DNA of 64,000 nt from Sulfurisphaera ohwakuensis (GTDB lineage: Archaea; Thermoproteota; Thermoprotei_A; Sulfolobales; Sulfolobaceae), in assembly GCF_009729055.1 (NCBI RefSeq), contig NZ_CP045484.1, positions 744,001-808,000 on the forward strand. The letters run 5' to 3'. How positions within the stretch are numbered: the stretch's first letter is position 1; every line of letters begins with the position of its first letter. The position numbers and the translations under genes are program-made. The notes below the pieces were generated by a model. The model did not search any database. It saw only the letters and a program-made list of their open reading frames with translations, and had not been told where the DNA came from. This document shows positions 1 to 64,000 of the stretch, one piece after another.

Positions 1-2031
1 CTGTCCAGATATATAATAAGACATACTCGAGCTTATGCTTACAATTCCTGTAGTTCCTACATATACTTGTATTGGAATAGAAAGTGTTTCTAATGGTTTT
101 AATTCTGGAATTGTTATAATAGTATTGTTTACATAAATTTCTCCTTGAGGTGAAAGGGAAATGGTAATGTTATAAATAGGTTCGTTAAGTGTGTTCGTTA
201 TAAGTAATTTAGCGTTTTGCAATATATCAGATGTTAGAACGGTATAGTTTAATCTAAGCAAAATTGGAACTGATGGAGCATTAAGTTGACTGAAATAAAT
301 TGGTATGTTCAATTCTTCTGAATTTTGAACAAGCGAATCAAAGTATGACACACTTACTGTTAATGTATATGTACCGGGGGAAGATGAGAAGAGCTCTATT
401 GGAACTGTGTAATTTCTGTGTGGACTAATTGTATGGATTTCAAATACTGTATTATTTAAGTATATACCTTGAGAAGATAAGGATATACTCACATTATATA
501 AGGTTGTATTTAATGTGTTTTGTAGAATTAATTGTGCGCTTTGGAATTCTCCCGGTGATAAAATTGGTGGGTTTAAAGATATTAAGATTGGTACGTAATT
601 CTTACTTGCTACGTAAAATCCTAATTCTTGAGAGTATTGTGACTCTTCATATACACTATTCAAGTAGTTTAATGAAATTGTTATAGAGAGTGAATTCCCT
701 TGAAGTGTCTCTGGTACAAATAATTCAATTGGTATCGCTACACTTTGCCCGGCTTTTATTTCTGGAATTTGAGTTTTGTAACTTAGGACTGATGCTTGAG
801 GAGAAGAAACTGATAAAGTTACGTTATAAATATTTCCACTACCTTGATTAGTGAGTAAGATAGTAACGTTATTTATGCTGTTAGAGTATAAGATAGAGGT
901 TAGAGGTGTAATTTGAATTTCATTATTTCCCATGGCAATTAATGTAAATGAAGTATATTGTACTACACTAACAGTTTCTCCTTCTCCTTCAACAGCGTTC
1001 CAGATGATTTTAATGGGAAAAGTATACGATGTTAAATTAATGTTTTTAGTATTCACAGAGAAGGTTAGAGGTATAATTTCATTTGGTTGAACGCTTCCTC
1101 CATTAATAATTATCTCATCTCCTCCACTTTCATTAGTAAAACCTTGTGGTAAGGTTATAATTATTGAGTAACTGTTTATCTCAACAGGCCCGATATACTC
1201 TAGCTGAAGGTTTATTGGTACATTATCTTGATAGGAACCTATATTATCTATTACGCTTGGATTTAACAGTTTACCTTCAACGGTTTGATTACTGTTAATT
1301 GAAACACTTACATTTAAGGATTTGTATAGAGTTCCGAATACTAACGCAGTTAGCTTTAACTGATATGTTCCTACTGTCGCGTTACTATAAACATTAGCTA
1401 ATACCTGAACTGTGGTTGGTGTGGTTGTGGAAATCTCAGGAACTTTAACCTCCTTAGTCACAAATTGTATAGGGTAAGAAGAGTTTAAGAATAAAGTCAC
1501 ATCAGTTGCCGATACACTACCAGTATCATAAATTGTTATGTCAATTGGTACATCTCGTTCTCCAGGGAATAAAATACCGGATGTTTGGGCTGTAGCATAT
1601 AGGTTCACATATCCTAAAACGGGTAGTTGGGCTGAAACTACGCAATCTGGAAATACAATGCTTGAGTTATATATTGAAATGTAGAAATTATATACTCCCA
1701 GAGGTATTGAGGGAGATATATTGACCAGAAATACTAAGCTTAACTGTTGTCCGGGTTCAATTTTGCTAATTTCATAAGTTGTATTTGAAGTAAATGGTGA
1801 TATGGCTGGAAAATTATAAGGTTTAATTATAACATTATATAAGGTAAACTCTCCATTATACGTTAACGTGACTTGTGCAGGTACTAAAGTTTCTCCCGGT
1901 GCTATGTTATATGGAGGTGTAACTTCCCATTGGGCCGTAACAGAGAAGTTAGCTGAAGTAGTGGGTAAAGCTAAAGAAAGTAATGGTGAGATTAACAAGA
2001 ATAAAATTAAAAGTAACCCTAATCTATTCAT
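1..2031 (-). CDS. Exported repeat protein, COG1361/S-layer-like (3' end outside window)
   Basis: The minus frame is open from the ATG at 2031 to the window edge, giving 677 codons with no stop. The N-terminus (MNRLGLLLILFLLISPLLSLA) is a clear signal peptide. The rest is beta-rich, Ser/Thr/Asn-rich and built of repeated units that resemble NEW3/CARDB extracellular domains, with recurring stretches such as LSIPIQVYV. It is probably a cell-surface or pseudo-periplasmic protein. The start ATG overlaps the stop of the upstream ABC ATPase (ATGA, 4 bases), so the two are likely translationally coupled. In related loci such a protein sits with an FtsX/MacB-type permease, which would lie outside the window. 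The exact role is unknown. Confidence 0.75.
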   Translation of the reverse strand, partial: MNRLGLLLILFLLISPLLSLALPTTSANFSVTAQWEVTPPYNIAPGETLVPAQVTLTYNGEFTLYNVIIKPYNFPAISPFTSNTTYEISKIEPGQQLSLVFLVNISPSIPLGVYNFYISIYNSSIVFPDCVVSAQLPVLGYVNLYATAQTSGILFPGERDVPIDITIYDTGSVSATDVTLFLNSSYPIQFVTKEVKVPEISTTTPTTVQVLANVYSNATVGTYQLKLTALVFGTLYKSLNVSVSINSNQTVEGKLLNPSVIDNIGSYQDNVPINLQLEYIGPVEINSYSIIITLPQGFTNESGGDEIIINGGSVQPNEIIPLTFSVNTKNINLTSYTFPIKIIWNAVEGEGETVSVVQYTSFTLIAMGNNEIQITPLTSILYSNSINNVTILLTNQGSGNIYNVTLSVSSPQASVLSYKTQIPEIKAGQSVAIPIELFVPETLQGNSLSITISLNYLNSVYEESQYSQELGFYVASKNYVPILISLNPPILSPGEFQSAQLILQNTLNTTLYNVSISLSSQGIYLNNTVFEIHTISPHRNYTVPIELFSSSPGTYTLTVSVSYFDSLVQNSEELNIPIYFSQLNAPSVPILLRLNYTVLTSDILQNAKLLITNTLNEPIYNITISLSPQGEIYVNNTIITIPELKPLETLSIPIQVYVGTTGIVSISSSMSYYISGQ

Positions 2032-2726
2032 TTTTGAATCACCTCTTTTTCGATAAGCCCGTCTCTTATGTATACGATTCTATCTACGTACTTCATCATC
2101 ATAGGATCATGAGTTGCCATTACTATTGTAACACCTTTCTCCTCATTTAGTTTTCTGAGCAATTCAACAATTGCCTCTCCAGTTTTAGAATCGAGGTTCG
2201 CTGTAGGCTCATCCGCTATTAATATTTTGGGATCATTAGCTAAAGCTCTAGCTATAGCCACTCTTTGTTGTTGCCCAGCTGAAAGTTCATTTGGTTTTTT
2301 ATTTTTAAGTTCAAGCATTCCCGGTATCATGGATAATATTTCCTCAGCCTTTGCTTTTCTTTTACTAACTGGATATCCAGCGGCAGCTAGTGCTAGTTCA
2401 ACGTTTTCTAAAACGGTTAAGTATGAGATTAAATTGTAAGACTGAAAAACAAAACCAATATTTTTCCTTCTGAAGATAGCTCTTTTATCCTCGTCGAATT
2501 TAGTGACATCTTTTTTATCTATTATGATCTTTCCTTCTGTAGGCGAATCTAATAATCCTATCATATCTAGTAGTGTTGTTTTACCGGATCCAGAAGGTCC
2601 GGCTATACCCAAAAATTCTCCATTATAAATCTTTAGATTAATACCACGTAAGGCTGGAAACTCTACGTTTTTTATTTTATAAATTTTCTTTAGGTTCTCA
2701 ATTATTATTAATTCATCTTTACTCAT
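2028..2726 (-). CDS. ABC transporter ATPase, MacB/LolD type
   Basis: A 232-residue nucleotide-binding subunit that hydrolyses ATP to power a membrane partner. Walker A is GPSGSGKTT at residues 43-51, the signature is LSAGQQQRVAIARA, and Walker B is ILIADEPTANLD followed by the H-loop ATHD. Length and motifs fit the MacB/LolD/FtsE class, which works with FtsX-type permeases on exporters or envelope proteins. Its stop overlaps the start of the exported repeat protein, so the operon continues to the left. A TATA box at 2752-2760 lies about 26 bases before the ATG, implying a leaderless mRNA. The substrate cannot be told from sequence. Confidence 0.9.
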   Translation of the reverse strand: MSKDELIIIENLKKIYKIKNVEFPALRGINLKIYNGEFLGIAGPSGSGKTTLLDMIGLLDSPTEGKIIIDKKDVTKFDEDKRAIFRRKNIGFVFQSYNLISYLTVLENVELALAAAGYPVSKRKAKAEEILSMIPGMLELKNKKPNELSAGQQQRVAIARALANDPKILIADEPTANLDSKTGEAIVELLRKLNEEKGVTIVMATHDPMMMKYVDRIVYIRDGLIEKEVIQK

Positions 2727-2751
2727 ATCTATCTAATAGATATATCTTTTC

Positions 2752-2809
2752 TTTATAAACTTATTGATAATAGTTTCGATATCTATATATTATGATATCA
2801 GTTTCGATA
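2752..2809 (-). promoter_or_regulatory. Promoter and putative operator of the ABC operon
   Basis: On the minus strand GTTTATAAAG (2751-2760) is a good TATA box for the ATPase gene. Upstream of it the + strand holds AGTTTCGATA twice (2772-2781 and 2800-2809), 28 bases apart, each next to a GATATC or similar motif. A 10-base repeat spaced nearly three helical turns apart and just upstream of TATA suggests a regulator or activator site. The regulator is not identified. Confidence 0.45.
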
Positions 2810-2833
2810 ACAGATATAGTTTAGAAAAATTTA

Positions 2834-3913
2834 TTATATTTTTACATCCTTGAAAAAATAATAAAATAACAAAGTTGCTATTAAATAAAGAGTTCCAGTT
2901 ATAAAGAAAGGTACGGAGAGGTTGCCTAATTCAAATAAGTAACCAGTAAAACTAGGTCCTACTGAACGAGGAATAGCATCTAATAGTTGTAACATACTAT
3001 TAACCCTACCTCTTTCTTCTTCTCTAACAGCTTTCATGACGAAGGCACTCATTAATGGTGAACTTAAATTCATCATTGTGTTTCTTAATACGTAGAGTGA
3101 TCCAGCAATTAGAATGTCTGAAGAGAAAGGTATCAGAAATAAAATGAATATGGCTATTAAGTGAGTGATGAAAATTGCCCTTATTCTCCCCATCAGTCTA
3201 CCTAGATATGGGGAGAAAAGAAGACCTATTGCTAATGAGAATTCTGAGAGAGCATATATTGGAGAAAGAGAAGATGCTGAAACCCCAAACTTTAAATTAA
3301 ACCATAAGGACATCATAGGTAATAGAATTCCTGCCCCTAACCCTATTATCGCTTCAGTTGATAGTTTTCCAAGAAATTTAAATGAAGAAATCTTTAATGA
3401 AATAATTCTGGTCCCTTTGTAATTTTCTCTCACTGGGATTAACATAAGTGTTGTTGTTACCATAATTATAAAGTCAGAAATAATTATTTCCCTATAATTT
3501 AAAACAACGGGAAGCAATGATCCAATAATAGAAAAAAGAGTATTAAGAGATGTTCTATATGCCATATCTTTATCGAGGTCTTTTGATTTTTCAGCAATTA
3601 TTGAAGCAATTAATCCATAACCTTGATTTGTAAAGAGATACGCAAAAGGAGTAAAGAGGAGAAGAAAGTAAGAGAGTGTGCTTAACCCCCTAGAAACAAA
3701 GAAGAACTTTTTCCTTCCGTATGCATCACCGAGAACTCCCCATAATAAGGATAAAAAGGTGCTAATAATAATTGAGCCACTTAATATTTCACCAATTAAT
3801 AATGGTGATAAGCCGAGGGATTTGAAGTACAATGCAATTATTATTGTATTCGCTCCCCATATAACACCATTAAGTGAGGAAGATAAAATTAATAAAAAAT
3901 TCTCTTTATCCAT
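2834..3913 (-). CDS. MFS transporter
   Basis: A 359-residue polytopic membrane protein with about 10-12 hydrophobic helices. The first half carries the typical loop 2-3 motif region (LWGVLGDAYGRKKFFF), the mark of major facilitator carriers; the second half shows a related loop (LGRLMGRIRAIF). The protein is slightly shorter than the usual 380-420 residues. Substrate unknown; drug or small-metabolite export is possible. It lies upstream of the ABC operon on the same strand but about 107 bases and a separate promoter lie between them. The next gene upstream, the kinase, ends 40 bases away. Confidence 0.85.
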   Translation of the reverse strand: MDKENFLLILSSSLNGVIWGANTIIIALYFKSLGLSPLLIGEILSGSIIISTFLSLLWGVLGDAYGRKKFFFVSRGLSTLSYFLLLFTPFAYLFTNQGYGLIASIIAEKSKDLDKDMAYRTSLNTLFSIIGSLLPVVLNYREIIISDFIIMVTTTLMLIPVRENYKGTRIISLKISSFKFLGKLSTEAIIGLGAGILLPMMSLWFNLKFGVSASSLSPIYALSEFSLAIGLLFSPYLGRLMGRIRAIFITHLIAIFILFLIPFSSDILIAGSLYVLRNTMMNLSSPLMSAFVMKAVREEERGRVNSMLQLLDAIPRSVGPSFTGYLFELGNLSVPFFITGTLYLIATLLFYYFFKDVKI

Positions 3914-3953
3914 GTTCTCCTTTCTAATTAGAGCCTTAAAAGTTCAATGTATA

Positions 3954-5843
3954 CTAGGTGAGTTTTTTAATTACTTCCTCCATACTATTTATTTTTCCTT
4001 TTATGCAACCTTTAACGATCTCTTCTAAGGGTGATGGTACATCAGAAGGCAAATCTATGTTCCAATTCTCTAAAACTTTCTTTGCCTCATCAATTTTTAA
4101 CAGTGAGTCCTTTAACCTATTATTATTATATAACTCAATTGCCTCATCAATTAGTTTTGCTGTAGGACTTACTTTACCTCCTGTAAGTAAATGATATGCA
4201 AGTATTCCAAAGGAGAAAATATCCATATCAGTTGTTGCCCCTAAACCTAAAATTGCATTTTCTATCTGTTTAGGTGAACTATATTCTGGGGTAATTTGCA
4301 TAATTTTTCCACCAATTTTTGTTGTTGAACCCAAATCACCCAATTTTACTATTTGTGGTTTCATTGAAAGGAAAGATAGAATATCAGAAATATTGTTAGG
4401 TAATTTTTCAGAAAAGAATATGTTCTGTGGTTTTATATCTAGGTGTACATATCCAGATTTATGGATATGAGATAATGCTAAGGAAACTCTAAGAAGGATA
4501 ATTCTAACTAAATCATACCACTTTTTATCAGTGTAATAAAACTTCAAAAGATCTTTAACCGTACCACCTTCCATAAATTCCATAACAATAGAAGGTGGAT
4601 ATCGTAAATACGTTTCACCGTCTCCACGCATTATGCTTCCTATTTGATTAATATCTATAAAAATACCGAATAATTTAACTAAACCCTCATGGTTACTAAG
4701 TTCAATAAGGCTGTTTGACTCTTTAAATAAATCGATGAAGTCCCTAAGGGCTACCGTTTGGGATTTTGCTGGCTGTACTTTTAGAACTTTTATTGCATAA
4801 AACTTGTTATCTTTTTCTCCCTTTAAAACGTAGCTACCGCCTCCTTCACCTATAATTTCTGAAATTTTATAACCGTATACGTTCTCTCCAATCCAATTCA
4901 TAGGATCCCAGTTGTAAACGTCAAATTGACTTTTTTTCCTCATTAATCTAGGTTCAAATTCTATTTCCACTCTTTGTCCTCTACTTGCCATCCCAGATTT
5001 AACCTTTGGTTCAAACAGTAGATCACCAATGACTATATCTTCTGCAATCCAATTTACACTAACTGTTGAGGGGAAAATTGTTACCTCTTTTCCAGAGTAT
5101 TTCTTACCGTCTACTCTCAGTACAATATCAGTTGGTATGTTTCTTCCAACAAAAGTAATTATGCATTCCGGGTATTTAATAGGGTCTATAGACGTTACCT
5201 TAGAAAATTTTATGTTTATTATATCACCACCTACAGACTCACCTACATATCTATCTGGGACGTAGTATTGGTTTCCAACCTTTATTGGGCAAATTATCCA
5301 TGTTCCCTTATCTGCAATAATCTCTGTATACTCCCCGCTTACAGGATATGTGCCGTTATTAAATGTCAGATACCAAGTAGTACCGCTGGGAAGTCCTTGG
5401 ACTTTAAATGTGATAACATTATAATCTAAACCTTTCAAGGCTCTTATACATAGAAAACCAATATAAGCTGAAGTTGTTGCTAAAGGAATTAAAAGGAATG
5501 AATTTAATGGCACTCTAACTATTTCGTAACCTAAGAAGGTTAACAGAAATACAAGATCAGTAATTGAAACTATAAGAGTACCTACGAAGAAATTAAACAA
5601 CACTACGAATGATAGCAGTAACACCACTGGGTACTCTATCGCTGGAAACTCTAAAATGCTAGATAGAAAGGCTAATACAAGGGCAATTTTAAGATATTTT
5701 CTATTAGTAGAGGAAAGAATTGAGAAAGGGATTGAGATTAATCCGAGCAATTCTTTATGGAAACCTATGCTAAAGATGAGAATGAGAAAGAGGTTCGCTA
5801 TTGAAGAATAAAAAAGCTTCTTGTTAATTATTTTCATTTGCAT
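3954..5843 (-). CDS. Membrane-anchored Ser/Thr protein kinase, Sulfolobales type
   Basis: About 630 residues. The first 150 contain four or more membrane helices, then a beta-rich middle region (roughly 150-320), then a eukaryotic-type kinase domain from about 335. Visible kinase motifs are the glycine loop GEGGGSYVL, the ATP lysine in YAIKVLK, the catalytic loop HLDIKPQN (HLD in place of HRD), LGDLGS in place of DFG, and MDIFSFG for the F-helix. All key catalytic residues are present, so the kinase is probably active. The ATG at 5843 is preferred; GTG at 5846 and ATG at 5837 are in frame. It is probably expressed from a TATA box near 5915-5922, giving an unusual structured leader of about 50 bases. 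Targets unknown. Confidence 0.88.
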   Translation of the reverse strand: MQMKIINKKLFYSSIANLFLILIFSIGFHKELLGLISIPFSILSSTNRKYLKIALVLAFLSSILEFPAIEYPVVLLLSFVVLFNFFVGTLIVSITDLVFLLTFLGYEIVRVPLNSFLLIPLATTSAYIGFLCIRALKGLDYNVITFKVQGLPSGTTWYLTFNNGTYPVSGEYTEIIADKGTWIICPIKVGNQYYVPDRYVGESVGGDIINIKFSKVTSIDPIKYPECIITFVGRNIPTDIVLRVDGKKYSGKEVTIFPSTVSVNWIAEDIVIGDLLFEPKVKSGMASRGQRVEIEFEPRLMRKKSQFDVYNWDPMNWIGENVYGYKISEIIGEGGGSYVLKGEKDNKFYAIKVLKVQPAKSQTVALRDFIDLFKESNSLIELSNHEGLVKLFGIFIDINQIGSIMRGDGETYLRYPPSIVMEFMEGGTVKDLLKFYYTDKKWYDLVRIILLRVSLALSHIHKSGYVHLDIKPQNIFFSEKLPNNISDILSFLSMKPQIVKLGDLGSTTKIGGKIMQITPEYSSPKQIENAILGLGATTDMDIFSFGILAYHLLTGGKVSPTAKLIDEAIELYNNNRLKDSLLKIDEAKKVLENWNIDLPSDVPSPLEEIVKGCIKGKINSMEEVIKKLT

Positions 5844-5893
5844 CACACATCAGTGCCGGTGGTCGTCAATCACCGTTCAGCATCCCAGCGCCT
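5844..5893 (-). ncRNA. GC-rich structured leader or small RNA upstream of the kinase gene
   Basis: This stretch of about 50 bases is far richer in GC than the surrounding AT-rich DNA, which in hyperthermophiles often marks a structured RNA. On the minus strand it holds a CGGTG/CACCG hairpin, a near C'-box GTGATTGA, a 12-base segment, and a perfect D box CTGA, but no convincing C box. A TATA box (ATTTAAAT, 5915-5922) would start a transcript near 5892. It may be a 5' leader element of the kinase mRNA or an imperfect C/D box sRNA. It also contains a tiny ORF (MLNGD). Confidence 0.35.
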
Positions 5894-5917
5894 AAGTGTA
5901 AATTGTATTAATAATAT

Positions 5918-6562
5918 TTAAATGTAGAGGAACCAACCAGCGTTTAAATCAAATAAAACCCCATAATCCTTTTTTATTTCTTCTTCAACTCTTTTTATAT
6001 TTTCTTTATTTCCGTCGATACTCAATCCTACGAGAATTCCATTTTCTCTAACTGGATGAAATGTACAGCCATTTTCTTCTAGTTTAGCTAGATAAACTGC
6101 TAAAACCCATGTTTGCAAATGTATAAAATCATTTCTTTTAAGTCTTAGATAATGTGTTTGGTTTAACAATTTTAATGTCTTTACGTTAATATCATATATT
6201 CTATTCTCATAATCATAATACTCGTCAAATGGGAACCTACTGATCATCTTCTTTACATATTCCCAATCCTTTTCTTCTTTCATATACGTTTCTCTTTTTT
6301 CCAAACCAATACCATATAAAAGCAGAGCTAAAGAGATTGTGGGAGCCAAAGAACCATAATTCCTTTTATATTTATTAACAAGCATGTATATCACCTCTTT
6401 ATCAAAAGAAAAATAATCGGTAATTCTAATCCAATCACCGTCAATATTATCAATCTTCCTCTCTTCTATCAGCTTTCTAATTTCAAGGTTTTCAACGTCT
6501 CTTTTTAGCAAACTTTTATTAATTTGCATATTCATATTATTGTATTCATAATATATATTCAT
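5918..6562 (-). CDS. Hypothetical protein
   Basis: A 214-residue soluble protein rich in charged and aromatic residues, with no signal peptide, membrane helix or metal motif that I can recognise. The middle section (YKRNYGSLAPTISLALLLYG) is helical and the C-terminal 50 residues alternate beta and helix (GILVGLSIDGNKENIKRVEEEI). It lies just upstream of the kinase on the same strand, and its 3' end contains the kinase TATA box, so the two are probably transcribed separately. Function unknown. Confidence 0.6.
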   Translation of the reverse strand: MNIYYEYNNMNMQINKSLLKRDVENLEIRKLIEERKIDNIDGDWIRITDYFSFDKEVIYMLVNKYKRNYGSLAPTISLALLLYGIGLEKRETYMKEEKDWEYVKKMISRFPFDEYYDYENRIYDINVKTLKLLNQTHYLRLKRNDFIHLQTWVLAVYLAKLEENGCTFHPVRENGILVGLSIDGNKENIKRVEEEIKKDYGVLFDLNAGWFLYI

Positions 6563-6653
6563 TACTAATCTTGTCTACATTTGCTTTCCTAGGAGAAAGT
6601 AAAAAAGGAAGAAAGAAGAAATTTAATTAAATCCTTTTAAAAATAGAAAATTA

Positions 6654-7073
6654 TTAGTACTCATGATTCATTAATAGATCCTTGTTATATGTTATTCCGA
6701 GTTTAGTTGCAACTTTTATTTGATTTCTTGAAAACGTTAATAGCTCTGCATTATGAGACAAAGCTAAGGCTAAAAATAATCCATCGTAAAGCGATATGTT
6801 ATACTCATTAGAAATTTCGAAACCTTCTTTTAAGTAGTTATACGAACTATAAACTTTCATAGATTTCATAAGTTCGTTTACTGCGTCATATAATATCTTA
6901 CTTTTCTCCTTATCTATTATTTTCTTCTTTTTAGCTGATGATATCACGTTTAGGACCTCATAGTAAGAAATATCTAAAGTAATTCCGTTAGGAATATATT
7001 CAATTATTTTATCCCAATTTTCACCTTTCATTACAACTACAGATATTACACTTGTATCAATTACCTTCTCTAT
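6654..7073 (-). CDS. vapC: VapC-type PIN-domain toxin with apparent non-AUG start
   Basis: The PIN domain of VapC toxins is an RNase that cuts tRNA or mRNA with acidic residues and Mg. The first ATG in frame (7031) would give only 125 residues and would miss the hallmark first aspartate. Upstream of it the frame reads IEKVIDTSVISVVV, a classic PIN start, but the only initiation options are ATA (7073) or ATT (7061), because a TGA lies at 7082. The later acidic sites (DISYYEVLNVI, LYDGLFLALA) are present. It overlaps the 3' end of vapB by 17 bases if ATA is used, the usual toxin/antitoxin layout. Confidence 0.75.
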   Translation of the reverse strand: MEKVIDTSVISVVVMKGENWDKIIEYIPNGITLDISYYEVLNVISSAKKKKIIDKEKSKILYDAVNELMKSMKVYSSYNYLKEGFEISNEYNISLYDGLFLALALSHNAELLTFSRNQIKVATKLGITYNKDLLMNHEY

Positions 7074-7263
7074 GTTTCCTCACCTCTTTTATAGCAAAAC
7101 CGTTAGTTGAAAGATCTATGGAACTTAGTAACTCTTTTGCCTTTTTAGCGTGATTTTCTCTTTCTAATTCTTCAACCTTCTTTTCTATGAAATCTTTGAT
7201 TAACTGGTCCCAATCAACCTCGTATTTTTCCATCTTCTCCTTAAGCTCTTTAGGTAACCTCAC
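7057..7263 (-). CDS. vapB: VapB-type antitoxin
   Basis: A 68-residue charged protein starting at GTG 7263 (an in-frame stop lies two codons upstream). The N-terminus MRLPKELKEKMEKY is the short beta strand and first helix of an archaeal VapB DNA-binding domain, and the C-terminal half (LLSSIDLSTNGFAIKEVRKHREGN) is the flexible region that normally wraps the toxin. It precedes and overlaps the PIN toxin gene, so the pair forms a type II toxin-antitoxin module and VapB probably represses its own promoter. Confidence 0.85.
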   Translation of the reverse strand: MRLPKELKEKMEKYEVDWDQLIKDFIEKKVEELERENHAKKAKELLSSIDLSTNGFAIKEVRKHREGN

Positions 7264-7578
7264 ATGCTATTTTCTCTGCTATTTATTATTAGTTTTAAGT
7301 AGAATAAAGATAGTATTAGCATATCTTAAAATATTAGCTTAATACTCCTTCACGGAGGATCTCAATAATTGAAAAAGTAATAGGTTAATACACATTAACT
7401 GAATGCAGTTGATTTACCTTATTTAAAGAGAGAATAAATGAACTAAAACTTTAAGTTCACGTAGAGCACAAAGTTAAAACTAATTTTTTAAAGAGGTAAA
7501 AGAAATCTAAATATTCAAAAAGAAAGAATCAGCTTAAATATGAATAACTTAAATATGAATAAAAGGATAACATACTTT
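7264..7578. other. Intergenic, AT-rich
   Basis: No gene, RNA or repeat recognised. It contains the vapBC promoter region at its left end and decayed-looking AT-rich sequence upstream of the PaREP1 pseudogene. Confidence 0.5.
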
Positions 7579-8325
7579 ATGAGGAGAGGGTATAGTACCT
7601 CAGGTTAAGAATCTTCAGAGTTATATTAATTTTAAGCTTGAATAGGCAATTGTTGAACTTAATCTGGCAATAGAGTTACTCAAAAAGGGGCTGAATCCTT
7701 TTTCACGTTAATAAAAATCTTTTTATATTTGATAATGTTAAAATTTTTCCGATAAAGATGATCTCTCACACCGATGTGGGCTATGCCCAAAAGGGTGAGA
7801 GGGATTACAGAGATGTGAGCCCCGTGCCGTTGGGCTCAAAGGAGTCCCATGACCCACAGTGGTTGAGGGCTAAGTCCCTACACTCTCTCATTGAACATAA
7901 AATGAGTGAAATGAAAGTGTAGGGACAAACGGGTACAGTAGGAATGCATCTCAAAAGGCATTTATGGCGTGGAAAGCAATAGTTAGCGTTTTAGTTTCGA
8001 TAAATTTAGATAAAATGCCTAAGGATGAAAGGGAGAGGGAGTGGTATTATAAAGCCGGTTTTTAGCCCCTACTACTGGACTTAATGGAATAGCTAGAAGA
8101 TTGGAGGAACTAGGTTATGCAGATATTATAGGAATAAATTCTCTAGCACTAAAGCTTCATGTATATGCATATAACGGAATATACAAAGGGGCTAGCGATT
8201 ATGCAGATAGGAAAGATGCAATAGAGGACTTAAAAATCTTAATAAGAAAAATGATTAAAATGTTGGCAAGCCTAGGGAAAGATAAAGAAGCTAAAGATAT
8301 TTTAGATAGGTTGAATGAGGTATAA
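7579..8325 (+). pseudogene. PaREP1-family gene, broken by insertion, stop and frameshift
   Basis: Three pieces of one PaREP1 protein are visible. The first (from about 7598) reads PQVKNLQSYINFKLE, then a TAG, then AIVELNLAIELLKKGL. The second (7940-8063) reads RNASQKAFMAWKAIVSVLVSINLDKM and ends at a TAG after KAGF. The third, shifted by one base at a T-run near 8056-8060, reads LAPTTGLNGIARRLEELGYADIIGINSLALKLHVYAYNG and runs to 8325. PaREP1 proteins resemble HEPN-like helical bundles and are multicopy in crenarchaea. Between pieces one and two lies about 246 bases of hairpin-rich foreign DNA. The 74-residue ORF at 8101-8325 is therefore a fragment and not a gene. Confidence 0.75.
7694..7939 (+). 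mobile_element. Hairpin-rich insertion in the PaREP1 gene (IS200/IS605- or MITE-like)
   Basis: Host reading frame stops near 7693 and resumes at 7940. The inserted DNA is GC-rich in its centre and has three stem-loops: CTCTCAC/GTGAGAG (7763-7769 with 7795-7801, with an inner GGGC/GCCC), TGAGCCC/GGGCTCA (7816-7822 with 7832-7838), and an 11-bp perfect stem GTCCCTACACT/AGTGTAGGGAC (7874-7884 with 7916-7926). Such structure resembles the 3' end and guide-RNA region of TnpB-type elements, but no transposase is left. No clear target duplication is seen. Confidence 0.5.
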
Positions 8326-8338
8326 CATCGTCTCGAGG

Positions 8339-8671
8339 TTAAAACTCCTCATAAACGTCTATAAACCTCTTATACCACTCATTATAAATTTTTGGAGTAA
8401 CTATGTGAAGCTCCAAAGGGTCACTAAACCCTAATCTATTATGGATTTTCACAGCTATTTCGGCCCTCTTCCATACGTCATCGGCAAGTTCAGTAATTAT
8501 TAGAACATCTATATCACTATCTACTCTGTACTTGCCTCTTGCTACAGACCCAAAAAGAATAACTCTACAATTCTTATCTATCTCCTCGACACATATTCGC
8601 TTTATTTCTTTAACATACTCTCTAGCATGAGCTAATATCTCCTTTCTTCTACTCCACCACTCCGAGCTCAT
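8339..8671 (-). CDS. Minimal nucleotidyltransferase (MNT), HEPN partner
   Basis: A 110-residue protein with the nucleotidyltransferase signature GSVARGKYRVDSDIDVLI (GSxAxGx10DxD) near residues 41-58. MNT proteins transfer nucleotides to their HEPN partners and act as antitoxins in HEPN/MNT modules. Its start lies inside the 3' end of the HEPN gene (23-base overlap), so the two are co-transcribed. The transcript converges on the PaREP1 pseudogene with 13 bases between the stop codons. Confidence 0.85.
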   Translation of the reverse strand: MSSEWWSRRKEILAHAREYVKEIKRICVEEIDKNCRVILFGSVARGKYRVDSDIDVLIITELADDVWKRAEIAVKIHNRLGFSDPLELHIVTPKIYNEWYKRFIDVYEEF

Positions 8672-9023
8672 TTAAGATCACTTTGGTTATATTAAATGCT
8701 CTTTCAACTACTAGTCGATCTACATAAAAAGGAAAGTACCGAGATGTTATATACGACTCTCTAATTACCTCTAACGTACTCGCCTCATCATTGCGTATTT
8801 TCTTCAATTTCTCATTTCTCGTTAATTCTATAACTTCATCGAGTAAGGTAATAATATCGTGAGTTTTCTCGAAACTCCCTTTAAGTTGAAATAAAATATA
8901 CTTAAGTGCCAATTGGAGTGATTGTTCTAGGTGAAACATTGCCAAATTATATTTTCCGTTTCTAATATCGTACTCTGCTTCAGCGAAAAAGTCCAATGCA
9001 TTTCTTTTCAGGTGTTCAGCCAC
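8649..9023 (-). CDS. HEPN-domain protein
   Basis: A 124-residue all-helical protein with the HEPN pattern (NALDFFAEAEYDIRNGKYNLAMFHLEQSLQLALKYIL, then RESYITSRYF). The RX4-6H RNase motif of HepT-type toxins is not evident: the corresponding region reads RESYITSRY with no histidine. It overlaps the MNT gene and forms a HEPN/MNT pair, known as a toxin-antitoxin arrangement. Because the RNase motif is absent it may be a non-catalytic HEPN member. Confidence 0.8.
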   Translation of the reverse strand: MAEHLKRNALDFFAEAEYDIRNGKYNLAMFHLEQSLQLALKYILFQLKGSFEKTHDIITLLDEVIELTRNEKLKKIRNDEASTLEVIRESYITSRYFPFYVDRLVVERAFNITKVILNELGVVE

Positions 9024-9674
9024 GGTAGTATATAAGACTAGTACATAAAAAGAGTTTTTAGTGGATAAAAGAAAAATAACTAGTTATATGAAGAAGAACA
9101 CAGATGGTTTAGGGCTGATAATACGAATTTAGTTTCAATCTTAATCCGATATAATAAATTGATAAATGATAAGATGAGATAAAAATCTTTAAAATATATA
9201 TGACAGCTAATGAAAAAACAAAAATGACTATTTGAATCTGAGTAGTCCAGTTATTCATAAAGAAAATTGATAATGAAAAATAAATATAAGGCTAGGGCCT
9301 TTGTAAATCATAATTAAAATAGAAAAATATTAGCTAAACTATCATATCATCATTCTTACAGAAAAGGGGGGTTAAGGGGACTATCCATAACCGCTCGCGA
9401 GGCTTTCTATCCCCATTTTCGTAATAATAATGCGAATATTCATGCCTAGATAATGATATTGATGAATGGTTTCTCGATAAAATAACTTAGTTTGCTTATT
9501 AATTATAAAGATTTCTCTTCATTTTATAATATAAATTTTTATTAAAAAATTAATTTTTACTTTTATGAAGTCTTATCTATTTAATAGGTCTTAGTAAGGT
9601 ATATAATATGATTATTATAAGTTTAAATTAAACTGTAATATTTATATAAAATAGTTTTTAAAAAAAAAAGAGTA
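9024..9674. other. Intergenic, with one hairpin relic
   Basis: About 650 bases without a recognisable gene. Most is AT-rich. The one structured stretch is the GC-rich palindrome at 9361-9420, listed separately. At the right end a TATA box (TTTATATAAA, about 9649-9658) serves the SnoaL-like gene. Confidence 0.5.
9361..9420. repeat. GC-rich palindrome sharing a 13-mer with the 42.4 kb relic
   Basis: GAAAA-GGGGG at the left pairs with CCCC-TTTTC at the right, and CTCGCGAG sits in the loop. The 13-mer GGGGGTTAAGGGG (9367-9379) also occurs at 42431-42443, where it again starts a hairpin at the edge of mobile DNA. It is probably a terminal palindrome left by an IS200/IS605-like element. Confidence 0.4.
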
Positions 9675-9683
9675 GTGTATCTT

Positions 9684-10121
9684 ATGAACTCTGAAAGAAC
9701 TGAGAAATTCGATTGTGAAAAATTTATTGAGAAATTTATGAAAGTGTGGAATGATTATAATATTGATAATATATTAGCACTTTATTCAGATGATGCTATT
9801 TATATTCATCCCGGAGAGGAACCGAAGATAATTAAGGGAAAAGATAATTTCAGAAAATATTTAGAAAAATTATTTGCTACATATCCTTATCATAAACTGT
9901 TTCTGGTATCATTTGCATGCAACAATAAGATTATAATGATAGAGTGGAAAGTTACTTCAATCTTTTCCGGCTCTAGATACAATATAACGAACAATGGTAC
10001 TAAGGTCGATTCTGAAGGAGTCGATGTATTAGAACTTGGAGAAGATAATTTAATAAGAATGACGAGAACCTACTACGATATCTGTTCAATAAAAGAACAG
10101 CTTATTAAAAGAGGTGGATAA
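9684..10121 (+). CDS. SnoaL/NTF2-like protein
   Basis: About 145 residues. The pattern FIEKFMKVWNDYNIDNILALYSDDAIYIHPG, then IIKGKDNFRKYLEKLF and ending in TRTYYD, is the cone-shaped NTF2/SnoaL-like fold used by small hydrolases, isomerases or ligand-binding proteins. I prefer ATG 9684 over GTG 9675 because the TATA box at about 9649-9658 places the transcription start close to 9682, giving a leaderless message. It overlaps the next gene by 8 bases, so it is co-transcribed with the MFS carrier; it may act on the compound that the carrier moves. The substrate is unknown. Confidence 0.75.
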   Translation: MNSERTEKFDCEKFIEKFMKVWNDYNIDNILALYSDDAIYIHPGEEPKIIKGKDNFRKYLEKLFATYPYHKLFLVSFACNNKIIMIEWKVTSIFSGSRYNITNNGTKVDSEGVDVLELGEDNLIRMTRTYYDICSIKEQLIKRGG

Positions 10122-11295
10122 CACGAAGAAAGAAGTAATGATAACATCAGTTATAGGTTCAGCTGCGTCCTTAGAAGGTGCTATGATAACAGCAGCTATC
10201 CCGTACATTTCCTCTCAACTGAGCGTAAGTTATCTTGACTCTTCGCTATTTCTTACGCTTTTCGCCGTTATTTCTTCCCTCCTTTTCGTCCCGTTCTACC
10301 TTGTTGGGGAAAAGAGGGGAATTAAGAAATTACTTTTTTTAGGTGCACTCATCTTTTCCCTATCCGGTATAGCAATCCTCGTAACGAACTCCTTCCCCAT
10401 AGCCCTTGTTCTACGGTCTTTACAAGGTCTCGGTGCGTCCATGATGTACCCAGCACAACTTGCATATGCTTCCTCCTACAAAGGAAGTGAAGGTAGGAAC
10501 ATAGGTTTCAACTACTCCATGTTAGCCTTAGCTTACATTATCGGAGTCCCATTAGGCTATGCTCTCGGCAAGATCGACTGGAAGTACTTGTTCCTCCTGC
10601 CGTCTTTAATGGTGTTTACATCACTCTTTTTAACGTCACATCTGTCAGACCTCAAAGGGAATTTCGGAAACCCAAGGTCAGCAGTAGGGCCTATGCTACT
10701 ATTCAATGGAGTCTTAATATCAGTCTATTCTTTTTACATAGGAGTAGTAACAGCTTTAGCAGGTCTGTATTCACTAAGTAAATGGAGCTTAGAGAAGAGG
10801 TTTCTTAAACCATTAGTTGCAGGTTTCTTGCACTCCCTCTCTAGATATGCAGTTGTGGAATTTCTAGTCTTAAGCTACACTCAACTTTTCCACGTAGAAT
10901 CTCTTCTCGCTATAATACTAGTGCTACTCTTCCCATTACCAATGGCGCTTATATCGGCACCGCTGGGAAAAGTAATTGGAGAAAGAAGTAGGACTATTGC
11001 AATATTGGGTTTCTCCATAATGTTACTAAGTTGGTTATTGCTCTTTAACAAAGTGATTGGAACGGTAATATTAGGTATAGGGACTGGAATAGCTACAGTG
11101 TCTAACACTGTCTACACTATGCAAAACTTAGGTCTAAAAGATAGGGTGGTAGGGTCTGCGATTAAGTCTCTCGAAGGTGTTGTGGGGATTTCAGTGGGAC
11201 CTACAATTGCGATAACGCTATTTAACTTTAAAATAGGTGTTGAGCTGGCTGTATTCATTCTTAACGCAGTTGCCATACTGTTATTGCTAGTGTAA
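10114..11295 (+). CDS. MFS transporter
   Basis: 393 residues with about 12 membrane helices. The loop 2-3 motif region (YLVGEKRGIKKLLFLG) and helix-5 pattern (LQGLGASMMYPAQLAYASSYKGSEGRNIGFN) fit drug:proton antiporter-type major facilitators. It starts at GTG 10114 inside the end of the SnoaL-like gene. The middle of the gene uses noticeably more G/C at third positions (ctc, ctg, cgt, acg, gtc) than its neighbours, so it may have been acquired from another genome. Substrate unknown. Confidence 0.82.
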   Translation: MDNTKKEVMITSVIGSAASLEGAMITAAIPYISSQLSVSYLDSSLFLTLFAVISSLLFVPFYLVGEKRGIKKLLFLGALIFSLSGIAILVTNSFPIALVLRSLQGLGASMMYPAQLAYASSYKGSEGRNIGFNYSMLALAYIIGVPLGYALGKIDWKYLFLLPSLMVFTSLFLTSHLSDLKGNFGNPRSAVGPMLLFNGVLISVYSFYIGVVTALAGLYSLSKWSLEKRFLKPLVAGFLHSLSRYAVVEFLVLSYTQLFHVESLLAIILVLLFPLPMALISAPLGKVIGERSRTIAILGFSIMLLSWLLLFNKVIGTVILGIGTGIATVSNTVYTMQNLGLKDRVVGSAIKSLEGVVGISVGPTIAITLFNFKIGVELAVFILNAVAILLLLV

Positions 11296-12179
11296 GATCC
11301 TTAGATCTGGGTGTTTGATACCAAGCTAACAATTACCTTTTCAGAACCATTATGAGCCCTGCATAAGTACGTTTTTATATCCACGTTAACTAGCTAGTTT
11401 AGTACAATACTGACGTCTCCCCACCCTAGAACGGTAGATCAAAACTCATCAGCCATATAATAATTTGATATAAGAGTAAACAGAATTATAAGAATAAACA
11501 AGAATATATCTGTATTTAAATAGTTGTTCAACTCAGACTCCAAGGAGAGGGAGAACTCACTCCTTGTTATACCTTGGGAAATAAGGAGTGAGTAAAGGAG
11601 TATCGCCAGTGAAATTACAAGAAATCTGAAGGAATACTTAGTTGAACTAGTAAAGGGTAAGAATGATTTTATAACCCTATAGGAAGTCTCTATTGGAGAC
11701 CTTATAACATTATAAATCCTCCTAATTGACTTAGGAGATAAATCTAAGTTAGTAGCATAACCCAAGAGCTTCTCCTCCTTCCCATGCCCCTTGCTCTTAA
11801 CCTTAGCCTTAATTGTCACAAGTCTGAATGTTACCTGCTCATCCCTCTTATGCCTCTTCGAGCTAGTAGTATAAATCTTATCCAATTCCTCCTTCACGTG
11901 AACAGTTCCAACGGGTACTGCCAAAACAAACTTGTACTTTAAAAGTAAGTTAAGTACGTCCAGGGTGTAGAACCCTGCATCAAGTACAATCATGTTAATC
12001 TTCACTATTTCCTCAGCTTGCTCTAAGAGTTGTTTTACAATCTCTCCCTTGCTCATCCCTTCTTTTATCATTACGAAGCCTAGTATCCAAGTTCTTTTTC
12101 TCACTTTCGCAGTTGCGGTTGCGAAGGACCAAGAGTACCCTTTCTTCCCCCCAACTACCTCTTCAACTTTTTCTCCGTA

Positions 12180-12353
12180 TAGCAGTTTACGTAAAATCCT
12201 AACGATAAGATAGTTTTTAAATAAACCATTCTCGTTGGCGAAAATTCTTACTATAAAAACGATATAACTTATCCTATTTACTGAAATTAGATATAAGTAT
12301 TAGAAAATTTTTTGTAATAATTATCTTGTGCAACGATTTTCCAATAAATGCTA
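12180..12353. mobile_element. MITE A (174 bp) inside the ISH3-like transposase
   Basis: Begins TAGCAGTTTACG and ends, read on the other strand, TAGCATTTATTGG, with imperfect similarity continuing for about 30 bases. It is flanked by the 7-bp direct repeat CTCCGTA at 12173-12179 and 12354-12360. It has no ORF. Ends resemble those of MITE B. Confidence 0.8.
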
Positions 12354-12390
12354 CTCCGTAGTACGTTATTTCCGTCCAGTCTATTGAGAT

Positions 12391-12573
12391 TAGCAGTTGT
12401 TCTAATTTTCCTCGGTAATGCGAAATTCTCGGTACTATCGATAAAGTTTTTAGTTTAGTGTTTGGTTAAGTAAAAATATGAGGAGAAACTCCTCAGGTTA
12501 GTTGAGATATGTTTAGTTAATGCACTAGGTTTGATGAAAATCTTTAAACTGCGTTAAAGTAGAACAACTGCTA
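12391..12573. mobile_element. MITE B (183 bp) inside the ISH3-like transposase
   Basis: A perfect 14-bp terminal inverted repeat, TAGCAGTTGTTCTA at 12391-12404 and its complement at 12560-12573, is flanked by the 7-bp direct repeat TTGAGAT (12384-12390 and 12574-12580). No ORF. Its size is close to what I recall for Sulfolobus SM2-type MITEs, but this identity is not verified. Confidence 0.85.
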
Positions 12574-13059
12574 TTGAGATGTTTACTGTTAGCCCTTTTA
12601 GTTTCATTGCTTCCTCTCTTGCCCTTTGTAGTAGTTTCTCTCCAATTTCTTCCCCTTCCCTTTGCGCGTGTAATCTAACTGTTTGCCCCGAGAGGTTGAA
12701 GTTCTTAGCAGTACCCTCTACTGATTCGTTTCTAAGTGATGCTAGTAATAGTGTTTTTCCCACTTCTTCTCCCTTATCTCCATTAAAGTCCAAGATTGAA
12801 ATAACTTCTTTAACTACTTCTGCCAGGTTTTTACCGCGTGTAACTCGTATTACCTCTTTCTCTACCATATTTGGTAATACGAGTTACACGAAAATGAGTA
12901 TTACATTCTTCATTTTTAGGCTGATAAACTTATATTATAATTATTTTGTTTTTATATTTTAAAACGATAAATCTTTTTTTGATCTATCGTAGGGCGGGGG
13001 GAAGTCAGACTCCTTGATTTTGTAAAAAATATTAATACCGGAATTAAATACAGCATTAT

Positions 13060-14856
13060 GTGAGATATTTAGTATTTCTAATATTAATCCTTCCTCTATT
13101 TATTCCAATCTCATTAGCTTCAATTCCCCATCCTTCTTCTCAATATATTTATTTTAATGTAAGTTTATCAGAAGGGTATAAAATAGTAATAGTCTCCTAT
13201 TCTAATCAAACTTTTCCACTTTTGATCTTTACTCCAACACAGTTTGCATACTGGATCAAAAACTTAACTACAAGTGCAATAGTAGTAACTAATATAAGCA
13301 AGGGAAATTATTCTTTCTATTTGCCTCAAGGGAATTACATTGTAGTCATAGATGGTTACAATAACTTTTATCCCTCTCCTCAGAACTATAAGTTGTATAC
13401 TATACCTTACAATGTTTATGCGTTAATATCACAGCCAAAAAATGATTCAGCAATAGGTATAGCTGCTTATGGTGTAGGGAATAAGTCTTCATGCGTTATA
13501 ACTACAAACGCAATATTAGGCTATTTTAATATATCATCAATCTATGCGTATAACTCCACGTTTTATGTTCCTTATGGTGCATCTCTACAATTAAATGCCG
13601 TATTACGTGGAGGTAATCAGAGTTTATTTTTGCAAAATGTAATTGGTTTTATTACGAATAAAAACATTTTACAGTTTGTTACAAACATTTGGAACTTAAC
13701 TTCTCCCTTAGCAAGTTTAAATAACTCTTTCTTTTACTTTAACTCTACTTCTTATTTTACGTATAAACTTCCATTTGCTGGATATCTCATAATAAATGTA
13801 AGCAATGTGAGTGAGGGGGTAAAAATTTCCTTTGGATATATTATTATTCAAAACGGTTCAATAACAGAGCCAATAGTAAGGTTCTTTACTACTGTTTACT
13901 TTCCATTTAAAGGTTATATCCTTGTAGACCCTTTCAATTTAACCGGGAATTACCATGCTTATGATACTGAATTCGTTTTTGGAGGATATGAAGACGGTGA
14001 AATTACTACCTTTATTTCATTAAATGCAACATTAGCACTTTATTATAATTCAACTTATGGTTGGATTCCTTTTAGGTCAATTTACACTTATGGTGTAAAT
14101 ACTGGTGAAGGTGTAACAAATCTTCATGTTTCGTTACTTCATGGCTATGCTAACGTTTATGTGGGTAATGAGAGCTTATCCCTTCTCACAACTCATTTTA
14201 ATCCATCAAATCCATATTTGCTTTACATACGTGTTCTCCCTTACAACTACTCCTTTTACGTTAATTCTAGTTATAAAATATATTTCCCAGAAAACATAAG
14301 TTCTAAATACGAAGTAGCTAGACTAAATTCCATCTATGTTAATGGCGTAAAAGTTAAAAACGGTTATGTAATTAGCTATAGTACTCTGCCTAAAGTAGTT
14401 GAGATTTATGTAAATTACACCTATTATTTTTACGTATCTATTATTCTACCTAATGGTAGTATATTAAGAGGCTGGTATAGTAATGGTAGTGACATAACGT
14501 TGCCAAAAGAAATTTACTTTAACAATAATGAAAGATATATTCTCACGGTAAATACAGTGTATGTTCAGCAACCTTTAATTAACTATACTCCAGAATATGT
14601 AAAGCAATTTAAGGTAATGGTAGATAACTCGACTTATTGGGTAAATCAAGGGAGTAATATAACCTTATATTCCCCTACATTTCTTATTTTAACAGTAAAA
14701 TGGATAGGGACTTATAATGTAACTAACGGAGCAACAATTGAAGTTACTTCTCCTATAGTGGAGAAAGAAATAATAGGTATAAACTATGTAAACCTTTGCA
14801 TTATATTAGTTTTAGTCATAGCCTTAACATGGCTTATAAGGCGTATTCTTTCATAA
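13060..14856 (+). CDS. Thermopsin-family acid protease (peptidase A5)
   Basis: 598 residues starting at GTG 13060. A signal peptide (MRYLVFLILILPLFIPISLAS) leads into the mature part, and a C-terminal membrane helix (VNLCIILVLVIALTWLI) with RRILS anchors it. The region around residues 125-210 (AIGIAAYGVG, then TNAILGYFNISSIYAYNSTFYVPYGASLQLNAVL, then QNVIGF and IWNLTSP) matches the thermopsin core. Many NxS/T sites fit a glycosylated surface protein. Thermopsins digest protein at very low pH outside the cell. It converges on the glucan phosphorylase gene (23-base overlap). The ISH3-like element ends only 70 bases upstream and may affect its promoter. Confidence 0.8.
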   Translation: MRYLVFLILILPLFIPISLASIPHPSSQYIYFNVSLSEGYKIVIVSYSNQTFPLLIFTPTQFAYWIKNLTTSAIVVTNISKGNYSFYLPQGNYIVVIDGYNNFYPSPQNYKLYTIPYNVYALISQPKNDSAIGIAAYGVGNKSSCVITTNAILGYFNISSIYAYNSTFYVPYGASLQLNAVLRGGNQSLFLQNVIGFITNKNILQFVTNIWNLTSPLASLNNSFFYFNSTSYFTYKLPFAGYLIINVSNVSEGVKISFGYIIIQNGSITEPIVRFFTTVYFPFKGYILVDPFNLTGNYHAYDTEFVFGGYEDGEITTFISLNATLALYYNSTYGWIPFRSIYTYGVNTGEGVTNLHVSLLHGYANVYVGNESLSLLTTHFNPSNPYLLYIRVLPYNYSFYVNSSYKIYFPENISSKYEVARLNSIYVNGVKVKNGYVISYSTLPKVVEIYVNYTYYFYVSIILPNGSILRGWYSNGSDITLPKEIYFNNNERYILTVNTVYVQQPLINYTPEYVKQFKVMVDNSTYWVNQGSNITLYSPTFLILTVKWIGTYNVTNGATIEVTSPIVEKEIIGINYVNLCIILVLVIALTWLIRRILS

Positions 14857-16234
14857 GTCTATCCATAGAACAAAAATCAGAAAAAGTATGGTAAGCATTA
14901 TAGCCAACTTCATAATACTTGTTTAAAGCTTCCTTCACCTTTCTTGCGAATTCCTCATATTCTCTATCATATGTGTCTACTGGTAGAAGCTCGTATCTAT
15001 CTTCTCCATAAAGCCAACCATTATACCCATCCTTAATAATCTCTGGTACAGCACCGTCTCTTGATGCTACAGAAGGAACTCCATTAACTCCAGCCTTCAT
15101 AAAACTTGTTCCACTAGCCTCCCATCCAGAATATGGTGTAAATGTCCATATGTCACTGGACCATATTGCTAATTTCATTTGCTGTATATCTACTCCTTGA
15201 ACGTAAATTACATTATTTCTTTTTTGAGCATATTCTTTAAACTTTTTCTCTAATTCTACACCATAATACTCATATGGATGAGCCTTCCCACCAATTATAA
15301 AAACGACATCATCCCTTAATTCGTCAATTAATCTTAATATGAATTCTGGTCTTTTATATTGAGTTATTCTTCTTACCCAGCCTATTGTGGGTTTATCACT
15401 CTCCTTTCCAAGTTTCTTTAAACTCTCTTTTTTCACTTCTTTTTTCCTCTTTGAAAAATCATCAATGTCTTTGACGTCATTTAATAATGGATGTCTCCAT
15501 CTAGGTATTTCAACAGCATTCGTTATAGCCTTTATTTTATGCATATGATGTGGAAATGTTTTGCTTACGTGGTGAAGCATCTTTTTTGAGACTACTATTC
15601 CTTGTATAGCTGATGATAATCCTATTTCAGTCATAACAACTGGATCAAAGGGAAATTCAAAACCAAATTCTTCTTTGAAATATCTTGCTGGAAATGTAGG
15701 ATGACCCCACGGTGCTGGTGTGTGTATAATTATTCTATATCTAGGAAAATATCTCAATAATGGTAAGAAAGACGGATATGCTTCTTGCAAGTCAACGTAT
15801 TTTATCTTGTTCCAACCTATCTTCTCACTAATGTATTTCTCAGTTGCTTTAGCAAGGACTAAATATTTGTAAAATCTATCTTCTTCAGAATTCTCAATAT
15901 AAAGTTTCTCGTTAAGTCTTGTAGCCCAATCTGGTGATAAAATGTTAATAAATATAGCTTTTGCAGTATTAAGTTTATACGTTAAGTATTCGATCTTTAT
16001 TTTACCCTTTTTAAGTTCTATTTCGGTCTCCCATTCCTTAACAAGATTTTTGAGTAATTCTCTCTGTTTCTCCTCATTTCCAGTATATCCCTTTCTATAA
16101 AATAATGTAAAGACAGTGTACTCAATTCCTAATCTTGCTGAGGCATAAAACTTATCTCCTTCAAGAACGCCTAAACCACCTGCAAAGTTCTCACCAAAGT
16201 CAATTCCTAACTCCGCAGTGATACTGATTATCAT
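14834..16234 (-). CDS. glgP: Archaeal short-form alpha-glucan phosphorylase
   Basis: The start at ATG 16234 (MIISITAELGIDFGENFAGGLG) is preferred over the 14-residue longer ORF, because the family begins with this sheet: SAEFG...GGLGVLEGDKFYASARLG. The C-terminal half has EASGTSFMKAGVNGVPSVASRDGAVPEII, the phosphate/PLP-region pattern of GT35 enzymes, and KPTIGWVRRITQYKRPEFI. At about 466 residues it is the compact archaeal type, roughly half of the classic enzyme. It would release glucose-1-phosphate from glycogen or maltodextrin in the cytosol. A GT5-type glycogen synthase is the alternative. Confidence 0.75.
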   Translation of the reverse strand: MIISITAELGIDFGENFAGGLGVLEGDKFYASARLGIEYTVFTLFYRKGYTGNEEKQRELLKNLVKEWETEIELKKGKIKIEYLTYKLNTAKAIFINILSPDWATRLNEKLYIENSEEDRFYKYLVLAKATEKYISEKIGWNKIKYVDLQEAYPSFLPLLRYFPRYRIIIHTPAPWGHPTFPARYFKEEFGFEFPFDPVVMTEIGLSSAIQGIVVSKKMLHHVSKTFPHHMHKIKAITNAVEIPRWRHPLLNDVKDIDDFSKRKKEVKKESLKKLGKESDKPTIGWVRRITQYKRPEFILRLIDELRDDVVFIIGGKAHPYEYYGVELEKKFKEYAQKRNNVIYVQGVDIQQMKLAIWSSDIWTFTPYSGWEASGTSFMKAGVNGVPSVASRDGAVPEIIKDGYNGWLYGEDRYELLPVDTYDREYEEFARKVKEALNKYYEVGYNAYHTFSDFCSMDRLMKEYAL

Positions 16235-16354
16235 GTGTAATTTCTTATGAACTTTACCTTTTAAGTGTTTCCGCATACAAATAATTTTTGCAAAATAATT
16301 TTTATTACAGTTTGGTACTGAAAAATTTTTTATCCCAAGATTTAAGGTTAAATT

Positions 16355-17569
16355 GTGGATAGGAACAAAATAGACATAATACTTCTTTTAATATCTAGGA
16401 TAACGAGAAGCATAACAGCAGGGTTCCTTGCAGTTGTTATAGGTCTATATTTTCTTCAGATAGGTTTATCATTACTTCAGATAGGAGTATTATTTGGTGT
16501 AAGTGCATTTGCTTCTCCCTTAATAGCGTTTATCTTCTCTATTTTCGCTGATATTCAAGGTAGAAAAATAGCGTTATTAATCACCTTGTCCTTCCTTCCA
16601 ATTAGTATACTCATATTATTGTTGACTAACAACTTTTACTTTTTAGCTTTAGCTTCTGCACTAGGTGGTTTCGGTATTGCTGGAGGTTTAGTCGGAGGAG
16701 GAATTGGTGCTACAGTTGCCCCCATTCAGACCGCTATTTTAGCAGAAAAAGCCAGTCAAGAAAATAGGACTAAAATATATTCTATCTTTACTTTAGCTTC
16801 AACCTATGCTGGAGCTGGTGGAGCATTGTTAAGTTATATCAAAAACTATGACGAACTTTTCGTTTTAGGTTTAGTCTTATCGTTAATCTCATTTATCGTA
16901 TCTGTCCCAATAAGAGTATCCCCTATTATAAGGAGAGAAAAAGATGAAGAAAAGAATAAAGAAGAAAAGAATAAGGATTTGAACGTGATTAAGAAGTTCA
17001 CATATACTGGAATATTTAACGGAATAGCACAAGGTCTTATAACACCATTTATTCCGGTGATTTTTGAGAAATTTTATTCATTAACTCAACCCGAAATTGG
17101 TCTAATTGTATTTTTTGGTGGAATAGTATCTGCTACAGTAATGTTCTTAACACCTTACTTTACTGAATTATTAGGATTTGTAAAATTCATCATTATAACC
17201 AGAGGAATTTCATCAGTTTTAGTCTTAATTTTCCCATTCCTTCATATATCACTGCTAGCGGAGATAGATTATGTTTTATTTACAACATTTAGAGTTTTTG
17301 CATTACCTTCACAACAAGCTTTAATGATGAATTTAGTAAGTGAAAGGAGAAGGGCTACAGCGAGTGGTATTAATCAGACAGCAAGACTGTTACCTTCAGC
17401 AGTGTCAACAACCTTATCTGGATTCTTATTAACTTTAGCGTTATCAATTCCCTTTATATCCTCTTTCATTGTGAACATAGTAAACCTGTTCTTATATTAT
17501 AAGTTCTTCTGGGATATACCAGAAGCTCAAGCGAAAAAGAAAGTGAAATATGTTTCTATGAATGATTAG
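16355..17569 (+). CDS. MFS transporter
   Basis: 404 residues with about 12 hydrophobic helices, starting at GTG 16355. The loop 2-3 motif is FADIQGRKIALLI and helix 4-5 is glycine-rich (GGFGIAGGLVGGGIGATVAP). A charged cytoplasmic loop (RREKDEEKNKEEKNKD, near 192-207) separates the halves. The conserved C-half motif SERRRATASGINQTARLLPSA fits sugar- or drug-type carriers. The gene is divergent from glgP with about 120 bases between start codons. Substrate unknown. Confidence 0.85.
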   Translation: MDRNKIDIILLLISRITRSITAGFLAVVIGLYFLQIGLSLLQIGVLFGVSAFASPLIAFIFSIFADIQGRKIALLITLSFLPISILILLLTNNFYFLALASALGGFGIAGGLVGGGIGATVAPIQTAILAEKASQENRTKIYSIFTLASTYAGAGGALLSYIKNYDELFVLGLVLSLISFIVSVPIRVSPIIRREKDEEKNKEEKNKDLNVIKKFTYTGIFNGIAQGLITPFIPVIFEKFYSLTQPEIGLIVFFGGIVSATVMFLTPYFTELLGFVKFIIITRGISSVLVLIFPFLHISLLAEIDYVLFTTFRVFALPSQQALMMNLVSERRRATASGINQTARLLPSAVSTTLSGFLLTLALSIPFISSFIVNIVNLFLYYKFFWDIPEAQAKKKVKYVSMND

Positions 17570-17629
17570 TTTTATCTAATCACATTGCTTGTAAAGATCA
17601 CAAATCTAATGAATGATTAATTTTATCTA
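17558..17629. repeat. Two 21-bp near-perfect direct repeats
   Basis: ATGAATGATTA-(g/a)-TTTTATCTA occurs at 17558-17578 and 17609-17629, differing in one base, 51 bases apart. The first covers the MFS stop codon and the second lies just before the TATA-like stretch of the PfpI gene, so it may have regulatory meaning or be a local duplication. Confidence 0.6.
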
Positions 17630-17650
17630 CTTAAAAACCCAACTACTATT

Positions 17651-18172
17651 ATGAAAGTTCTTTTCATAGTTGGAGATGAATATGAAGATATCGAGCTTCT
17701 GTACCCATTCTACAGAGTAATTGAGGAAGGATACCAACCAATTATTGCAGGTAAAGAGGCTGGGGCAAAGATTGTTGGTAAACACGGTTATTCAGTTGTG
17801 GCAGATATAGCATTTAAAGATGTGAAGGTGGAAGATTATTTAGCTTTAGTTATTCCAGGAGGAAGAGGGCCGGAAAGAATAAGAACTTTACCAGAGGTTA
17901 AAGAACTAACTAGGAGATTTTTCTTAGATAAAAAACCAGTAGCCGCAATCTGTCATGGTCCTCAAGTGCTAATATCTGCTGGCGTAATAAAAGGTAGAAA
18001 AGTTACTTCCGTTGCTTCAATTAAAGATGATATAATAGCGGCAGGAGGAGAATATGTAGATGCCCCTTTAGTAGAAGATGAAAACTTAATTTCCTCAAGA
18101 CATCCTGGAGATTTACCCTACTTCACCAAAGGATTGTTAAAGGCTTTAAAAAGTGTGAGAGAAAAAAGCTAA
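17651..18172 (+). CDS. DJ-1/PfpI-family protein
   Basis: 173 residues. The nucleophile elbow is AICHGPQVL with Cys101 and His102, and Glu12 (EYEDIELLYP) is the conserved acid that activates the cysteine. Members act as intracellular proteases or as deglycases/glyoxalases that protect proteins and nucleic acids from methylglyoxal. The sequence is full length and looks active. The start ATG lies about 20 bases after a TATA-like ACTTAAAAAC, so the message is probably leaderless. The photolyase gene follows on the same strand after about 30 bases. Confidence 0.88.
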   Translation: MKVLFIVGDEYEDIELLYPFYRVIEEGYQPIIAGKEAGAKIVGKHGYSVVADIAFKDVKVEDYLALVIPGGRGPERIRTLPEVKELTRRFFLDKKPVAAICHGPQVLISAGVIKGRKVTSVASIKDDIIAAGGEYVDAPLVEDENLISSRHPGDLPYFTKGLLKALKSVREKS

Positions 18173-18206
18173 CACGAATTTTTTATTTTTTACTCCTTAA
18201 TTGCAT

Positions 18207-19514
18207 GTGGATTGTATATTCATATTTCGTAGAGACTTAAGGCTTGAGGACAACACAGCACTTAATTATGCTTTAAATGAGTGTGATAGGGTAATCCCAG
18301 TTTTTATAGCAGATCCAAGGCAATTAATTAACAACCCCTACAAGTCTGAGTTTGCCGTCTCTTTTATGATAAATTCATTGCTTGAGCTCGATGATGAGTT
18401 AAGGAAAAAGGGAAGTAGGCTTAACGTATTTTTTGGAGAGGCAGAAAAGGTTGTCGGTAGGTTCTTTAACAAAGTAGACGCTATTTATGTTAATAAGGAC
18501 TATACCCCTTTTAGCATTTCAAGAGATGAAAAAATAAGGAGTGTATGCGAGGAAAATGGTATTGAGTTTAGAGAGTATGAGGACTATTTGCTTACTCCTA
18601 AATCATTGTTTCATCATAAGAACTTTACTTCTTTTTATAATGAAGTTAAGAAAATAAAGGTTAGAGAACCTGAAACTATGGAGGGTAAATTTGATGCTAT
18701 GGATTCTTCCATGAGCGTAGATTTTCTCCTTACTTTTAAGAAAATTGAGTCTCCTCTGTTTCATGGTGGTAGGAAAGAGGGACTTTATCTATTACATAGG
18801 AATGTGGATTTTAGCAGGAGAGATTATCCAGCTGAGAATAATAATTTTAGATTATCCCCACACCTTAAATTTGGAACAATATCAATAAGGGAGGCTTATT
18901 ATGCTCAAAAGAATAATGAGGAATTTATAAGAGAATTGTATTGGAGAGATTTCTTTACACTTTTAGCTTATTATAACCCTTATGTTTTCGGACATTGTTA
19001 TAGGAAAGAATATGATAATATATCATGGGAAAATAATGAAAGTTATTTTGAAGTATGGAAAGAGGGAAGGACTGGTTATCCGATAATTGACGCTGGAATG
19101 AGGATGCTTAATTCAACTGGCTATATAAATGGAAGAGTTAGGATGTTAGTGGCCTTTTTCTTAGTTAAAGTTTTATTTGTTGATTGGAGATGGGGAGAAA
19201 GATATTTTGCTACTAAATTAGTTGACTATGACCCTGCTATTAATAATGGTAACTGGCAGTGGGTTGCCTCTACTGGTGTTGATTATGTGTTTAGAGTTTT
19301 TAATCCGTGGAAACAGCAAGAGAAATTTGATCCAGAGGCTAAGTTTATTAAAGAATGGGTTGAAGAGTTAAAAGACGTTCCATCGTCAATTATTCATTCC
19401 ATCTATAGGACAAAAGTTCCTGGTTATCCTTCACCAATAGTTAACTGGTTAGAGAGGGTTAATTATGTTAAAAGTGTATATAGAAGTATTAAGACAGTCA
19501 ATGATATTTTGTAG
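18207..19514 (+). CDS. phr: Deoxyribodipyrimidine photolyase
   Basis: About 435 residues; GTG 18207 (MDCIFIFRRDLRLEDNTALNYAL) fits the family start better than TTG 18201. The N-terminal alpha/beta domain is followed by the FAD-binding helical domain with ELYWRDFF, GYPIIDAGMRML, NGRVRMLVAFFLVK, and NNGNWQWVASTGVDYVFRVFNPWKQQEKFDPEAKFI. These are the class I CPD photolyase hallmarks. The enzyme splits UV-induced cyclobutane pyrimidine dimers in DNA using light. A role in UV repair is consistent with surface-living hot-spring archaea. Confidence 0.93.
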   Translation: MDCIFIFRRDLRLEDNTALNYALNECDRVIPVFIADPRQLINNPYKSEFAVSFMINSLLELDDELRKKGSRLNVFFGEAEKVVGRFFNKVDAIYVNKDYTPFSISRDEKIRSVCEENGIEFREYEDYLLTPKSLFHHKNFTSFYNEVKKIKVREPETMEGKFDAMDSSMSVDFLLTFKKIESPLFHGGRKEGLYLLHRNVDFSRRDYPAENNNFRLSPHLKFGTISIREAYYAQKNNEEFIRELYWRDFFTLLAYYNPYVFGHCYRKEYDNISWENNESYFEVWKEGRTGYPIIDAGMRMLNSTGYINGRVRMLVAFFLVKVLFVDWRWGERYFATKLVDYDPAINNGNWQWVASTGVDYVFRVFNPWKQQEKFDPEAKFIKEWVEELKDVPSSIIHSIYRTKVPGYPSPIVNWLERVNYVKSVYRSIKTVNDIL

Positions 19515-19767
19515 TAAATCAGAAATTTATGAAGATTCGTCTAATATATAGATGAACTAAAGTGAACATTACTGGTTAAAGTTTATAAGGAGTTTTGTGG
19601 TGTGATTAGATACAAGAGTTTTTCTTCTATTAAGCAAACAAGGTTTATTGATACTTCTATAAAACCTAATTTAATAATTAGATATGACTTAAGCAACTTC
19701 GAATCTTAATGAACGTTTCGTTTATATATGTGAATAGTTTTATAAAACTGTTAAATAGTTTAAGATT

Positions 19768-22017
19768 GTGCAAAAGCTCCTAGTTACTGTTTCCTTAGCT
19801 ATATCTGTTCTTGTTATTACCATGTTAAAGTTACCTAATTATGCTATTTTATCCTCTTACTTGCTTGCAATCGCGTTTTCCACTCTTTATGGAGAAAGAA
19901 AATTTAACTTTCTCTTTATTCTTCTAATTTTCCCCTTTATAGCATCTAATTATATACCTTCATATGAACTTATGGTAATTGCAATAGCTTCTATATCTTC
20001 ATTTTATTATCCTTCTATTTCTTACGTTCTAATACCTTTAGGTATAACCCTATCTCTATTTGAATCTTCATCTATAGTTGATCTTTATGTATTTCTAGGT
20101 CTTGTTGTTGCCTATAATCTTTTGAAGTATGATTCTAGGGGTATTGTAGCTTCGGGTATTATTTTCCTTATTTTATCACCTTTTGTTAAACCAGTATTGT
20201 TCGGTAATCTGGCTTATTTTAACCTTGTATTTGGTGTTATATCTTTAATAATGGAATCTTCACAAGTTAAGATACCTAAGAGAATTAAAGTACCTCTTAC
20301 TCTTCTATTATTCCCTTTAACAACTTTCTTACTACCTCTACCTAGTTCTTATTATTGGTGGAATTTGGACTCTTTTCTGTTCAAGAACTTTTTATCTTTG
20401 TATATTCTTGGTTATGGTTATAACTTGAGGATAGATGAGTTTCCCTTATATTATGCTTCATATTTTCTAATATCGAAATTTGGTCAAAGCATAGGTTTAC
20501 ATATCCTTATATTTTTACTTTACTTTGCATCTGGAATGTCAGCTTATCTATTCTTTGAAAAGAACAAACTGTTACTTTCCTTTATCTATTCTGTTTTAAC
20601 GCCAATTTTTCTTCCCTCTTTAACGTTAGCTTACATAACATTACCTTTATCACTTTACCTTGTAAATAAATTAGATATCAAAAGATTTCTTGCTTTTTCC
20701 AGTTTAACAGTTATATCTGGTTATGCTTTTCCATTTGTCTTTACACTATCTTCACTGCTGTTAAATAAACGGAAAGAGTATGCAGTTTTCTCGTTTCTAT
20801 TCTCCCTATTTTGGCTTATTCCTTATATACTTATAGGTTTTCCTAATGAGAAATTTCCATTACCTTCTTTAGAAGTTTATATCCTTTTTACAGTAGCTTC
20901 AATTTTGGCTTTCTTTAGTCATAGAAAAGCTCTAGCTATTTTATTAGTTATTTCTTCAGCATATTTTGCTTTAGACTTGCCTTATTCAGCGATACTATTT
21001 CCTATCGTTATACTCCTATCTCTTCTACTTTCGCAAGAAAGTAAAGTTATTTTGCCTATTTTATTAATTACACTCGTAGTATTTCAAGGCTTTACATTGG
21101 CTCCTTCCTTGACTTTTAATGGTGTTCCTGCCAACGTACAGAAAATAGTAAACCAATTAGAAAATAGAAGCTTTGGTTTAGTAAAGTGGAATGGAAGTTA
21201 TTCTTTGCTTTCACCATATCCTATAACAAATTCAAGCGATTTAGCTAAGTATATTGTTGTTCAACAAGATAAGAATTTTACACTCTCAAATAATTCCGTA
21301 TATATAAATCAACCATTACCTTTAATAGTAAAGGTTAATCAGTCGTTAATTACCCCACCTAAAGTACTAAATATATCCGATTCTAATGTTACCGTTAAAG
21401 GAGATAGGATATATTGGAAAATACTAAGTGGTCCACAGACTTCTGAAATTTGGATCTCATTATCGGCTTTAGAGAAATTTGAGGGATATCTTTATTTCAA
21501 AATGAATGTTACTGATCTAACTTACTTTTACGTTATTTTATCTAGTCCCAGTGGAATTAAAGAGTTCAAGAATACCACCATTATACCGATAAATCAGTCT
21601 ATTGATCTGATTGAATTATACTATTATGCGGAGGAACCAATGATAATTGAATTAATACCATATTATAATCAAAGTGGTAAACTAATACCTTTACTTCAAC
21701 ATATTATACCTTTTTCGTTTAAAGAGGAACAAACTGCTAATAAAATCCTTGTTAAACTTAATTTATCTACGGAGGTAAATGTGTCAATTCTAAAAGGATA
21801 TGTTTACTCTGTCAACAACTCTAAATTCCTTAATTCTTCGACGATCTTAAAGCCTGGGTTATATTACGTGATAATTAGATCCGCTACACCTTCTTATCTA
21901 GGAATTAGTATTCTTGCTAGTGTTATATTCTTCATAATATCGTTACTCTATGTTATCTTCAAGGATTGGTTGGTGAGAATTTATGGAAAAATTAAACAGA
22001 TTAATAAGGAGAATTGA
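19768..22017 (+). CDS. Large polytopic membrane protein, possible GT-C-type glycosyltransferase
   Basis: 749 residues. Residues 1-430 hold about 12-14 membrane helices, and the rest (about 430-720) is an extracytoplasmic Asn/Ser-rich beta domain, closed by a last helix (LGISILASVIFFIISLLYVIF) and a basic tail. The layout of many helices with a soluble C-terminal domain resembles GT-C enzymes, which use lipid-linked sugars outside the membrane, but no diagnostic motif is certain. It overlaps the next gene by 35 bases and belongs to an operon with a GT2 enzyme, so a role in surface glycan assembly is likely. GTG start at 19768. Confidence 0.65.
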   Translation: MQKLLVTVSLAISVLVITMLKLPNYAILSSYLLAIAFSTLYGERKFNFLFILLIFPFIASNYIPSYELMVIAIASISSFYYPSISYVLIPLGITLSLFESSSIVDLYVFLGLVVAYNLLKYDSRGIVASGIIFLILSPFVKPVLFGNLAYFNLVFGVISLIMESSQVKIPKRIKVPLTLLLFPLTTFLLPLPSSYYWWNLDSFLFKNFLSLYILGYGYNLRIDEFPLYYASYFLISKFGQSIGLHILIFLLYFASGMSAYLFFEKNKLLLSFIYSVLTPIFLPSLTLAYITLPLSLYLVNKLDIKRFLAFSSLTVISGYAFPFVFTLSSLLLNKRKEYAVFSFLFSLFWLIPYILIGFPNEKFPLPSLEVYILFTVASILAFFSHRKALAILLVISSAYFALDLPYSAILFPIVILLSLLLSQESKVILPILLITLVVFQGFTLAPSLTFNGVPANVQKIVNQLENRSFGLVKWNGSYSLLSPYPITNSSDLAKYIVVQQDKNFTLSNNSVYINQPLPLIVKVNQSLITPPKVLNISDSNVTVKGDRIYWKILSGPQTSEIWISLSALEKFEGYLYFKMNVTDLTYFYVILSSPSGIKEFKNTTIIPINQSIDLIELYYYAEEPMIIELIPYYNQSGKLIPLLQHIIPFSFKEEQTANKILVKLNLSTEVNVSILKGYVYSVNNSKFLNSSTILKPGLYYVIIRSATPSYLGISILASVIFFIISLLYVIFKDWLVRIYGKIKQINKEN

Positions 22018-23968
22018 TATAATTTACCCTCTAATGCTTAGCGTTATAATCAATTATTTATGGTATAGAGGATTTCCTATTTATGCAGGAGACCAAGGAA
22101 TTTTTATAGGCAACGGAGTTCAGTCTAACTATTTAATAAACCCCGTACTCTATGCTTTTACTAATTATCCCTATGGTTTTGTACCAGGGGTTAGTAGTAC
22201 ATCTTGGGTTAATCTTATCTTTCTTCCTTTTATCCCGTTTGGTAATCTTGGAGAGGAAGTTTTCTCAACGATTCTCTCAGTGTTAGGTTCAATCTATATG
22301 TTCAAAATTTCCTTAAGATATTACTCTGTTTTACCCTCAATGTTGGCTGTCTTCTTATACTTAACAAATTGGTTTATTTTTATAGGATTTATAGAAATGC
22401 CATATATTTTCTGGAATATAACCTTTATATATTTCTTTTTGCCAATCATACTTTATTACTCAATGTTATTGGGAGAAGGAAGTATCTCTTTCTTTAAGGC
22501 TTATTCTATAATTACAATTTTGACTACTTATTGTTTAGCATCATCTGGTGAAATTTTTCCAATAGTGTGGCTAGGTTTCGTTTTATTAATAGGATATTAC
22601 CTAAGAAAAAGAATAATTGAACTTATCGTCATTACGCTTTCCTTTACAATCTCTCAATTTTACTGGATTTTCTCGTTTGCATCCTTTATTATTCCTAAAC
22701 TTCAGAACATTACTAACGCTTCTACCTCTTTAGTAGTTCATCTATCTTCTTCTCCTCTATATGCTTCTATAACCTCGTACTTGTCTGCAGTAACTCCAGC
22801 GAAAATAAACTTAATCTTTCTGCTTATTATGAGTTTTATTTCAGCCTTAGCATTACTTTTAACCAACCATAGAGATATTAAATTCTTTTCTCTGATATGG
22901 TTAATAATTCTTGGTTTTGATTCCATTTCTCCTTGGTTACCTACAGAGGAATTTTTGGTTTTGCACTATGCATTTTTTGCAGTTCTTAGAACTACACAAT
23001 TCGCTACTGCACCATTTGCAGGGTTACTCTTCTCTATAATTATACCATCATTGATAAAGAAATATCAAAAGGGATTTGTAATTCTATTTTTGATCTTATT
23101 TTCTATTTTTAATCTACCAATCTTGTCTGGGCAATTAGCTAATAGAGTAGACGTTCCCTCATATTTTCTTCAAGCAATTAATTATCTTAATCATCAGAAA
23201 GGAGATTTTACTGTTTTAGTTTTTCCAACTGTACAATATGGCTGGTACTCCACAACCTGGTATTATGGTAATAATATCTACCTATATTATTCTATCCATC
23301 CTATCCTTGTAGGTGGTATATATTCTGGGGCATATTTCTATTACTATTATTATAAGTTAAACTTCTTGTTATATAATCTCAATATTTCTAATAAAGGTGA
23401 GATGACAGAAATTTATAACTTTTTGCTTCTATTTAATGCAAAATATATAATTATTGAAGGAGATGCATATAGTAATATTTCATTTATTTCACTTTTATAT
23501 TTGCCAGTAAAACCATATATTCAAAATTTAAATTATTTACAAAAACTTGGATGGGTTTCTTTAGTAGAAACTTTTGGCCCACTATATATTTACAAGGTCA
23601 ATCTAAATTCGTCTTATGCATATTATACTAATTCCTCTACTATATCTCTTAGTGAGAATCTAAGTCGTATTTTGATTCCAGCGAAAATTGATTGGATTTC
23701 TCCTACCCAATTCAAAATCCCAGCTTATGCCTCTAAATATGTTTTACTTACTTTTGCCTATTCTCCGTATTGGGTCTCAAACTATGGAAAATCTGAGAAC
23801 GCTTCTCTTTTCAACTTATATCACAGTGGAGGTAAGGAATTAGTTATACATGATACCTTAGAAGGAGAGTTGATGAAAGATGACATTTTAGCATTACTCT
23901 CAATTATTATTCCCATAATTATAAGTGAACTCGGTATGGTGATAATAAAGAGAAAAATTTTTAAATAG
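21983..23968 (+). CDS. Polytopic membrane protein, GT-C/PTPS-related type
   Basis: 661 residues with about 12 helices. The first extracytoplasmic loop (YAGDQGIFIGNGVQSNYL, then YGFVPGVSSTSWVNL) with its acidic GDQG resembles the first loop of GT-C or '6-pyruvoyl-tetrahydropterin synthase-related' membrane proteins. A soluble domain (about 385-640) contains tyrosine-rich segments and ends with a helix (DDILALLSIIIPIIISELGMVII). It overlaps the preceding gene by 35 bases and precedes the GT2 gene by 19. I infer a role in building or transferring surface glycans. The exact activity is not recognisable. Confidence 0.65.
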   Translation: MEKLNRLIRRIDIIYPLMLSVIINYLWYRGFPIYAGDQGIFIGNGVQSNYLINPVLYAFTNYPYGFVPGVSSTSWVNLIFLPFIPFGNLGEEVFSTILSVLGSIYMFKISLRYYSVLPSMLAVFLYLTNWFIFIGFIEMPYIFWNITFIYFFLPIILYYSMLLGEGSISFFKAYSIITILTTYCLASSGEIFPIVWLGFVLLIGYYLRKRIIELIVITLSFTISQFYWIFSFASFIIPKLQNITNASTSLVVHLSSSPLYASITSYLSAVTPAKINLIFLLIMSFISALALLLTNHRDIKFFSLIWLIILGFDSISPWLPTEEFLVLHYAFFAVLRTTQFATAPFAGLLFSIIIPSLIKKYQKGFVILFLILFSIFNLPILSGQLANRVDVPSYFLQAINYLNHQKGDFTVLVFPTVQYGWYSTTWYYGNNIYLYYSIHPILVGGIYSGAYFYYYYYKLNFLLYNLNISNKGEMTEIYNFLLLFNAKYIIIEGDAYSNISFISLLYLPVKPYIQNLNYLQKLGWVSLVETFGPLYIYKVNLNSSYAYYTNSSTISLSENLSRILIPAKIDWISPTQFKIPAYASKYVLLTFAYSPYWVSNYGKSENASLFNLYHSGGKELVIHDTLEGELMKDDILALLSIIIPIIISELGMVIIKRKIFK

Positions 23969-23987
23969 AAGAATTCAAAAATATATA

Positions 23988-24710
23988 ATGCTTTACGTCA
24001 TTATTCCAGCATATAATGAAGAACGAAGAATTTCGCAAACACTTTCTTTGATAAAACAAAAACTTCCTAATGTCGAAATAATAGTAATATTTGAAGGAAA
24101 TGATAAGACTCCAGAGATAGTAAAAAGCTTTGGTGGTGTGGTATACGAGAATAAGACAAGGCTGGGAAAAGGTGGGTCAATAAAAGTTGGATTACAACTT
24201 GTTAATGGAGAAAAGGCATTAATCCTTGATGCTGACCAACCAACTACAGAAATAGAAAAAGTGACTAATGAAAATGCCGATCTTGTAATTGGTTATAGAG
24301 ATTTAAGCAGTATGCCACCTAAAAGAAGATTTTTACATCATGGCTATATGTTTTTAGTTAAACTCTTATTTCCTTCTTTAAGAGGATTTAAGGATATTCA
24401 ATCCGGAATTAAATTAATAAATGTAAGCAAGGCTAAAGAAGTCCTTAACGAGCTAGTAATGAACGATTATGTTTTTGATACAAACTTAGTCTATGCCTTT
24501 GTTAGAAGAGGATACTCCGTAAAAGAAATACCTGTCTCGTATAACCACAAGGAGGAAGACAGTAAAATATCTAAAAATTTAATTAAAATGATAATATTTA
24601 TGTTCTTATCGTTAGTTAAACTTCGCATATATTATTCGCCCTTTAAAAGAATAATATATACAAAAACATTTTTAAGAGTACAAAACTGGTTAATCAATAA
24701 GTTGAGATGA
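23988..24710 (+). CDS. Family 2 glycosyltransferase (polyprenyl-phosphate sugar type)
   Basis: 240 residues. The N-terminus YVIIPAYNEERRI and the glycine-rich loop RLGKGGSIKVGL are typical of GT2; the acidic metal site is ILDADQPT near residues 79-86. The conserved DIQSGIKLI and YVFDTNLVYAFVRRGYSVKEIPV segments match dolichyl-phosphate mannose/glucose synthases. The C-terminus has one hydrophobic helix (IIFMFLSLVKLRIYY). It probably loads a sugar onto polyprenyl phosphate at the inner face, giving the donor used by the two membrane proteins upstream. Its stop codon overlaps the C box of a candidate C/D sRNA. Confidence 0.88.
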   Translation: MLYVIIPAYNEERRISQTLSLIKQKLPNVEIIVIFEGNDKTPEIVKSFGGVVYENKTRLGKGGSIKVGLQLVNGEKALILDADQPTTEIEKVTNENADLVIGYRDLSSMPPKRRFLHHGYMFLVKLLFPSLRGFKDIQSGIKLINVSKAKEVLNELVMNDYVFDTNLVYAFVRRGYSVKEIPVSYNHKEEDSKISKNLIKMIIFMFLSLVKLRIYYSPFKRIIYTKTFLRVQNWLINKLR

Positions 24711-24759
24711 TGATAGGTCCGAAGACTAAGTGGTGAAGAGATCGATCCTTTCTGATAAC
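24704..24759 (+). ncRNA. Candidate C/D box guide sRNA
   Basis: Boxes are seen in the right order: C box ATGATGA at 24707-24713, a 12-base guide TAGGTCCGAAGA, D' box CTAA at 24726-24729, C' box GTGGTGA at 24730-24736, a 15-base guide, and D box CTGA at 24752-24755. GTT before the C box can pair with AAC after the D box. Overlap with the stop of an upstream ORF is common for Sulfolobus sRNA genes. Targets (rRNA or tRNA) would be complementary to the guides; I could not assign them. Confidence 0.5.
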
Positions 24760-25293
24760 AAGTCAATATTTCATAGAAAATTCCACGATTAGATATTTTT
24801 CAAAAAACTTCAAAGGCAAATTCTCTATCTTAAAACACTTGATCCTATCGTATATTTTGTGATAAGGATAAGTATTTGCGAAAAGCTAATGAAAATTATA
24901 AAATATATCGATTGTCGTATAATTGCTAACTAAGTAATAAAACTTGGTTATACATACAATTCCTAGAGAATATAAGCAAGTTCTCAGAACAAGAAAAGTA
25001 GTGTTTATTCCGCAATGTTCACGTCATATCATCAGCAAGGTTATAGACTCCTTTTAAGTAGAGTTAACTTACAACTTTTAATGTTAATATCACTTGTGCA
25101 TTAAGAGATTAGTTACGAGAATTTATTATAATCATTTAAGTCCTATGAATAATATATTTGATGTAAAATGTGTAAATAAAATCTCCTAATTTTTAATGAC
25201 AATTCAATGGGTTATATAGCACATTTCCTTTAATTTCAAAAAATAAATTACTTTATTGGAAGCTAGGAAATTATAACTGTTTAATATAAAAAA
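24760..25293. other. Intergenic, AT-rich
   Basis: About 530 bases between the GT2 operon with its sRNA and a convergent small membrane-protein gene. No ORF, RNA or repeat recognised. Confidence 0.5.
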
Positions 25294-25608
25294 TCACTTA
25301 GTTGTTACTTTACTTCTACCTTCCATTAATCCTCCAATAATACTTAGTATTGATAGTACGCATGGTGCGAATAATCCTACTATACCGCCTTCAATCATTA
25401 ATTTCCAATCATTCTTATATACGCCGTAGAATGTTACAATAGATCCTATTAGGCCTATGATTCCTAGTCCAATTACTGCATCACCGGAGACCGCTAGCAC
25501 TTTGACCAAATGATTGATTAATGGCTCTCTTGTTACAATGCTAGTTAGGCTAGCTACTATAGTAATTAATCCTCCAATTCCACTTATTATTCTTCCTATC
25601 ATCTTCAC
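25294..25608 (-). CDS. Small membrane protein, about three to four helices
   Basis: 104 residues. Hydrophobic segments are GRIISGIGGLITIVASLTSI, VSGDAVIGLGIIGLIGSIVTFYGV and IEGGIVGLFAPCVLSILSIIGGLM, rich in Gly and Ile, with a short basic C-terminus. The pattern is like DUF4064-type small membrane proteins but not diagnostic. It stands alone between long intergenic regions. Function unknown. Confidence 0.6.
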   Translation of the reverse strand: MKMIGRIISGIGGLITIVASLTSIVTREPLINHLVKVLAVSGDAVIGLGIIGLIGSIVTFYGVYKNDWKLMIEGGIVGLFAPCVLSILSIIGGLMEGRSKVTTK

Positions 25609-26050
25609 TCACCAAATAAGAGTCTCAAAATATCACCTTTTAAATTTTACTATAATGAATTAAAGAAATACTCATTTCCGCTTAAAAACATAAATAAATA
25701 CAAATATATGTTCGCATTTTATAAAAATAAATTTAACTCTGAAAAAGCAGAGACAATTGACCTTCTCTTCATGAAGAATAAAATATAGATTCTATCAATT
25801 ATTTTTCTTTACTAACTATGAATTTTACCAGAAACATTTGATGTTTTTCATATCTTTTATCAATATTCCGCTAATAGTCTTCAAGAATGATAAAAACGAA
25901 AATACCAAGGTAATTGTTAGCTGATTTTAAGCAATTTCTCGAATATAAAATAATTTTTATAATATAGAAAAATTTGTATTTATAAGCAAATACTACTAAA
26001 TGTTGAAACATTATACTAATCGTTAACTTGTTTCAGATACATTTACAGCT
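25609..26050. other. Intergenic, AT-rich
   Basis: About 440 bases. It holds the upstream region of the small membrane-protein gene and the 3' flank of the GT4 pseudogene. Nothing else was recognised. Confidence 0.5.
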
Positions 26051-27263
26051 TTATGAGTTAAGAAATAGCTTAAGAGTGTTATATTCTTCTTCTGCTACTT
26101 TTTCCCACGAACTGTAAAAAGAGATAAATTCTTCATATTTCTTATCAAACATAGAATTATAGTCTTCTTCCTTAAGCTGGAATATACTGATAACTTCCTT
26201 CGCCGTATTCTTTATATCAAATTCTTTAACTAACCTTACTGCATTTAGTTTTCCATATATTTCAGTTATTGCAGGTAAGCTATAAGCTACTACCGACGTT
26301 TTCATGGCTAAGGATTCTAACATAACAAGTGAAAACGAGTCAAAATGAGTGGGATATATAAAAACTTTCGCCTTAGCTACAGTATTATATAGTTCTTCTA
26401 TTGGAAGAAAACCAGCATAAATCATATCTTTGGACTTCATTGAGAGAAACTTATTCTCTATCTTTTTATTGTAGAATTTTCCACAAATAACAAGTTTTGC
26501 ATTATTTAGTTCCTTTTTAACTTCTTTCCATATCTTAATAAGGTCAAAGATCCCCTTTTCTGGTATGAGTCGAGCAAAAAAGACTGCATAATTCTCCTTC
26601 TCTACTTTCTGCTTAGGGTAATGGCTTAAATCTAAAGCTAGGGGCGGATTTAAAGCTTTTGAAGGAGTATCTTGTCTAACTATTTTTAGTTTCTTTAATT
26701 CTTCAACTGAAGTCCACGAAACCCCTAATAAAAGATCAAGATCTTTTGCATAGTAGCTGAAAACTCTAAACGTATAAAGATTTCTTATATACTTTAATAG
26801 AGTAGTTAAATTTAAACCCCTAACCCTAAGGTTCCACGTTATGCTCTTAAGATTTACAAGATTCCCTGCTTGGTTTAACAAAACTGTCTTTATACCACTT
26901 TTGTTTTTTGAAATAAGACATTACTCTCATATAGAGATAGGACTCATGATCCGAGAATATAATGTCACTATCTTTTACTTCCTCTATAAAATTAGAATAG
27001 TATTTTAACTCAATGTCCATCATAGATACAGGATTTCTTGAAAATTTGCATTTGTTTAGATAATCAAAAACTAGATCCGGTACCTTTATGTTATACTTTT
27101 TTAATAAATCAAGATTTTTCTTCGCATAATCCCTGCAGAGATACTCAATAGGTGGGACTAGAATTATTTCTGCCTTCTTTCCTAAGTATTGTAAGACTTT
27201 ATAAGCCCTTAATTCTCCTCCAGTACCTGCTTGGCTTGGTGCCGCTATCCTAAATATCTTCAT
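26051..27263 (-). pseudogene. GT4-family glycosyltransferase with a frameshift
   Basis: Two overlapping frames make one protein of about 400 residues. The N-terminal part (MKIFRIAAPSQAGTGGELRAYKVLQYLG, from ATG 27263) has the GT-B donor fold start. The C-terminal part has NYAVFFARLIPEKGIFDLI and the E-x7-E region FDSFSLVMLESLAMKTSVVAYSLPAITEI. The break lies in a run of six A near 26905-26910: reading five A joins YFKNKSGIKTVLLNQAGNLVNL in one frame. The change may be a real mutation, programmed or transcriptional slippage, or a sequencing error. It may belong to the glycan genes upstream. Confidence 0.75.
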
Positions 27264-27356
27264 TATTAGGATCAATTTCAGTTTTTGATATATTAATCTT
27301 TATTCATATATCTGAATATGCACGCTTGAATTCCATTGCTGAGTGGCTTCTTCAAT

Positions 27357-27716
27357 TTAAAAAATAAGAACTCCTTTGGCTTCATTAGCTTTTAAGGCAA
27401 ATTCTGAAACACCGCTTTGTTTAACCTTATATATAAATTGGTCTTCAGTAATTCCCTTAACTTTCATTCCAAATTCACAAGCTGCAATCTCTACATCTTC
27501 TTCTCCCATCTCAATAAGGTTATCCATGTAGTACTTTAACGGCTTAGCATTATTTAGCATGATTTTCTCATTTTCCTTAGTTAGTGCTTTTAATGCGTCC
27601 ATTGTAAAGAACATATATACTTTATTTCCTCCAGAAACTAAGCCTATTGCAGTTATAATCCCCATATATATTTTTTCCTCTTCTCCAGATACCATCATTA
27701 TAGCATAGTCAACCAT
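27357..27716 (-). CDS. DsrE-like sulfur relay protein (DsrE3-like)
   Basis: 119 residues of alpha/beta DsrE fold. The likely sulfur-carrying cysteine is Cys80 in EIAACEFGMKVKG, which matches the C-x3-M pattern of DsrE3 proteins that work with TusA in thiosulfate/persulfide transfer of Sulfolobales. It is the last gene of a six-gene minus-strand operon. It overlaps the preceding small membrane-protein gene by 8 bases and has a strong ribosome site (GGAGGTGA) before ATG 27716. Role: moving sulfane sulfur imported by the YeeE/YedE transporter, by inference. Confidence 0.8.
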   Translation of the reverse strand: MVDYAIMMVSGEEEKIYMGIITAIGLVSGGNKVYMFFTMDALKALTKENEKIMLNNAKPLKYYMDNLIEMGEEDVEIAACEFGMKVKGITEDQFIYKVKQSGVSEFALKANEAKGVLIF

Positions 27717-27981
27717 GTTTCTCCTTCACCTCCACAAATTTTACTAGATTATACCAGAAGAGGATAAGACCTAAGTAAACTATTGCATAACAAATGTATT
27801 TAGTAGCTGTTAAATATCCGTCAAATTGCTGTGTTTGTACATATACTGCAAAATTAGCATTAGATAATGCTAAGTTATCAGCATGTGTAAGATATATTTT
27901 ACTAAACTGGTACCAACCAATAGCGAAAAGTGATAAGACTAAAGGTGCTATTATTCTTCTAATATATTTACTCTCCACCAT
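27709..27981 (-). CDS. Small membrane protein of the sulfur operon
   Basis: 90 residues with two membrane helices (IIAPLVLSLFAIGWYQFSKIYL and ATKYICYAIVYLGLILFWYNLV) and a 30-residue loop between them on the outside by charge. It lies between the YeeE/YedE transporter and the DsrE-like gene, with gaps of 3 and -8 bases. It may be an accessory subunit of the transporter. Not recognised otherwise. Confidence 0.7.
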   Translation of the reverse strand: MVESKYIRRIIAPLVLSLFAIGWYQFSKIYLTHADNLALSNANFAVYVQTQQFDGYLTATKYICYAIVYLGLILFWYNLVKFVEVKEKHG

Positions 27982-27984
27982 TTC

Positions 27985-29217
<1,233 letters not shown>

Positions 29218-29220
29218 TAA

Positions 29221-29472
29221 TTACTTCACCTTAAGTATTCTCACGCGATAAACCTCACCATCTTTAATTACTAAGTATGGATAACCTAAGTTCTTTGCTA
29301 ATGACGGTAATGTTACGTCTACTGCTGGTTGGTGATCAGTTAGAACTTCAAGTAATTGGCCAACTTTCATTTTCTTCAATTTTTTACTTGCTTCCATTTC
29401 TGGCACTGGACAAGATTCGCCTCTTACATCTAATACTTGATCTGGATTTCGTAATTTAAGATCTTCACTCAT
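29221..29472 (-). CDS. tusA: TusA sulfur carrier
   Basis: 83 residues with the family motif CPVPEM (Cys21) after VLDVRGES. TusA proteins carry sulfur as a persulfide on this cysteine. The gene sits directly upstream of the YeeE/YedE transporter, so it probably receives sulfur at the inner face and hands it to DsrE-type proteins. A GGGGGTT ribosome site precedes the ATG. The segment [15 protein letters not shown] is almost identical at the base level to the second TusA gene, so the two probably arose by duplication. Confidence 0.92.
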
Positions 29473-29542
29473 TTTTAACCCCCAAAATAATTAATGAAAA
29501 ACACGTTTTTAAAAAATACCTCTTTATAAACCTTTATATTAA

Positions 29543-30241
29543 TTAGTTTGAAATTAATTTGATTAAATAATTGGGTAATTTCTCTTTTGCAAGGGTAATA
29601 TGTTTGTTTATTTCATTTTTCCACATGAACTTTAAAGGTCCTTCATACCACTCCCTAACTCTAATTCCAGTATACTTTTTATGATCATAAATGAAGAAAT
29701 CGAAACCCAACGTAGCTTTTAAAAAAGCAATTTTATTATAACTCTCATACTTTATAATTACTGTATTAGAGTATTTTTCCATTTTTATAAATAAAGGTAA
29801 TTCAAAAGGAATTATATATTTCATTGATATGGAATAAGCTGAATAATTGATCTGTTTAACTCCTTTAACTTGGGGAACAAAGCTCATTAGTATTGAAGGA
29901 TCTAGAAAAGCCTCAGTAACTTTATTAAAAGGTAAATTAACCTGAATTTCATCATTTAACTGTACAGCACCTTTTTCTTCTTCATGAAGCTTAAGAATTC
30001 TTACCACATAATAATCATCCTTTTTAATGATTATGTAAGGGTAACCAAATCTCTTAGCGAGGTAAGGTAATGTTACGTCTACTGCTGGTTGGTGATCAGT
30101 TAGAACTTCAAGTATTTCTCCATCAGCCATTTTGTTTAGTTTCTTAGCTGCAAGAGTTTCTGGTATAGGACACTCCTCCCCCCTAACATCTAAAACTTCT
30201 GTAGGCTTTTCGTTTTTCAATTTCTCTTCAATACTCATCAT
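29543..30241 (-). CDS. TusA fused to an SRPBCC/DUF3211-like domain
   Basis: 232 residues from ATG 30241. Residues 1-90 form a full TusA domain with Cys24 in GEECPIPET. Residues about 95-232 form a second domain ([31 protein letters not shown] ... [18 protein letters not shown]) with the START/SRPBCC pattern of a hydrophobic ligand-binding cup, like the Sulfolobus DUF3211 family. The fusion suggests that the sulfur is passed to or from a lipid-like or other hydrophobic molecule. It lies between two other TusA-type genes on the same strand. Confidence 0.8.
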
Positions 30242-30305
30242 AATTTTGTTGTTTGTTCTTCTATTTAAATTTTGTATTAATAACATAATTTTAACTAAAA
30301 ATTTA

Positions 30306-30518
30306 TTATTTTTCCACGTAGATTATGTACTTATCTTCATCTTTTACAACTGAATATTTGCATCTGAAAAAATTTGCTAACGGTATAACGTCTCTTTCTA
30401 CAATTGTAAAGTCGTCTGTAATTATTTTTATCTTGTCTCCTTCCTTCATTTTTCTTAACTTAGAATAAATTGTTAAGTGTGGTTGTGAGCAACATAAGCC
30501 TATAAGATTTAATTCCAT
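30306..30518 (-). CDS. Divergent TusA-like protein with CCSQP site
   Basis: 70 residues of TusA-like beta-alpha-beta pattern ([36 protein letters not shown]). The normal CPxP is replaced by CCSQP, with two adjacent cysteines at 9 and 10. It is the first gene of the minus-strand sulfur operon. TATA-like sequence at about 30541-30551 gives a leaderless start at 30518. Its cysteine pair could bind metal or form a disulfide in place of a normal persulfide. Confidence 0.75.
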
Positions 30519-30618
30519 GAGTTACTATATCTTACCATGAAATATAAAAATTATTTATTATTCCTAAAAATTATGAAAATTGTACAAAATTTATATAGTA
30601 GTTAGTAAGGTTTTTATC
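30519..30618. promoter_or_regulatory. Bidirectional promoter of the two sulfur operons
   Basis: Exactly 100 bases separate the two divergent start codons. On the + strand TTTATATAG near 30588-30597 is about 25 bases before ATG 30619; on the minus strand TTTTTATATTT (about 30541-30551) is about 26 bases before ATG 30518. Both messages are probably leaderless and controlled together. Confidence 0.6.
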
Positions 30619-31584
30619 ATGATGGAATTAAAGTTATCTAACCCAATTACACTTATAGATATAGAAAAATATTATAAATTGTATTGCTTAAAATCCATAA
30701 AAAAGTTAGATTGGGGTTATGAGGGAGAAATTGAACTATTACGCCTTCTTAAGTTTTCATGCTTTATAGTTAAGAAAATAGATAGAATTGATATTTTTGA
30801 CAAAAATGGTAAATTCAAAATTTATATAGAATTCTCTAGTGATAAAATTAAAATTAGTGGTCAAGGAGATAAACTAATTGTTAACAGCATAATAAATAGA
30901 ATTGCTAAAAACATAGAAAAATATGGTGCTTCAATAGTTAAATATGTTGGGGTACAGTACTCTAGGGATAATAAAACAGTTTTATTTAAGACAGTACCAG
31001 ATGAAATATTAGATTTAAGAGGATATTCTTGTCCAGTACCAGAAATAAAGACTAAACAAAAGTTACTAAAGATGGAGAAAGGAAAGGTTTTAGAGGTTTT
31101 AATAGATAATCCAGCAGCTATTGAGTACACACTACCAGAGGTCGCTAGATTATTTAATTGCAGATACGAAATATACAACATGGGAGATTACGCTTCATTT
31201 GTTTTCATAAAGCTAGATAATACAAGAACATACACTAATTATACTGAAGTAGTGGAAGAAGTTAAAGAAAATGAGATAAAAGAACTAATAAAGGAGAGCG
31301 ATTTCAGAGCTTTCCTTTATTCTTATTTTGATCAGATCGTTGAGCAAAGAAAAGCTATGCAATTGCAACTAGAAGACATTAAATATCAAGGTTATACAGT
31401 CATTTCAGCTGCACCTATAGGTAGGGGATGGTTGTTTACGGCATTAGTAAATGGTGATAATATAATTGCAGCAAGGTTAGATGTAGAGAATAACTCATTT
31501 TACAATGAAGATGCGTTAAAACGCCTTCCTATTGAGGGCGAGTGTAATATATTTTATTTAAAGCATACGGAACGAACCGATTAA
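30619..31584 (+). CDS. Multidomain protein with a central TusA domain
   Basis: About 321 residues; ATG 30619 is chosen because of the TATA box 25 bases upstream. Residues 1-125 form an unrecognised N-terminal domain, 127-200 a complete TusA domain with Cys138 in GYSCPVPEI, and 215-321 another unknown domain (AFLYSYFDQIVEQRKAMQLQLEDI, then GWLFTALVNGDNIIAARLD). I do not know this architecture. It heads the plus-strand operon with DsrE-like and DoxD-like genes, so the flanking domains may be dedicated partners for sulfur transfer. Confidence 0.75.
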   Translation: MMELKLSNPITLIDIEKYYKLYCLKSIKKLDWGYEGEIELLRLLKFSCFIVKKIDRIDIFDKNGKFKIYIEFSSDKIKISGQGDKLIVNSIINRIAKNIEKYGASIVKYVGVQYSRDNKTVLFKTVPDEILDLRGYSCPVPEIKTKQKLLKMEKGKVLEVLIDNPAAIEYTLPEVARLFNCRYEIYNMGDYASFVFIKLDNTRTYTNYTEVVEEVKENEIKELIKESDFRAFLYSYFDQIVEQRKAMQLQLEDIKYQGYTVISAAPIGRGWLFTALVNGDNIIAARLDVENNSFYNEDALKRLPIEGECNIFYLKHTERTD

Positions 31585-31595
31585 AGGTGAGTAAT

Positions 31596-31940
31596 ATGGT
31601 GAAAGATGACTGTGGATGTGTAATTACGAGAAAATATGCTTCAGATTTCTTAATAAAGAGGGTGTATGATAAACCTAAGGGAAAAGAAATTGCAACAGTT
31701 AGAATAGATGAGAGTAGATGGTTTAAACTATTTTACGATGGAGAGAAAATAACTTATAAATCAAGTGAATGCCCAGTCACTATAATTACTTTGGAGGCAT
31801 TGTGTGAGGCATTTGAAGAAAAGAAGGATCCTAAGGAATTCATTAACTCAATAAAGGGTTTTACATTAAACGATATAGCAAAAAAGATAATGGAACAATT
31901 TTTGGGTGTTATAAATGAAAAAAGTGGCCTACATAGTTGA
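31596..31940 (+). CDS. Hypothetical protein of the sulfur operon
   Basis: 114 residues. ATG 31596 is preferred to GTG 31587 because an AGGTGA ribosome site lies five bases before it. Three cysteines near the N-terminus and middle (DDCGCVITR, SSECPVT) could bind metal or sulfur. The C-terminal half is helical (FTLNDIAKKIMEQFLG). Its end overlaps the next gene by 26 bases. Function unknown; location suggests sulfur handling. Confidence 0.65.
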   Translation: MVKDDCGCVITRKYASDFLIKRVYDKPKGKEIATVRIDESRWFKLFYDGEKITYKSSECPVTIITLEALCEAFEEKKDPKEFINSIKGFTLNDIAKKIMEQFLGVINEKSGLHS

Positions 31941-32247
31941 GTCAAATTTAGGAAGTTATATTTTAGGTAATATGATAGTACCTCAGTTAGAGGAAGATAG
32001 GCATTACGTAGAAGTTGTAGGCATGTTCTTTATTCACGATAATGTGTATTTACTCTTGAGAGGGAATCCATTAGCTGAGAGATTAGATAAACTGAGTAGA
32101 GAAAAGGGAATCTATTTGCAAGCTTGTGATCAATGTGTATATATGCGGAATATTGCGGATAAGTTGATAAACTCTGCAAGGATTGGCTGTTTCCCAGATT
32201 TTTATAGGTCTGTTATTGATAAAGTGGATTTAATAATTACAATTTAA
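31915..32247 (+). CDS. DsrE/DsrF-like protein with CxxC
   Basis: 110 residues with the DsrE fold: VAYIVES...GNMIVPQLEEDRHYVEVVGMFFIHDNVYLLLRGN. A CxxC pair (Cys71, Cys74, in QACDQCVYM) and a third cysteine (Cys92, GCFPDFY) are close to the usual active-site position. It is likely to move sulfane sulfur with the TusA proteins around it. It is the second DsrE-type protein in the island. Confidence 0.75.
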   Translation: MKKVAYIVESNLGSYILGNMIVPQLEEDRHYVEVVGMFFIHDNVYLLLRGNPLAERLDKLSREKGIYLQACDQCVYMRNIADKLINSARIGCFPDFYRSVIDKVDLIITI

Positions 32248-32325
32248 CTTAGTTGTGATATTTCTGAATAAAGGGTTTAAAAAACAAGTATTTTTAAATA
32301 CCTACTTTGCTTACAATAATTATGT

Positions 32326-33558
32326 ATGAAGAAAAGAAGCAAACTTGAGAGGGGAATGTCATATAAAATCCTATTACTAGTGGGTATTGTAGTTATACTT
32401 CTAATAGGAATAGGAGCAGCATATATAATGATGAAAAGCCCGTCGACTACTACTTCTATCACTACTTCTTCTCCATCATCTTCGGCTACTGTCTCTTCTT
32501 CATCAGCTCCAAATAACAACTTCTATCTACTTGTATTTACTCAAAAAGGGATAGTTCAAGCAATAAATCCGTTTACTCAGACATCTAACTTTCTCGGTTT
32601 TCAGCATGTTGTAAATATTTCTACTAGTGTACCACAGCAAGTTTACTATTGGGATGAAGTTCCTGCAGGAGAGATGTTCAATGCAAGTTATATTGTTATA
32701 CCAGTAAATAACGGAAGTGTTTATATCATAAATCCTACAACGTTAAAAGTTGTTGAAACATTAAGTGTTGGAAATAGTGTTGGGTTTATAGGTGTTGCCT
32801 ACTCGCCGAATCAACAATATGTGGCTATTGCAGATGGTCCTTCTGGAGTAGTTGAAATAATTAATTTGAAAAATTTACAAGTAGTATGGAAAGACACTTT
32901 CGTTTCTCCTACTGGGAAAACTTATTATCCATGTGATGTGAGATGGACTCCTAATGGCGAATATCTTATAGTTCCTATGAGATTTAACAATACTGTTGAT
33001 TTAATCTCAGCCTCTAATGGAAGTGTAGTTAAAATGGTAGTAGCATCTTTAGGTTCACAACCTTATATGGTATCTCCAAATATGCAAGGTACGATGGTTG
33101 CAGTTGAGTATGCTGGGAATGACTCAGTAGGATTTTATTCGCTTCCGAACTTACAATATATGGGCATGGTTCAGATGCCTTCTGGAATAACTCCACAAAG
33201 GGGAGTCTTTACTCCAAATGGTCAATATTACTTAGAAGCTCCGGCAAATAAAAATGAAGTTGTAGTAATTTCCACTTCAAATTTCCAAATTACTCAAACT
33301 ATATCCTTACCTAGTATAAACCCACAAGGGCTAGCAGATATTGGAATAACTCCCGGTGAAAGCTATGCTTACGTTGTTATGCATGGTTCAGTCTCAAGTG
33401 GTGGAATGATAGTTCTAATAAACTTACAAACTCTTAGTGTAGCTTATGAGGTACCATTAACTACTGCACCAGCTTTTATTTTACCAGTTAGTGTTTCTAC
33501 TGCAACATATCTGGTTGATAATGTACTATTACCACCGATAACTGGACTTCACTGCTAG
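32326..33558 (+). CDS. Membrane-anchored beta-propeller (YVTN-type repeats)
   Basis: 410 residues. An N-terminal anchor ([24 protein letters not shown]) is followed by a Ser/Thr linker (about 40-62) and then repeating propeller blades such as [28 protein letters not shown] and [30 protein letters not shown]. The C-terminus ends PPITGLHC. It probably stands on the outer face of the membrane. It may bind or oxidise sulfur compounds together with the DoxD-like membrane protein, by context only. Its role is not recognised. Confidence 0.75.
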
Positions 33559-33567
33559 GTGAGTTTA

Positions 33568-34458
33568 ATGAAAATAAACCCTTTTTTCTACGTTTTCATC
33601 TTCTTTAATGCCACTGTATTCTTACCTATAGTAATAACTGGTTTAAAAGTATATTTCCTCTGGTATTATCCTTTTACAACTTCTGGCCAAGTATCATTTT
33701 TAGATCCTTTCCTTTTAATCTGTATCGTTTACGTCATCTTAAGTATACTCATAGGTTATGTTGTTTACAGAATGAAAAAAGGTAGGTTTATCCTTGTTTC
33801 TGGTCCTATGAGGTTAAGGAATGTAATAAAAGCTACTTTAAAGGACAGTGTTGGAAAATGGTTAGTCTTTACTTACATAATCTCATATTTTATCTCGTTT
33901 ATGATAGTTTCTGGCCTATTACTTTTACCTAACGTCAATATCAGCCCATATTTTTTGCCTTTAACAAAAATCTCATATCAAGGTTACGGACTTACGCTTT
34001 ACGGTAATTTCGTATTTAATCCATGGTTACTTTTTCTTGGCGTAATAAACGACGTGGTACTTACTATAGCTTTAATTTTAGGTTATTATATTATGTCCTT
34101 GATATATGTATCATTGCATGCTTATGAATGGAAAGTTCCAAGCTCATTTAGAATAACGTCATTTAACTCATTGGCTGGATTCCTTTCAGCTTCTGTCCCT
34201 TCCATAGGTACAATAGCTGGAATATGTTGCTTAACTCCAACAGCAATGAACTCCCTTTTATTCCTTCTCTCAAATGTTCCATTAACTAAAGGTATAATGT
34301 GGAAATATGGTACATTTATTGCAGGAACGTGGACGGGTGGAATTTTGCAAGCTATATTTTTAGCTTCTCCTACGTTTCTGGGCTTTCTCCTTATTGGTTT
34401 AGGTATATATGAAATATACAAGATATCGAATACTTTAGCTAATAGGGTGAAATTATGA
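33568..34458 (+). CDS. Polytopic membrane protein of the sulfur operon
   Basis: About 296 residues with some seven membrane helices. ATG 33568 is preferred to GTG 33559 because of the AGGTGA ribosome site five bases upstream. A conserved-looking cysteine pair, GICCLTPTAMNSLLF, lies in the membrane in the second half. It sits between the beta-propeller and the DoxD-like gene and overlaps the latter by 4 bases. It may be a membrane partner of both. Family not recognised. Confidence 0.7.
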   Translation: MKINPFFYVFIFFNATVFLPIVITGLKVYFLWYYPFTTSGQVSFLDPFLLICIVYVILSILIGYVVYRMKKGRFILVSGPMRLRNVIKATLKDSVGKWLVFTYIISYFISFMIVSGLLLLPNVNISPYFLPLTKISYQGYGLTLYGNFVFNPWLLFLGVINDVVLTIALILGYYIMSLIYVSLHAYEWKVPSSFRITSFNSLAGFLSASVPSIGTIAGICCLTPTAMNSLLFLLSNVPLTKGIMWKYGTFIAGTWTGGILQAIFLASPTFLGFLLIGLGIYEIYKISNTLANRVKL

Positions 34459-34988
34459 GTCAATTAAAGATTGAATTTTGGCCAAATTTTATGAGATTAG
34501 CTTTAGCCACTATCTGGATTTATGCTGGTGTATTTGAGAAACTCCTTAATCCTGGTTATTTAAACCCCAGCTCTACTAGTTATGTGGGAATAACTATAGA
34601 AGTCTTAATGCAAGGCCCTATTATGAGACCATTTTTAGAAAATGTGGTATTACCTCACGTTTTATTAGTAGGGGAGCTAGTAATGATTGGAGAAATATCG
34701 TTTGGAATACTAAATCTTCTAGGTCTAATGACTAGATTTACCAACACGGTAGCATTTTATACTAACTTGATCTATTTCCTTTCAGCATATTGGGTAGATA
34801 CAGAAGAATACGGGATAAACTTATTAATGATGATCATAGAACTTTACCTTATATATAAAGGTGCCCAGGATTTTGGTTTAGATGCGCTAGTAAGAGGAAA
34901 GTTTAAAAAAATAGAAGACCCAAAAATATGGTTTATTGCTGGTACTGTTTTTTACGTTGGCATAATACTTTTCTTACTTTTCACCTAA
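34455..34988 (+). CDS. doxD-like: DoxD-like membrane protein
   Basis: 177 residues, about four helices (MRLALATIWIYAGVFEKLLNPG at the N-terminus and the YWVDTEEYGINLLMMIIELYLIYKG motif). It resembles DoxD, a subunit of thiosulfate:quinone oxidoreductase, which oxidises thiosulfate to tetrathionate and feeds electrons to caldariellaquinone. No DoxA partner gene is seen near it. It ends the plus-strand operon and converges on the metallo-beta-lactamase pseudogene, with a 4-base overlap of the stops. Confidence 0.8.
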   Translation: MSQLKIEFWPNFMRLALATIWIYAGVFEKLLNPGYLNPSSTSYVGITIEVLMQGPIMRPFLENVVLPHVLLVGELVMIGEISFGILNLLGLMTRFTNTVAFYTNLIYFLSAYWVDTEEYGINLLMMIIELYLIYKGAQDFGLDALVRGKFKKIEDPKIWFIAGTVFYVGIILFLLFT

Positions 34989-35563
34989 ATTTTAACGTAA
35001 TTACTGTTCATACTTTTGCCATGGCTAACATAAATGAAATTTAGTTTCAAATCCAAAACTTTTTGTACACTTTTTATCATTTCTTCTATATTTTCATAAA
35101 TTTGAGTATACGTTAGATAATTTCCTCTTCCTTGTAACATATCACCTACTATAACTGAATTTATTGGTTCTAAATAGAGAGAAATGGAATCATCAGTATG
35201 TCCAGGAGTGTAAAGTACCTTCACTCCCTTTACAATTTCCTCCTCACCTTTAAGAGTACAATCAACTTTAGTTGGTTTTAATCCTCTGGAGAAAAGTGAG
35301 AAGAGAGGAAAAACAATTTTTAGACCGAGAGAGTGTACAACAGGCTTTCTTATTAGCCCTTTCTCTAAGTACTCTTTCCCTTTCTCATGGATACAAAATT
35401 CTGCGTTAGTTAATCCTCTAATCTCACTAGCCCCACCAATATGATCTATGTGAGAATGTGTAAATATAACATATTTAACATCTTTTAAGTAATTTTGAAG
35501 AATTTTTCCACTACCCGGTGTACCAGTATCAACTAAAATATTTCCTTCATCAGTGTTTACCCG
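34985..35563 (-). pseudogene. Metallo-beta-lactamase gene, 3' part (cut by IS607)
   Basis: The minus frame reads VNTDEGNILVDTGTPGSG, then VIFTHSHIDHIGGASEI (the HxHxDH metal site), GVKVLYTPGHTDDSISLYL and IVGDML, and ends at 34985 with YVSHGKSMN. It has no start of its own. The missing N-terminus (MQVKEVQLRFVKAFLIE) lies at 37502-37565 beyond the IS607 element. Removing about 1,936 bp joins both parts in frame. The enzyme would be an MBL-fold hydrolase, perhaps linked to the sulfur genes, but is inactive as it stands. Confidence 0.85.
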
Positions 35564-36882
35564 TGGCGTAACTTCCCCTTACTTTTAATTATTTCTAATT
35601 CCACCACGGGCACCCCTCTTAAGGGATCATACACAGTCACCCTTAACTCATTGGGACTAGTCGAGGGAAACACCAATACCCTCCCATCCACCTTCTTTAC
35701 AAGGTTAAGAGGTGCAATGGAATCCCTTTCTAACAATATTTCCCCACCATCTAAGTACCTAGCAGTAACTTTGATTACTTTAATACCCCTACCCTCGTGA
35801 GCAGAGCCCGTCATCAGGTAGGGATTAAAAACCTTGATAACCTTCTCCACTACTTGCTTACTCTTCCCCAACCTCTCACCATCAAATGGGTTTATGGAAG
35901 AAGTATATGATTCTGAAACCTCCGTGACATCTATTGGCTGAGCCTTAAGCATTTCAATGAATTTAACAACACTCCACTGATGAATCCTATGCCTAAGCTT
36001 ACCATTCTTGTTACCCCCCATCCTCTCCTTAGCCTTTGATGAAAACTTACCAACCACAACCTTTACCTTTAAATCCCTAGCCAACTCAACAACCCTCTTA
36101 ACACTCTTCCTCAAGATATCAAGCTTCCTCTCCCTCTCCCTCAACCTCCTCAACTTTTTCTTAATTAGCTCGTCCTTAGTTGAGTACCCTTTAGTAACCT
36201 CTTCCCTCCTCAAGGAGTAGTTAATAACAATCCTCCCTAATCCAGTCTCATAACGCCTCAACTCCTTGAGCTTGAAACCCTCAAAAACCGCTAAAGTGAT
36301 ATTATTCTCGTTAACGTCAATAGAAACGTAATTACCTTCTTTCGTTTCAACCTCAACGTCCTTCTCAAATGTTAACCAGACTAGGACTCTCCTACCCACT
36401 AACCTTAACTTGAGTTCTTGAGAAACCCTCCAACCCTCATATAAATAGTGGATGAATTGTTTAGTGAACTTGAGGGGGATCTCAACCCAACCCTTGTGGG
36501 TTAAAACGCTAACAGACACTCTGTTAAACTTCCAATTAACCGTGTTAGGGATTGTGATCACGACCCTCTTATACTCTGGTTTCTCCTTTCTCGTTAGTCC
36601 TTTCTTTTTCCTCTCCCTAAAGCTCTTAACTATCCTACCGGCAACGATATAGGATCCTTCAATAACCCTTGAAGGTAAGAAGGGATACTTTTCCTTATAA
36701 TAACTGTAAAACCTCTCGTGCAACTTCTTCCTTGTAGTTGGTAAGTCCTCTGAGAGTATTATGTTAATCATTTCATTAACTATGTTTCTTTGGTATTCCT
36801 CAATCTCTTTAAGAACGTTGTATTTCCACTTGTTCAGATAGTCACTATCTAACCTAACTGTCCTTTTCAACGTCTTCAACAC
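35557..36882 (-). CDS. tnpB: TnpB-like protein of IS607 with altered RuvC site
   Basis: 441 residues. The RuvC-I aspartate is in YVSIDVNENNITLAVFE. The RuvC-II region reads KVVVGKFSSKAKERM, where the usual glutamate of TnpB (V-x-E-D/E) seems to be Gly, and the RuvC-III region reads LLERDSIAPLNLV. The four-cysteine zinc ribbon is absent. TnpB proteins are RNA-guided nucleases that aid retention of the element; here catalysis is doubtful unless an acidic residue is placed elsewhere. The stop codon TAA lies at 35557-35559, just outside the inverted repeat, so it comes from host DNA. Confidence 0.85.
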   Translation of the reverse strand: MLKTLKRTVRLDSDYLNKWKYNVLKEIEEYQRNIVNEMINIILSEDLPTTRKKLHERFYSYYKEKYPFLPSRVIEGSYIVAGRIVKSFRERKKKGLTRKEKPEYKRVVITIPNTVNWKFNRVSVSVLTHKGWVEIPLKFTKQFIHYLYEGWRVSQELKLRLVGRRVLVWLTFEKDVEVETKEGNYVSIDVNENNITLAVFEGFKLKELRRYETGLGRIVINYSLRREEVTKGYSTKDELIKKKLRRLRERERKLDILRKSVKRVVELARDLKVKVVVGKFSSKAKERMGGNKNGKLRHRIHQWSVVKFIEMLKAQPIDVTEVSESYTSSINPFDGERLGKSKQVVEKVIKVFNPYLMTGSAHEGRGIKVIKVTARYLDGGEILLERDSIAPLNLVKKVDGRVLVFPSTSPNELRVTVYDPLRGVPVVELEIIKSKGKLRHG

Positions 36883-37500
36883 ATTTTATCACCTTCTCGT
36901 ACTTATGGCCATAAATTCTTGAAGCAAAGGACTTAACGATTTCTACAAAGTCCTCTACTAGCTCTTGCATGTAATCCTTTGGTTCATCTTGGAAAGCCAC
37001 GATGACGTTTACTCCGTAAGCTTTGAATAACTCTACGAGGTATTCGAAGCCGAAACGTGTTAGTCTGTCCTTGTATGTTACTACTATTGCATCTATTTGC
37101 CTCCTCTTGGCTAATTCTATGAGTTTCTTTAATCCTCTTCTATCTTCTTTCAACCCAGAGTCAATGTCCTTAACTTCAGTTACACTCACTTCTCCGAAGG
37201 TTTTCTTAACCCATTCCTTCAACGTGTTTAGTTGTCTCTCCAAGTCGTCCTTTTGTGTGTTTGATGAGACTCTAGCGTAAATTGCTACTTGTTTAACTCT
37301 TTCTTTTCCACTTATTAATCTTTCTACTTCACTGTAAGGTATTCTCCACCTACCGTTAATTTCAATAGCCTTTATTTTCCCTTCCCTAATCCACTTAATA
37401 ACACCACTCCTACTCATCCCAAATATTTCAGCTACCTCGCTAGGTGTTAAATACCTCTCCACAGTAATTAGAAGTAATTAAAAATATTTAAAAGTTACGC
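35566..37500 (-). mobile_element. IS607-family element
   Basis: The element carries a serine recombinase (tnpA) and tnpB on the minus strand with a 29-base overlap. A 9-base inverted repeat marks the ends: GCGTAACTT at 35566-35574 and AAGTTACGC at 37492-37500. No target duplication is seen, as expected for a serine recombinase. It sits inside the metallo-beta-lactamase gene. The exact ends may shift by one base. Confidence 0.8.
36854..37462 (-). CDS. tnpA: IS607 serine recombinase (TnpA)
   Basis: 202 residues. Residues 1-50 are a MerR-like helix-turn-helix (YLTPSEVAEIFGMSRSGVIKWIREGKIKAIEINGRWRIP). Residues from 56 form the resolvase catalytic domain with AIYARVSSNTQKDDLERQL; the catalytic serine is 66 or 67. 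The following GLKEDRRGLKKLIELAKRRQIDAIVV and KDRLTRFGFE segments are the family's arginine site. It moves the element by serine recombination without target duplication. It overlaps tnpB by 29 bases. Confidence 0.92.
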   Translation of the reverse strand: MERYLTPSEVAEIFGMSRSGVIKWIREGKIKAIEINGRWRIPYSEVERLISGKERVKQVAIYARVSSNTQKDDLERQLNTLKEWVKKTFGEVSVTEVKDIDSGLKEDRRGLKKLIELAKRRQIDAIVVTYKDRLTRFGFEYLVELFKAYGVNVIVAFQDEPKDYMQELVEDFVEIVKSFASRIYGHKYEKVIKCVEDVEKDS

Positions 37501-37501
37501 A

Positions 37502-37565
37502 GAAATGTTATAGTCTCTATCAGAAACGCTTTCACAAAACGTAATTGTACTTCTTTTACTTGCAT
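37502..37565 (-). pseudogene. Metallo-beta-lactamase gene, 5' part
   Basis: The start ATG at 37565 and codons MQVKEVQLRFVKAFLIETITF run directly into the IS607 end, where the frame soon hits a TAA. It follows the radical SAM gene by only 10 bases, so both were probably one transcription unit before the insertion. Confidence 0.75.
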
Positions 37566-37575
37566 ATTAACCAAT

Positions 37576-39174
37576 TCAACTAGAAGAAGAAAAAGCTAAC
37601 TTAAATAGCTGAGTTACAGCCCACATTACCCCATAAGTTGTATTAAGGTTTAAATCTTTATAAGATAATGCAGATTTCCCTTTACTTTCTTTAAGTTGTT
37701 CAAAGTACCATTCTACATTATTAAATACCTTGTCAATCAAATACATAGCTAAACTTCTAATCAATTTATTTTTACTAGTTGCCGTAATTGTTTTAGATAA
37801 TTTTCTAGTTATTTGAAGATCATACTTCCATGTTATGTAAAGTAAATCCCAATATCTAGATGGGAGTCTCTCTATTGCTGGTAAAGGATTATCCCTAATT
37901 TTTGAGGTACCCATCGGGATTACTGGTAATGGGAAAATCCAGGCAATTGGTTCATGATCTATTATATATTCAACTAACTTTATTGATTGTTCAACATCCT
38001 CATCCGTCTCATCTGGATATCCAATAGTCATTGTGTAACAAGGATAAATATAACTGTCATTCATAATTGCTGTAGCCTCAACAATTAAATCTTTCCAATT
38101 ATTATATCCCCACGGAAAAGCCTTCATTTTCATATACTTATTAAATATTTTCTCACTGCCAGTCTCTAACCCAACAACTGGAGATACGGCCTTTTCTTCA
38201 TTCCACCCTGCTATCTCACTCATTTCCTTAATAGTTCTAGGACTAAGTTTTACTGGTGAAGCTGATATATGAGCAAAGTTAATGTAATCTACTCCCGCTT
38301 TCTTTAACTCTGTATATAATCTTATTATAGCATCGTGATTTACTTCTCTTAAACTTTTAGCCCCGTAAAGCATCATATCATCTGTAATTAAACTAACATC
38401 TTTAATTCCAGCCTTCATATTAACTTCTACTTCCTTCATTATGTAATCAATTGGGAATGAGATAAAGGTGTCTGGAGTAACAGAGCAGAACCAGCAACCC
38501 CTAGGACAACCCCTAGTAATTTGAACTTCCCCACCTCTTGCTGCATTTACAATTGTAGGGATTTCACTTAATTTTTTAGGATATCTAGCCCTAACGACTC
38601 TAGGTACTTTTTCACCTTCTTCTAATTTTTTAACTATTTCTGGAAAATCAATTTCAGCATGACCAATAAAGACAACATCAATCCATTCCGGTGGCTCTTT
38701 CTCTAACTGCCAAGCACCAGCACCACCAACTACAACTTTTATATCATATTTGCTTTTTATTTTCTTTATTTTTTCACCTAATTCCTCAAAGAATTTTGCT
38801 GTCCAAGTTTTACCTCCACCAAAAATTATACTTAATTTCATACTTACGGGTTCAATTCCTAGAGGGTCGTGGGTGTTAATACCTATAACCTTAGCCCCTT
38901 TGCTAACTACTTTTTCTAACTTTTCTGGTGGAGTAACTATTACGCTAAGTCCATGAGAAGCTAATATGGCCTCAACTTTTCTTAAAGGATATGGTGCAAA
39001 TATTGCCCTTCCATCCCTATCAGTTTTTTCCGGTGGAGTAAATATTTTATCCATGAAAATTCTTGGAACTAGACGATATGGTAAACAAGCTACATAACCC
39101 AATGGAGAAATCCCGCCATAGTCTGTGAAAGTACCCCTTTCAGCAGTTAAAACTACATCATAAGGGATTTTGAC
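37576..39174 (-). CDS. B12-binding-type radical SAM protein
   Basis: At least 508 residues from TTG 39102, or about 533 if the open upstream frame is used. The 4Fe-4S motif is TRGCPRGCWFCSV (CxxxCxxC), preceded by a Rossmann-like cobalamin-type domain (VVGGAGAWQLEKEPPEWIDVVFIGHAEIDFPEIV). The upstream 24 codons (KIPYDVVLTAERGTFTDYGGISPLG) look like a true N-terminus but have no ATG, GTG or TTG in frame: GTC at 39174 lies beside an out-of-frame ATG. Either a rare start codon or a small indel is present. Substrate unknown. Confidence 0.8.
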   Translation of the reverse strand, partial: VKIPYDVVLTAERGTFTDYGGISPLGYVACLPYRLVPRIFMDKIFTPPEKTDRDGRAIFAPYPLRKVEAILASHGLSVIVTPPEKLEKVVSKGAKVIGINTHDPLGIEPVSMKLSIIFGGGKTWTAKFFEELGEKIKKIKSKYDIKVVVGGAGAWQLEKEPPEWIDVVFIGHAEIDFPEIVKKLEEGEKVPRVVRARYPKKLSEIPTIVNAARGGEVQITRGCPRGCWFCSVTPDTFISFPIDYIMKEVEVNMKAGIKDVSLITDDMMLYGAKSLREVNHDAIIRLYTELKKAGVDYINFAHISASPVKLSPRTIKEMSEIAGWNEEKAVSPVVGLETGSEKIFNKYMKMKAFPWGYNNWKDLIVEATAIMNDSYIYPCYTMTIGYPDETDEDVEQSIKLVEYIIDHEPIAWIFPLPVIPMGTSKIRDNPLPAIERLPSRYWDLLYITWKYDLQITRKLSKTITATSKNKLIRSLAMYLIDKVFNNVEWYFEQLKESKGKSALSYKDLNLNTTYGVMWAVTQLFKLAFSSSS

Positions 39175-39373
39175 ATCACCAAGTTATATTTGGGTTCTTA
39201 AAATTTAAACTTTCATATGTTAAATGATTCGATAGGAAACTTTTAAACATATAAAAGGAGTTATTAAATTTTTTTAACATTTCATGAGATTTTTTAAGTT
39301 CTAGCAAATGTGTAAAAAATTAACTTTCTTATAGTAAAGTTAAATTTTATAAAAGGAATACAAACTTACACTC

Positions 39374-39973
39374 ATGTCTTGTAAACCAAATATTTTAGTC
39401 CTCTTTTATGGATACGGTTCAATAGTTGAATTAGCTAAGGAAATAGGAAAAGGCGCTGAAGAAGCTGGTGCTGAAGTAAAAATTAGGAGAGTTAGAGAAA
39501 CTTTACCACCGGAATTTCAATCTAGGCTACCGTTTGATAAGGTAAAAGATATACCAGAAGTTACTTTAGATGATATGAGATGGGCAGACGGGTTTGCGAT
39601 TGGTTCTCCAACTAGATATGGTAATATGGCGGGAGGTCTAAAAACGTTTCTAGATACTACAGCCATTCTCTGGAGGGATAATGTTCTTTATGGCAAGCCA
39701 GTTACGTTTTTCACAGAAGCTTCAACAGTTCACGGAGGCCATGAGACTACAATACTAACAATGAGTACATATGCATATCATTTCGGTATGATAATCGTTC
39801 CTATAGGCTATGGTATACCAGAGTTATTCCAAACTATGACTGGTGGAGGTCCTTACGGTGCCACTCATCTAGGCTCAAAAGAAGAGCTAGACGAAATGGA
39901 AAGGAAGATTGCCAAGTTCCAAGGAAAAAGGATTACTGAGGTTGCTAAAGCTATTAAGTGCTGTAACAAATAA
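39374..39973 (+). CDS. wrbA: WrbA-family NAD(P)H:quinone oxidoreductase
   Basis: 199 residues with flavodoxin-like fold. The FMN phosphate loop is FYGYGSIVELAKEIGKGAEE, and the WrbA-specific region is GFAIGSPTRYGNMAGGLKTFLDTT and FTEASTVHGGHETTILTMSTYAYHFGM. It reduces quinones by two electrons with FMN and so limits oxidative stress. A TATA box (TTTATAAAAG) about 25 bases upstream gives a leaderless message. The next gene, a methyltransferase, follows on the same strand after 42 bases. Confidence 0.92.
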   Translation: MSCKPNILVLFYGYGSIVELAKEIGKGAEEAGAEVKIRRVRETLPPEFQSRLPFDKVKDIPEVTLDDMRWADGFAIGSPTRYGNMAGGLKTFLDTTAILWRDNVLYGKPVTFFTEASTVHGGHETTILTMSTYAYHFGMIIVPIGYGIPELFQTMTGGGPYGATHLGSKEELDEMERKIAKFQGKRITEVAKAIKCCNK

Positions 39974-40015
39974 ATTAGGTGTAATAATTATAACTATTCC
40001 TTTTTTAATTAGCTT

Positions 40016-40552
40016 ATGTCATCCCTTTTTGATAGTATAAATGCTTACGATGTAAAACCCTTCAAAAGAATGGGTGTAACCATAGACGAGGAAATTTATT
40101 ATGCTAAACTACTTATGAACTTTTTATCGCGTTTTAATCTTAATAAGGTTTTAGAAATAGGATGTGGTAACTGTTTAATCTCCATGTATGCTAGAAAAAT
40201 TGCAAAACAGATATATGCTATTGATGATTGGAAGGGAGAAGATATTAATAAATGGACAAAAGGAGTAAAAGATAATGTAACTGTTGTACAGAATTTATTT
40301 CCATTACCATTTAGGTCTTCTTTCTTTGACGGTGTCTATTCTTTTCTTTACTTTTATAATGTTACTAAGAAAGAAAGGAAAGATAAAATAGAAGAAATAC
40401 ACAGAGTGTTAAAAAGTGATGGAATCTTAGTCCTAGCTGATATTGATATAATGAGAAGTATTAGGAAGGATTTCTTAACCTATTTTGATGAGGTCGAGTT
40501 GTATATGGATCAAGGCATTTTCATTTCTATTATGAAGAAAAAATCCCCTTAA
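40016..40552 (+). CDS. Class I SAM-dependent methyltransferase
   Basis: 178 residues. Motif I is VLEIGCGNCLISMYA near residues 41-55, motif II is AIDDW, and a Methyltransf_11-like sheet follows (PLPFRSSFFDGVYSFLYFYNV, then RVLKSDGILVLADI). The substrate is not clear. It lies 213 bases upstream of the small peptide/radical SAM pair on the same strand. Involvement in maturing that peptide is possible but not shown, since a separate promoter may lie between. Confidence 0.8.
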   Translation: MSSLFDSINAYDVKPFKRMGVTIDEEIYYAKLLMNFLSRFNLNKVLEIGCGNCLISMYARKIAKQIYAIDDWKGEDINKWTKGVKDNVTVVQNLFPLPFRSSFFDGVYSFLYFYNVTKKERKDKIEEIHRVLKSDGILVLADIDIMRSIRKDFLTYFDEVELYMDQGIFISIMKKKSP

Positions 40553-40764
40553 AAACTTAATAAAGATTAGTCCATCTGTCCATAAATAATTTAAGGATAA
40601 AAAAATTACTTATTTTATTCTCTCATAATATAGTCTACGTAGAGAAAATAATTTTCCTAGAAATATATCTTTAATAGTTCCACTTATTCATTAACAGAGT
40701 TTCAAATAATACAAATTAGACTATTCTTTTCAATCTTAATAACTCAGTATATGAAATTTCGCAT

Positions 40765-40839
40765 ATGAAGGCCGTAAAAGTTGTAAAAATAGAAAGAAAA
40801 ATGGGTAGGTGTAACTACTCTCCTTCATGGGGCGAGTAA
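40765..40839 (+). CDS. 24-residue putative RiPP precursor peptide
   Basis: A very short gene starting at ATG 40765 and ending at TAA 40837-40839. The peptide begins [14 protein letters not shown] (a basic leader) and ends [10 protein letters not shown], a compact core with Cys, Asn, Tyr, Ser and Trp. Its stop is four bases before the ATG of a radical SAM/SPASM enzyme whose family often modifies peptides. A TATA-like CTTAATAAC at about 40735-40743 fits a leaderless start. Too short for standard gene calls. An alternative is a chance ORF or translation leader of the enzyme. Confidence 0.6.
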
Positions 40840-40843
40840 GAAG

Positions 40844-42061
40844 ATGGAATCTAAAACTAAGCTATCTAAATTCAATATTTTTCTTTATGATTATAATATT
40901 ATTTTTAATACATTAACCGGTTATGCGATTAAGGTAACTGATGAGCAAATGAGAAAACTTTCTAAAGGAGAGGTATCGGAGGAATTGAAGGATATAATTG
41001 AAGAAGGATTTTCTGAACAAGAGTTTGATATAGATAAGTTTATTGTAAATAAAAAGTATTTAGAGCCTACTCTTGTCTTAACATATGATTGTAATTTTGA
41101 TTGTGTTTATTGTTTTCAGAAGAAATTCAGGAATAAAAGTAGAGTAAAAGATGAAGTTGTTAGAGGATTTATTAACTATATAAAGAAGAATTCTAACGGA
41201 AGAAAAGTAAGAGTAACGTATTTTGGCGGTGAACCACTTTTAGAATTAAAAAGAATTGAAGAAATATCTAAGGAGCTAAAGGAAGAGGTAGATTATTCAT
41301 TTAGTGTAGTGACTAACGGATCATTACTAACCCCCTATGTTCTTGATAAATTACTCTCTTTAGGCTTATCTCATGTCCAAATTACGCTTGATGGTCCTAA
41401 GGAAGTTCATGATAAAAGAAGATTTTTCGTTAATGGTAGGGGATCCTTTGATGTTATATTAGAAAACTTAAAATATGCACAGGATAAAACTAAAGTAGTT
41501 TTGAGGATAAACATAGATATAAATAACTTAGATGAAATAGAAAAACTTCTAGAAATATTAAGAGAAGAAGGAATAACAAAGGTAAGAATTGATCCTCATT
41601 TAGTACATGAAAATACTTTTAGGCATGAGTATTGGCATAATACATTATCAAAAGAAAATGAAGGAAAAGTGTTAGTTAAATTCTGGGAAACTGCAAGAGA
41701 ATTAGGCTTTGAAATTCCGCAAGAAGTATTTAGATTAGGTATTTGTGTTGCACATATTGATGAAGATATAGTTGTCGATCCTTTAGGGAATATATATCCT
41801 TGTTGGGCATTTACTGGAAATCCACTTTATATTAAAGGTAAATTAAAAGAAGATGGAAATGTAGAATGGATAAATAACAAATTACTTGGGATAAAAGCAA
41901 GATATATTTGGAAAGGAAAATGTGATGATTGTCCCTATTTACCTATGTGTGTGGGAGGCTGTAGATTTTTTGCAGTCCTTGATAAAAAGGACTTTAATAA
42001 TATTGATTGTAAGAAAACTAATTATGAGGAAATTATAAAATTGATAAAATATTTTATTTAA
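40844..42061 (+). CDS. Radical SAM/SPASM peptide-modifying enzyme (candidate RiPP maturase)
   Basis: 405 residues. The N-terminal ~70 residues ([23 protein letters not shown]) resemble the recognition part of peptide maturases, not of MoaA. The AdoMet 4Fe-4S motif is CNFDCVYC (Cys83, 87, 90). The C-terminal SPASM region has a full set of cysteines (301, 320, 360, 363, 369, 373, 389; [16 protein letters not shown]) for extra 4Fe-4S clusters. Such enzymes form thioether or C-C crosslinks in small peptides. The 24-residue peptide gene is four bases upstream, making one transcript. Anaerobic sulfatase-type maturation is the alternative, but no sulfatase is nearby. Confidence 0.85.
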
Positions 42062-42064
42062 TTA

Positions 42065-42165
42065 AAAGTAAGTATGAATGAATTCCTTAAAATCTTATTT
42101 GGTTAATAAAATATATTAACTTTATTGCTATTTTTGGACAAATTAAGGAATTTCTTTCTTACTTA
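42065..42165. repeat. Imperfect inverted repeat, about 100 bp
   Basis: AAGTAAGTATGAATGAATTCC at the left end (from about 42066) and TTAAGGAATTTCTTTCTTACTTA at 42143-42165 are imperfect complements over about 23 bases, with an AT-rich middle. It may be a terminator-like hairpin after the radical SAM gene or a tiny MITE. Confidence 0.4.
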
Positions 42166-42204
42166 ATGAAATTAAATAGTGTGAATACAACGTAGATGTT
42201 TTCA

Positions 42205-42430
42205 CTATTCTAATAACCATTTCCATAATGGTAAAGCTCTTATTCCCTTAACTTCTCCTTCATAATCCCAAGTTAGAATAACTGAATTATCTACCTTTAA
42301 TGAATTTTTAGCTTCTAATAATCCTTCAATTTCCCTCTCCTCGATTCTATCACTCACGTAAGTAACTTGAATTAAAGTGATTGGAGTAAAATTCTTACAA
42401 ACTACGAAATCAACTTCTTTTTTACAAAAT
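42205..42430 (-). pseudogene. AAA ATPase (DUF4143-like C-terminal) fragment
   Basis: The minus frame reads KEVDFVVCKNFTPITLIQVTY, then LLEAKNSLKVDNSVILTWDYEGEVKGIRALPLWKWLLE and a stop at 42205. This is the nuclease-like C-terminal end of the archaeal ATPase family that also gives the gene at 51119. The rest is cut away by mobile DNA; the N-terminus is at 43941-44199 beyond the IS110 element. The central part of the gene is missing. Confidence 0.75.
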
Positions 42431-42788
42431 GGGGGTTAAGGGGGCGGAAAGCTTCACCCTTCAGGGTGGAGATGGATATCCCCCTTATATTTATATACCC
42501 CTTTATCGAGATATCTTTTAGTGATGTTAATGACGCTCTTCCCCAGCTCGATTGGGGGCTTAATGGGACTGAGGGAGGGGCAACTATCATTCCTCTTCTC
42601 TCTTTCACGGGATTCGGACAATATGGATGACGGATCCCCTATTCTAATTTTGGGGGTGGGTCTCTGCCCCACCCGACTGCCCACCAAATGAGAGATGTAA
42701 TCCCGAATCGATGGTGGGAACGATGAACCCTCTGGAAGGGAACCCCCGACCCTTCCAGGGTGGGGAGCTTCCGGTATAAAAACCTTTC
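42431..42788 (+). mobile_element. TnpB element relic with terminal palindromes and omega-RNA-like end
   Basis: The left edge starts GGGGGTTAAGGGG followed by a hairpin with CACCCTTCAGGGTG (42456-42469). Near the right edge the frame reads MVGTMNPLEGNPRPFQGGELPV and stops at about 42788, the C-terminal end familiar from Sulfolobus TnpB proteins; the DNA there (CCCTTCCAGGGTGGGGAG, about 42757-42775) forms the typical terminal stem of the guide RNA of TnpB elements. Most of tnpB and tnpA are gone. ORFs on the minus strand here are shadows. Confidence 0.6.
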
Positions 42789-42842
42789 CATGAAAAATCG
42801 AGCATAGTCTACACTACTTATGGAAAAGTAAGGCTCTCCTTA

Positions 42843-43793
42843 TCACTCGCTAGCATCAAATGGTTTATTATAATACAGCACAGCCCAAGTAATAACAGCT
42901 AATTTCCTTGCACAGGCAATAATCAACTTCTTACCCTTCAACTTTCCCTTATGCTCTTCATAAAAACGCTTGATAACAGGATTAACCCTAATAGCAGTTA
43001 AAGCTGCAAGATAGAAAGCTCTCCTCAAAACAGCATCACCCCTCTTAGAAATACCCTTAGAAACAACACTCTTACCACTAGACTCAATAACTGGGTCAAG
43101 ACCGCAATAAGCAACAAACCTCTTCTTATCACTAAAGCGCCTAATATCACCAACCCTAGCCAAAATTATACAACCCAAGGTTTTACCAATACCAGGAATG
43201 GTGAAAATCAAACTATCCTTGGGAACAAGATCCTCAAGTTTCTCCTCAATCTCCCTCTTCCTAACCTCAAGTCTCTCCAACTCCTCCAAAAGAAACCTAA
43301 CCTCAGCCAAGACAATACTATCCCCACCCCTCAAAACCTCCTCTAAGTTCTTCTTGGACAAACTATCCTTATAGCCCAAAAGTATCAAATCCCTCCTCAA
43401 CCTATTCTTAACCCTAGCAATACTCCTAGTAACAAAATCCCATTGGCTAGTTAACTCCCTAGCATCACTTGTTGTAAACTCACTACCCATACTTACAACT
43501 AGTTCAGCAAGCTTTTTAGCATCATTCTTATCACTCTTCTTACCCCTAAAATCCTTGAACTTCTTGAGTATGAAGGGATTAATAATCCTAACGTCATACT
43601 CTCCCATCAAGTACTTTGCTAGGTTAATGTGGTAAATTCCAGTACTTTCAATACCCACTTTACAACCCTTAGGCAAGATCTTAATTATCTCCTCATAACC
43701 TTGCCTATCATTAGGAAACTCGTAGTATTTGCCTTGGAAATATACTACTAATTTATCTTTTGATACGTCTATTCCTGCGACTGGGGCCTCCAT
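42843..43793 (-). CDS. IS110-family DEDD transposase
   Basis: 316 residues. The RuvC-like part has Asp9 (AGIDVSKDKLVVYF), Glu49 (GIESTGIYHINLAKYL) and Asp88/Asp91 (KKSDKNDAKKLAELV), the DEDD set. The C-terminal Transposase_20 part (TIPGIGKTLGCIILARVGDIRRF, then AYCGLDPVIESSGKSVVSKG) carries the candidate serine nucleophile in SSGKS. It looks intact, so the element may be mobile. These enzymes use a bridge RNA from their own noncoding end to choose donor and target. Confidence 0.93.
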   Translation of the reverse strand: MEAPVAGIDVSKDKLVVYFQGKYYEFPNDRQGYEEIIKILPKGCKVGIESTGIYHINLAKYLMGEYDVRIINPFILKKFKDFRGKKSDKNDAKKLAELVVSMGSEFTTSDARELTSQWDFVTRSIARVKNRLRRDLILLGYKDSLSKKNLEEVLRGGDSIVLAEVRFLLEELERLEVRKREIEEKLEDLVPKDSLIFTIPGIGKTLGCIILARVGDIRRFSDKKRFVAYCGLDPVIESSGKSVVSKGISKRGDAVLRRAFYLAALTAIRVNPVIKRFYEEHKGKLKGKKLIIACARKLAVITWAVLYYNKPFDASE

Positions 43794-43935
43794 GTATACT
43801 CACCCTTATGTTTTATTCGGGCTTTTTGCCCAACTTCCGGTCCGAATTGGAGGCGGGCCAAGCTCCCCGACGGGCTTCAAGCCCAAGGAAGTCAACGGCC
43901 TACACCCCAGTCAGATCTGTATTACACAGATCTGA
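43794..43935 (-). ncRNA. Probable bridge RNA in the IS110 noncoding end
   Basis: Immediately upstream of the transposase start, the minus strand has a GC-rich, highly structured region. Visible stems are TCAGATCTGT/ACAGATCTGA with a 5-base loop (43911-43920 with 43926-43935), GGGCTTCAAGCCC (43872-43884), and GGGC/GCCC (43819-43831). IS110-family bridge RNAs lie between the left end and the transposase, matching this place and size (about 140 bases). The target- and donor-binding loops were not assigned. Confidence 0.6.
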
Positions 43936-43940
43936 CTAAT

Positions 43941-44199
43941 ATGTTTTATATAAGGAAGTCAGCCCTTTCAACCTATAATCCTCAAAATCTATGTGAAGAA
44001 TTTCATCATGAGATGTAAGACCTCGTTCAATTATCTCTTTAATAGTTTAGTAAAGGAGAAATGTTTTCCCACTTCTTCTACTTCCGGTCACAGTTATTAT
44101 ATAATCTTTATCTAATGGTAATGAAATATTTCTTTTAATAACCTGAGGTAACTGTGAAGTAAGCCATTCCACTATGATAGTTTTATATCTTTCTTCCAT
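43941..44199 (-). pseudogene. AAA ATPase N-terminal fragment
   Basis: From ATG 44199 the frame reads MEERYKTIIVEWLTSQLPQVI, then the Walker A TVTGSRRSGKTFLLY, a TAA stop (44047-44049), and on through TIKEIIERGLTSHDEILHIDFEDYRLKG to the IS110 end. CAA to TAA is a likely nonsense change. It belongs to the same gene as 42205-42430. Confidence 0.75.
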
Positions 44200-44220
44200 A
44201 CTATTTTTTTGAACAGTATA

Positions 44221-44741
44221 TTAGTCTCTTTCTGGCCACTTTTACGTGTTAACTGGTCTCAATGCGACCACTTTTTATACAGTTAAAAAGTATAGTAAAA
44301 TCGCTAAATTATTTTTATGATTTTTTAGAAACATTTAAGATAAATAATCGTAGTAACTAAACAATTTCATTGGCAAGGAGTAGAGGGAGGCACTACATAC
44401 TAACGTCTCTAACAAACCTGAGTTTGAAAAACATGGAAGATTCAAACTTTCATTGTGATTTATATCTACCTTATTAGAGTAAAACTTTGACTATTAAATT
44501 CACACTAAGTTAGTACGAACAACGAGTAACAACGCACTAATAAGAAGGTCATAATTTAAACAATGACGAATAGTTTTACCATATTGTATTATTTGTGTAC
44601 TGAATATTAGGTAAAATTACAATTTACAATAAACTCATAATAAATAATTTAGGGTTTAACTAATTCTATTAAGTGTCCCTACTTTGTAAAATAATATTAT
44701 TTAGATGGAAACAATCAAATCCTCCGATTCAATTTTTCGTA
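44221..44741. other. Intergenic, AT-rich
   Basis: About 520 bases; no ORF, RNA or clear repeat was recognised. It holds the upstream region of the ATPase pseudogene. Confidence 0.45.
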
Positions 44742-45302
44742 CTATCTCTCTCCAAATCTATATTTATAAGTCTTAATTTTACTCCTTAGATTATCGACAA
44801 GTAATCTCGTCTCAAAAGTCACATTTTTACCATTAATCTCCTCTTCAGCCTTATACAAGTAATCCCTAGCCTTCAGATAATAGTCTTTGTTTGCATAAGC
44901 AATTGCGTTTTGTAAATACATCAATCCTATCATAGCTAATCGCTTTATATACTCGTTAGGATCATTCTTGTAAAAGTTAAGTCCTGCCTCAAATGATCTT
45001 ATATATTTCTCATCAATAGGTTCTCCACTATCTGGTAGGACAGTAATTGTTTTTCTACTTCTCGTGAACGGAGAAATCATATTGTGACTCAAGAGGTATC
45101 TATTGAAGAAATAAGAAGATATAACAATTACTATAATAGACACTATAGTACTAAGATTATTGGCTAACGTAGGATTATGAAAAATGTAATAAGGAATTGA
45201 GAACGATATGAAGACGGAAACTGCTGTGGGCAATACTACAAATAATGAGAATAGACCTAGCCATTTTAATAAAGATATTCTGTGAGGTTCTTGCCTATCC
45301 AT
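44742..45302 (-). CDS. Membrane protein, two helices with helical C-terminal part
   Basis: 186 residues. Two membrane helices (WLGLFSLFVVLPTAVSVFISF and LSTIVSIIVIVISSYFFNRY) are followed by a cytoplasmic region (about 75-186) of TPR-like helical composition (AMIGLMYLQNAIAYANKDYYLKARDYLYKAEEEI). Function unknown. It is not in an operon and stands between long noncoding stretches. Confidence 0.65.
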   Translation of the reverse strand: MDRQEPHRISLLKWLGLFSLFVVLPTAVSVFISFSIPYYIFHNPTLANNLSTIVSIIVIVISSYFFNRYLLSHNMISPFTRSRKTITVLPDSGEPIDEKYIRSFEAGLNFYKNDPNEYIKRLAMIGLMYLQNAIAYANKDYYLKARDYLYKAEEEINGKNVTFETRLLVDNLRSKIKTYKYRFGER

Positions 45303-45890
45303 TTATATCACATCTATTTCTTTTTACATAAGTTAATAAAATTGACAACTATTATAGCGGGACTTATATATATGATGTGTCATCATATGTTGCTCACTCT
45401 TCTTATGTGCTTTAAAGGCTTGTATAAAGGCATCCAGAAATTCTTGGCTATAAATCGTTGAACTATATAAAGATTTTAGAAAAGGCTAAGGCTACTATGG
45501 AGTCCATGTGGAATGGTAAGTATTTTATTTATTTCTTGGGAAGCTGGGGATAAAAAGAAGAAAAGTTACATAAATTCTCAAATACTCGGAGAATTCTGGT
45601 ACGATATTCTAGGTTAGAAAATGTTATTGATGAGAATAAAGTAAATCTTGGCTGAAGTATCTACATTTCAACAGATCAAGTAATGTACCTCATGGTCAAG
45701 AATAACATTTGCTGCAATATCTCATAATGATACTTAAGGGTTTGGAGATTGCAAAAAGAGTGGACTACAATCTCTCTAAGAGATCCTTAGAATCAACCTT
45801 CAAAAATTAACGCATTTATTGGAGAGCATTTCTCTCGTCCCTATTACATAGGCGATATGTCAATATACTTAGTTAAGTATACGTTAAAAG
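45303..45890. other. Intergenic with decayed coding-like sequence
   Basis: About 590 bases. Some frames keep short stretches such as YIKILEKAKATMESMWNGK (near 45460-45520), interrupted by stops, so a degraded gene or transposon remnant is likely. I could not identify it. Confidence 0.4.
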
Positions 45891-47942
45891 TTAAATCTTA
45901 ACTAATCTTTTTAACGCATACTTATATGTAAATCCCCATGGGGCAGCACTACCTATATAATGGTCGAGAAAGGGATTATCTGGATTTCCGTCATGAGAGT
46001 GAACTAATGAAGGCTGGTTCCACATTAACCCCTTGTCTACTAGGTTATCCCACTCCTTCTTTGCAATTTCTAACCACTCTCTCTTTCCCAAACTGTAACC
46101 TAGAGCTGATAGCGAAAAGACCAGTCTAGGCCATGAGGAAGTCAATTGAGAATCTAAATCATCAAGGCTCTCCCCTTCTTTAGCCATATTAGGAGTACAG
46201 TATTTTGATGCATGGCCATTTACTCTGTATATCTCGCTAAGTGCGGATAAAAGTGCACTTTTATCTGCAACGTCATCTAGGTCAAGTAAATAAGCCCACC
46301 ATTGGCCAAATATCTGCGCTGAGAATACGGCGTTATGATGGTTTGGCTTTCCGGTCCATGGGATAAACTTCTCTCCGTCAAATAATTTCATCAATGATGA
46401 TTTAGCCTTACTTAGTAACGACAAGTAGTAAGAAACGTCGTCACCTACAATTTCTGCAATCTTTATTATAGCCTCTAATGCAGCTATGTACACTGTAGCG
46501 ATATAACTGCAAGCACCTTCAATAGGGACGCAATCAAATCCTTGATCTGTAGATCCATCACTTTCAGGTATTCCGTCTCCGTCCTTATCTTTAGAAATTA
46601 TCCACTCCATTGCCTTTTTAACATAGGGATAAACATTCTTTAGAAACTCTTTATCCTTAGTCCTTAGGTAGTATCTGTATACCATTAATACGAAAGTGGT
46701 GTTGGTATCTTTCCACTTTGGTGGTGCTGTAGTTCCATCTGATGGGGTATCAAATGAATATGTTCCTAAATCGTGTGGAATATATCCATCTTCCCTCATA
46801 TTGGCAATTAATTGCTGTAATGTTGATTTTTCTAACATCGGAAACATTAGCACTACTGGCAATGACCCCGTCTCATAACAAACTCCGCCTATTGTTGATA
46901 ACATAGTACCTACTTGTGTACCCTCCATTATTCCGAATCTTCCCTTTTCGTCGAGCCATGTACTTGAGGACAATATATAAGCACTATTAATTATAGCGTC
47001 CTTTAACCAATCCGGTAATGACGGGTCTATTAACTCCTCTTGCCATTTTCTCGTCTCTTCTCTCAGTCTATCAAAGTTTTCTATGAAATACTCTGCAACT
47101 TCCTTAGCACTGGAGAAGAAGTTAGAATAGTAGTGCTTATAGGGATAATAGACCCATGGCTTATTAAAGAACCATGAAAAGACAAACTTTACTTCTTCGT
47201 TCTCATTATACTCACTTATTACCATTCCCGCTGGTAAATAGTAAGAACCGGTGGACTCACCGTCCTCACTCTCTGGTATTTTTCCACTTATTAAGTCCTT
47301 CCATGGCTTCTCATTTTCTATGAGTCTATGTAAATTTAGAGTTTTTTCAAGTCCTCTGTTTACATGAAAATTATACTGTTTTATAATAACCTTAGGCCTC
47401 TCCGCTACTAGAACAATCTCACCGTTATACGGATCAAAGTCGTTAGCTTTTGCGTTCTTCATCCTTACCCCGTTCTTTAACCCTTCATTATATCTCCCTA
47501 TCTTACTTATCCCAGTTATATTACTCATTGATATTGCAATGAGCCCCGATATACTCCCACTCACTTTAACTGAAATTCCTACAGCGGGTAATGATGAATC
47601 GTGCAAGTTTTCGGGAATTAATGCTGAAAATACCTCGAGTTCTGCTTTTACGCTGTTTTTTACTCCCTTTATCCTCGCAAATGGATACTTTCCCTCATAT
47701 TCGAGGGGTACTGCAAATTTGTTCAAATCCAAGAAAATTAAATCGCTTTGTAAAAAGAAGGGTTCGGAATCGTTAGGAAGAATAAATATGTGAAAGCCTA
47801 ACATCTCCTTTAACGGAAATGACCAGTTGTTTGCTATCGTTAGGTTTATCATCCTCCCCTTGTTACTTATCTCTATCTTCCCTGCTCCTATACCCCCTAA
47901 TGGTACTCCCACCTCCTTATCGTTTGATGTTAAATAAACCAT
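45891..47942 (-). CDS. GH116-family glycosidase (SSO1353-like)
   Basis: 683 residues. The N-terminus (VGVPLGGIGAGKIEISNKGRMINLTIANNWSFPL) is the family's beta domain, and the C-terminal (alpha/alpha)6 barrel has GRFGIMEGTQVGTMLSTIGGVCYETG, TTAPPKWKDTNTTFVLMVYRYYL and DGIPESDGSTDQGFDCVPIEGACSY. The acidic residues in SDGSTDQGFDC and IMEGTQ are likely acid and nucleophile, by analogy with archaeal beta-glucosidase/xylosidase members. It removes beta-linked glucose or xylose from oligosaccharides or lipids. It is divergent from the PIG-L gene with 37 bases between. Confidence 0.87.
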   Translation of the reverse strand: MVYLTSNDKEVGVPLGGIGAGKIEISNKGRMINLTIANNWSFPLKEMLGFHIFILPNDSEPFFLQSDLIFLDLNKFAVPLEYEGKYPFARIKGVKNSVKAELEVFSALIPENLHDSSLPAVGISVKVSGSISGLIAISMSNITGISKIGRYNEGLKNGVRMKNAKANDFDPYNGEIVLVAERPKVIIKQYNFHVNRGLEKTLNLHRLIENEKPWKDLISGKIPESEDGESTGSYYLPAGMVISEYNENEEVKFVFSWFFNKPWVYYPYKHYYSNFFSSAKEVAEYFIENFDRLREETRKWQEELIDPSLPDWLKDAIINSAYILSSSTWLDEKGRFGIMEGTQVGTMLSTIGGVCYETGSLPVVLMFPMLEKSTLQQLIANMREDGYIPHDLGTYSFDTPSDGTTAPPKWKDTNTTFVLMVYRYYLRTKDKEFLKNVYPYVKKAMEWIISKDKDGDGIPESDGSTDQGFDCVPIEGACSYIATVYIAALEAIIKIAEIVGDDVSYYLSLLSKAKSSLMKLFDGEKFIPWTGKPNHHNAVFSAQIFGQWWAYLLDLDDVADKSALLSALSEIYRVNGHASKYCTPNMAKEGESLDDLDSQLTSSWPRLVFSLSALGYSLGKREWLEIAKKEWDNLVDKGLMWNQPSLVHSHDGNPDNPFLDHYIGSAAPWGFTYKYALKRLVKI

Positions 47943-47979
47943 AATCTTAATTATTAATTTTAATGTTAAAATTTTAGTT

Positions 47980-48645
47980 GTGAGAATTCTGTTCGTCGCT
48001 CCTCATCCAGATGATGAGTGTGATAATGCTGGAGGTACTTTAGCTAAGTTAGCTAAGTCTCATGATATTTACATTGTGTATCTAACTGATGGTTCTGCTG
48101 GTTCTCCCAATCCTGAGGAGAGAGGAGAAAAACTTGCTGAAATTAGAAGGAGGGAGGCTGTAGAGGGGTTAAAGGTTCTAGGGATAAAAAAGGATAATGC
48201 TTTCTTCCTTAATTATCCAGATACAAAGCTAAGGTTTTACATATGGGAGGCTTCTGTGAAAGTTGCAGAAATAATTAAGGAAATTAAGCCAAACATTATA
48301 ATTTATCCCTCTCTACTTGACGGTCATAATGATCATTGGTCCGGAGGTTATATAACTAGAATAGCAATAAGAAAAGTAGGAATTGCAGTAAACGAGTTAA
48401 GTTATCTAAACTGGCTTCCTATTCCTTCTAAGAGTGTTTTTGACGTGATAAAATATCTTTTAATTCCGTTTCATAGAAAAATTAAAGTTGACGTTAGAGA
48501 GTATAAAAGGATTAAGCTTGAGGCTATGAAGAAGCACGAATCCCAGTTTAAATACTTAGACGCTAATTATATCAAGAAGTTTTTCGATAGTGATTACGAG
48601 ACATTTTACGTGGAAGGGATTGTTAATGAGATGCTTGTTGCTTAA
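47980..48645 (+). CDS. PIG-L/LmbE-family deacetylase
   Basis: 221 residues starting at GTG 47980. The zinc site HPDDECDNAGGTLAKL (His-Pro-Asp-Asp) and the later DGHNDHWSGG (third histidine) are intact. PIG-L-like enzymes deacetylate N-acetylglucosaminyl groups or chitin oligomers. It shares a promoter region with the GH116 gene and precedes the MupG-like gene, which suggests an amino-sugar or glycoside degradation region. Confidence 0.88.
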   Translation: MRILFVAPHPDDECDNAGGTLAKLAKSHDIYIVYLTDGSAGSPNPEERGEKLAEIRRREAVEGLKVLGIKKDNAFFLNYPDTKLRFYIWEASVKVAEIIKEIKPNIIIYPSLLDGHNDHWSGGYITRIAIRKVGIAVNELSYLNWLPIPSKSVFDVIKYLLIPFHRKIKVDVREYKRIKLEAMKKHESQFKYLDANYIKKFFDSDYETFYVEGIVNEMLVA

Positions 48646-48779
48646 TCTTTTTATTAGTAGTGATAGTGTTCAACAACCATTATAAATAGTTGAAATATTA
48701 ACCTCGTATTAACAAGTATTATTTATCCTTTGCCTTTACTAAGAAAAAGACTATAAGCTTTTCTTCTATACTCTAAATT

Positions 48780-49814
48780 ATGAGATCAATAGGAATACTT
48801 TCACAAGCATGGAGGAAGGATAAGATTAACGAGCTAAAAGAAATTGCAGAAAAAGCTGGAAAAATGAAATTTAACGAAATATGGTCCGGAATAGACCCAA
48901 ACTATATAGACGGTATTAAAGAGATTGCAAATATTGCGGAAAAGTATGACATGTACTTTTTCGTGGACATCAATCCAGAGATAATGAGAGGTTTTGGAGC
49001 ATCTCCCTCAAATTTGAAGGTGTTTAAGGAGTTAAAGATTAAGGGCTTAAGGGCAGATTACGGCTTTACAATAGATGATTTAATAAAAATGGCCAATAAC
49101 AATTTAGACTTAGTGATAGAATTAAATGCTAGTATCTTCCCTTTAGATAAACTTGACTATCTAATAAGTAAAGTGAGTAACATTGAGAGGTTGAAGGCGA
49201 GTCATGATTTTTATCCCATCAAGTACACTGCACTATCCCTAGAGAATACAATAAGGAAATCTAAAGAATTTAAGGAAAGGGGAATACCAGTTGCAGCTTT
49301 TATACCTTCACCTAGACAAGTTGAGTCTAGAACTACTGTTGAAATGTTAAGGGGTAAAGAAATTTGGAAGTCTGCCTCAATTCTGTTTAATACTGGAGCG
49401 ATTGACAGACTTATTTTAGGTGAACCGTTCCCTACCGATGAAGAACTTGCAGAGTTAGTTGAGGCTAAGGAATACATGAAGATTAGGGTCTTAGTATATC
49501 CTGGCATTACAGATGAAGAGAAAAAGATATTCGAAGAAGTATATTACGACGTAAGGATAAAAGAATATTCGATAGCGTTAGCCAGATTTGTTAAGAATGA
49601 GATTAAATCTAGGAACATAACTAGGAGGTTTAGAGGTGCTGTTACCGTAATGAATAATAGACCAGATATAATAGAAGTCTGGATATTCAAAAGGGAAGTT
49701 GAGGCAGATAAGAGGTTTAATGTTATAGGTGAAATCTTACCAGAAGATATGGAATTATTGGACTACCTAAGTGATATGAGTCCAGTGAAATTAGTACCGA
49801 TTGAAATGAAATAA
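48780..49814 (+). CDS. MupG/DUF871-like TIM-barrel protein
   Basis: 344 residues. The barrel signature is FNEIWSGIDPNYI, NPEIMRGFGASPSNLKVFKELKIKGLRADYGFTIDDLIKMAN and RLILGEPFPTDEEL, matching the DUF871 family, of which MupG cleaves 6-phospho-N-acetylmuramyl disaccharides. A member in a crenarchaeon, which has no murein, must use another substrate. Its place beside a deacetylase and glycosidase suggests a glycan from outside the cell. The start ATG has an upstream TATA-like stretch. Confidence 0.72.
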   Translation: MRSIGILSQAWRKDKINELKEIAEKAGKMKFNEIWSGIDPNYIDGIKEIANIAEKYDMYFFVDINPEIMRGFGASPSNLKVFKELKIKGLRADYGFTIDDLIKMANNNLDLVIELNASIFPLDKLDYLISKVSNIERLKASHDFYPIKYTALSLENTIRKSKEFKERGIPVAAFIPSPRQVESRTTVEMLRGKEIWKSASILFNTGAIDRLILGEPFPTDEELAELVEAKEYMKIRVLVYPGITDEEKKIFEEVYYDVRIKEYSIALARFVKNEIKSRNITRRFRGAVTVMNNRPDIIEVWIFKREVEADKRFNVIGEILPEDMELLDYLSDMSPVKLVPIEMK

Positions 49815-50382
49815 ACTTTGATCACAGTTTAAATGGAAACAATAAGCCTTCAAATTACGCGGGAACCCAATCATGTTAAGAGGAAGATCTTGCCTTTCAA
49901 AACCTCAGAAAATATATGGTTAACTTATGCAGTTAAACTAGAAAGGAGAAAAGAAAATTTGTATGAATTTTTCTCATTTTATGATATTAAATAAACTAAA
50001 TAAAAAGTTCTAAATTAAATATTGAAAATTATAATGATAAAAAATACTTAATGATTCTATAGATTTTATCCGCGATAAATGAAAATTGGTAATATTGGAT
50101 GAGATAATATTATGGCTAAGATATCTGATAATTGTCATGTTTAAGCTGATCAATTATAAGCCTACTTATACTAACCTTGACATAAGTATGTTAAATCTAA
50201 CCCTCAAGTCTTGCTAACTTCTTTAGTTTTACTATTAAATTACTAGAAAGATCTTTAATTAAAAGTTAGGATAAGTTACCTCCGGGTAAACACTAAGAAT
50301 TCTAATTTAAAATAAATAATATTTATTAGCTCACCGATGAATATTATGATTTTTCATATGGCAGATTCCCTTAAATTATTAT
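49815..50382. other. Intergenic, AT-rich
   Basis: About 570 bases between the MupG-like gene and a convergent PaREP1 gene. No gene, RNA or repeat was recognised. Confidence 0.45.
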
Positions 50383-50898
50383 TCAATTTTCTTTCTTAAC
50401 TTCTTCCACCTCTCTTAATATTTCCTTTCCTCTCTCATTCACCTTAATAATAAAGTTAGCTAGAGCTATAATAAAATCCAGGATCCATTTCTTTGCATCT
50501 TCTTTTGAAGTTATTGGGGAATATTCTCCAGCTTTATCATAACCCACATATGAAAAGACATGAAGAGACATAGCTTGTTTAGCTAAATCTGTAATACCAG
50601 GCAGATCCATCTCCAGAATAGATGCATAATAGAGTAATCTATTTGAAGGAGCAGTAAAACCTATTTTATAGAAAAATCTTCTTTCTTTTTCTTCTAGTTT
50701 AGAGGAAAAAGACAGATGATTAATACTTATAATTCCACTTAAGAACGCCTTAAATGCTAAAAATGCTTTCACCGCAGAATTTCGGAACTTACCTTGTCTT
50801 AGAAGTTCTACAGCTATCAAAGCCTCATCAATACTTTCCTCTACTCTTAATTCTCCATATTTTCTAACATCTCTTTCCCAAACTACTCTCTCACTCAT
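50383..50898 (-). CDS. PaREP1-family protein
   Basis: 171 residues, all helical. The pattern ESIDEALIAVELLRQGKFRNSAVKAFLAFKAFLSGIISIN, then GFTAPSNRLLYYASILEMDLPGITDLAKQAMSLHVFSYVGYD, is the PaREP1 fold, a HEPN-like helical bundle of unknown function, multicopy in crenarchaea. It is intact, in contrast to the copy at 7579-8325. It has no partner gene close by. Confidence 0.8.
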   Translation of the reverse strand: MSERVVWERDVRKYGELRVEESIDEALIAVELLRQGKFRNSAVKAFLAFKAFLSGIISINHLSFSSKLEEKERRFFYKIGFTAPSNRLLYYASILEMDLPGITDLAKQAMSLHVFSYVGYDKAGEYSPITSKEDAKKWILDFIIALANFIIKVNERGKEILREVEEVKKEN

Positions 50899-51118
50899 TA
50901 CTTATAATAATCATTTCGCAAAATATTAGCCTTTTTATGAGGTTTTAATAAACTTGGTGGATTAGCAAGATATAGTTGGAGAGACTATAGATAATATAAT
51001 GAAATAACTTCTTAGTTAAACTTTCTTAAATTTTAGATGTCTTTTTCCTTCTTTTAGGTATTAAAAGTTTCAGCACAATTTGAAGACTTATTGTTTCCCT
51101 TCACCTAGAAAGTGAAGA

Positions 51119-52444
51119 TCAACTAAATCCGGTTTCAACTACTATGGGGATCTCTAGCATAGCTAAAAAGAGCGGGGCTGGTATAACATTATCTCCTAAC
51201 TCGCCCTTACTCACATACATAAATTTCTTAACTTTTCCCAAAACCTTACTTCTTCCTCCTCTTACTCTTCCATATTTTATTTCAATTCCCCAGTATTCTC
51301 CGTTTAAATTTACGATCACGTCCACTTCTTCATTAGTTTTAACATAATATACGTCGTAAAGTCTTGAAAGATGAGATACTATCATGGCCTCAACTAACTT
51401 TGACTTATCTGGTGGTTTGGTCATAGTCCAGTTAGAAAAGGTATGATAAATGAACGGATCAATAAAGTAAAATTTTTTCTGTTTTCTTGGTATCGGCAAT
51501 CCAGTATTTACATCTATAGTGTCAATCACTTTCATAAGATATAACTTCTCCATGAGGTTAACATAGCTTATAGCGGTCTTTACAGTCCCTACTCCATAAT
51601 CTTTTGAAATTGTATGGAAACTGTATTCTGATGAGGCCTTTTCAATAATTGCTCTAGCAGTAAGTTTAAACAACCTTTCACTTCTCCTTAATTTGTTAAT
51701 ATCGCTTATAATACTTGAAATGAAATCGTATTGCGTTGATTGGCTTACCTTTCCCTCAATAATGAAATCCTTTATTGCATTGGGAAAACCTCCCGTTATC
51801 AAGTAGTATTCTAAGATCTCTTTCAATTTAGGAAGATAACCTACATACTTGGTATAGTTTTCAAGGACGAATTTCAAATCCCCCGTAGGTAAATTAATTC
51901 CAAATAGCTTTACATACTCAGAAAACGGAAGGGGAAACATAACTAGCACTTTTCCTTTCCCCCTTCTCCCTGGAAAGGTTTCTATTTCACCTTTAGCCTT
52001 CATTGAAAGAGAACCGGACAGAATTAACACGTCATTACTGAATTTCCCCATATCGATCCTATATTTTATACTTCTATACCACTCCTTAGGGAACGTAACT
52101 TCATCAAGTATAATTACGGAACTTTTTATCCCTTCTCTTTTCCTTATCTTCTCATATTCCTCTAGAACTTCGTCAAGTTCCTTATAATCAGCTAATTTAT
52201 CACACGCAAAATAAAAGATGGATTTAGGATTATAACCACTATCCAACAGTTTCTTTATTAAAAGGATTAATGCCGTTGTTTTTCCAACTTGTCTAGGCCC
52301 AAATAAGAAGTTTAAAGAGTAAGGTTCAGTAGATACCGGAAGTGTGATATCCCATTTTACTTTCGATTCCTGATACTTCCTATAATATTCATTCTCTCTT
52401 ATTAGTTCTGGTGAAATCCACCAGGGGTTCTGTTCTTCAATCAT
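51119..52444 (-). CDS. AAA-family ATPase with DUF4143-like C-terminus
   Basis: 441 residues. Walker A is FGPRQVGKTTALILLI near residue 50, Walker B is SVIILDEVTFPKEWY, the sensor region is ILSGSLSMKAKGEIETFPGRRGKGKVL, and the C-terminal part has a winged-helix and restriction-endonuclease-like end (NEEVDVIVNLNGEYWGIEIKYG). Members are common in archaeal mobile or defence contexts, but their function is unclear. It starts with a TATA box (TTTATAAATATTTG) about 20 bases upstream. Its family matches the broken gene at 42205-44199. Confidence 0.85.
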   Translation of the reverse strand: MIEEQNPWWISPELIRENEYYRKYQESKVKWDITLPVSTEPYSLNFLFGPRQVGKTTALILLIKKLLDSGYNPKSIFYFACDKLADYKELDEVLEEYEKIRKREGIKSSVIILDEVTFPKEWYRSIKYRIDMGKFSNDVLILSGSLSMKAKGEIETFPGRRGKGKVLVMFPLPFSEYVKLFGINLPTGDLKFVLENYTKYVGYLPKLKEILEYYLITGGFPNAIKDFIIEGKVSQSTQYDFISSIISDINKLRRSERLFKLTARAIIEKASSEYSFHTISKDYGVGTVKTAISYVNLMEKLYLMKVIDTIDVNTGLPIPRKQKKFYFIDPFIYHTFSNWTMTKPPDKSKLVEAMIVSHLSRLYDVYYVKTNEEVDVIVNLNGEYWGIEIKYGRVRGGRSKVLGKVKKFMYVSKGELGDNVIPAPLFLAMLEIPIVVETGFS

Positions 52445-52918
52445 ATGTAATTGGATTACACAAATATTTATAAATTTTGTTTACTCTCACTCCACAAATG
52501 CTTATAAATACATGATAAAAAAGTCGTGGGTAATAACGTTAGAATTAACTTAAATACGTATAATTGCTAAAAATAAGTAAAATGGTTTATAGGTTACTCC
52601 AATTTTTATAAAAAAGTGAAACTAGTTCCTAAATTGATCTTCTAAAAGCTAAGAAAAATTGATCCAGTAAAATTCATGCGAGGATGAATATTTAACAATT
52701 TAATTTGAAATCTCTATAATAATCTCTTATGTACCCAACTTTTCCTTCTCTAATTAGCTAAAGAGTAAGATATGACAAATATTATCTTATTTGCAGTAAA
52801 CATAAATCTTAAGTAAATAAATGGTACTCTTTGTGAACTAATTCTCTTCTTGAGGTTTTCAAAGGACTAGCACTCTTATAAGCTTTTGAACATACAAACG
52901 AGAAAAAGTTATACAGTA
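52445..52918. other. Intergenic, AT-rich
   Basis: About 470 bases. Apart from the ATPase promoter near its left end nothing was recognised. Confidence 0.45.
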
Positions 52919-53893
52919 TTAAGATATTAACTTACCTTCTTTAAATTTCTTGTATTTTATAATTTTAAATGTGATTTCATCGCCTACATCATATCTTTCC
53001 TCAGATAGAATTACTATTGATAAATCTTTATTCTTTAATTTGCAAAATAAATAAATGTTTTCTCCTACAGCTTCTACTGAGTAAACTATAGCAGTTAAAT
53101 CACCTCCTATTTTAGCCCATTCTGGTCTAAAGCCTATTTCAATGGAGTTGTCTTCACCAACTATATCTCCTGGTAAAAAGTTCATTGGGAATTCACCAAT
53201 AAATTCCGCTACCCATTTAGTTTTTGGAAATTCATAGAGTTCATCTGGTTTTCCAACTTGTTCGAATTTACCTTCATGAAGAACAGCAATCCTATCTGCT
53301 AAACTCATAGCTTCTTTTTGATCGTGCGTTACATAAATAAAAGTCCCATTGAGCTCTTTTTGAATCCTTTTCAATTCACCCCTCGCTATAAGCCTTACTC
53401 TTGCATCTAGATTTGATAAAGGTTCATCTAATAGATAAAATGAAGGTTCTCTTACAATAGCCCTAGCTAAAGCTACTCTTTGCTGTTGTCCTCCGCTTAT
53501 TCGTGTAACTGGCATATTTAATATATCACTTATTTTTAGCAACTCTGCAACCCTCTTTACTTTTTTATCTATTTCTTCTTTCTTAATATGCTTCATTTTC
53601 AAAGGAAATGCTATATTATCATAAACAGTCATATTGGGATATAAGGCATAATTCTGAAATACCATTGCAATATTCCTTTTTTCTGGAGGTAAGTTAGTTA
53701 TATCCTTCCCATCAACAATTATCCTTCCTTTATCTGGTTTTTCGATTCCAGCCATGATTTTTAATAAGGTAGATTTTCCAGCCCCACTGGGACCGAGGAT
53801 TACAAAGAACTCACCAGTTTCAATTTTTTCTGAAATATCATCTAGGACAACTTTACTTCCATACTTTTTTGTAATTTCTTGTAATTCTATCAT
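52919..53893 (-). CDS. Sugar ABC transporter ATPase (MalK/GlcV type)
   Basis: 324 residues. Walker A is GPSGAGKST, the signature RISGGQQQRVALARA, Walker B PSFYLLDEPLSNLD, and the H-loop is YVTHD. The C-terminal 90 residues form an OB-like regulatory domain (VGEDNSIEIGFRPEWAKIGGD) as in MalK and GlcV. It drives the transporter encoded upstream. It overlaps the permease gene by 4 bases (ATGA). It is the last gene of the operon and remains intact even though its permease partner is broken. Confidence 0.92.
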   Translation of the reverse strand: MIELQEITKKYGSKVVLDDISEKIETGEFFVILGPSGAGKSTLLKIMAGIEKPDKGRIIVDGKDITNLPPEKRNIAMVFQNYALYPNMTVYDNIAFPLKMKHIKKEEIDKKVKRVAELLKISDILNMPVTRISGGQQQRVALARAIVREPSFYLLDEPLSNLDARVRLIARGELKRIQKELNGTFIYVTHDQKEAMSLADRIAVLHEGKFEQVGKPDELYEFPKTKWVAEFIGEFPMNFLPGDIVGEDNSIEIGFRPEWAKIGGDLTAIVYSVEAVGENIYLFCKLKNKDLSIVILSEERYDVGDEITFKIIKYKKFKEGKLIS

Positions 53894-54336
53894 GATTTTA
53901 TCCCTCCAGTTAAATATTCACCTCTTAAATATTTTTGTAATAATATAGTTAAAATAATTACGGGAATCGTGAAGACTAAAGAAAACGCAATAGCTGCTAA
54001 AATGTTCCCTCTTGTAATATTCAAATATATTTCGACCGGCCACGTTGGATGAATAGGTGACAGTATTACGGCATAAGTAAATTCATCCCATGAAAACATC
54101 CAAGAGATTAGGAATGCAGCTATAATACCTGGTGAAGTAGTAGGTACTAATACTTTAAGAATATACGAAAGGGTAGACGCACCATCTATTTTTGCCTGAT
54201 ATTCAATCTCTCTGGGTATTGAAGAGAAAGTACCTTGTAATATAAATACTGCTAGTGGTAATGTTACTAATTCCTGTGCAAAAGCAAGCCCGGGTATAGT
54301 ATCAAATAATCCTAGCCTTATGAACTCTGCACTTAT

Positions 54337-55548
54337 CGGTACTCCCAAAATCACCTCCTTAAAAATAAACCTGTAGTATTAGTAAGCGTTTCCTCTGATT
54401 TATTTAAATAAATCTCTGCCTCAGATATATTTTCAATAATTTTTGAAATTAGTGATTTGAAAGTCCTCATTTTCACGTTATCCTTGAGGATCGTGTACAA
54501 GGAGTAAACGAGCACGGCAAGTAAGAAGATTAACATGCGGAAAATGAACTTTGTTGAACACGTAAAGGGGAGGAACGATTTAACACTCCTATAAGACGTT
54601 TCTATCGGATTCCTCACCTTGTTATATAACTCCAAGACCTTATTCTTGGGTAAATCGAGATTTGTAGCCCTAGCGAAGTAAACAACCTTCTTCTTTTTCC
54701 TCTTGATCTTCTCCCTGCGATACACGATCAGCCTAAACTTAACCTGCTCATCCTTACTACGCCTCTTACTATTCGTAATATATTCACCATCAAACTCCTC
54801 GTAGATCTTGACATCACCAACGGGAACTCCAATAATGTAGTTGAACTGGGATATGAATTTTATCACCTCAACCGTGTAAAATCCTGCATCAAGTGTTATC
54901 AGTTTAATCCTAAATCCCATTGCAACCACTTGTTCAATCAAGACCTTGACAATCTCATCCTTTGTCATCCCATTAACTTGCGGTATGAAAGCAAGTATGA
55001 GGATTTTTCCTTCGTATTTCGTTGTAGCTGTTGCGTAGTTCCACGAGTATCCCTTTTCTGAGCTTCCCAAACCTTCTACAGGTTTTCCGTACCAAGTTAT
55101 TGTTGTCCAATCTATTGATAGTTCTATCTCCTTCACGCCCTTAAGTGTTTCGAGTGAGATTTGTTTCACTTGTTCCAGTGTTTTTTCCGCTACTTGTAAC
55201 CCTTGTTCTTCAACGTAATTCCTCACCGTTTGTGGTGATACGTTGTAAGCTCTGGAAACGTTTTCCACTGAATCTTTGTGTAATGATGCTGAGATCAAGG
55301 TTTTTGTAACTTCCTCTCCCTTTCTCCCTTGGAAGTTACTCATGGAAATTAATTTATACCCTATTTGTTGAGTGTTTAATGAGGGAATTGGCATTACCAT
55401 GAGCCCTTATGGTAATACCGATTCCCTCGCTTTAAACCTTTTTTCCCAATTTGTTGAATTCTTGATGTTGTTATAAACTTGGTTATGTTCAACAAATTTA
55501 ATATTGTTCAATCAGAATTATTTTTGTAAAATGATTTTGGGAGTACCG
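54337..55548 (-). mobile_element. Intact ISH3-like insertion sequence (1,212 bp)
   Basis: A perfect 17-bp terminal inverted repeat, CGGTACTCCCAAAATCA at 54337-54353 and its complement at 55532-55548, is flanked by the 4-bp direct repeat TTAT (54333-54336 and 55549-55552). One complete transposase lies inside. Perfect ends and duplication point to a recent insertion. Confidence 0.93.
54351..55400 (-). CDS. ISH3/IS4-like DDE transposase
   Basis: 349 residues. An N-terminal helix-turn-helix (VENVSRAYNVSPQTVRNYVEEQGL) precedes the DDE core: SIDWTTITWYG for the first Asp, LITLDAGFYTVEVI for the second, and RNPIETSYRSVKSFLPFTCST for the Glu. It appears intact and is about 350 residues like the copy at 11439-12868. 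The start codon at 55400 sits within an imperfect hairpin (ATTACCAT with ATGGTAAT, 55377-55430), which could limit its translation. The family name ISH3 is from memory of the motif pattern. Confidence 0.85.
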   Translation of the reverse strand: MVMPIPSLNTQQIGYKLISMSNFQGRKGEEVTKTLISASLHKDSVENVSRAYNVSPQTVRNYVEEQGLQVAEKTLEQVKQISLETLKGVKEIELSIDWTTITWYGKPVEGLGSSEKGYSWNYATATTKYEGKILILAFIPQVNGMTKDEIVKVLIEQVVAMGFRIKLITLDAGFYTVEVIKFISQFNYIIGVPVGDVKIYEEFDGEYITNSKRRSKDEQVKFRLIVYRREKIKRKKKKVVYFARATNLDLPKNKVLELYNKVRNPIETSYRSVKSFLPFTCSTKFIFRMLIFLLAVLVYSLYTILKDNVKMRTFKSLISKIIENISEAEIYLNKSEETLTNTTGLFLRR

Positions 55549-55908
55549 TTATGGGTATTGCAACTACTAGACCAGGCATCATATTTGTTATAAGTAATAC
55601 CACAATGATTGGATATGCTATCTTCCCAGGTAGCTTACTTAACCCATAACCTGCTGGAATACCCACAATTAATGCCAGGATTCCTACTAATGTTGCAACT
55701 GCTAGGCTCTTTAATAATGGATGAATAAAATCATATTGAGTAAATGCGAAAATTAAATTATTAAATGTTGGTGATTTAAAGATAAGTGGAGGGTAAACAC
55801 TCTCTATTGTATACTTTGGTGAATTAAATGCTAAAAGTAGTAAAATATATATTGGGGCAAGAAAGTAAACTGTAAAGATTGCAATTCCAACATAGACCAG
55901 TTTATTGC

Positions 55909-56745
55909 TCATCTTCTACCACCTCCCGCATATTTTATATTTATCGCTATCAATGCTGAAATAAATACTAGTAAGATTACTGCCGCTGCTGCTGATAAAT
56001 TGATTGCAGTTGTTGAGTACAACTCATACGCTAAAGTTGTAAGTAATAAGGGATGAAAACCAATTATAATTAATGGTAAAGCAAATATGTTAAATTCGCT
56101 GACTCCTCTTATAATTAAAGCTATAGCTATAAATTTCTTTAAATTTGGTAAAGTTATATGTATAAATCTCCTAAATGGACCAGCTCCATCTAAGGCAGCC
56201 GCATAATAAAGTTCTTTAGGAATAGATAGCATTCCAGATAACAAAATTAAAGTAACTAGTGGAGTATTCTTCCAACTATCAGATACCATTACAACTAGTA
56301 AGGAAATTAAGTTATTCGAGTACCAATTAATTCCTTTAAGTCCGAATAAATGAAGAAGGGAATTTGCATAGCCTCCTACACTTTGAAATATAAATGAGAA
56401 TGTTACTGCAGCAACTACAGTTGCAACTCCTAATGGTATTATAGATATTGTAGAAAAGATTTTCTTACCTCTAAATTCTCTTGCCAAGATCGATGCAACA
56501 CCAAGAGCTAAAAATAGTTGAATAAGTAATGCACCAACAGTTACAATTATTGTATTTTCTATCGTACCATATATATTGAAATAAAATAATTCTTCATAAT
56601 TATTTAATGTAAACTGACCATTAGTAGTTTGAAAACTTAAGATAACAGCTTGAATGGAAGGATAAAATGCAAAAAAAGCTACATAAGCTATTGCAGGAAG
56701 AGTAAAAAGAAAATACTTTACTTCTGATCTCACGTTTTTACTCAC
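55909..56745 (-). CDS. Sugar ABC transporter permease 1 (MalF/GlcT type)
   Basis: 278 residues with six helices. The EAA-type loop is SIPKELYYAAALDGAGPFRRFIHITLPNL (conserved EAA...G...P), which contacts the ATPase. It overlaps the binding-protein gene by 4 bases and the second permease by 4, as usual in such operons. It should form the channel together with permease 2, which is broken by the insertion sequence. Confidence 0.9.
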   Translation of the reverse strand: MSKNVRSEVKYFLFTLPAIAYVAFFAFYPSIQAVILSFQTTNGQFTLNNYEELFYFNIYGTIENTIIVTVGALLIQLFLALGVASILAREFRGKKIFSTISIIPLGVATVVAAVTFSFIFQSVGGYANSLLHLFGLKGINWYSNNLISLLVVMVSDSWKNTPLVTLILLSGMLSIPKELYYAAALDGAGPFRRFIHITLPNLKKFIAIALIIRGVSEFNIFALPLIIIGFHPLLLTTLAYELYSTTAINLSAAAAVILLVFISALIAINIKYAGGGRR

Positions 56746-58100
56746 CCATATAATGGTGCAAACATTCCTTCTTCATATTCTTGTGCAACGGTAGAATTAT
56801 ATGTAGTCGCTAGATACTTATACATTTCAGCATTAGCTTGACTTAATATTTGCGGTATTTCAGAATATGGTGCATGATTAACTACAATCTCGTCAAATAC
56901 CTGGTCAGCAATTGTATTCCATTCTGATATCCATGGTACTGGTTCTCTGAAGAAAGCATTCTGGAATGCTTCCTCTTCAGCTTTGAATAATGCGGATATA
57001 TTTGAAGGTAAATTCTGATATGCTTGAGCATTTACTGCGGGTTCTCCTAGTATTGTAATTATATCCCTCTGTACTGTAGTTGATAACAAGAATTTAATGA
57101 ATAATAATAAGTCGCTTAAGTCCGTAGCACCTTTTGGAATTGCCAATACGTCTCCACCAACTAGGTGATCATTATTAACTGGCCCACTAGGACCCGGATA
57201 GAAGCCAATATTGCTAACATTAATTCCTTCACTAGCCATAACAGAGTATATGTATGGCCATTGATAATCAAGAATGTAATATTCACCACTTGCTAATCCT
57301 TTATAACTTCCCCAATATCCATGTATATATTCTGGGGCAAAATATGCTGAAAGATTATAAAGATACTCGAAAGCTAATATATCACCGCTGTCATTAAATA
57401 CAAATGGATTACCACCAGCTTGTACCATCCATTGATATAGCTCTGTTGCAGTACTAGCTCCCCCGTGGCCTTGGAACATTACTGGTTTTACACCAGTCTT
57501 CTCATAAATAATTTTAGCGTCAGTCAATAACTGTGACCATGTTTGTGGCGGAGTCAAACCTAGCTCTTTAAATGTAGTCTCATTATACCAAACTAACGGT
57601 ATGTTACCTCTAAATGGAATGAAATATATTCCTCCATATACCTTTTGCTCGTATTGCATTAAGTTAGTCATAGAAGGAATCATGCCTGGAATTGAAATAT
57701 TTGATAGGTAAGGAGTTAAGTTCATTAAATCTCCTGCATAAAGTAGTTCGCCTATTACCATGTTATCTTCGGCTATAACTACTGGACCAACATCGTGAGC
57801 TTTCTCTAATGCTTCAATGCTGCTTACAATGTCTGTCGCACTTTCACTAACTAAATTAACCTTTATGTTAGGATGTTCTTTCTCAAACATAGGTATAATT
57901 ACACCATCAAAGACCTTTGCTTCTGACGGGGCTAAATCATCATAGTATGTTATAGTTACAACTTTCTGGGTTGTTGGTGGATGTGAAGATACAAAATAAT
58001 ATGCTAATCCTCCTGCTACTGCGGCTACTATTACAATTATTCCTATTACTAAGATACTTTTAGCTATTCCTAAAACAGATCTATTTCTCATGGATATCAT
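56742..58100 (-). CDS. Sugar ABC transporter substrate-binding protein
   Basis: 452 residues. The N-terminus holds one anchor helix (SILVIGIIVIVAAVAGGLAYYFV) as in Sulfolobus GlcS-type binding proteins, then a threonine-rich linker and the extracellular family 1 binding fold (VVTITYYDDLAPSEAKVFDGVIIPMFEKEHPNIKVNLV, and PQTWSQLLTDAKIIYEKTGVKPVMFQGHG). It binds sugars outside the membrane and delivers them to the permeases. It is the first gene of the operon. The specific sugar is unknown; glycoside genes at 45.9-49.8 kb may supply it. Confidence 0.88.
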   Translation of the reverse strand: MISMRNRSVLGIAKSILVIGIIVIVAAVAGGLAYYFVSSHPPTTQKVVTITYYDDLAPSEAKVFDGVIIPMFEKEHPNIKVNLVSESATDIVSSIEALEKAHDVGPVVIAEDNMVIGELLYAGDLMNLTPYLSNISIPGMIPSMTNLMQYEQKVYGGIYFIPFRGNIPLVWYNETTFKELGLTPPQTWSQLLTDAKIIYEKTGVKPVMFQGHGGASTATELYQWMVQAGGNPFVFNDSGDILAFEYLYNLSAYFAPEYIHGYWGSYKGLASGEYYILDYQWPYIYSVMASEGINVSNIGFYPGPSGPVNNDHLVGGDVLAIPKGATDLSDLLLFIKFLLSTTVQRDIITILGEPAVNAQAYQNLPSNISALFKAEEEAFQNAFFREPVPWISEWNTIADQVFDEIVVNHAPYSEIPQILSQANAEMYKYLATTYNSTVAQEYEEGMFAPLYG

Positions 58101-58632
58101 TAAACATTACTATATCATTATATAAAAAATTTATGCTTACATGGAGTGTTTAAATTTTACTATACATAATACAAATCATTATTATAGTTTTTATTTCGAT
58201 ATGACTTAAATTACGAGTATATAAATAATATATTCTAATATATAAATTTCGAACATTAGGGGTAAAATTATATATTCAATACTATTTGAAGTTTACCGTA
58301 TATATAAAGATTTTTAAGGTAAATTTATATAGATTAAATAAGATTTCCACATAGGAGAGTTTTCATTACTGTTTATTTATAATATATTATCTTTGTTACT
58401 CTCATTATAGTATTCTTGCTAACCTAGCTAAGCTGGACTACTATTAGAAAGTTACATATATTTCTAGATCTAGCTAATGTAAGACGGTATAAGTCAATGA
58501 TATCTTTATGAAGTGTACAAAATTTTTGTAAATAAACAAGAAAATGCTGCTCTTATAAACCTTAAAAATGCAACAAAAATAGGTTGTTCATTGTATGTCA
58601 AGGATAAATATCCCTTTACAAAATAAGTATCT
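58101..58632. other. Intergenic, AT-rich
   Basis: About 530 bases. Includes the promoter of the ABC operon near 58130 and AT-rich sequence with no gene recognised. Confidence 0.45.
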
Positions 58633-58857
58633 ATGGACATTAAAAAAATGATTAAAGCACAAGAGGAGGCTAGGCAAGTTAGGAGGAGTACTGCTAATTG
58701 GGAGTTTATAAAAAGTTTACCTCCTAAACTCAGAATAGCCCTAGAATACTACATAGAAACTGGTAATTTTAGAGAAGCAGCTAGAATGGCTGGAATGTCT
58801 GTGGACGAATTCCTTTATTTTGCTAAAGATAAGGCAAATATATATGATATGTCTTGA
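58633..58857 (+). CDS. Small helical protein, HTH-like
   Basis: 74 residues. The C-terminal part (PPKLRIALEYYIETGNFREAARMAGMSVDEFLYFAKDKA) has the helix-turn-helix rhythm of sigma-like or UPF0175-type DNA-binding domains. The N-terminal part is basic (MDIKKMIKAQEEARQVRRSTANWEF). It stands alone next to a long noncoding stretch. It could be a small regulator or an orphan antitoxin; no toxin gene is beside it. Confidence 0.65.
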   Translation: MDIKKMIKAQEEARQVRRSTANWEFIKSLPPKLRIALEYYIETGNFREAARMAGMSVDEFLYFAKDKANIYDMS

Positions 58858-59534
58858 TTAATAAGTATAAGGTTAGATTTTCTGCAATCTGATAGAGTAT
58901 CTAAATTGAGTGAGAGTGTATTTTATCTTAGTTTCAAGATTTAGGAATATATCTAATTTTTGGCTTAACGAATTTATAGTGTAGCACTGGATGTTTTAGC
59001 ATCTAGGCTTAAATGCATAACGGTGTTTCTCTCTTACGTCTATAAACTTAGAATTGTTAGATGTATAGTATGTGGGGTCTTTAAACTACACTGGCCATAA
59101 AGATCAAGAAATAATAAGTGAGTATTAAATCATCAGTCTCGGTTAGCATTTTACGGAAAATTCTAGGAATATATAGTTTTCAAAAATGATAAGTTTTCTA
59201 TTATAACTCTTCTATCTCAAAACGTTTATATATTACATATGTTTTAGTTCTAGGAATAAATATTTGTGTAAATGTTAGTTAAAATTCTAGAATATAATGA
59301 TTTTCTATAACCGGTATTAGGTATATTATTATATCTCGCCTTATCTTAACTATTACTGTTAAGATTTAAATATAACTTTTTTTTTCCAAAATAACTATAG
59401 GTATTACGAAAGATATCAGTAAAAATGACATAAGATGCGATTGGACTATTAAAAATGTCAAAAAATGGAAAATGTTAAGAATTATAAGGATAAAAAAGCT
59501 GTAAAGTTTGTTTATAGTAACTAATGTGAATAAC
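58858..59534. other. Intergenic, AT-rich
   Basis: About 680 bases with no recognisable gene, hairpin or repeat. The minus ORF at 59366-59554 looks like chance: it is all hydrophobic and AT-driven. Confidence 0.4.
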
Positions 59535-59666
59535 ATGAATCTTATAGATTTCACGATTATTCCAATAAATAATTTATCAATAAAGAAAATAGTTGATGAT
59601 AACGATGAAAAGGAAACAGATCTGCTGGTTAAAATTATGTTAAATAGATTAGGAATAGTTATTTAA
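59535..59666 (+). CDS. Small hypothetical ORF, possibly a gene remnant
   Basis: 43 residues starting at ATG 59535 (MNLIDFTIIPINNLSIKKI, ending in NRLGIVI). It has acidic and hydrophobic stretches like a real protein end but is very short. A remnant or a small protein are equally possible; nothing about function can be seen. Confidence 0.3.
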   Translation: MNLIDFTIIPINNLSIKKIVDDNDEKETDLLVKIMLNRLGIVI

Positions 59667-59721
59667 ATAAAAGAAAAAGATTTAATAAAAACATTTAACG
59701 AAAGAAAAAGATTTAACATAT

Positions 59722-60132
59722 ATGATAACAAAAAGAGGGATTGTAATACTTACCACATTCTCATTTGTTTACGCTTTATTAGAATTAGGGATGGTATGGG
59801 ATCCTTCTCGCATTTCGACCTCACCAACATGGATGAAGGAATTTTTCACACCCACTGTATCTCTCTATTTCTATAGGGTAATGTACACTATACTCTTTAC
59901 TTATCCATCTTATTTAGCTTCTGGAAAACTTTTTTCGCTGGAGACATTGTGGTATCTCATATACGGTTCTACTATCGAAGACATAATTTACTGGATACTT
60001 GATGTTAGAGTACCTTACTCATGGGCATGGTTTTATCCGGTTTGTTACGGAATACCAATTGATGACTTAATAGGTGTCTTGTTACTTCTACTAATTAAGA
60101 GGAAAATAAAAGAAAAAAATAAGATAAAATGA
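59722..60132 (+). CDS. Membrane protein of unknown function
   Basis: 136 residues with three to four helices (GIVILTTFSFVYALLELGMV, VMYTILFTYPSYLASGKLF, ETLWYLIYGSTIEDIIYWILDV, IDDLIGVLLLLLIKRKI). Acidic residues inside helices (STIEDIIYWILD, GIPIDDLIG) may bind a metal or a proton. It begins at ATG 59722 after AT-rich DNA. I do not recognise the family. Confidence 0.6.
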   Translation: MITKRGIVILTTFSFVYALLELGMVWDPSRISTSPTWMKEFFTPTVSLYFYRVMYTILFTYPSYLASGKLFSLETLWYLIYGSTIEDIIYWILDVRVPYSWAWFYPVCYGIPIDDLIGVLLLLLIKRKIKEKNKIK

Positions 60133-60243
60133 AAAACCTCCCCGGTATAAGGGCTAATAGGTTAATCATTTTCAACGAATGTTTAGTAGTTAGGAGAAGA
60201 ACATTTTTTAAGAGCTACAGTTTTTGCGAAGGTCAAAGAAGAG

Positions 60244-61521
60244 TTAATTCCTTCTGGTAAATATGCCTTCTTTTTTCATTATCTCCTTATGAACTGAATG
60301 AGTCACTAAACCAATAAGAAGGGTAACGAAGCCTATGAGTAACGATTGAAAGCCTAATGAGTAAATGAAAACACCAGATAGAATAACGGAGACTATTTGA
60401 ACAAAAGGAAATCCTGGAGATTTAAATACTCCTCTCAAGCCCCTATGTCTAACTACAGCAACTTCGATACCAGATAACATATAAGAAAATACGACTCCGA
60501 AATTAGATACTAAAGCGATTACCTCTACATTTCCTAGACCTAAGGAAGCTATCATGATTAATCCGATGATTAACAAGATAGAGAGTTTTCCACCTTTTAC
60601 TTTGGGTAAAAGATTATCCAATTCCATTTGAACCATTGTTCTCTCTGTAGCTATAATAGTTGAAAGCGTAACTGTAATCGTAGCTAAAATTGCAGTTAAA
60701 TTAACAAAAAAATAGACATAGAAAGGAGCATGGATAGTGTTTAAAACTAGTTGTAGAGGAGCAGAATTGGTTTTAAAGTTTGTATAACCTATAGCGTCAA
60801 CCATGGAGAAAGTTACTAACATGTAAAGGAATGCACTAATAAGCAATGAAAGGACTATAGCTTTAGGTACTGTTCTTTCTCCTTCTTTAACAGAGGGAGT
60901 TAACGTTGCAATTGTGTTAAATCCAGAATAGGCAAAGAATGCTATGTTTGAAGCAGTTAGTACTCTAGTTATTCCATGGGGAAAGAAAGGCGAAAAGTTT
61001 TGTAATCTTATACCACTAATAACTAATGCTGTTATAGAAAAGGTTACTAAACCTAAAATGTTCAAAACTACTAATATACTTTCAATTTCCGCAGCTAATT
61101 TTAATCCGAGATAATCAATTATAATCAAAACAATTATAAGTAAGATTGCTAATGGAAAATAAAGAAAAGATGGGAGAGAAAACGTAGTAATTAGATACCC
61201 AGAAAAACCTAAGGCTGTAGCTCCACCACTTATTGCATAGCCAATAACTCTGAACCAACCGACTAAAAATCCTATAGTTTCTCCTAAAGAGAGTAAAGCA
61301 AAACTATATACTCCTCCTTCAACTTTAGGAAAAACAGAAGCCAACTCTGCATTATTTAATCCAACACTCATTGCATAAACTGCAGTAATTAAAAATGCAA
61401 GTAAGGCAGCTGGACCGGCTGCAGTTATACTAACACCAGCCATAACAAAAATCCCAGCACCAATAATATTACCTAAACCTAATGCTAATGCTTGAGAAAG
61501 AGAAAGTTTTTTCTCCTCCAT
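60244..61521 (-). CDS. APC-family amino acid permease
   Basis: 425 residues with about 12 helices. The first helix has the substrate-binding motif LGLGNIIGAGIFVMAGV, typical of APC carriers, and the segment FPKVEGGVYSFALLSLGETIGFLVGWFRVIGYAISG follows. It takes up amino acids or amines with protons. The start ATG at 61521 is 37 bases from the divergent trm10 GTG start, so the two share one promoter region. Confidence 0.92.
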   Translation of the reverse strand: MEEKKLSLSQALALGLGNIIGAGIFVMAGVSITAAGPAALLAFLITAVYAMSVGLNNAELASVFPKVEGGVYSFALLSLGETIGFLVGWFRVIGYAISGGATALGFSGYLITTFSLPSFLYFPLAILLIIVLIIIDYLGLKLAAEIESILVVLNILGLVTFSITALVISGIRLQNFSPFFPHGITRVLTASNIAFFAYSGFNTIATLTPSVKEGERTVPKAIVLSLLISAFLYMLVTFSMVDAIGYTNFKTNSAPLQLVLNTIHAPFYVYFFVNLTAILATITVTLSTIIATERTMVQMELDNLLPKVKGGKLSILLIIGLIMIASLGLGNVEVIALVSNFGVVFSYMLSGIEVAVVRHRGLRGVFKSPGFPFVQIVSVILSGVFIYSLGFQSLLIGFVTLLIGLVTHSVHKEIMKKEGIFTRRN

Positions 61522-61557
61522 TTAAGAGATAAAAAGGTAGTAAGAATTAATAATTTA

Positions 61558-62424
61558 GTGATACTCGGAAAATTATTAGCTGAGGAACTGAAGGAGAGAG
61601 GAATTTACAAGATTTATATAGGCTATGAAAAACCATCTTTACAAAATATAGCTGTTAAAATGTTAGTTAAAAATTACGGATTTGTAAAAAGAGAAATTAG
61701 CGGTAAAAGAATAGGAGAGATTGAAGGAATATCTCTATATAAAGGAAAAGGAGATGAAAAAGTTGACTTTGCATTTACTAAGGGTGGTGAGAAAATACCA
61801 ATTAAACTACCTAAGTATCCATTAATCGTAATAGATATGAGTCTTTTTAATGAATTAGATGAGGAGGAAAAAAAGAAGACATTACTTCAGGTTAATCTAA
61901 CATTGCACGTAATAAGAAAATTCCTGTGGGATGGTAATTTAGCCTTGATTAATTCTCCAAACATCTCCTTAGGTAAAGCTAGAAATATAGACAATATTGA
62001 AACTGATAACTGTATTGTTCTTGATCCTTACGGAGATATAATAGCTAATGAAGAAATTATAAGAAGAACAGACGTATTTATTATAGGAGGTATAGTAGAT
62101 AAAGGGAGAAGATTAAAGCATGCTACCTCTAAATTAGCTGAGAAGTATCCTTGTAAAAAAGTAAAAATAACACTAAGAGGAAGTATAGTAGGAGTCCCAG
62201 ATGAGATTAATAAAATAACAGACATTATCCTTGCAGTTAAATTCGGAAAAGACATAGAAAAAGCTATCATAGAAACACAGAGTAATTCGGATAAAATAGC
62301 AAGGATACTAGTTGATGTAAATCAGAGAGGGCTAGAGATCTTAGAAGAAGAGATAAAATGGCTAAACGCTAATCAGAAGGTATATAAATTAATTCTTAAA
62401 AGACTAGGTATAAAGGCGTCCTAA
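61558..62424 (+). CDS. trm10: Archaeal Trm10 tRNA m1A9/m1G9 methyltransferase
   Basis: About 289 residues; the long ORF begins at 61492 but the GTG at 61558 (MILGKLLAEELKERGIYKIYIGYEKPSLQN) matches the known start of the Sulfolobus Trm10. The SPOUT-type methyltransferase core is LPKYPLIVIDMSLFNELDEEEKKKTLLQVNLTLHVIRKFLWDGNLALI, and DVFIIGGIVDKGRRLKHATSKLAEK is the SAM-knot region. It methylates N1 of adenosine or guanosine 9 in tRNA. The C-terminal helical part (KIARILVDVNQRGLEILEEEIKWLN) is complete. Confidence 0.92.
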   Translation: MILGKLLAEELKERGIYKIYIGYEKPSLQNIAVKMLVKNYGFVKREISGKRIGEIEGISLYKGKGDEKVDFAFTKGGEKIPIKLPKYPLIVIDMSLFNELDEEEKKKTLLQVNLTLHVIRKFLWDGNLALINSPNISLGKARNIDNIETDNCIVLDPYGDIIANEEIIRRTDVFIIGGIVDKGRRLKHATSKLAEKYPCKKVKITLRGSIVGVPDEINKITDIILAVKFGKDIEKAIIETQSNSDKIARILVDVNQRGLEILEEEIKWLNANQKVYKLILKRLGIKAS

Positions 62425-62631
62425 TTTTTAAATTGTGTAATGAAGCCTTAAAAACATAAGCTAATTTTTATATTTTCTTTCTATTTTTTAAGCCAATAAA
62501 TTAAGTATATCTTAGACAAAATTAAAGTGTAAAATTATTCTTAGGCTTTATTAACCAAAATTGAATGCTAGTATGTATCGTAATATTTAAATAGAAGTAA
62601 TATGTAAATGATTATGTATAGGGGATAAAAT

Positions 62632-63174
62632 ATGGAAAGTTCAGTTATTGCGTTTATACTTATAATTGCAACGATTCTTATAGGCTTAGTAGTATTCTCC
62701 TTATCTAGCATTTACGCAACTTACCAGTATACTAGAGTAAACTTACAGCAACAGGCAGAAAGTATATCGAATGGTTTATACATTTCAATAAGTAATAATG
62801 TAACAGCCGGTTCTACAATCTCATTATTTTTAGTTCCTCAAGACTTTAACTATAATGGTACAATTTATCTTACTGTATTTTATGTTCCAAGTTCTTTAAA
62901 AGGAAATCAGATGATTACACCACAATTTGCATATACACAGAATGGGGAAATAGTTTATGCAACAGTGAATGGTTCAGCGCCTAATGTACCAGTTACAACT
63001 CTTTACTTTACTAATTTGAATATAATGTACCAAGGTGAAATGAAATTATGGAAAACAATAACTGGCGCACCTCAAGTTATTACCCTTTCTCCTCCTGCAG
63101 GATATACTTCCGTAGTCCTATTCTTTGTTCAAATTCAAAATAAGTTTGTGGAGGTGGGTTATGAATGGTTATAA
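62632..63174 (+). CDS. Pilin-like secreted protein
   Basis: 180 residues. The N-terminus MESSVIAFILIIATILIGLVVFSLSSIYATYQYTRVNLQQQAES has the hydrophobic helix of type IV pilins/archaellins, without a clear basic class III signal. The rest is beta-rich with many NxT/S sites, as for an extracellular pilin subunit. A TATA box (ATATTTAAATAG) about 45 bases and an AGGGGAT ribosome site just before the ATG are visible. Its end overlaps the next pilin-like gene by 10 bases, so the two are co-transcribed. Confidence 0.7.
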   Translation: MESSVIAFILIIATILIGLVVFSLSSIYATYQYTRVNLQQQAESISNGLYISISNNVTAGSTISLFLVPQDFNYNGTIYLTVFYVPSSLKGNQMITPQFAYTQNGEIVYATVNGSAPNVPVTTLYFTNLNIMYQGEMKLWKTITGAPQVITLSPPAGYTSVVLFFVQIQNKFVEVGYEWL

Positions 63175-64000
63175 AGAAAAAAGGTTTATCTGAAGTAGTA
63201 GGATTTTTTATCCTGTTAATAATATTATTAGCTGTATTAATTCCCCTAGGAATTTACATGTTTTCACAACCAACAATACAAACCCAATCTGCTGAAAGTG
63301 CAAACTCTTATAAGAATCTAGCTACAGAACAATTTAGAGATTTCCAACCCGTTGTTTTTAATGCTGGTGGATTTGCTGTAGCACCAGTATACTTTATATA
63401 TCAAGATGGCAATGTATATTTCGTATTTGTAAATAAACAAAATCCGCCAGTAACTTTAGTAATAAAAGCTCTAGAGGTATTTAATGGAAAAACATGGGTT
63501 ACACAACCAGTAAATGTTGTAGTTTCTACTTCATATGCAACTACTACATTTGCCGGTTTTCCAGCAATACAAATTACACTTAAAGAATCTCCATATAATA
63601 ATCAAGCTAGTTATGTTGCGGCAGTAACACAGTATGGTAACATAATATATGCATCGCCACCTTATGTATTGCCAATAGCAAAGTTAATTAAACCGTTGGG
63701 AATAGCTTCAATAAATCCTTACAACTTCTCAATTATTGAAGAACCAGGTTTCCAGCAAGTAGAAGAGACTAGTGACTGTGTGCCATTAGTGAATTTCATT
63801 CATAGTATCAATGGACCTTATTCTAATACTATGACATTCTTGGGAGATTATCTAACTGGAAATAAGAGCTTGCCATTCTCTTATGAAGGTTATTGGTTTG
63901 GTCCTATAGCTTACCCGTCTCAAAGTTCACAAAGCCCACCCTCTTTTAAAGGAATTATGAAGGGAATATTTGTAGGAGCAAACTTTACGTTCGCTGGAGC
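63165..64000 (+). CDS. Pilin-like secreted protein (3' end outside window)
   Basis: Starts at ATG 63165 and is open to the window end (278 codons). The N-terminus VIKKKGLSEVVGFFILLIILLAVLIPLGIYMF has a class III signal peptide: basic residues, a glycine (KKKG) before LSEVVGF, then the hydrophobic assembly helix. The rest is Asn/Ser/Tyr-rich and beta-like, as expected for an extracellular pilus or S-layer-related subunit. It overlaps the upstream pilin-like gene by 10 bases. Length and exact system (pili or archaellum-related) cannot be judged from this window. Confidence 0.72.
   Translation, partial: MVIKKKGLSEVVGFFILLIILLAVLIPLGIYMFSQPTIQTQSAESANSYKNLATEQFRDFQPVVFNAGGFAVAPVYFIYQDGNVYFVFVNKQNPPVTLVIKALEVFNGKTWVTQPVNVVVSTSYATTTFAGFPAIQITLKESPYNNQASYVAAVTQYGNIIYASPPYVLPIAKLIKPLGIASINPYNFSIIEEPGFQQVEETSDCVPLVNFIHSINGPYSNTMTFLGDYLTGNKSLPFSYEGYWFGPIAYPSQSSQSPPSFKGIMKGIFVGANFTFAG

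Follow-up and report, generated by a model that had tools for sequence, protein, structure and literature searches.

CteB is the thioether maturase of the SCIFF peptide, which contains six cysteines and is longer than the peptide described here. The PQQ pathway combines a short peptide (PqqA), whose core has a Glu-X3-Tyr arrangement, with a radical SAM/SPASM enzyme (PqqE) and an MBL-fold protein (PqqB). CteB (PDB 5wgg/5why) has been described as a sactisynthase with an open site on its auxiliary cluster that binds the substrate cysteine, and RumMC2 shows a matching 3+4 ligand pattern (PMC8172795). PapB forms Cys-Asp or Cys-Glu thioethers and was shown to tolerate between 0 and 6 residues separating Cys from Asp (PMC9413430). 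A 2025 genome survey reported predicted radical-SAM RiPP clusters of the ranthipeptide/sactipeptide type in archaea, including Thermoproteota, at the cluster level, and stated that few products of archaeal RiPP clusters have been identified (PMC12144867). The searched text of this survey makes no mention of Sulfolobaceae or of a C.YSPSWG core, and a literature search on radical SAM RiPPs of Sulfolobus or Sulfolobales found no described RiPP, product or such peptide.

Here we describe a gene pair from Sulfurisphaera ohwakuensis, located in a stretch of 64,000 nucleotides (NZ_CP045484.1, positions 744,001 to 808,000), which was analysed as a whole and is referred to below as the window. The pair likely represents (probability of about 0.75) a minimal one-precursor, one-maturase RiPP system of the Sulfolobaceae, with a docking leader and a cross-linked core. 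Systems of this kind, with a recognition element-radical SAM-SPASM maturase and an adjacent precursor, are already known; for the peptide and its product no description was found. The features of the locus, in window coordinates, are as follows.

40735..40744, + strand: putative TATA-like element CTTAATAACT, about 26 bases 5' of the peptide ATG, seen in the upstream DNA of clade A loci
40765..40839, + strand: precursor peptide gene, 24 codons, from ORF reading, conservation upstream of 15/15 intact orthologues and third-position-biased variation
40777..40806, + strand: proposed leader segment, peptide residues 5-14, from the conserved pattern in 15 genomes, a strand in the fusion model and similar N-termini before some distant archaeal homologues
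40807..40836, + strand: proposed core, peptide residues 15-24, with R, C, Y, S, P, S, W and G invariant, N or G at position 17 and E, Q or D as last residue
40844..42061, + strand: radical SAM/SPASM peptide maturase gene, 405 aa, as strongly indicated by motifs, profile matches, predicted structure and CteB as best PDB match
40844..41050, + strand: predicted N-terminal RiPP recognition element, enzyme residues 1-69, from the predicted structure and the bbb-aaa definition (PMC12710340)
41090..41113, + strand: CX3CX2C motif CNFDCVYC, enzyme residues 83-90, binding the radical SAM cluster; from the sequence, invariant in orthologues
41744..42010, + strand: SPASM region with cysteines C301, C320, C360, C363, C369, C373 and C389, invariant in 15 orthologues

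Results

A conserved short gene precedes the enzyme gene

The 24-codon gene that the initial annotation had placed four bases before a radical SAM gene proved correct in coordinates and sequence: a four-base gap separates the stop codon of the peptide from the enzyme ATG at 40844. Among 31 Sulfolobaceae genomes, including that of the window (G000), 15 genomes from six genera carry an intact full-length orthologue of the enzyme, the other 14 intact orthologues being 58-93% identical to that of the window; outside these 15, one enzyme gene is cut by a contig end (G021) and two genomes retain remnants only (G015 and G020). A short ORF of 23-28 codons lies directly 5' of the enzyme gene at all 15 intact loci, and the encoded peptides follow the consensus K.[VIL][VIL].I[EQ]R[KR].GRC[NG]YSPSWG[EQD]-stop, in which the first K is replaced by R in one genome. 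Each of the 15 peptides contains a single cysteine, followed by a proline at C+4 and by the acidic or amide residue at the spacing C-X7-[EQD]. A degenerate DNA pattern for RC.YSPSWG matched 15 of 229 Thermoproteia genomes, once each and always beside the enzyme, and these are exactly the 15 genomes with an intact enzyme; the reversed control pattern yielded no match in the 229 genomes.

Over 20 aligned codons from the 15 genomes, the third position varies in 19, compared with eight for the first and six for the second, which argues for selection on the peptide sequence, and none of 100,000 column permutations equalled this third-position bias. Read in all six frames, the aligned stretch is open throughout the 15 genomes in the peptide frame alone. 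Moreover, the second serine of SPS is kept through swaps between TCN and AGY codons, each of which needs two base changes. The short ORF encodes a protein and is subject to strong purifying selection. The presence of the same core at the matching place before the related enzyme in 15/15 intact loci supports the earlier proposal of a small-peptide modification pair in Sulfolobales; no intact Sulfolobaceae locus lacked the conserved short ORF, and third-position changes broke the peptide frame in none of the 15 genomes.

The enzyme is most similar to peptide maturases

A Pfam search of the enzyme returned essentially the radical SAM core, and the top NCBIfam models were all peptide maturases. 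The two best scores, each covering nearly the whole enzyme, belonged to CefB (NF038107; 245 bits, cut-off 600) and the geopeptide maturase (TIGR04280; 238.5 bits, cut-off 400), followed by TIGR04463 (171 bits, cut-off 525), the PapB ranthipeptide maturase (NF047865; 156.6 bits, cut-off 340) and the SCIFF maturase/CteB model (TIGR03974; 106 bits, cut-off 425). Membership in the CefB, geopeptide, PapB and SCIFF families was rejected, as all of their cut-offs were missed, and the earlier hint that the enzyme might belong to a catalogued maturase family was not borne out by any NCBIfam maturase model. The motif CNFDCVYC and the seven SPASM cysteines, which the initial annotation had pointed out, are present and invariant in the 15 Sulfolobaceae orthologues; across 53 homologues, CX3CX2C and most of the SPASM cysteines are invariant.

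An AlphaFold2 model of the enzyme, based on the alignment of 53 homologues, reached a pLDDT of 93.8 and a pTM of 0.91. Its N-terminus is predicted to consist of three strands (residues 11-14, 19-22 and 28-30) followed by three helices (33-40, 46-55 and 63-68), which is the bbb-aaa order of the strict RiPP recognition element definition (PMC12710340) and agrees with the peptide-recognition region previously suspected there. CteB was the top match by profile (positions 12-409 of the profile, E 4e-53), by single sequence and by fold (Foldseek); fold matches also included SuiB and ChlB, as well as a weak match to PqqE (6c8v, TM 0.51). There is strong indication that the enzyme matures peptides and is built from a recognition element, a radical SAM barrel and the SPASM domain. 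The locus displays the general hallmarks of radical SAM/SPASM RiPP systems, namely an adjacent conserved short precursor, CX3CX2C plus SPASM cysteines and a predicted bbb-aaa element, and the enzyme very probably acts on the adjacent 24-mer peptide.

Described maturases share some features with this system and differ in others. Like CteB, the enzyme is predicted to have an N-terminal recognition element followed by the radical SAM barrel and SPASM domain, the profile alignment is nearly full length, and C301, C320, C360, C363, C369 and C373 align with CteB cysteines; however, the two enzymes share only about 21% identity, and, unlike the SCIFF precursor, the window peptide has one cysteine plus an invariant tyrosine and tryptophan. 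The PapB family likewise encodes a radical SAM/SPASM maturase beside its precursor, but PapA contains six CX3D motifs (PMC9413430), whereas the precursors of the window type contain neither CX3D nor CX3E. CefB, as its name implies, targets a cysteine at every fifth residue, in contrast to the single cysteine in all 15 peptides.

The nature of the putative cross-link

The change made to the peptide is likely an internal cross-link, corresponding to -2 Da. By analogy, three SPASM cysteines would be ligands of auxiliary cluster I and the other four of cluster II; with the same 3+4 pattern in RumMC2, and the open cluster site of CteB filled by the substrate cysteine, a thioether to the single invariant cysteine would be the most likely product. 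A thioether of the ranthipeptide/sactipeptide type is compatible with the one invariant cysteine and with the open site predicted for auxiliary cluster I. Participation of the cysteine is slightly favoured. Several features argue against it: the core has one cysteine where known ranthipeptide and SCIFF precursors have several, the seven residues between the cysteine and the terminal E/Q/D exceed the range of 0 to 6 at which PapB works, and the invariant tyrosine and tryptophan would be equally suited to a C-C or C-O cross-link.

A less likely variant of the same RiPP system would have a C-C or C-O cross-link or ring formed through Tyr18 and/or Trp22, of the cyclophane or streptide type, with the cysteine used otherwise, e.g., for metal binding. 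Both residues are as invariant as the cysteine, and enzymes of this type, such as SuiB and ChlB among the fold matches, also have the radical SAM/SPASM architecture. Nevertheless, the thioether enzyme CteB leads by sequence, profile and fold, the thioether enzyme PapB scores 157 bits against 105 for the cyclophane maturase DynA and 78 for YhhB, and the short ORFs beside distant homologues bear cysteines.

Proposed leader docking and distant homologues

The earlier division of the peptide into a basic leader and a compact core appears reasonable. The peptide and enzyme of G019 were modelled as an artificial readthrough fusion, with the TAA read as Gly. This model places a strand at V6-K8 of the leader (mean pLDDT 71 over residues 1-10) and leaves residues 13-27 unordered (pLDDT <50), which fits a leader strand that would add to the recognition element.

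Short ORFs that contain cysteine are also frequent immediately 5' of distant homologues of the enzyme, in other Thermoproteota and in bacteria. Their cores look different and usually contain several cysteines, the C.YSPSWG core having been found in Sulfolobaceae only. Leader-like N-termini of nominal significance occur before two of six distant homologues (KKIIILEKAS in L158, p 0.011; VEIIPLREG in L156, p 0.017), and the N-termini of the other four show no significant likeness to the Sulfolobaceae leader; this low proportion is a point against the preferred reading.

It is very unlikely that the peptide serves, unmodified, as a small subunit or regulator of the enzyme and that the true substrate lies elsewhere. 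Both leader and core are conserved, and a leader docked on the N-terminal domain would look alike in this case, but the architecture is that of a RiPP maturase, and a C-terminus with invariant Cys, Tyr and Trp suits a modified core.

Several further short ORFs were seen beside distant homologues. Cys-rich ORFs lie directly 5' of the enzyme genes in L155, L156, L157 and L158 (other Thermoproteota), and in L156 the short ORF VEIIPLREGSCTFDDCGVCDCFQSICNYCAPPKEPSTW stops four bases short of the enzyme gene. Conserved short ORFs ending in QCC[AS]K....AGCHD (RGCHD in one variant) were seen in Bacteroidales, Ignavibacteria and Spirochaetes (L089, L096, L101, L102, L107, L109, L111, L112 and L114); a related radical SAM gene follows at a distance of about 50-135 bases, and an ArsM-like methyltransferase precedes these ORFs where the sequence was read. 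Two Omnitrophota ORFs (L069:3818-3913 and L070:3566-3670) have the cores GCCFPTG and SCCWPPG, whose cysteines, aromatic residue, proline and glycine are reminiscent of C.YSPSWG; the accompanying maturase is about 31% identical to that of the window.

Expression layout

Two layouts were found. In clade A (the window, G003, G001, G019, G044, G005 and G006), a TATA-like element about 26-30 bases 5' of the peptide ATG suggests a leaderless transcript starting at the peptide, and leaderless messages are the usual type in Saccharolobus (PMC11698992). In most genomes of clade B (genus g10 and a trio of g5 genomes), a GGTGA-like motif, which may serve in ribosome binding, precedes the enzyme start and overlaps the stop codon of the peptide. 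A further motif, TNGACT.TT, was noticed about 45 bases before the peptide ATG (40715-40730 in the window; likewise in L053, L054, L055 and L057), upstream of the TATA-like element at clade A loci of differing genomic context, and is a possible activator site. Peptide and enzyme share one frame in nine genomes (L054, L057, L059, L060, L061, L063, L064, L065 and L066), with the peptide stop, mostly TGA, as the sole separator; in the window genome the two are out of frame with each other. General readthrough into a peptide-enzyme fusion was rejected, as the shared frame is found in these nine genomes and not in that of the window.

The position of the short ORF directly before the enzyme start, and the overlap of its stop with the GGTGA motif in clade B, are what would be expected if the ORF were an upstream regulatory element or attenuator of the enzyme gene instead of encoding a substrate. 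This explanation is extremely unlikely, given that about 20 residues, including the C-terminus, are under selection with third positions free, that the enzyme has a predicted peptide-recognition domain and that its closest relatives are peptide maturases.

Peptide and enzyme are lost together

In G015, a single deletion fuses the GRC of the peptide to about residue 293 of the enzyme, so that the core of the peptide was lost along with most of the enzyme. In G020, a 46-residue enzyme remnant alone is left, beside an IS607-type element (typed from its neighbouring ORFs). The close relative G002 matches the window at 96% DNA identity as far as 40751, which lies 14 bases 5' of the peptide ATG; the match begins again at 44469, and the pair is absent. 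Always paired with the enzyme, the peptide is also lost together with it.

G002 retains the methyltransferase and WrbA-like genes despite missing the pair, which implies that neither belongs to the system; both are also absent nearby in most carriers and were rejected as parts of it. Thus, the methyltransferase (40016-40552) that had been noted upstream exists as a gene but is no part of the system. A broken, two-piece relative of this methyltransferase (51-56% identity) occurs in G045 (L064:2504-3076), about 6 kb from the peptide locus.

Transposase genes flank the region in the window on both sides: an IS607-like element (TnpB plus resolvase) at 35557-37462 and an IS110-like element at 42843-43793. 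Searches of viral contigs and plasmids for the locus gave no match, and spread by these routes was rejected on this ground. The patchy presence of the system, its decay in G015 and G020 and the apparent transfers show that it is dispensable.

An MBL-fold hydrolase is a candidate partner

An MBL-fold hydrolase gene is adjacent in nine of the 15 loci, in three arrangements: divergent behind a U32 peptidase gene (five g10 genomes), divergent (G044) and overlapping downstream (the g5 trio G024, G045 and G016). It is present in all 15 carriers, about 760 kb from the locus in the window's genome, and also in eight genomes that lack an intact full-length locus. The MBL tree places the g5 trio within g10 (support 90/90 and 92/87), apart from the other g5 members, and in the enzyme tree the trio joins g10 (86/81). 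Since both trees place the trio with g10, the simplest reading would be that enzyme, peptide and MBL genes were transferred together. The MBL gene clearly also exists independently of the locus, and usually lies beside the U32 peptidase gene. Extra linkage to the locus was seen for the MBL gene only; the U32 peptidase gene, the wHTH-like gene and the AhbC/AhbD-like radical SAM pair of g10 were rejected as dedicated partners, since the U32 peptidase, wHTH-like and AhbD-like genes, each profiled separately, are widespread in genomes without the locus. The MBL-fold hydrolase is therefore treated here as a candidate partner.

Several Sulfolobaceae have a gene row encoding a U32 peptidase, an MBL-fold protein and AhbD-like and AhbC-like radical SAM proteins (L060:5407-9386, - strand, and equivalents), and the U32-MBL pair is conserved in most of them. 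A Sulfolobaceae family of about 180 aa (MCDYRIF..., with CX2C and further cysteines) adjoins the locus in g4 and g10 (L060:10821-11369, + strand; L057:10826-11332, oriented). Its g10 member has no Pfam match and a paralogue has a weak winged-helix match; the family is a possible regulator.

The resemblance to PQQ lies in the very short conserved precursor, the radical SAM/SPASM enzyme and the MBL-fold neighbour in nine of 15 genomes. It is doubtful, however, that the locus belongs to a redox cofactor pathway like those of PQQ or mycofactocin, in which partners, among them the MBL-fold protein, would cleave and oxidise the cross-linked 24-mer to give a small molecule for use by other enzymes. 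The near-invariant core over six genera would be expected of such a pathway, as would an MBL-fold gene that is found in every carrier and that in the g5 trio overlaps the enzyme gene and nests in g10 as the enzyme does. Against it stand the eight genomes with the MBL gene but no intact locus, its usual pairing with the U32 peptidase gene, its remoteness in the window's genome and the lack of any cofactor-dependent dehydrogenase linked to the locus. In addition, unlike in PQQ biosynthesis, the recognition element is fused to the enzyme, the core differs from that of PqqA, lacking its Glu-X3-Tyr arrangement, and no PqqC or PqqD partner was recognised among the gene clusters shared within 10 kb. 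A speculative and rather improbable form of this idea is a Sulfolobaceae-specific peptide-derived cofactor or metal ligand of these aerobic thermoacidophiles, with C.YSPSWG cross-linked by its own enzyme and finished by the MBL-fold protein, in parallel to PQQ but with an independent origin in a Cys/Tyr/Trp core.

No protease, exporter or immunity gene was found recurrently linked within 10 kb of the 15 loci; the lack of a protease and an exporter there counts against the RiPP reading. A near-invariant core across six genera, together with the missing exporter and immunity genes, disfavours a diversifying antimicrobial. An antimicrobial, bacteriocin-like RiPP, as with some sactipeptides, would be in keeping with the patchy distribution, the repeated loss and the tree-suggested transfer between genera, but is quite unlikely with a core that does not diversify. 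More probably than an antibiotic, the product is a cofactor, metal ligand or signal of conserved function.

Discussion

In the preferred reading of the locus as a one-precursor, one-maturase RiPP system, a single promoter would drive both genes, and in several genomes the transcript would be leaderless, beginning with the peptide ATG. The basic leader (VV.IER..G) would dock as an added beta strand on the recognition element and thread the core RC.YSPSWG. into the radical SAM barrel, where the 5'-deoxyadenosyl radical would take a hydrogen from a core residue. The sole cysteine, bound to the open site of auxiliary cluster I, might then close a thioether ring (-2 Da) within C16-E24, and an unlinked protease would cut off the leader.

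The locus is about minimal for such a system, offers a nearly invariant 11-residue target and is presumably heat-stable, and the Sulfolobaceae include genetically tractable hosts. That the core hardly varies among six genera suggests a conserved function rather than an arms race. The carriers are acid-loving hot-spring archaea, and the peptide could give rise to a small molecule new to archaea.
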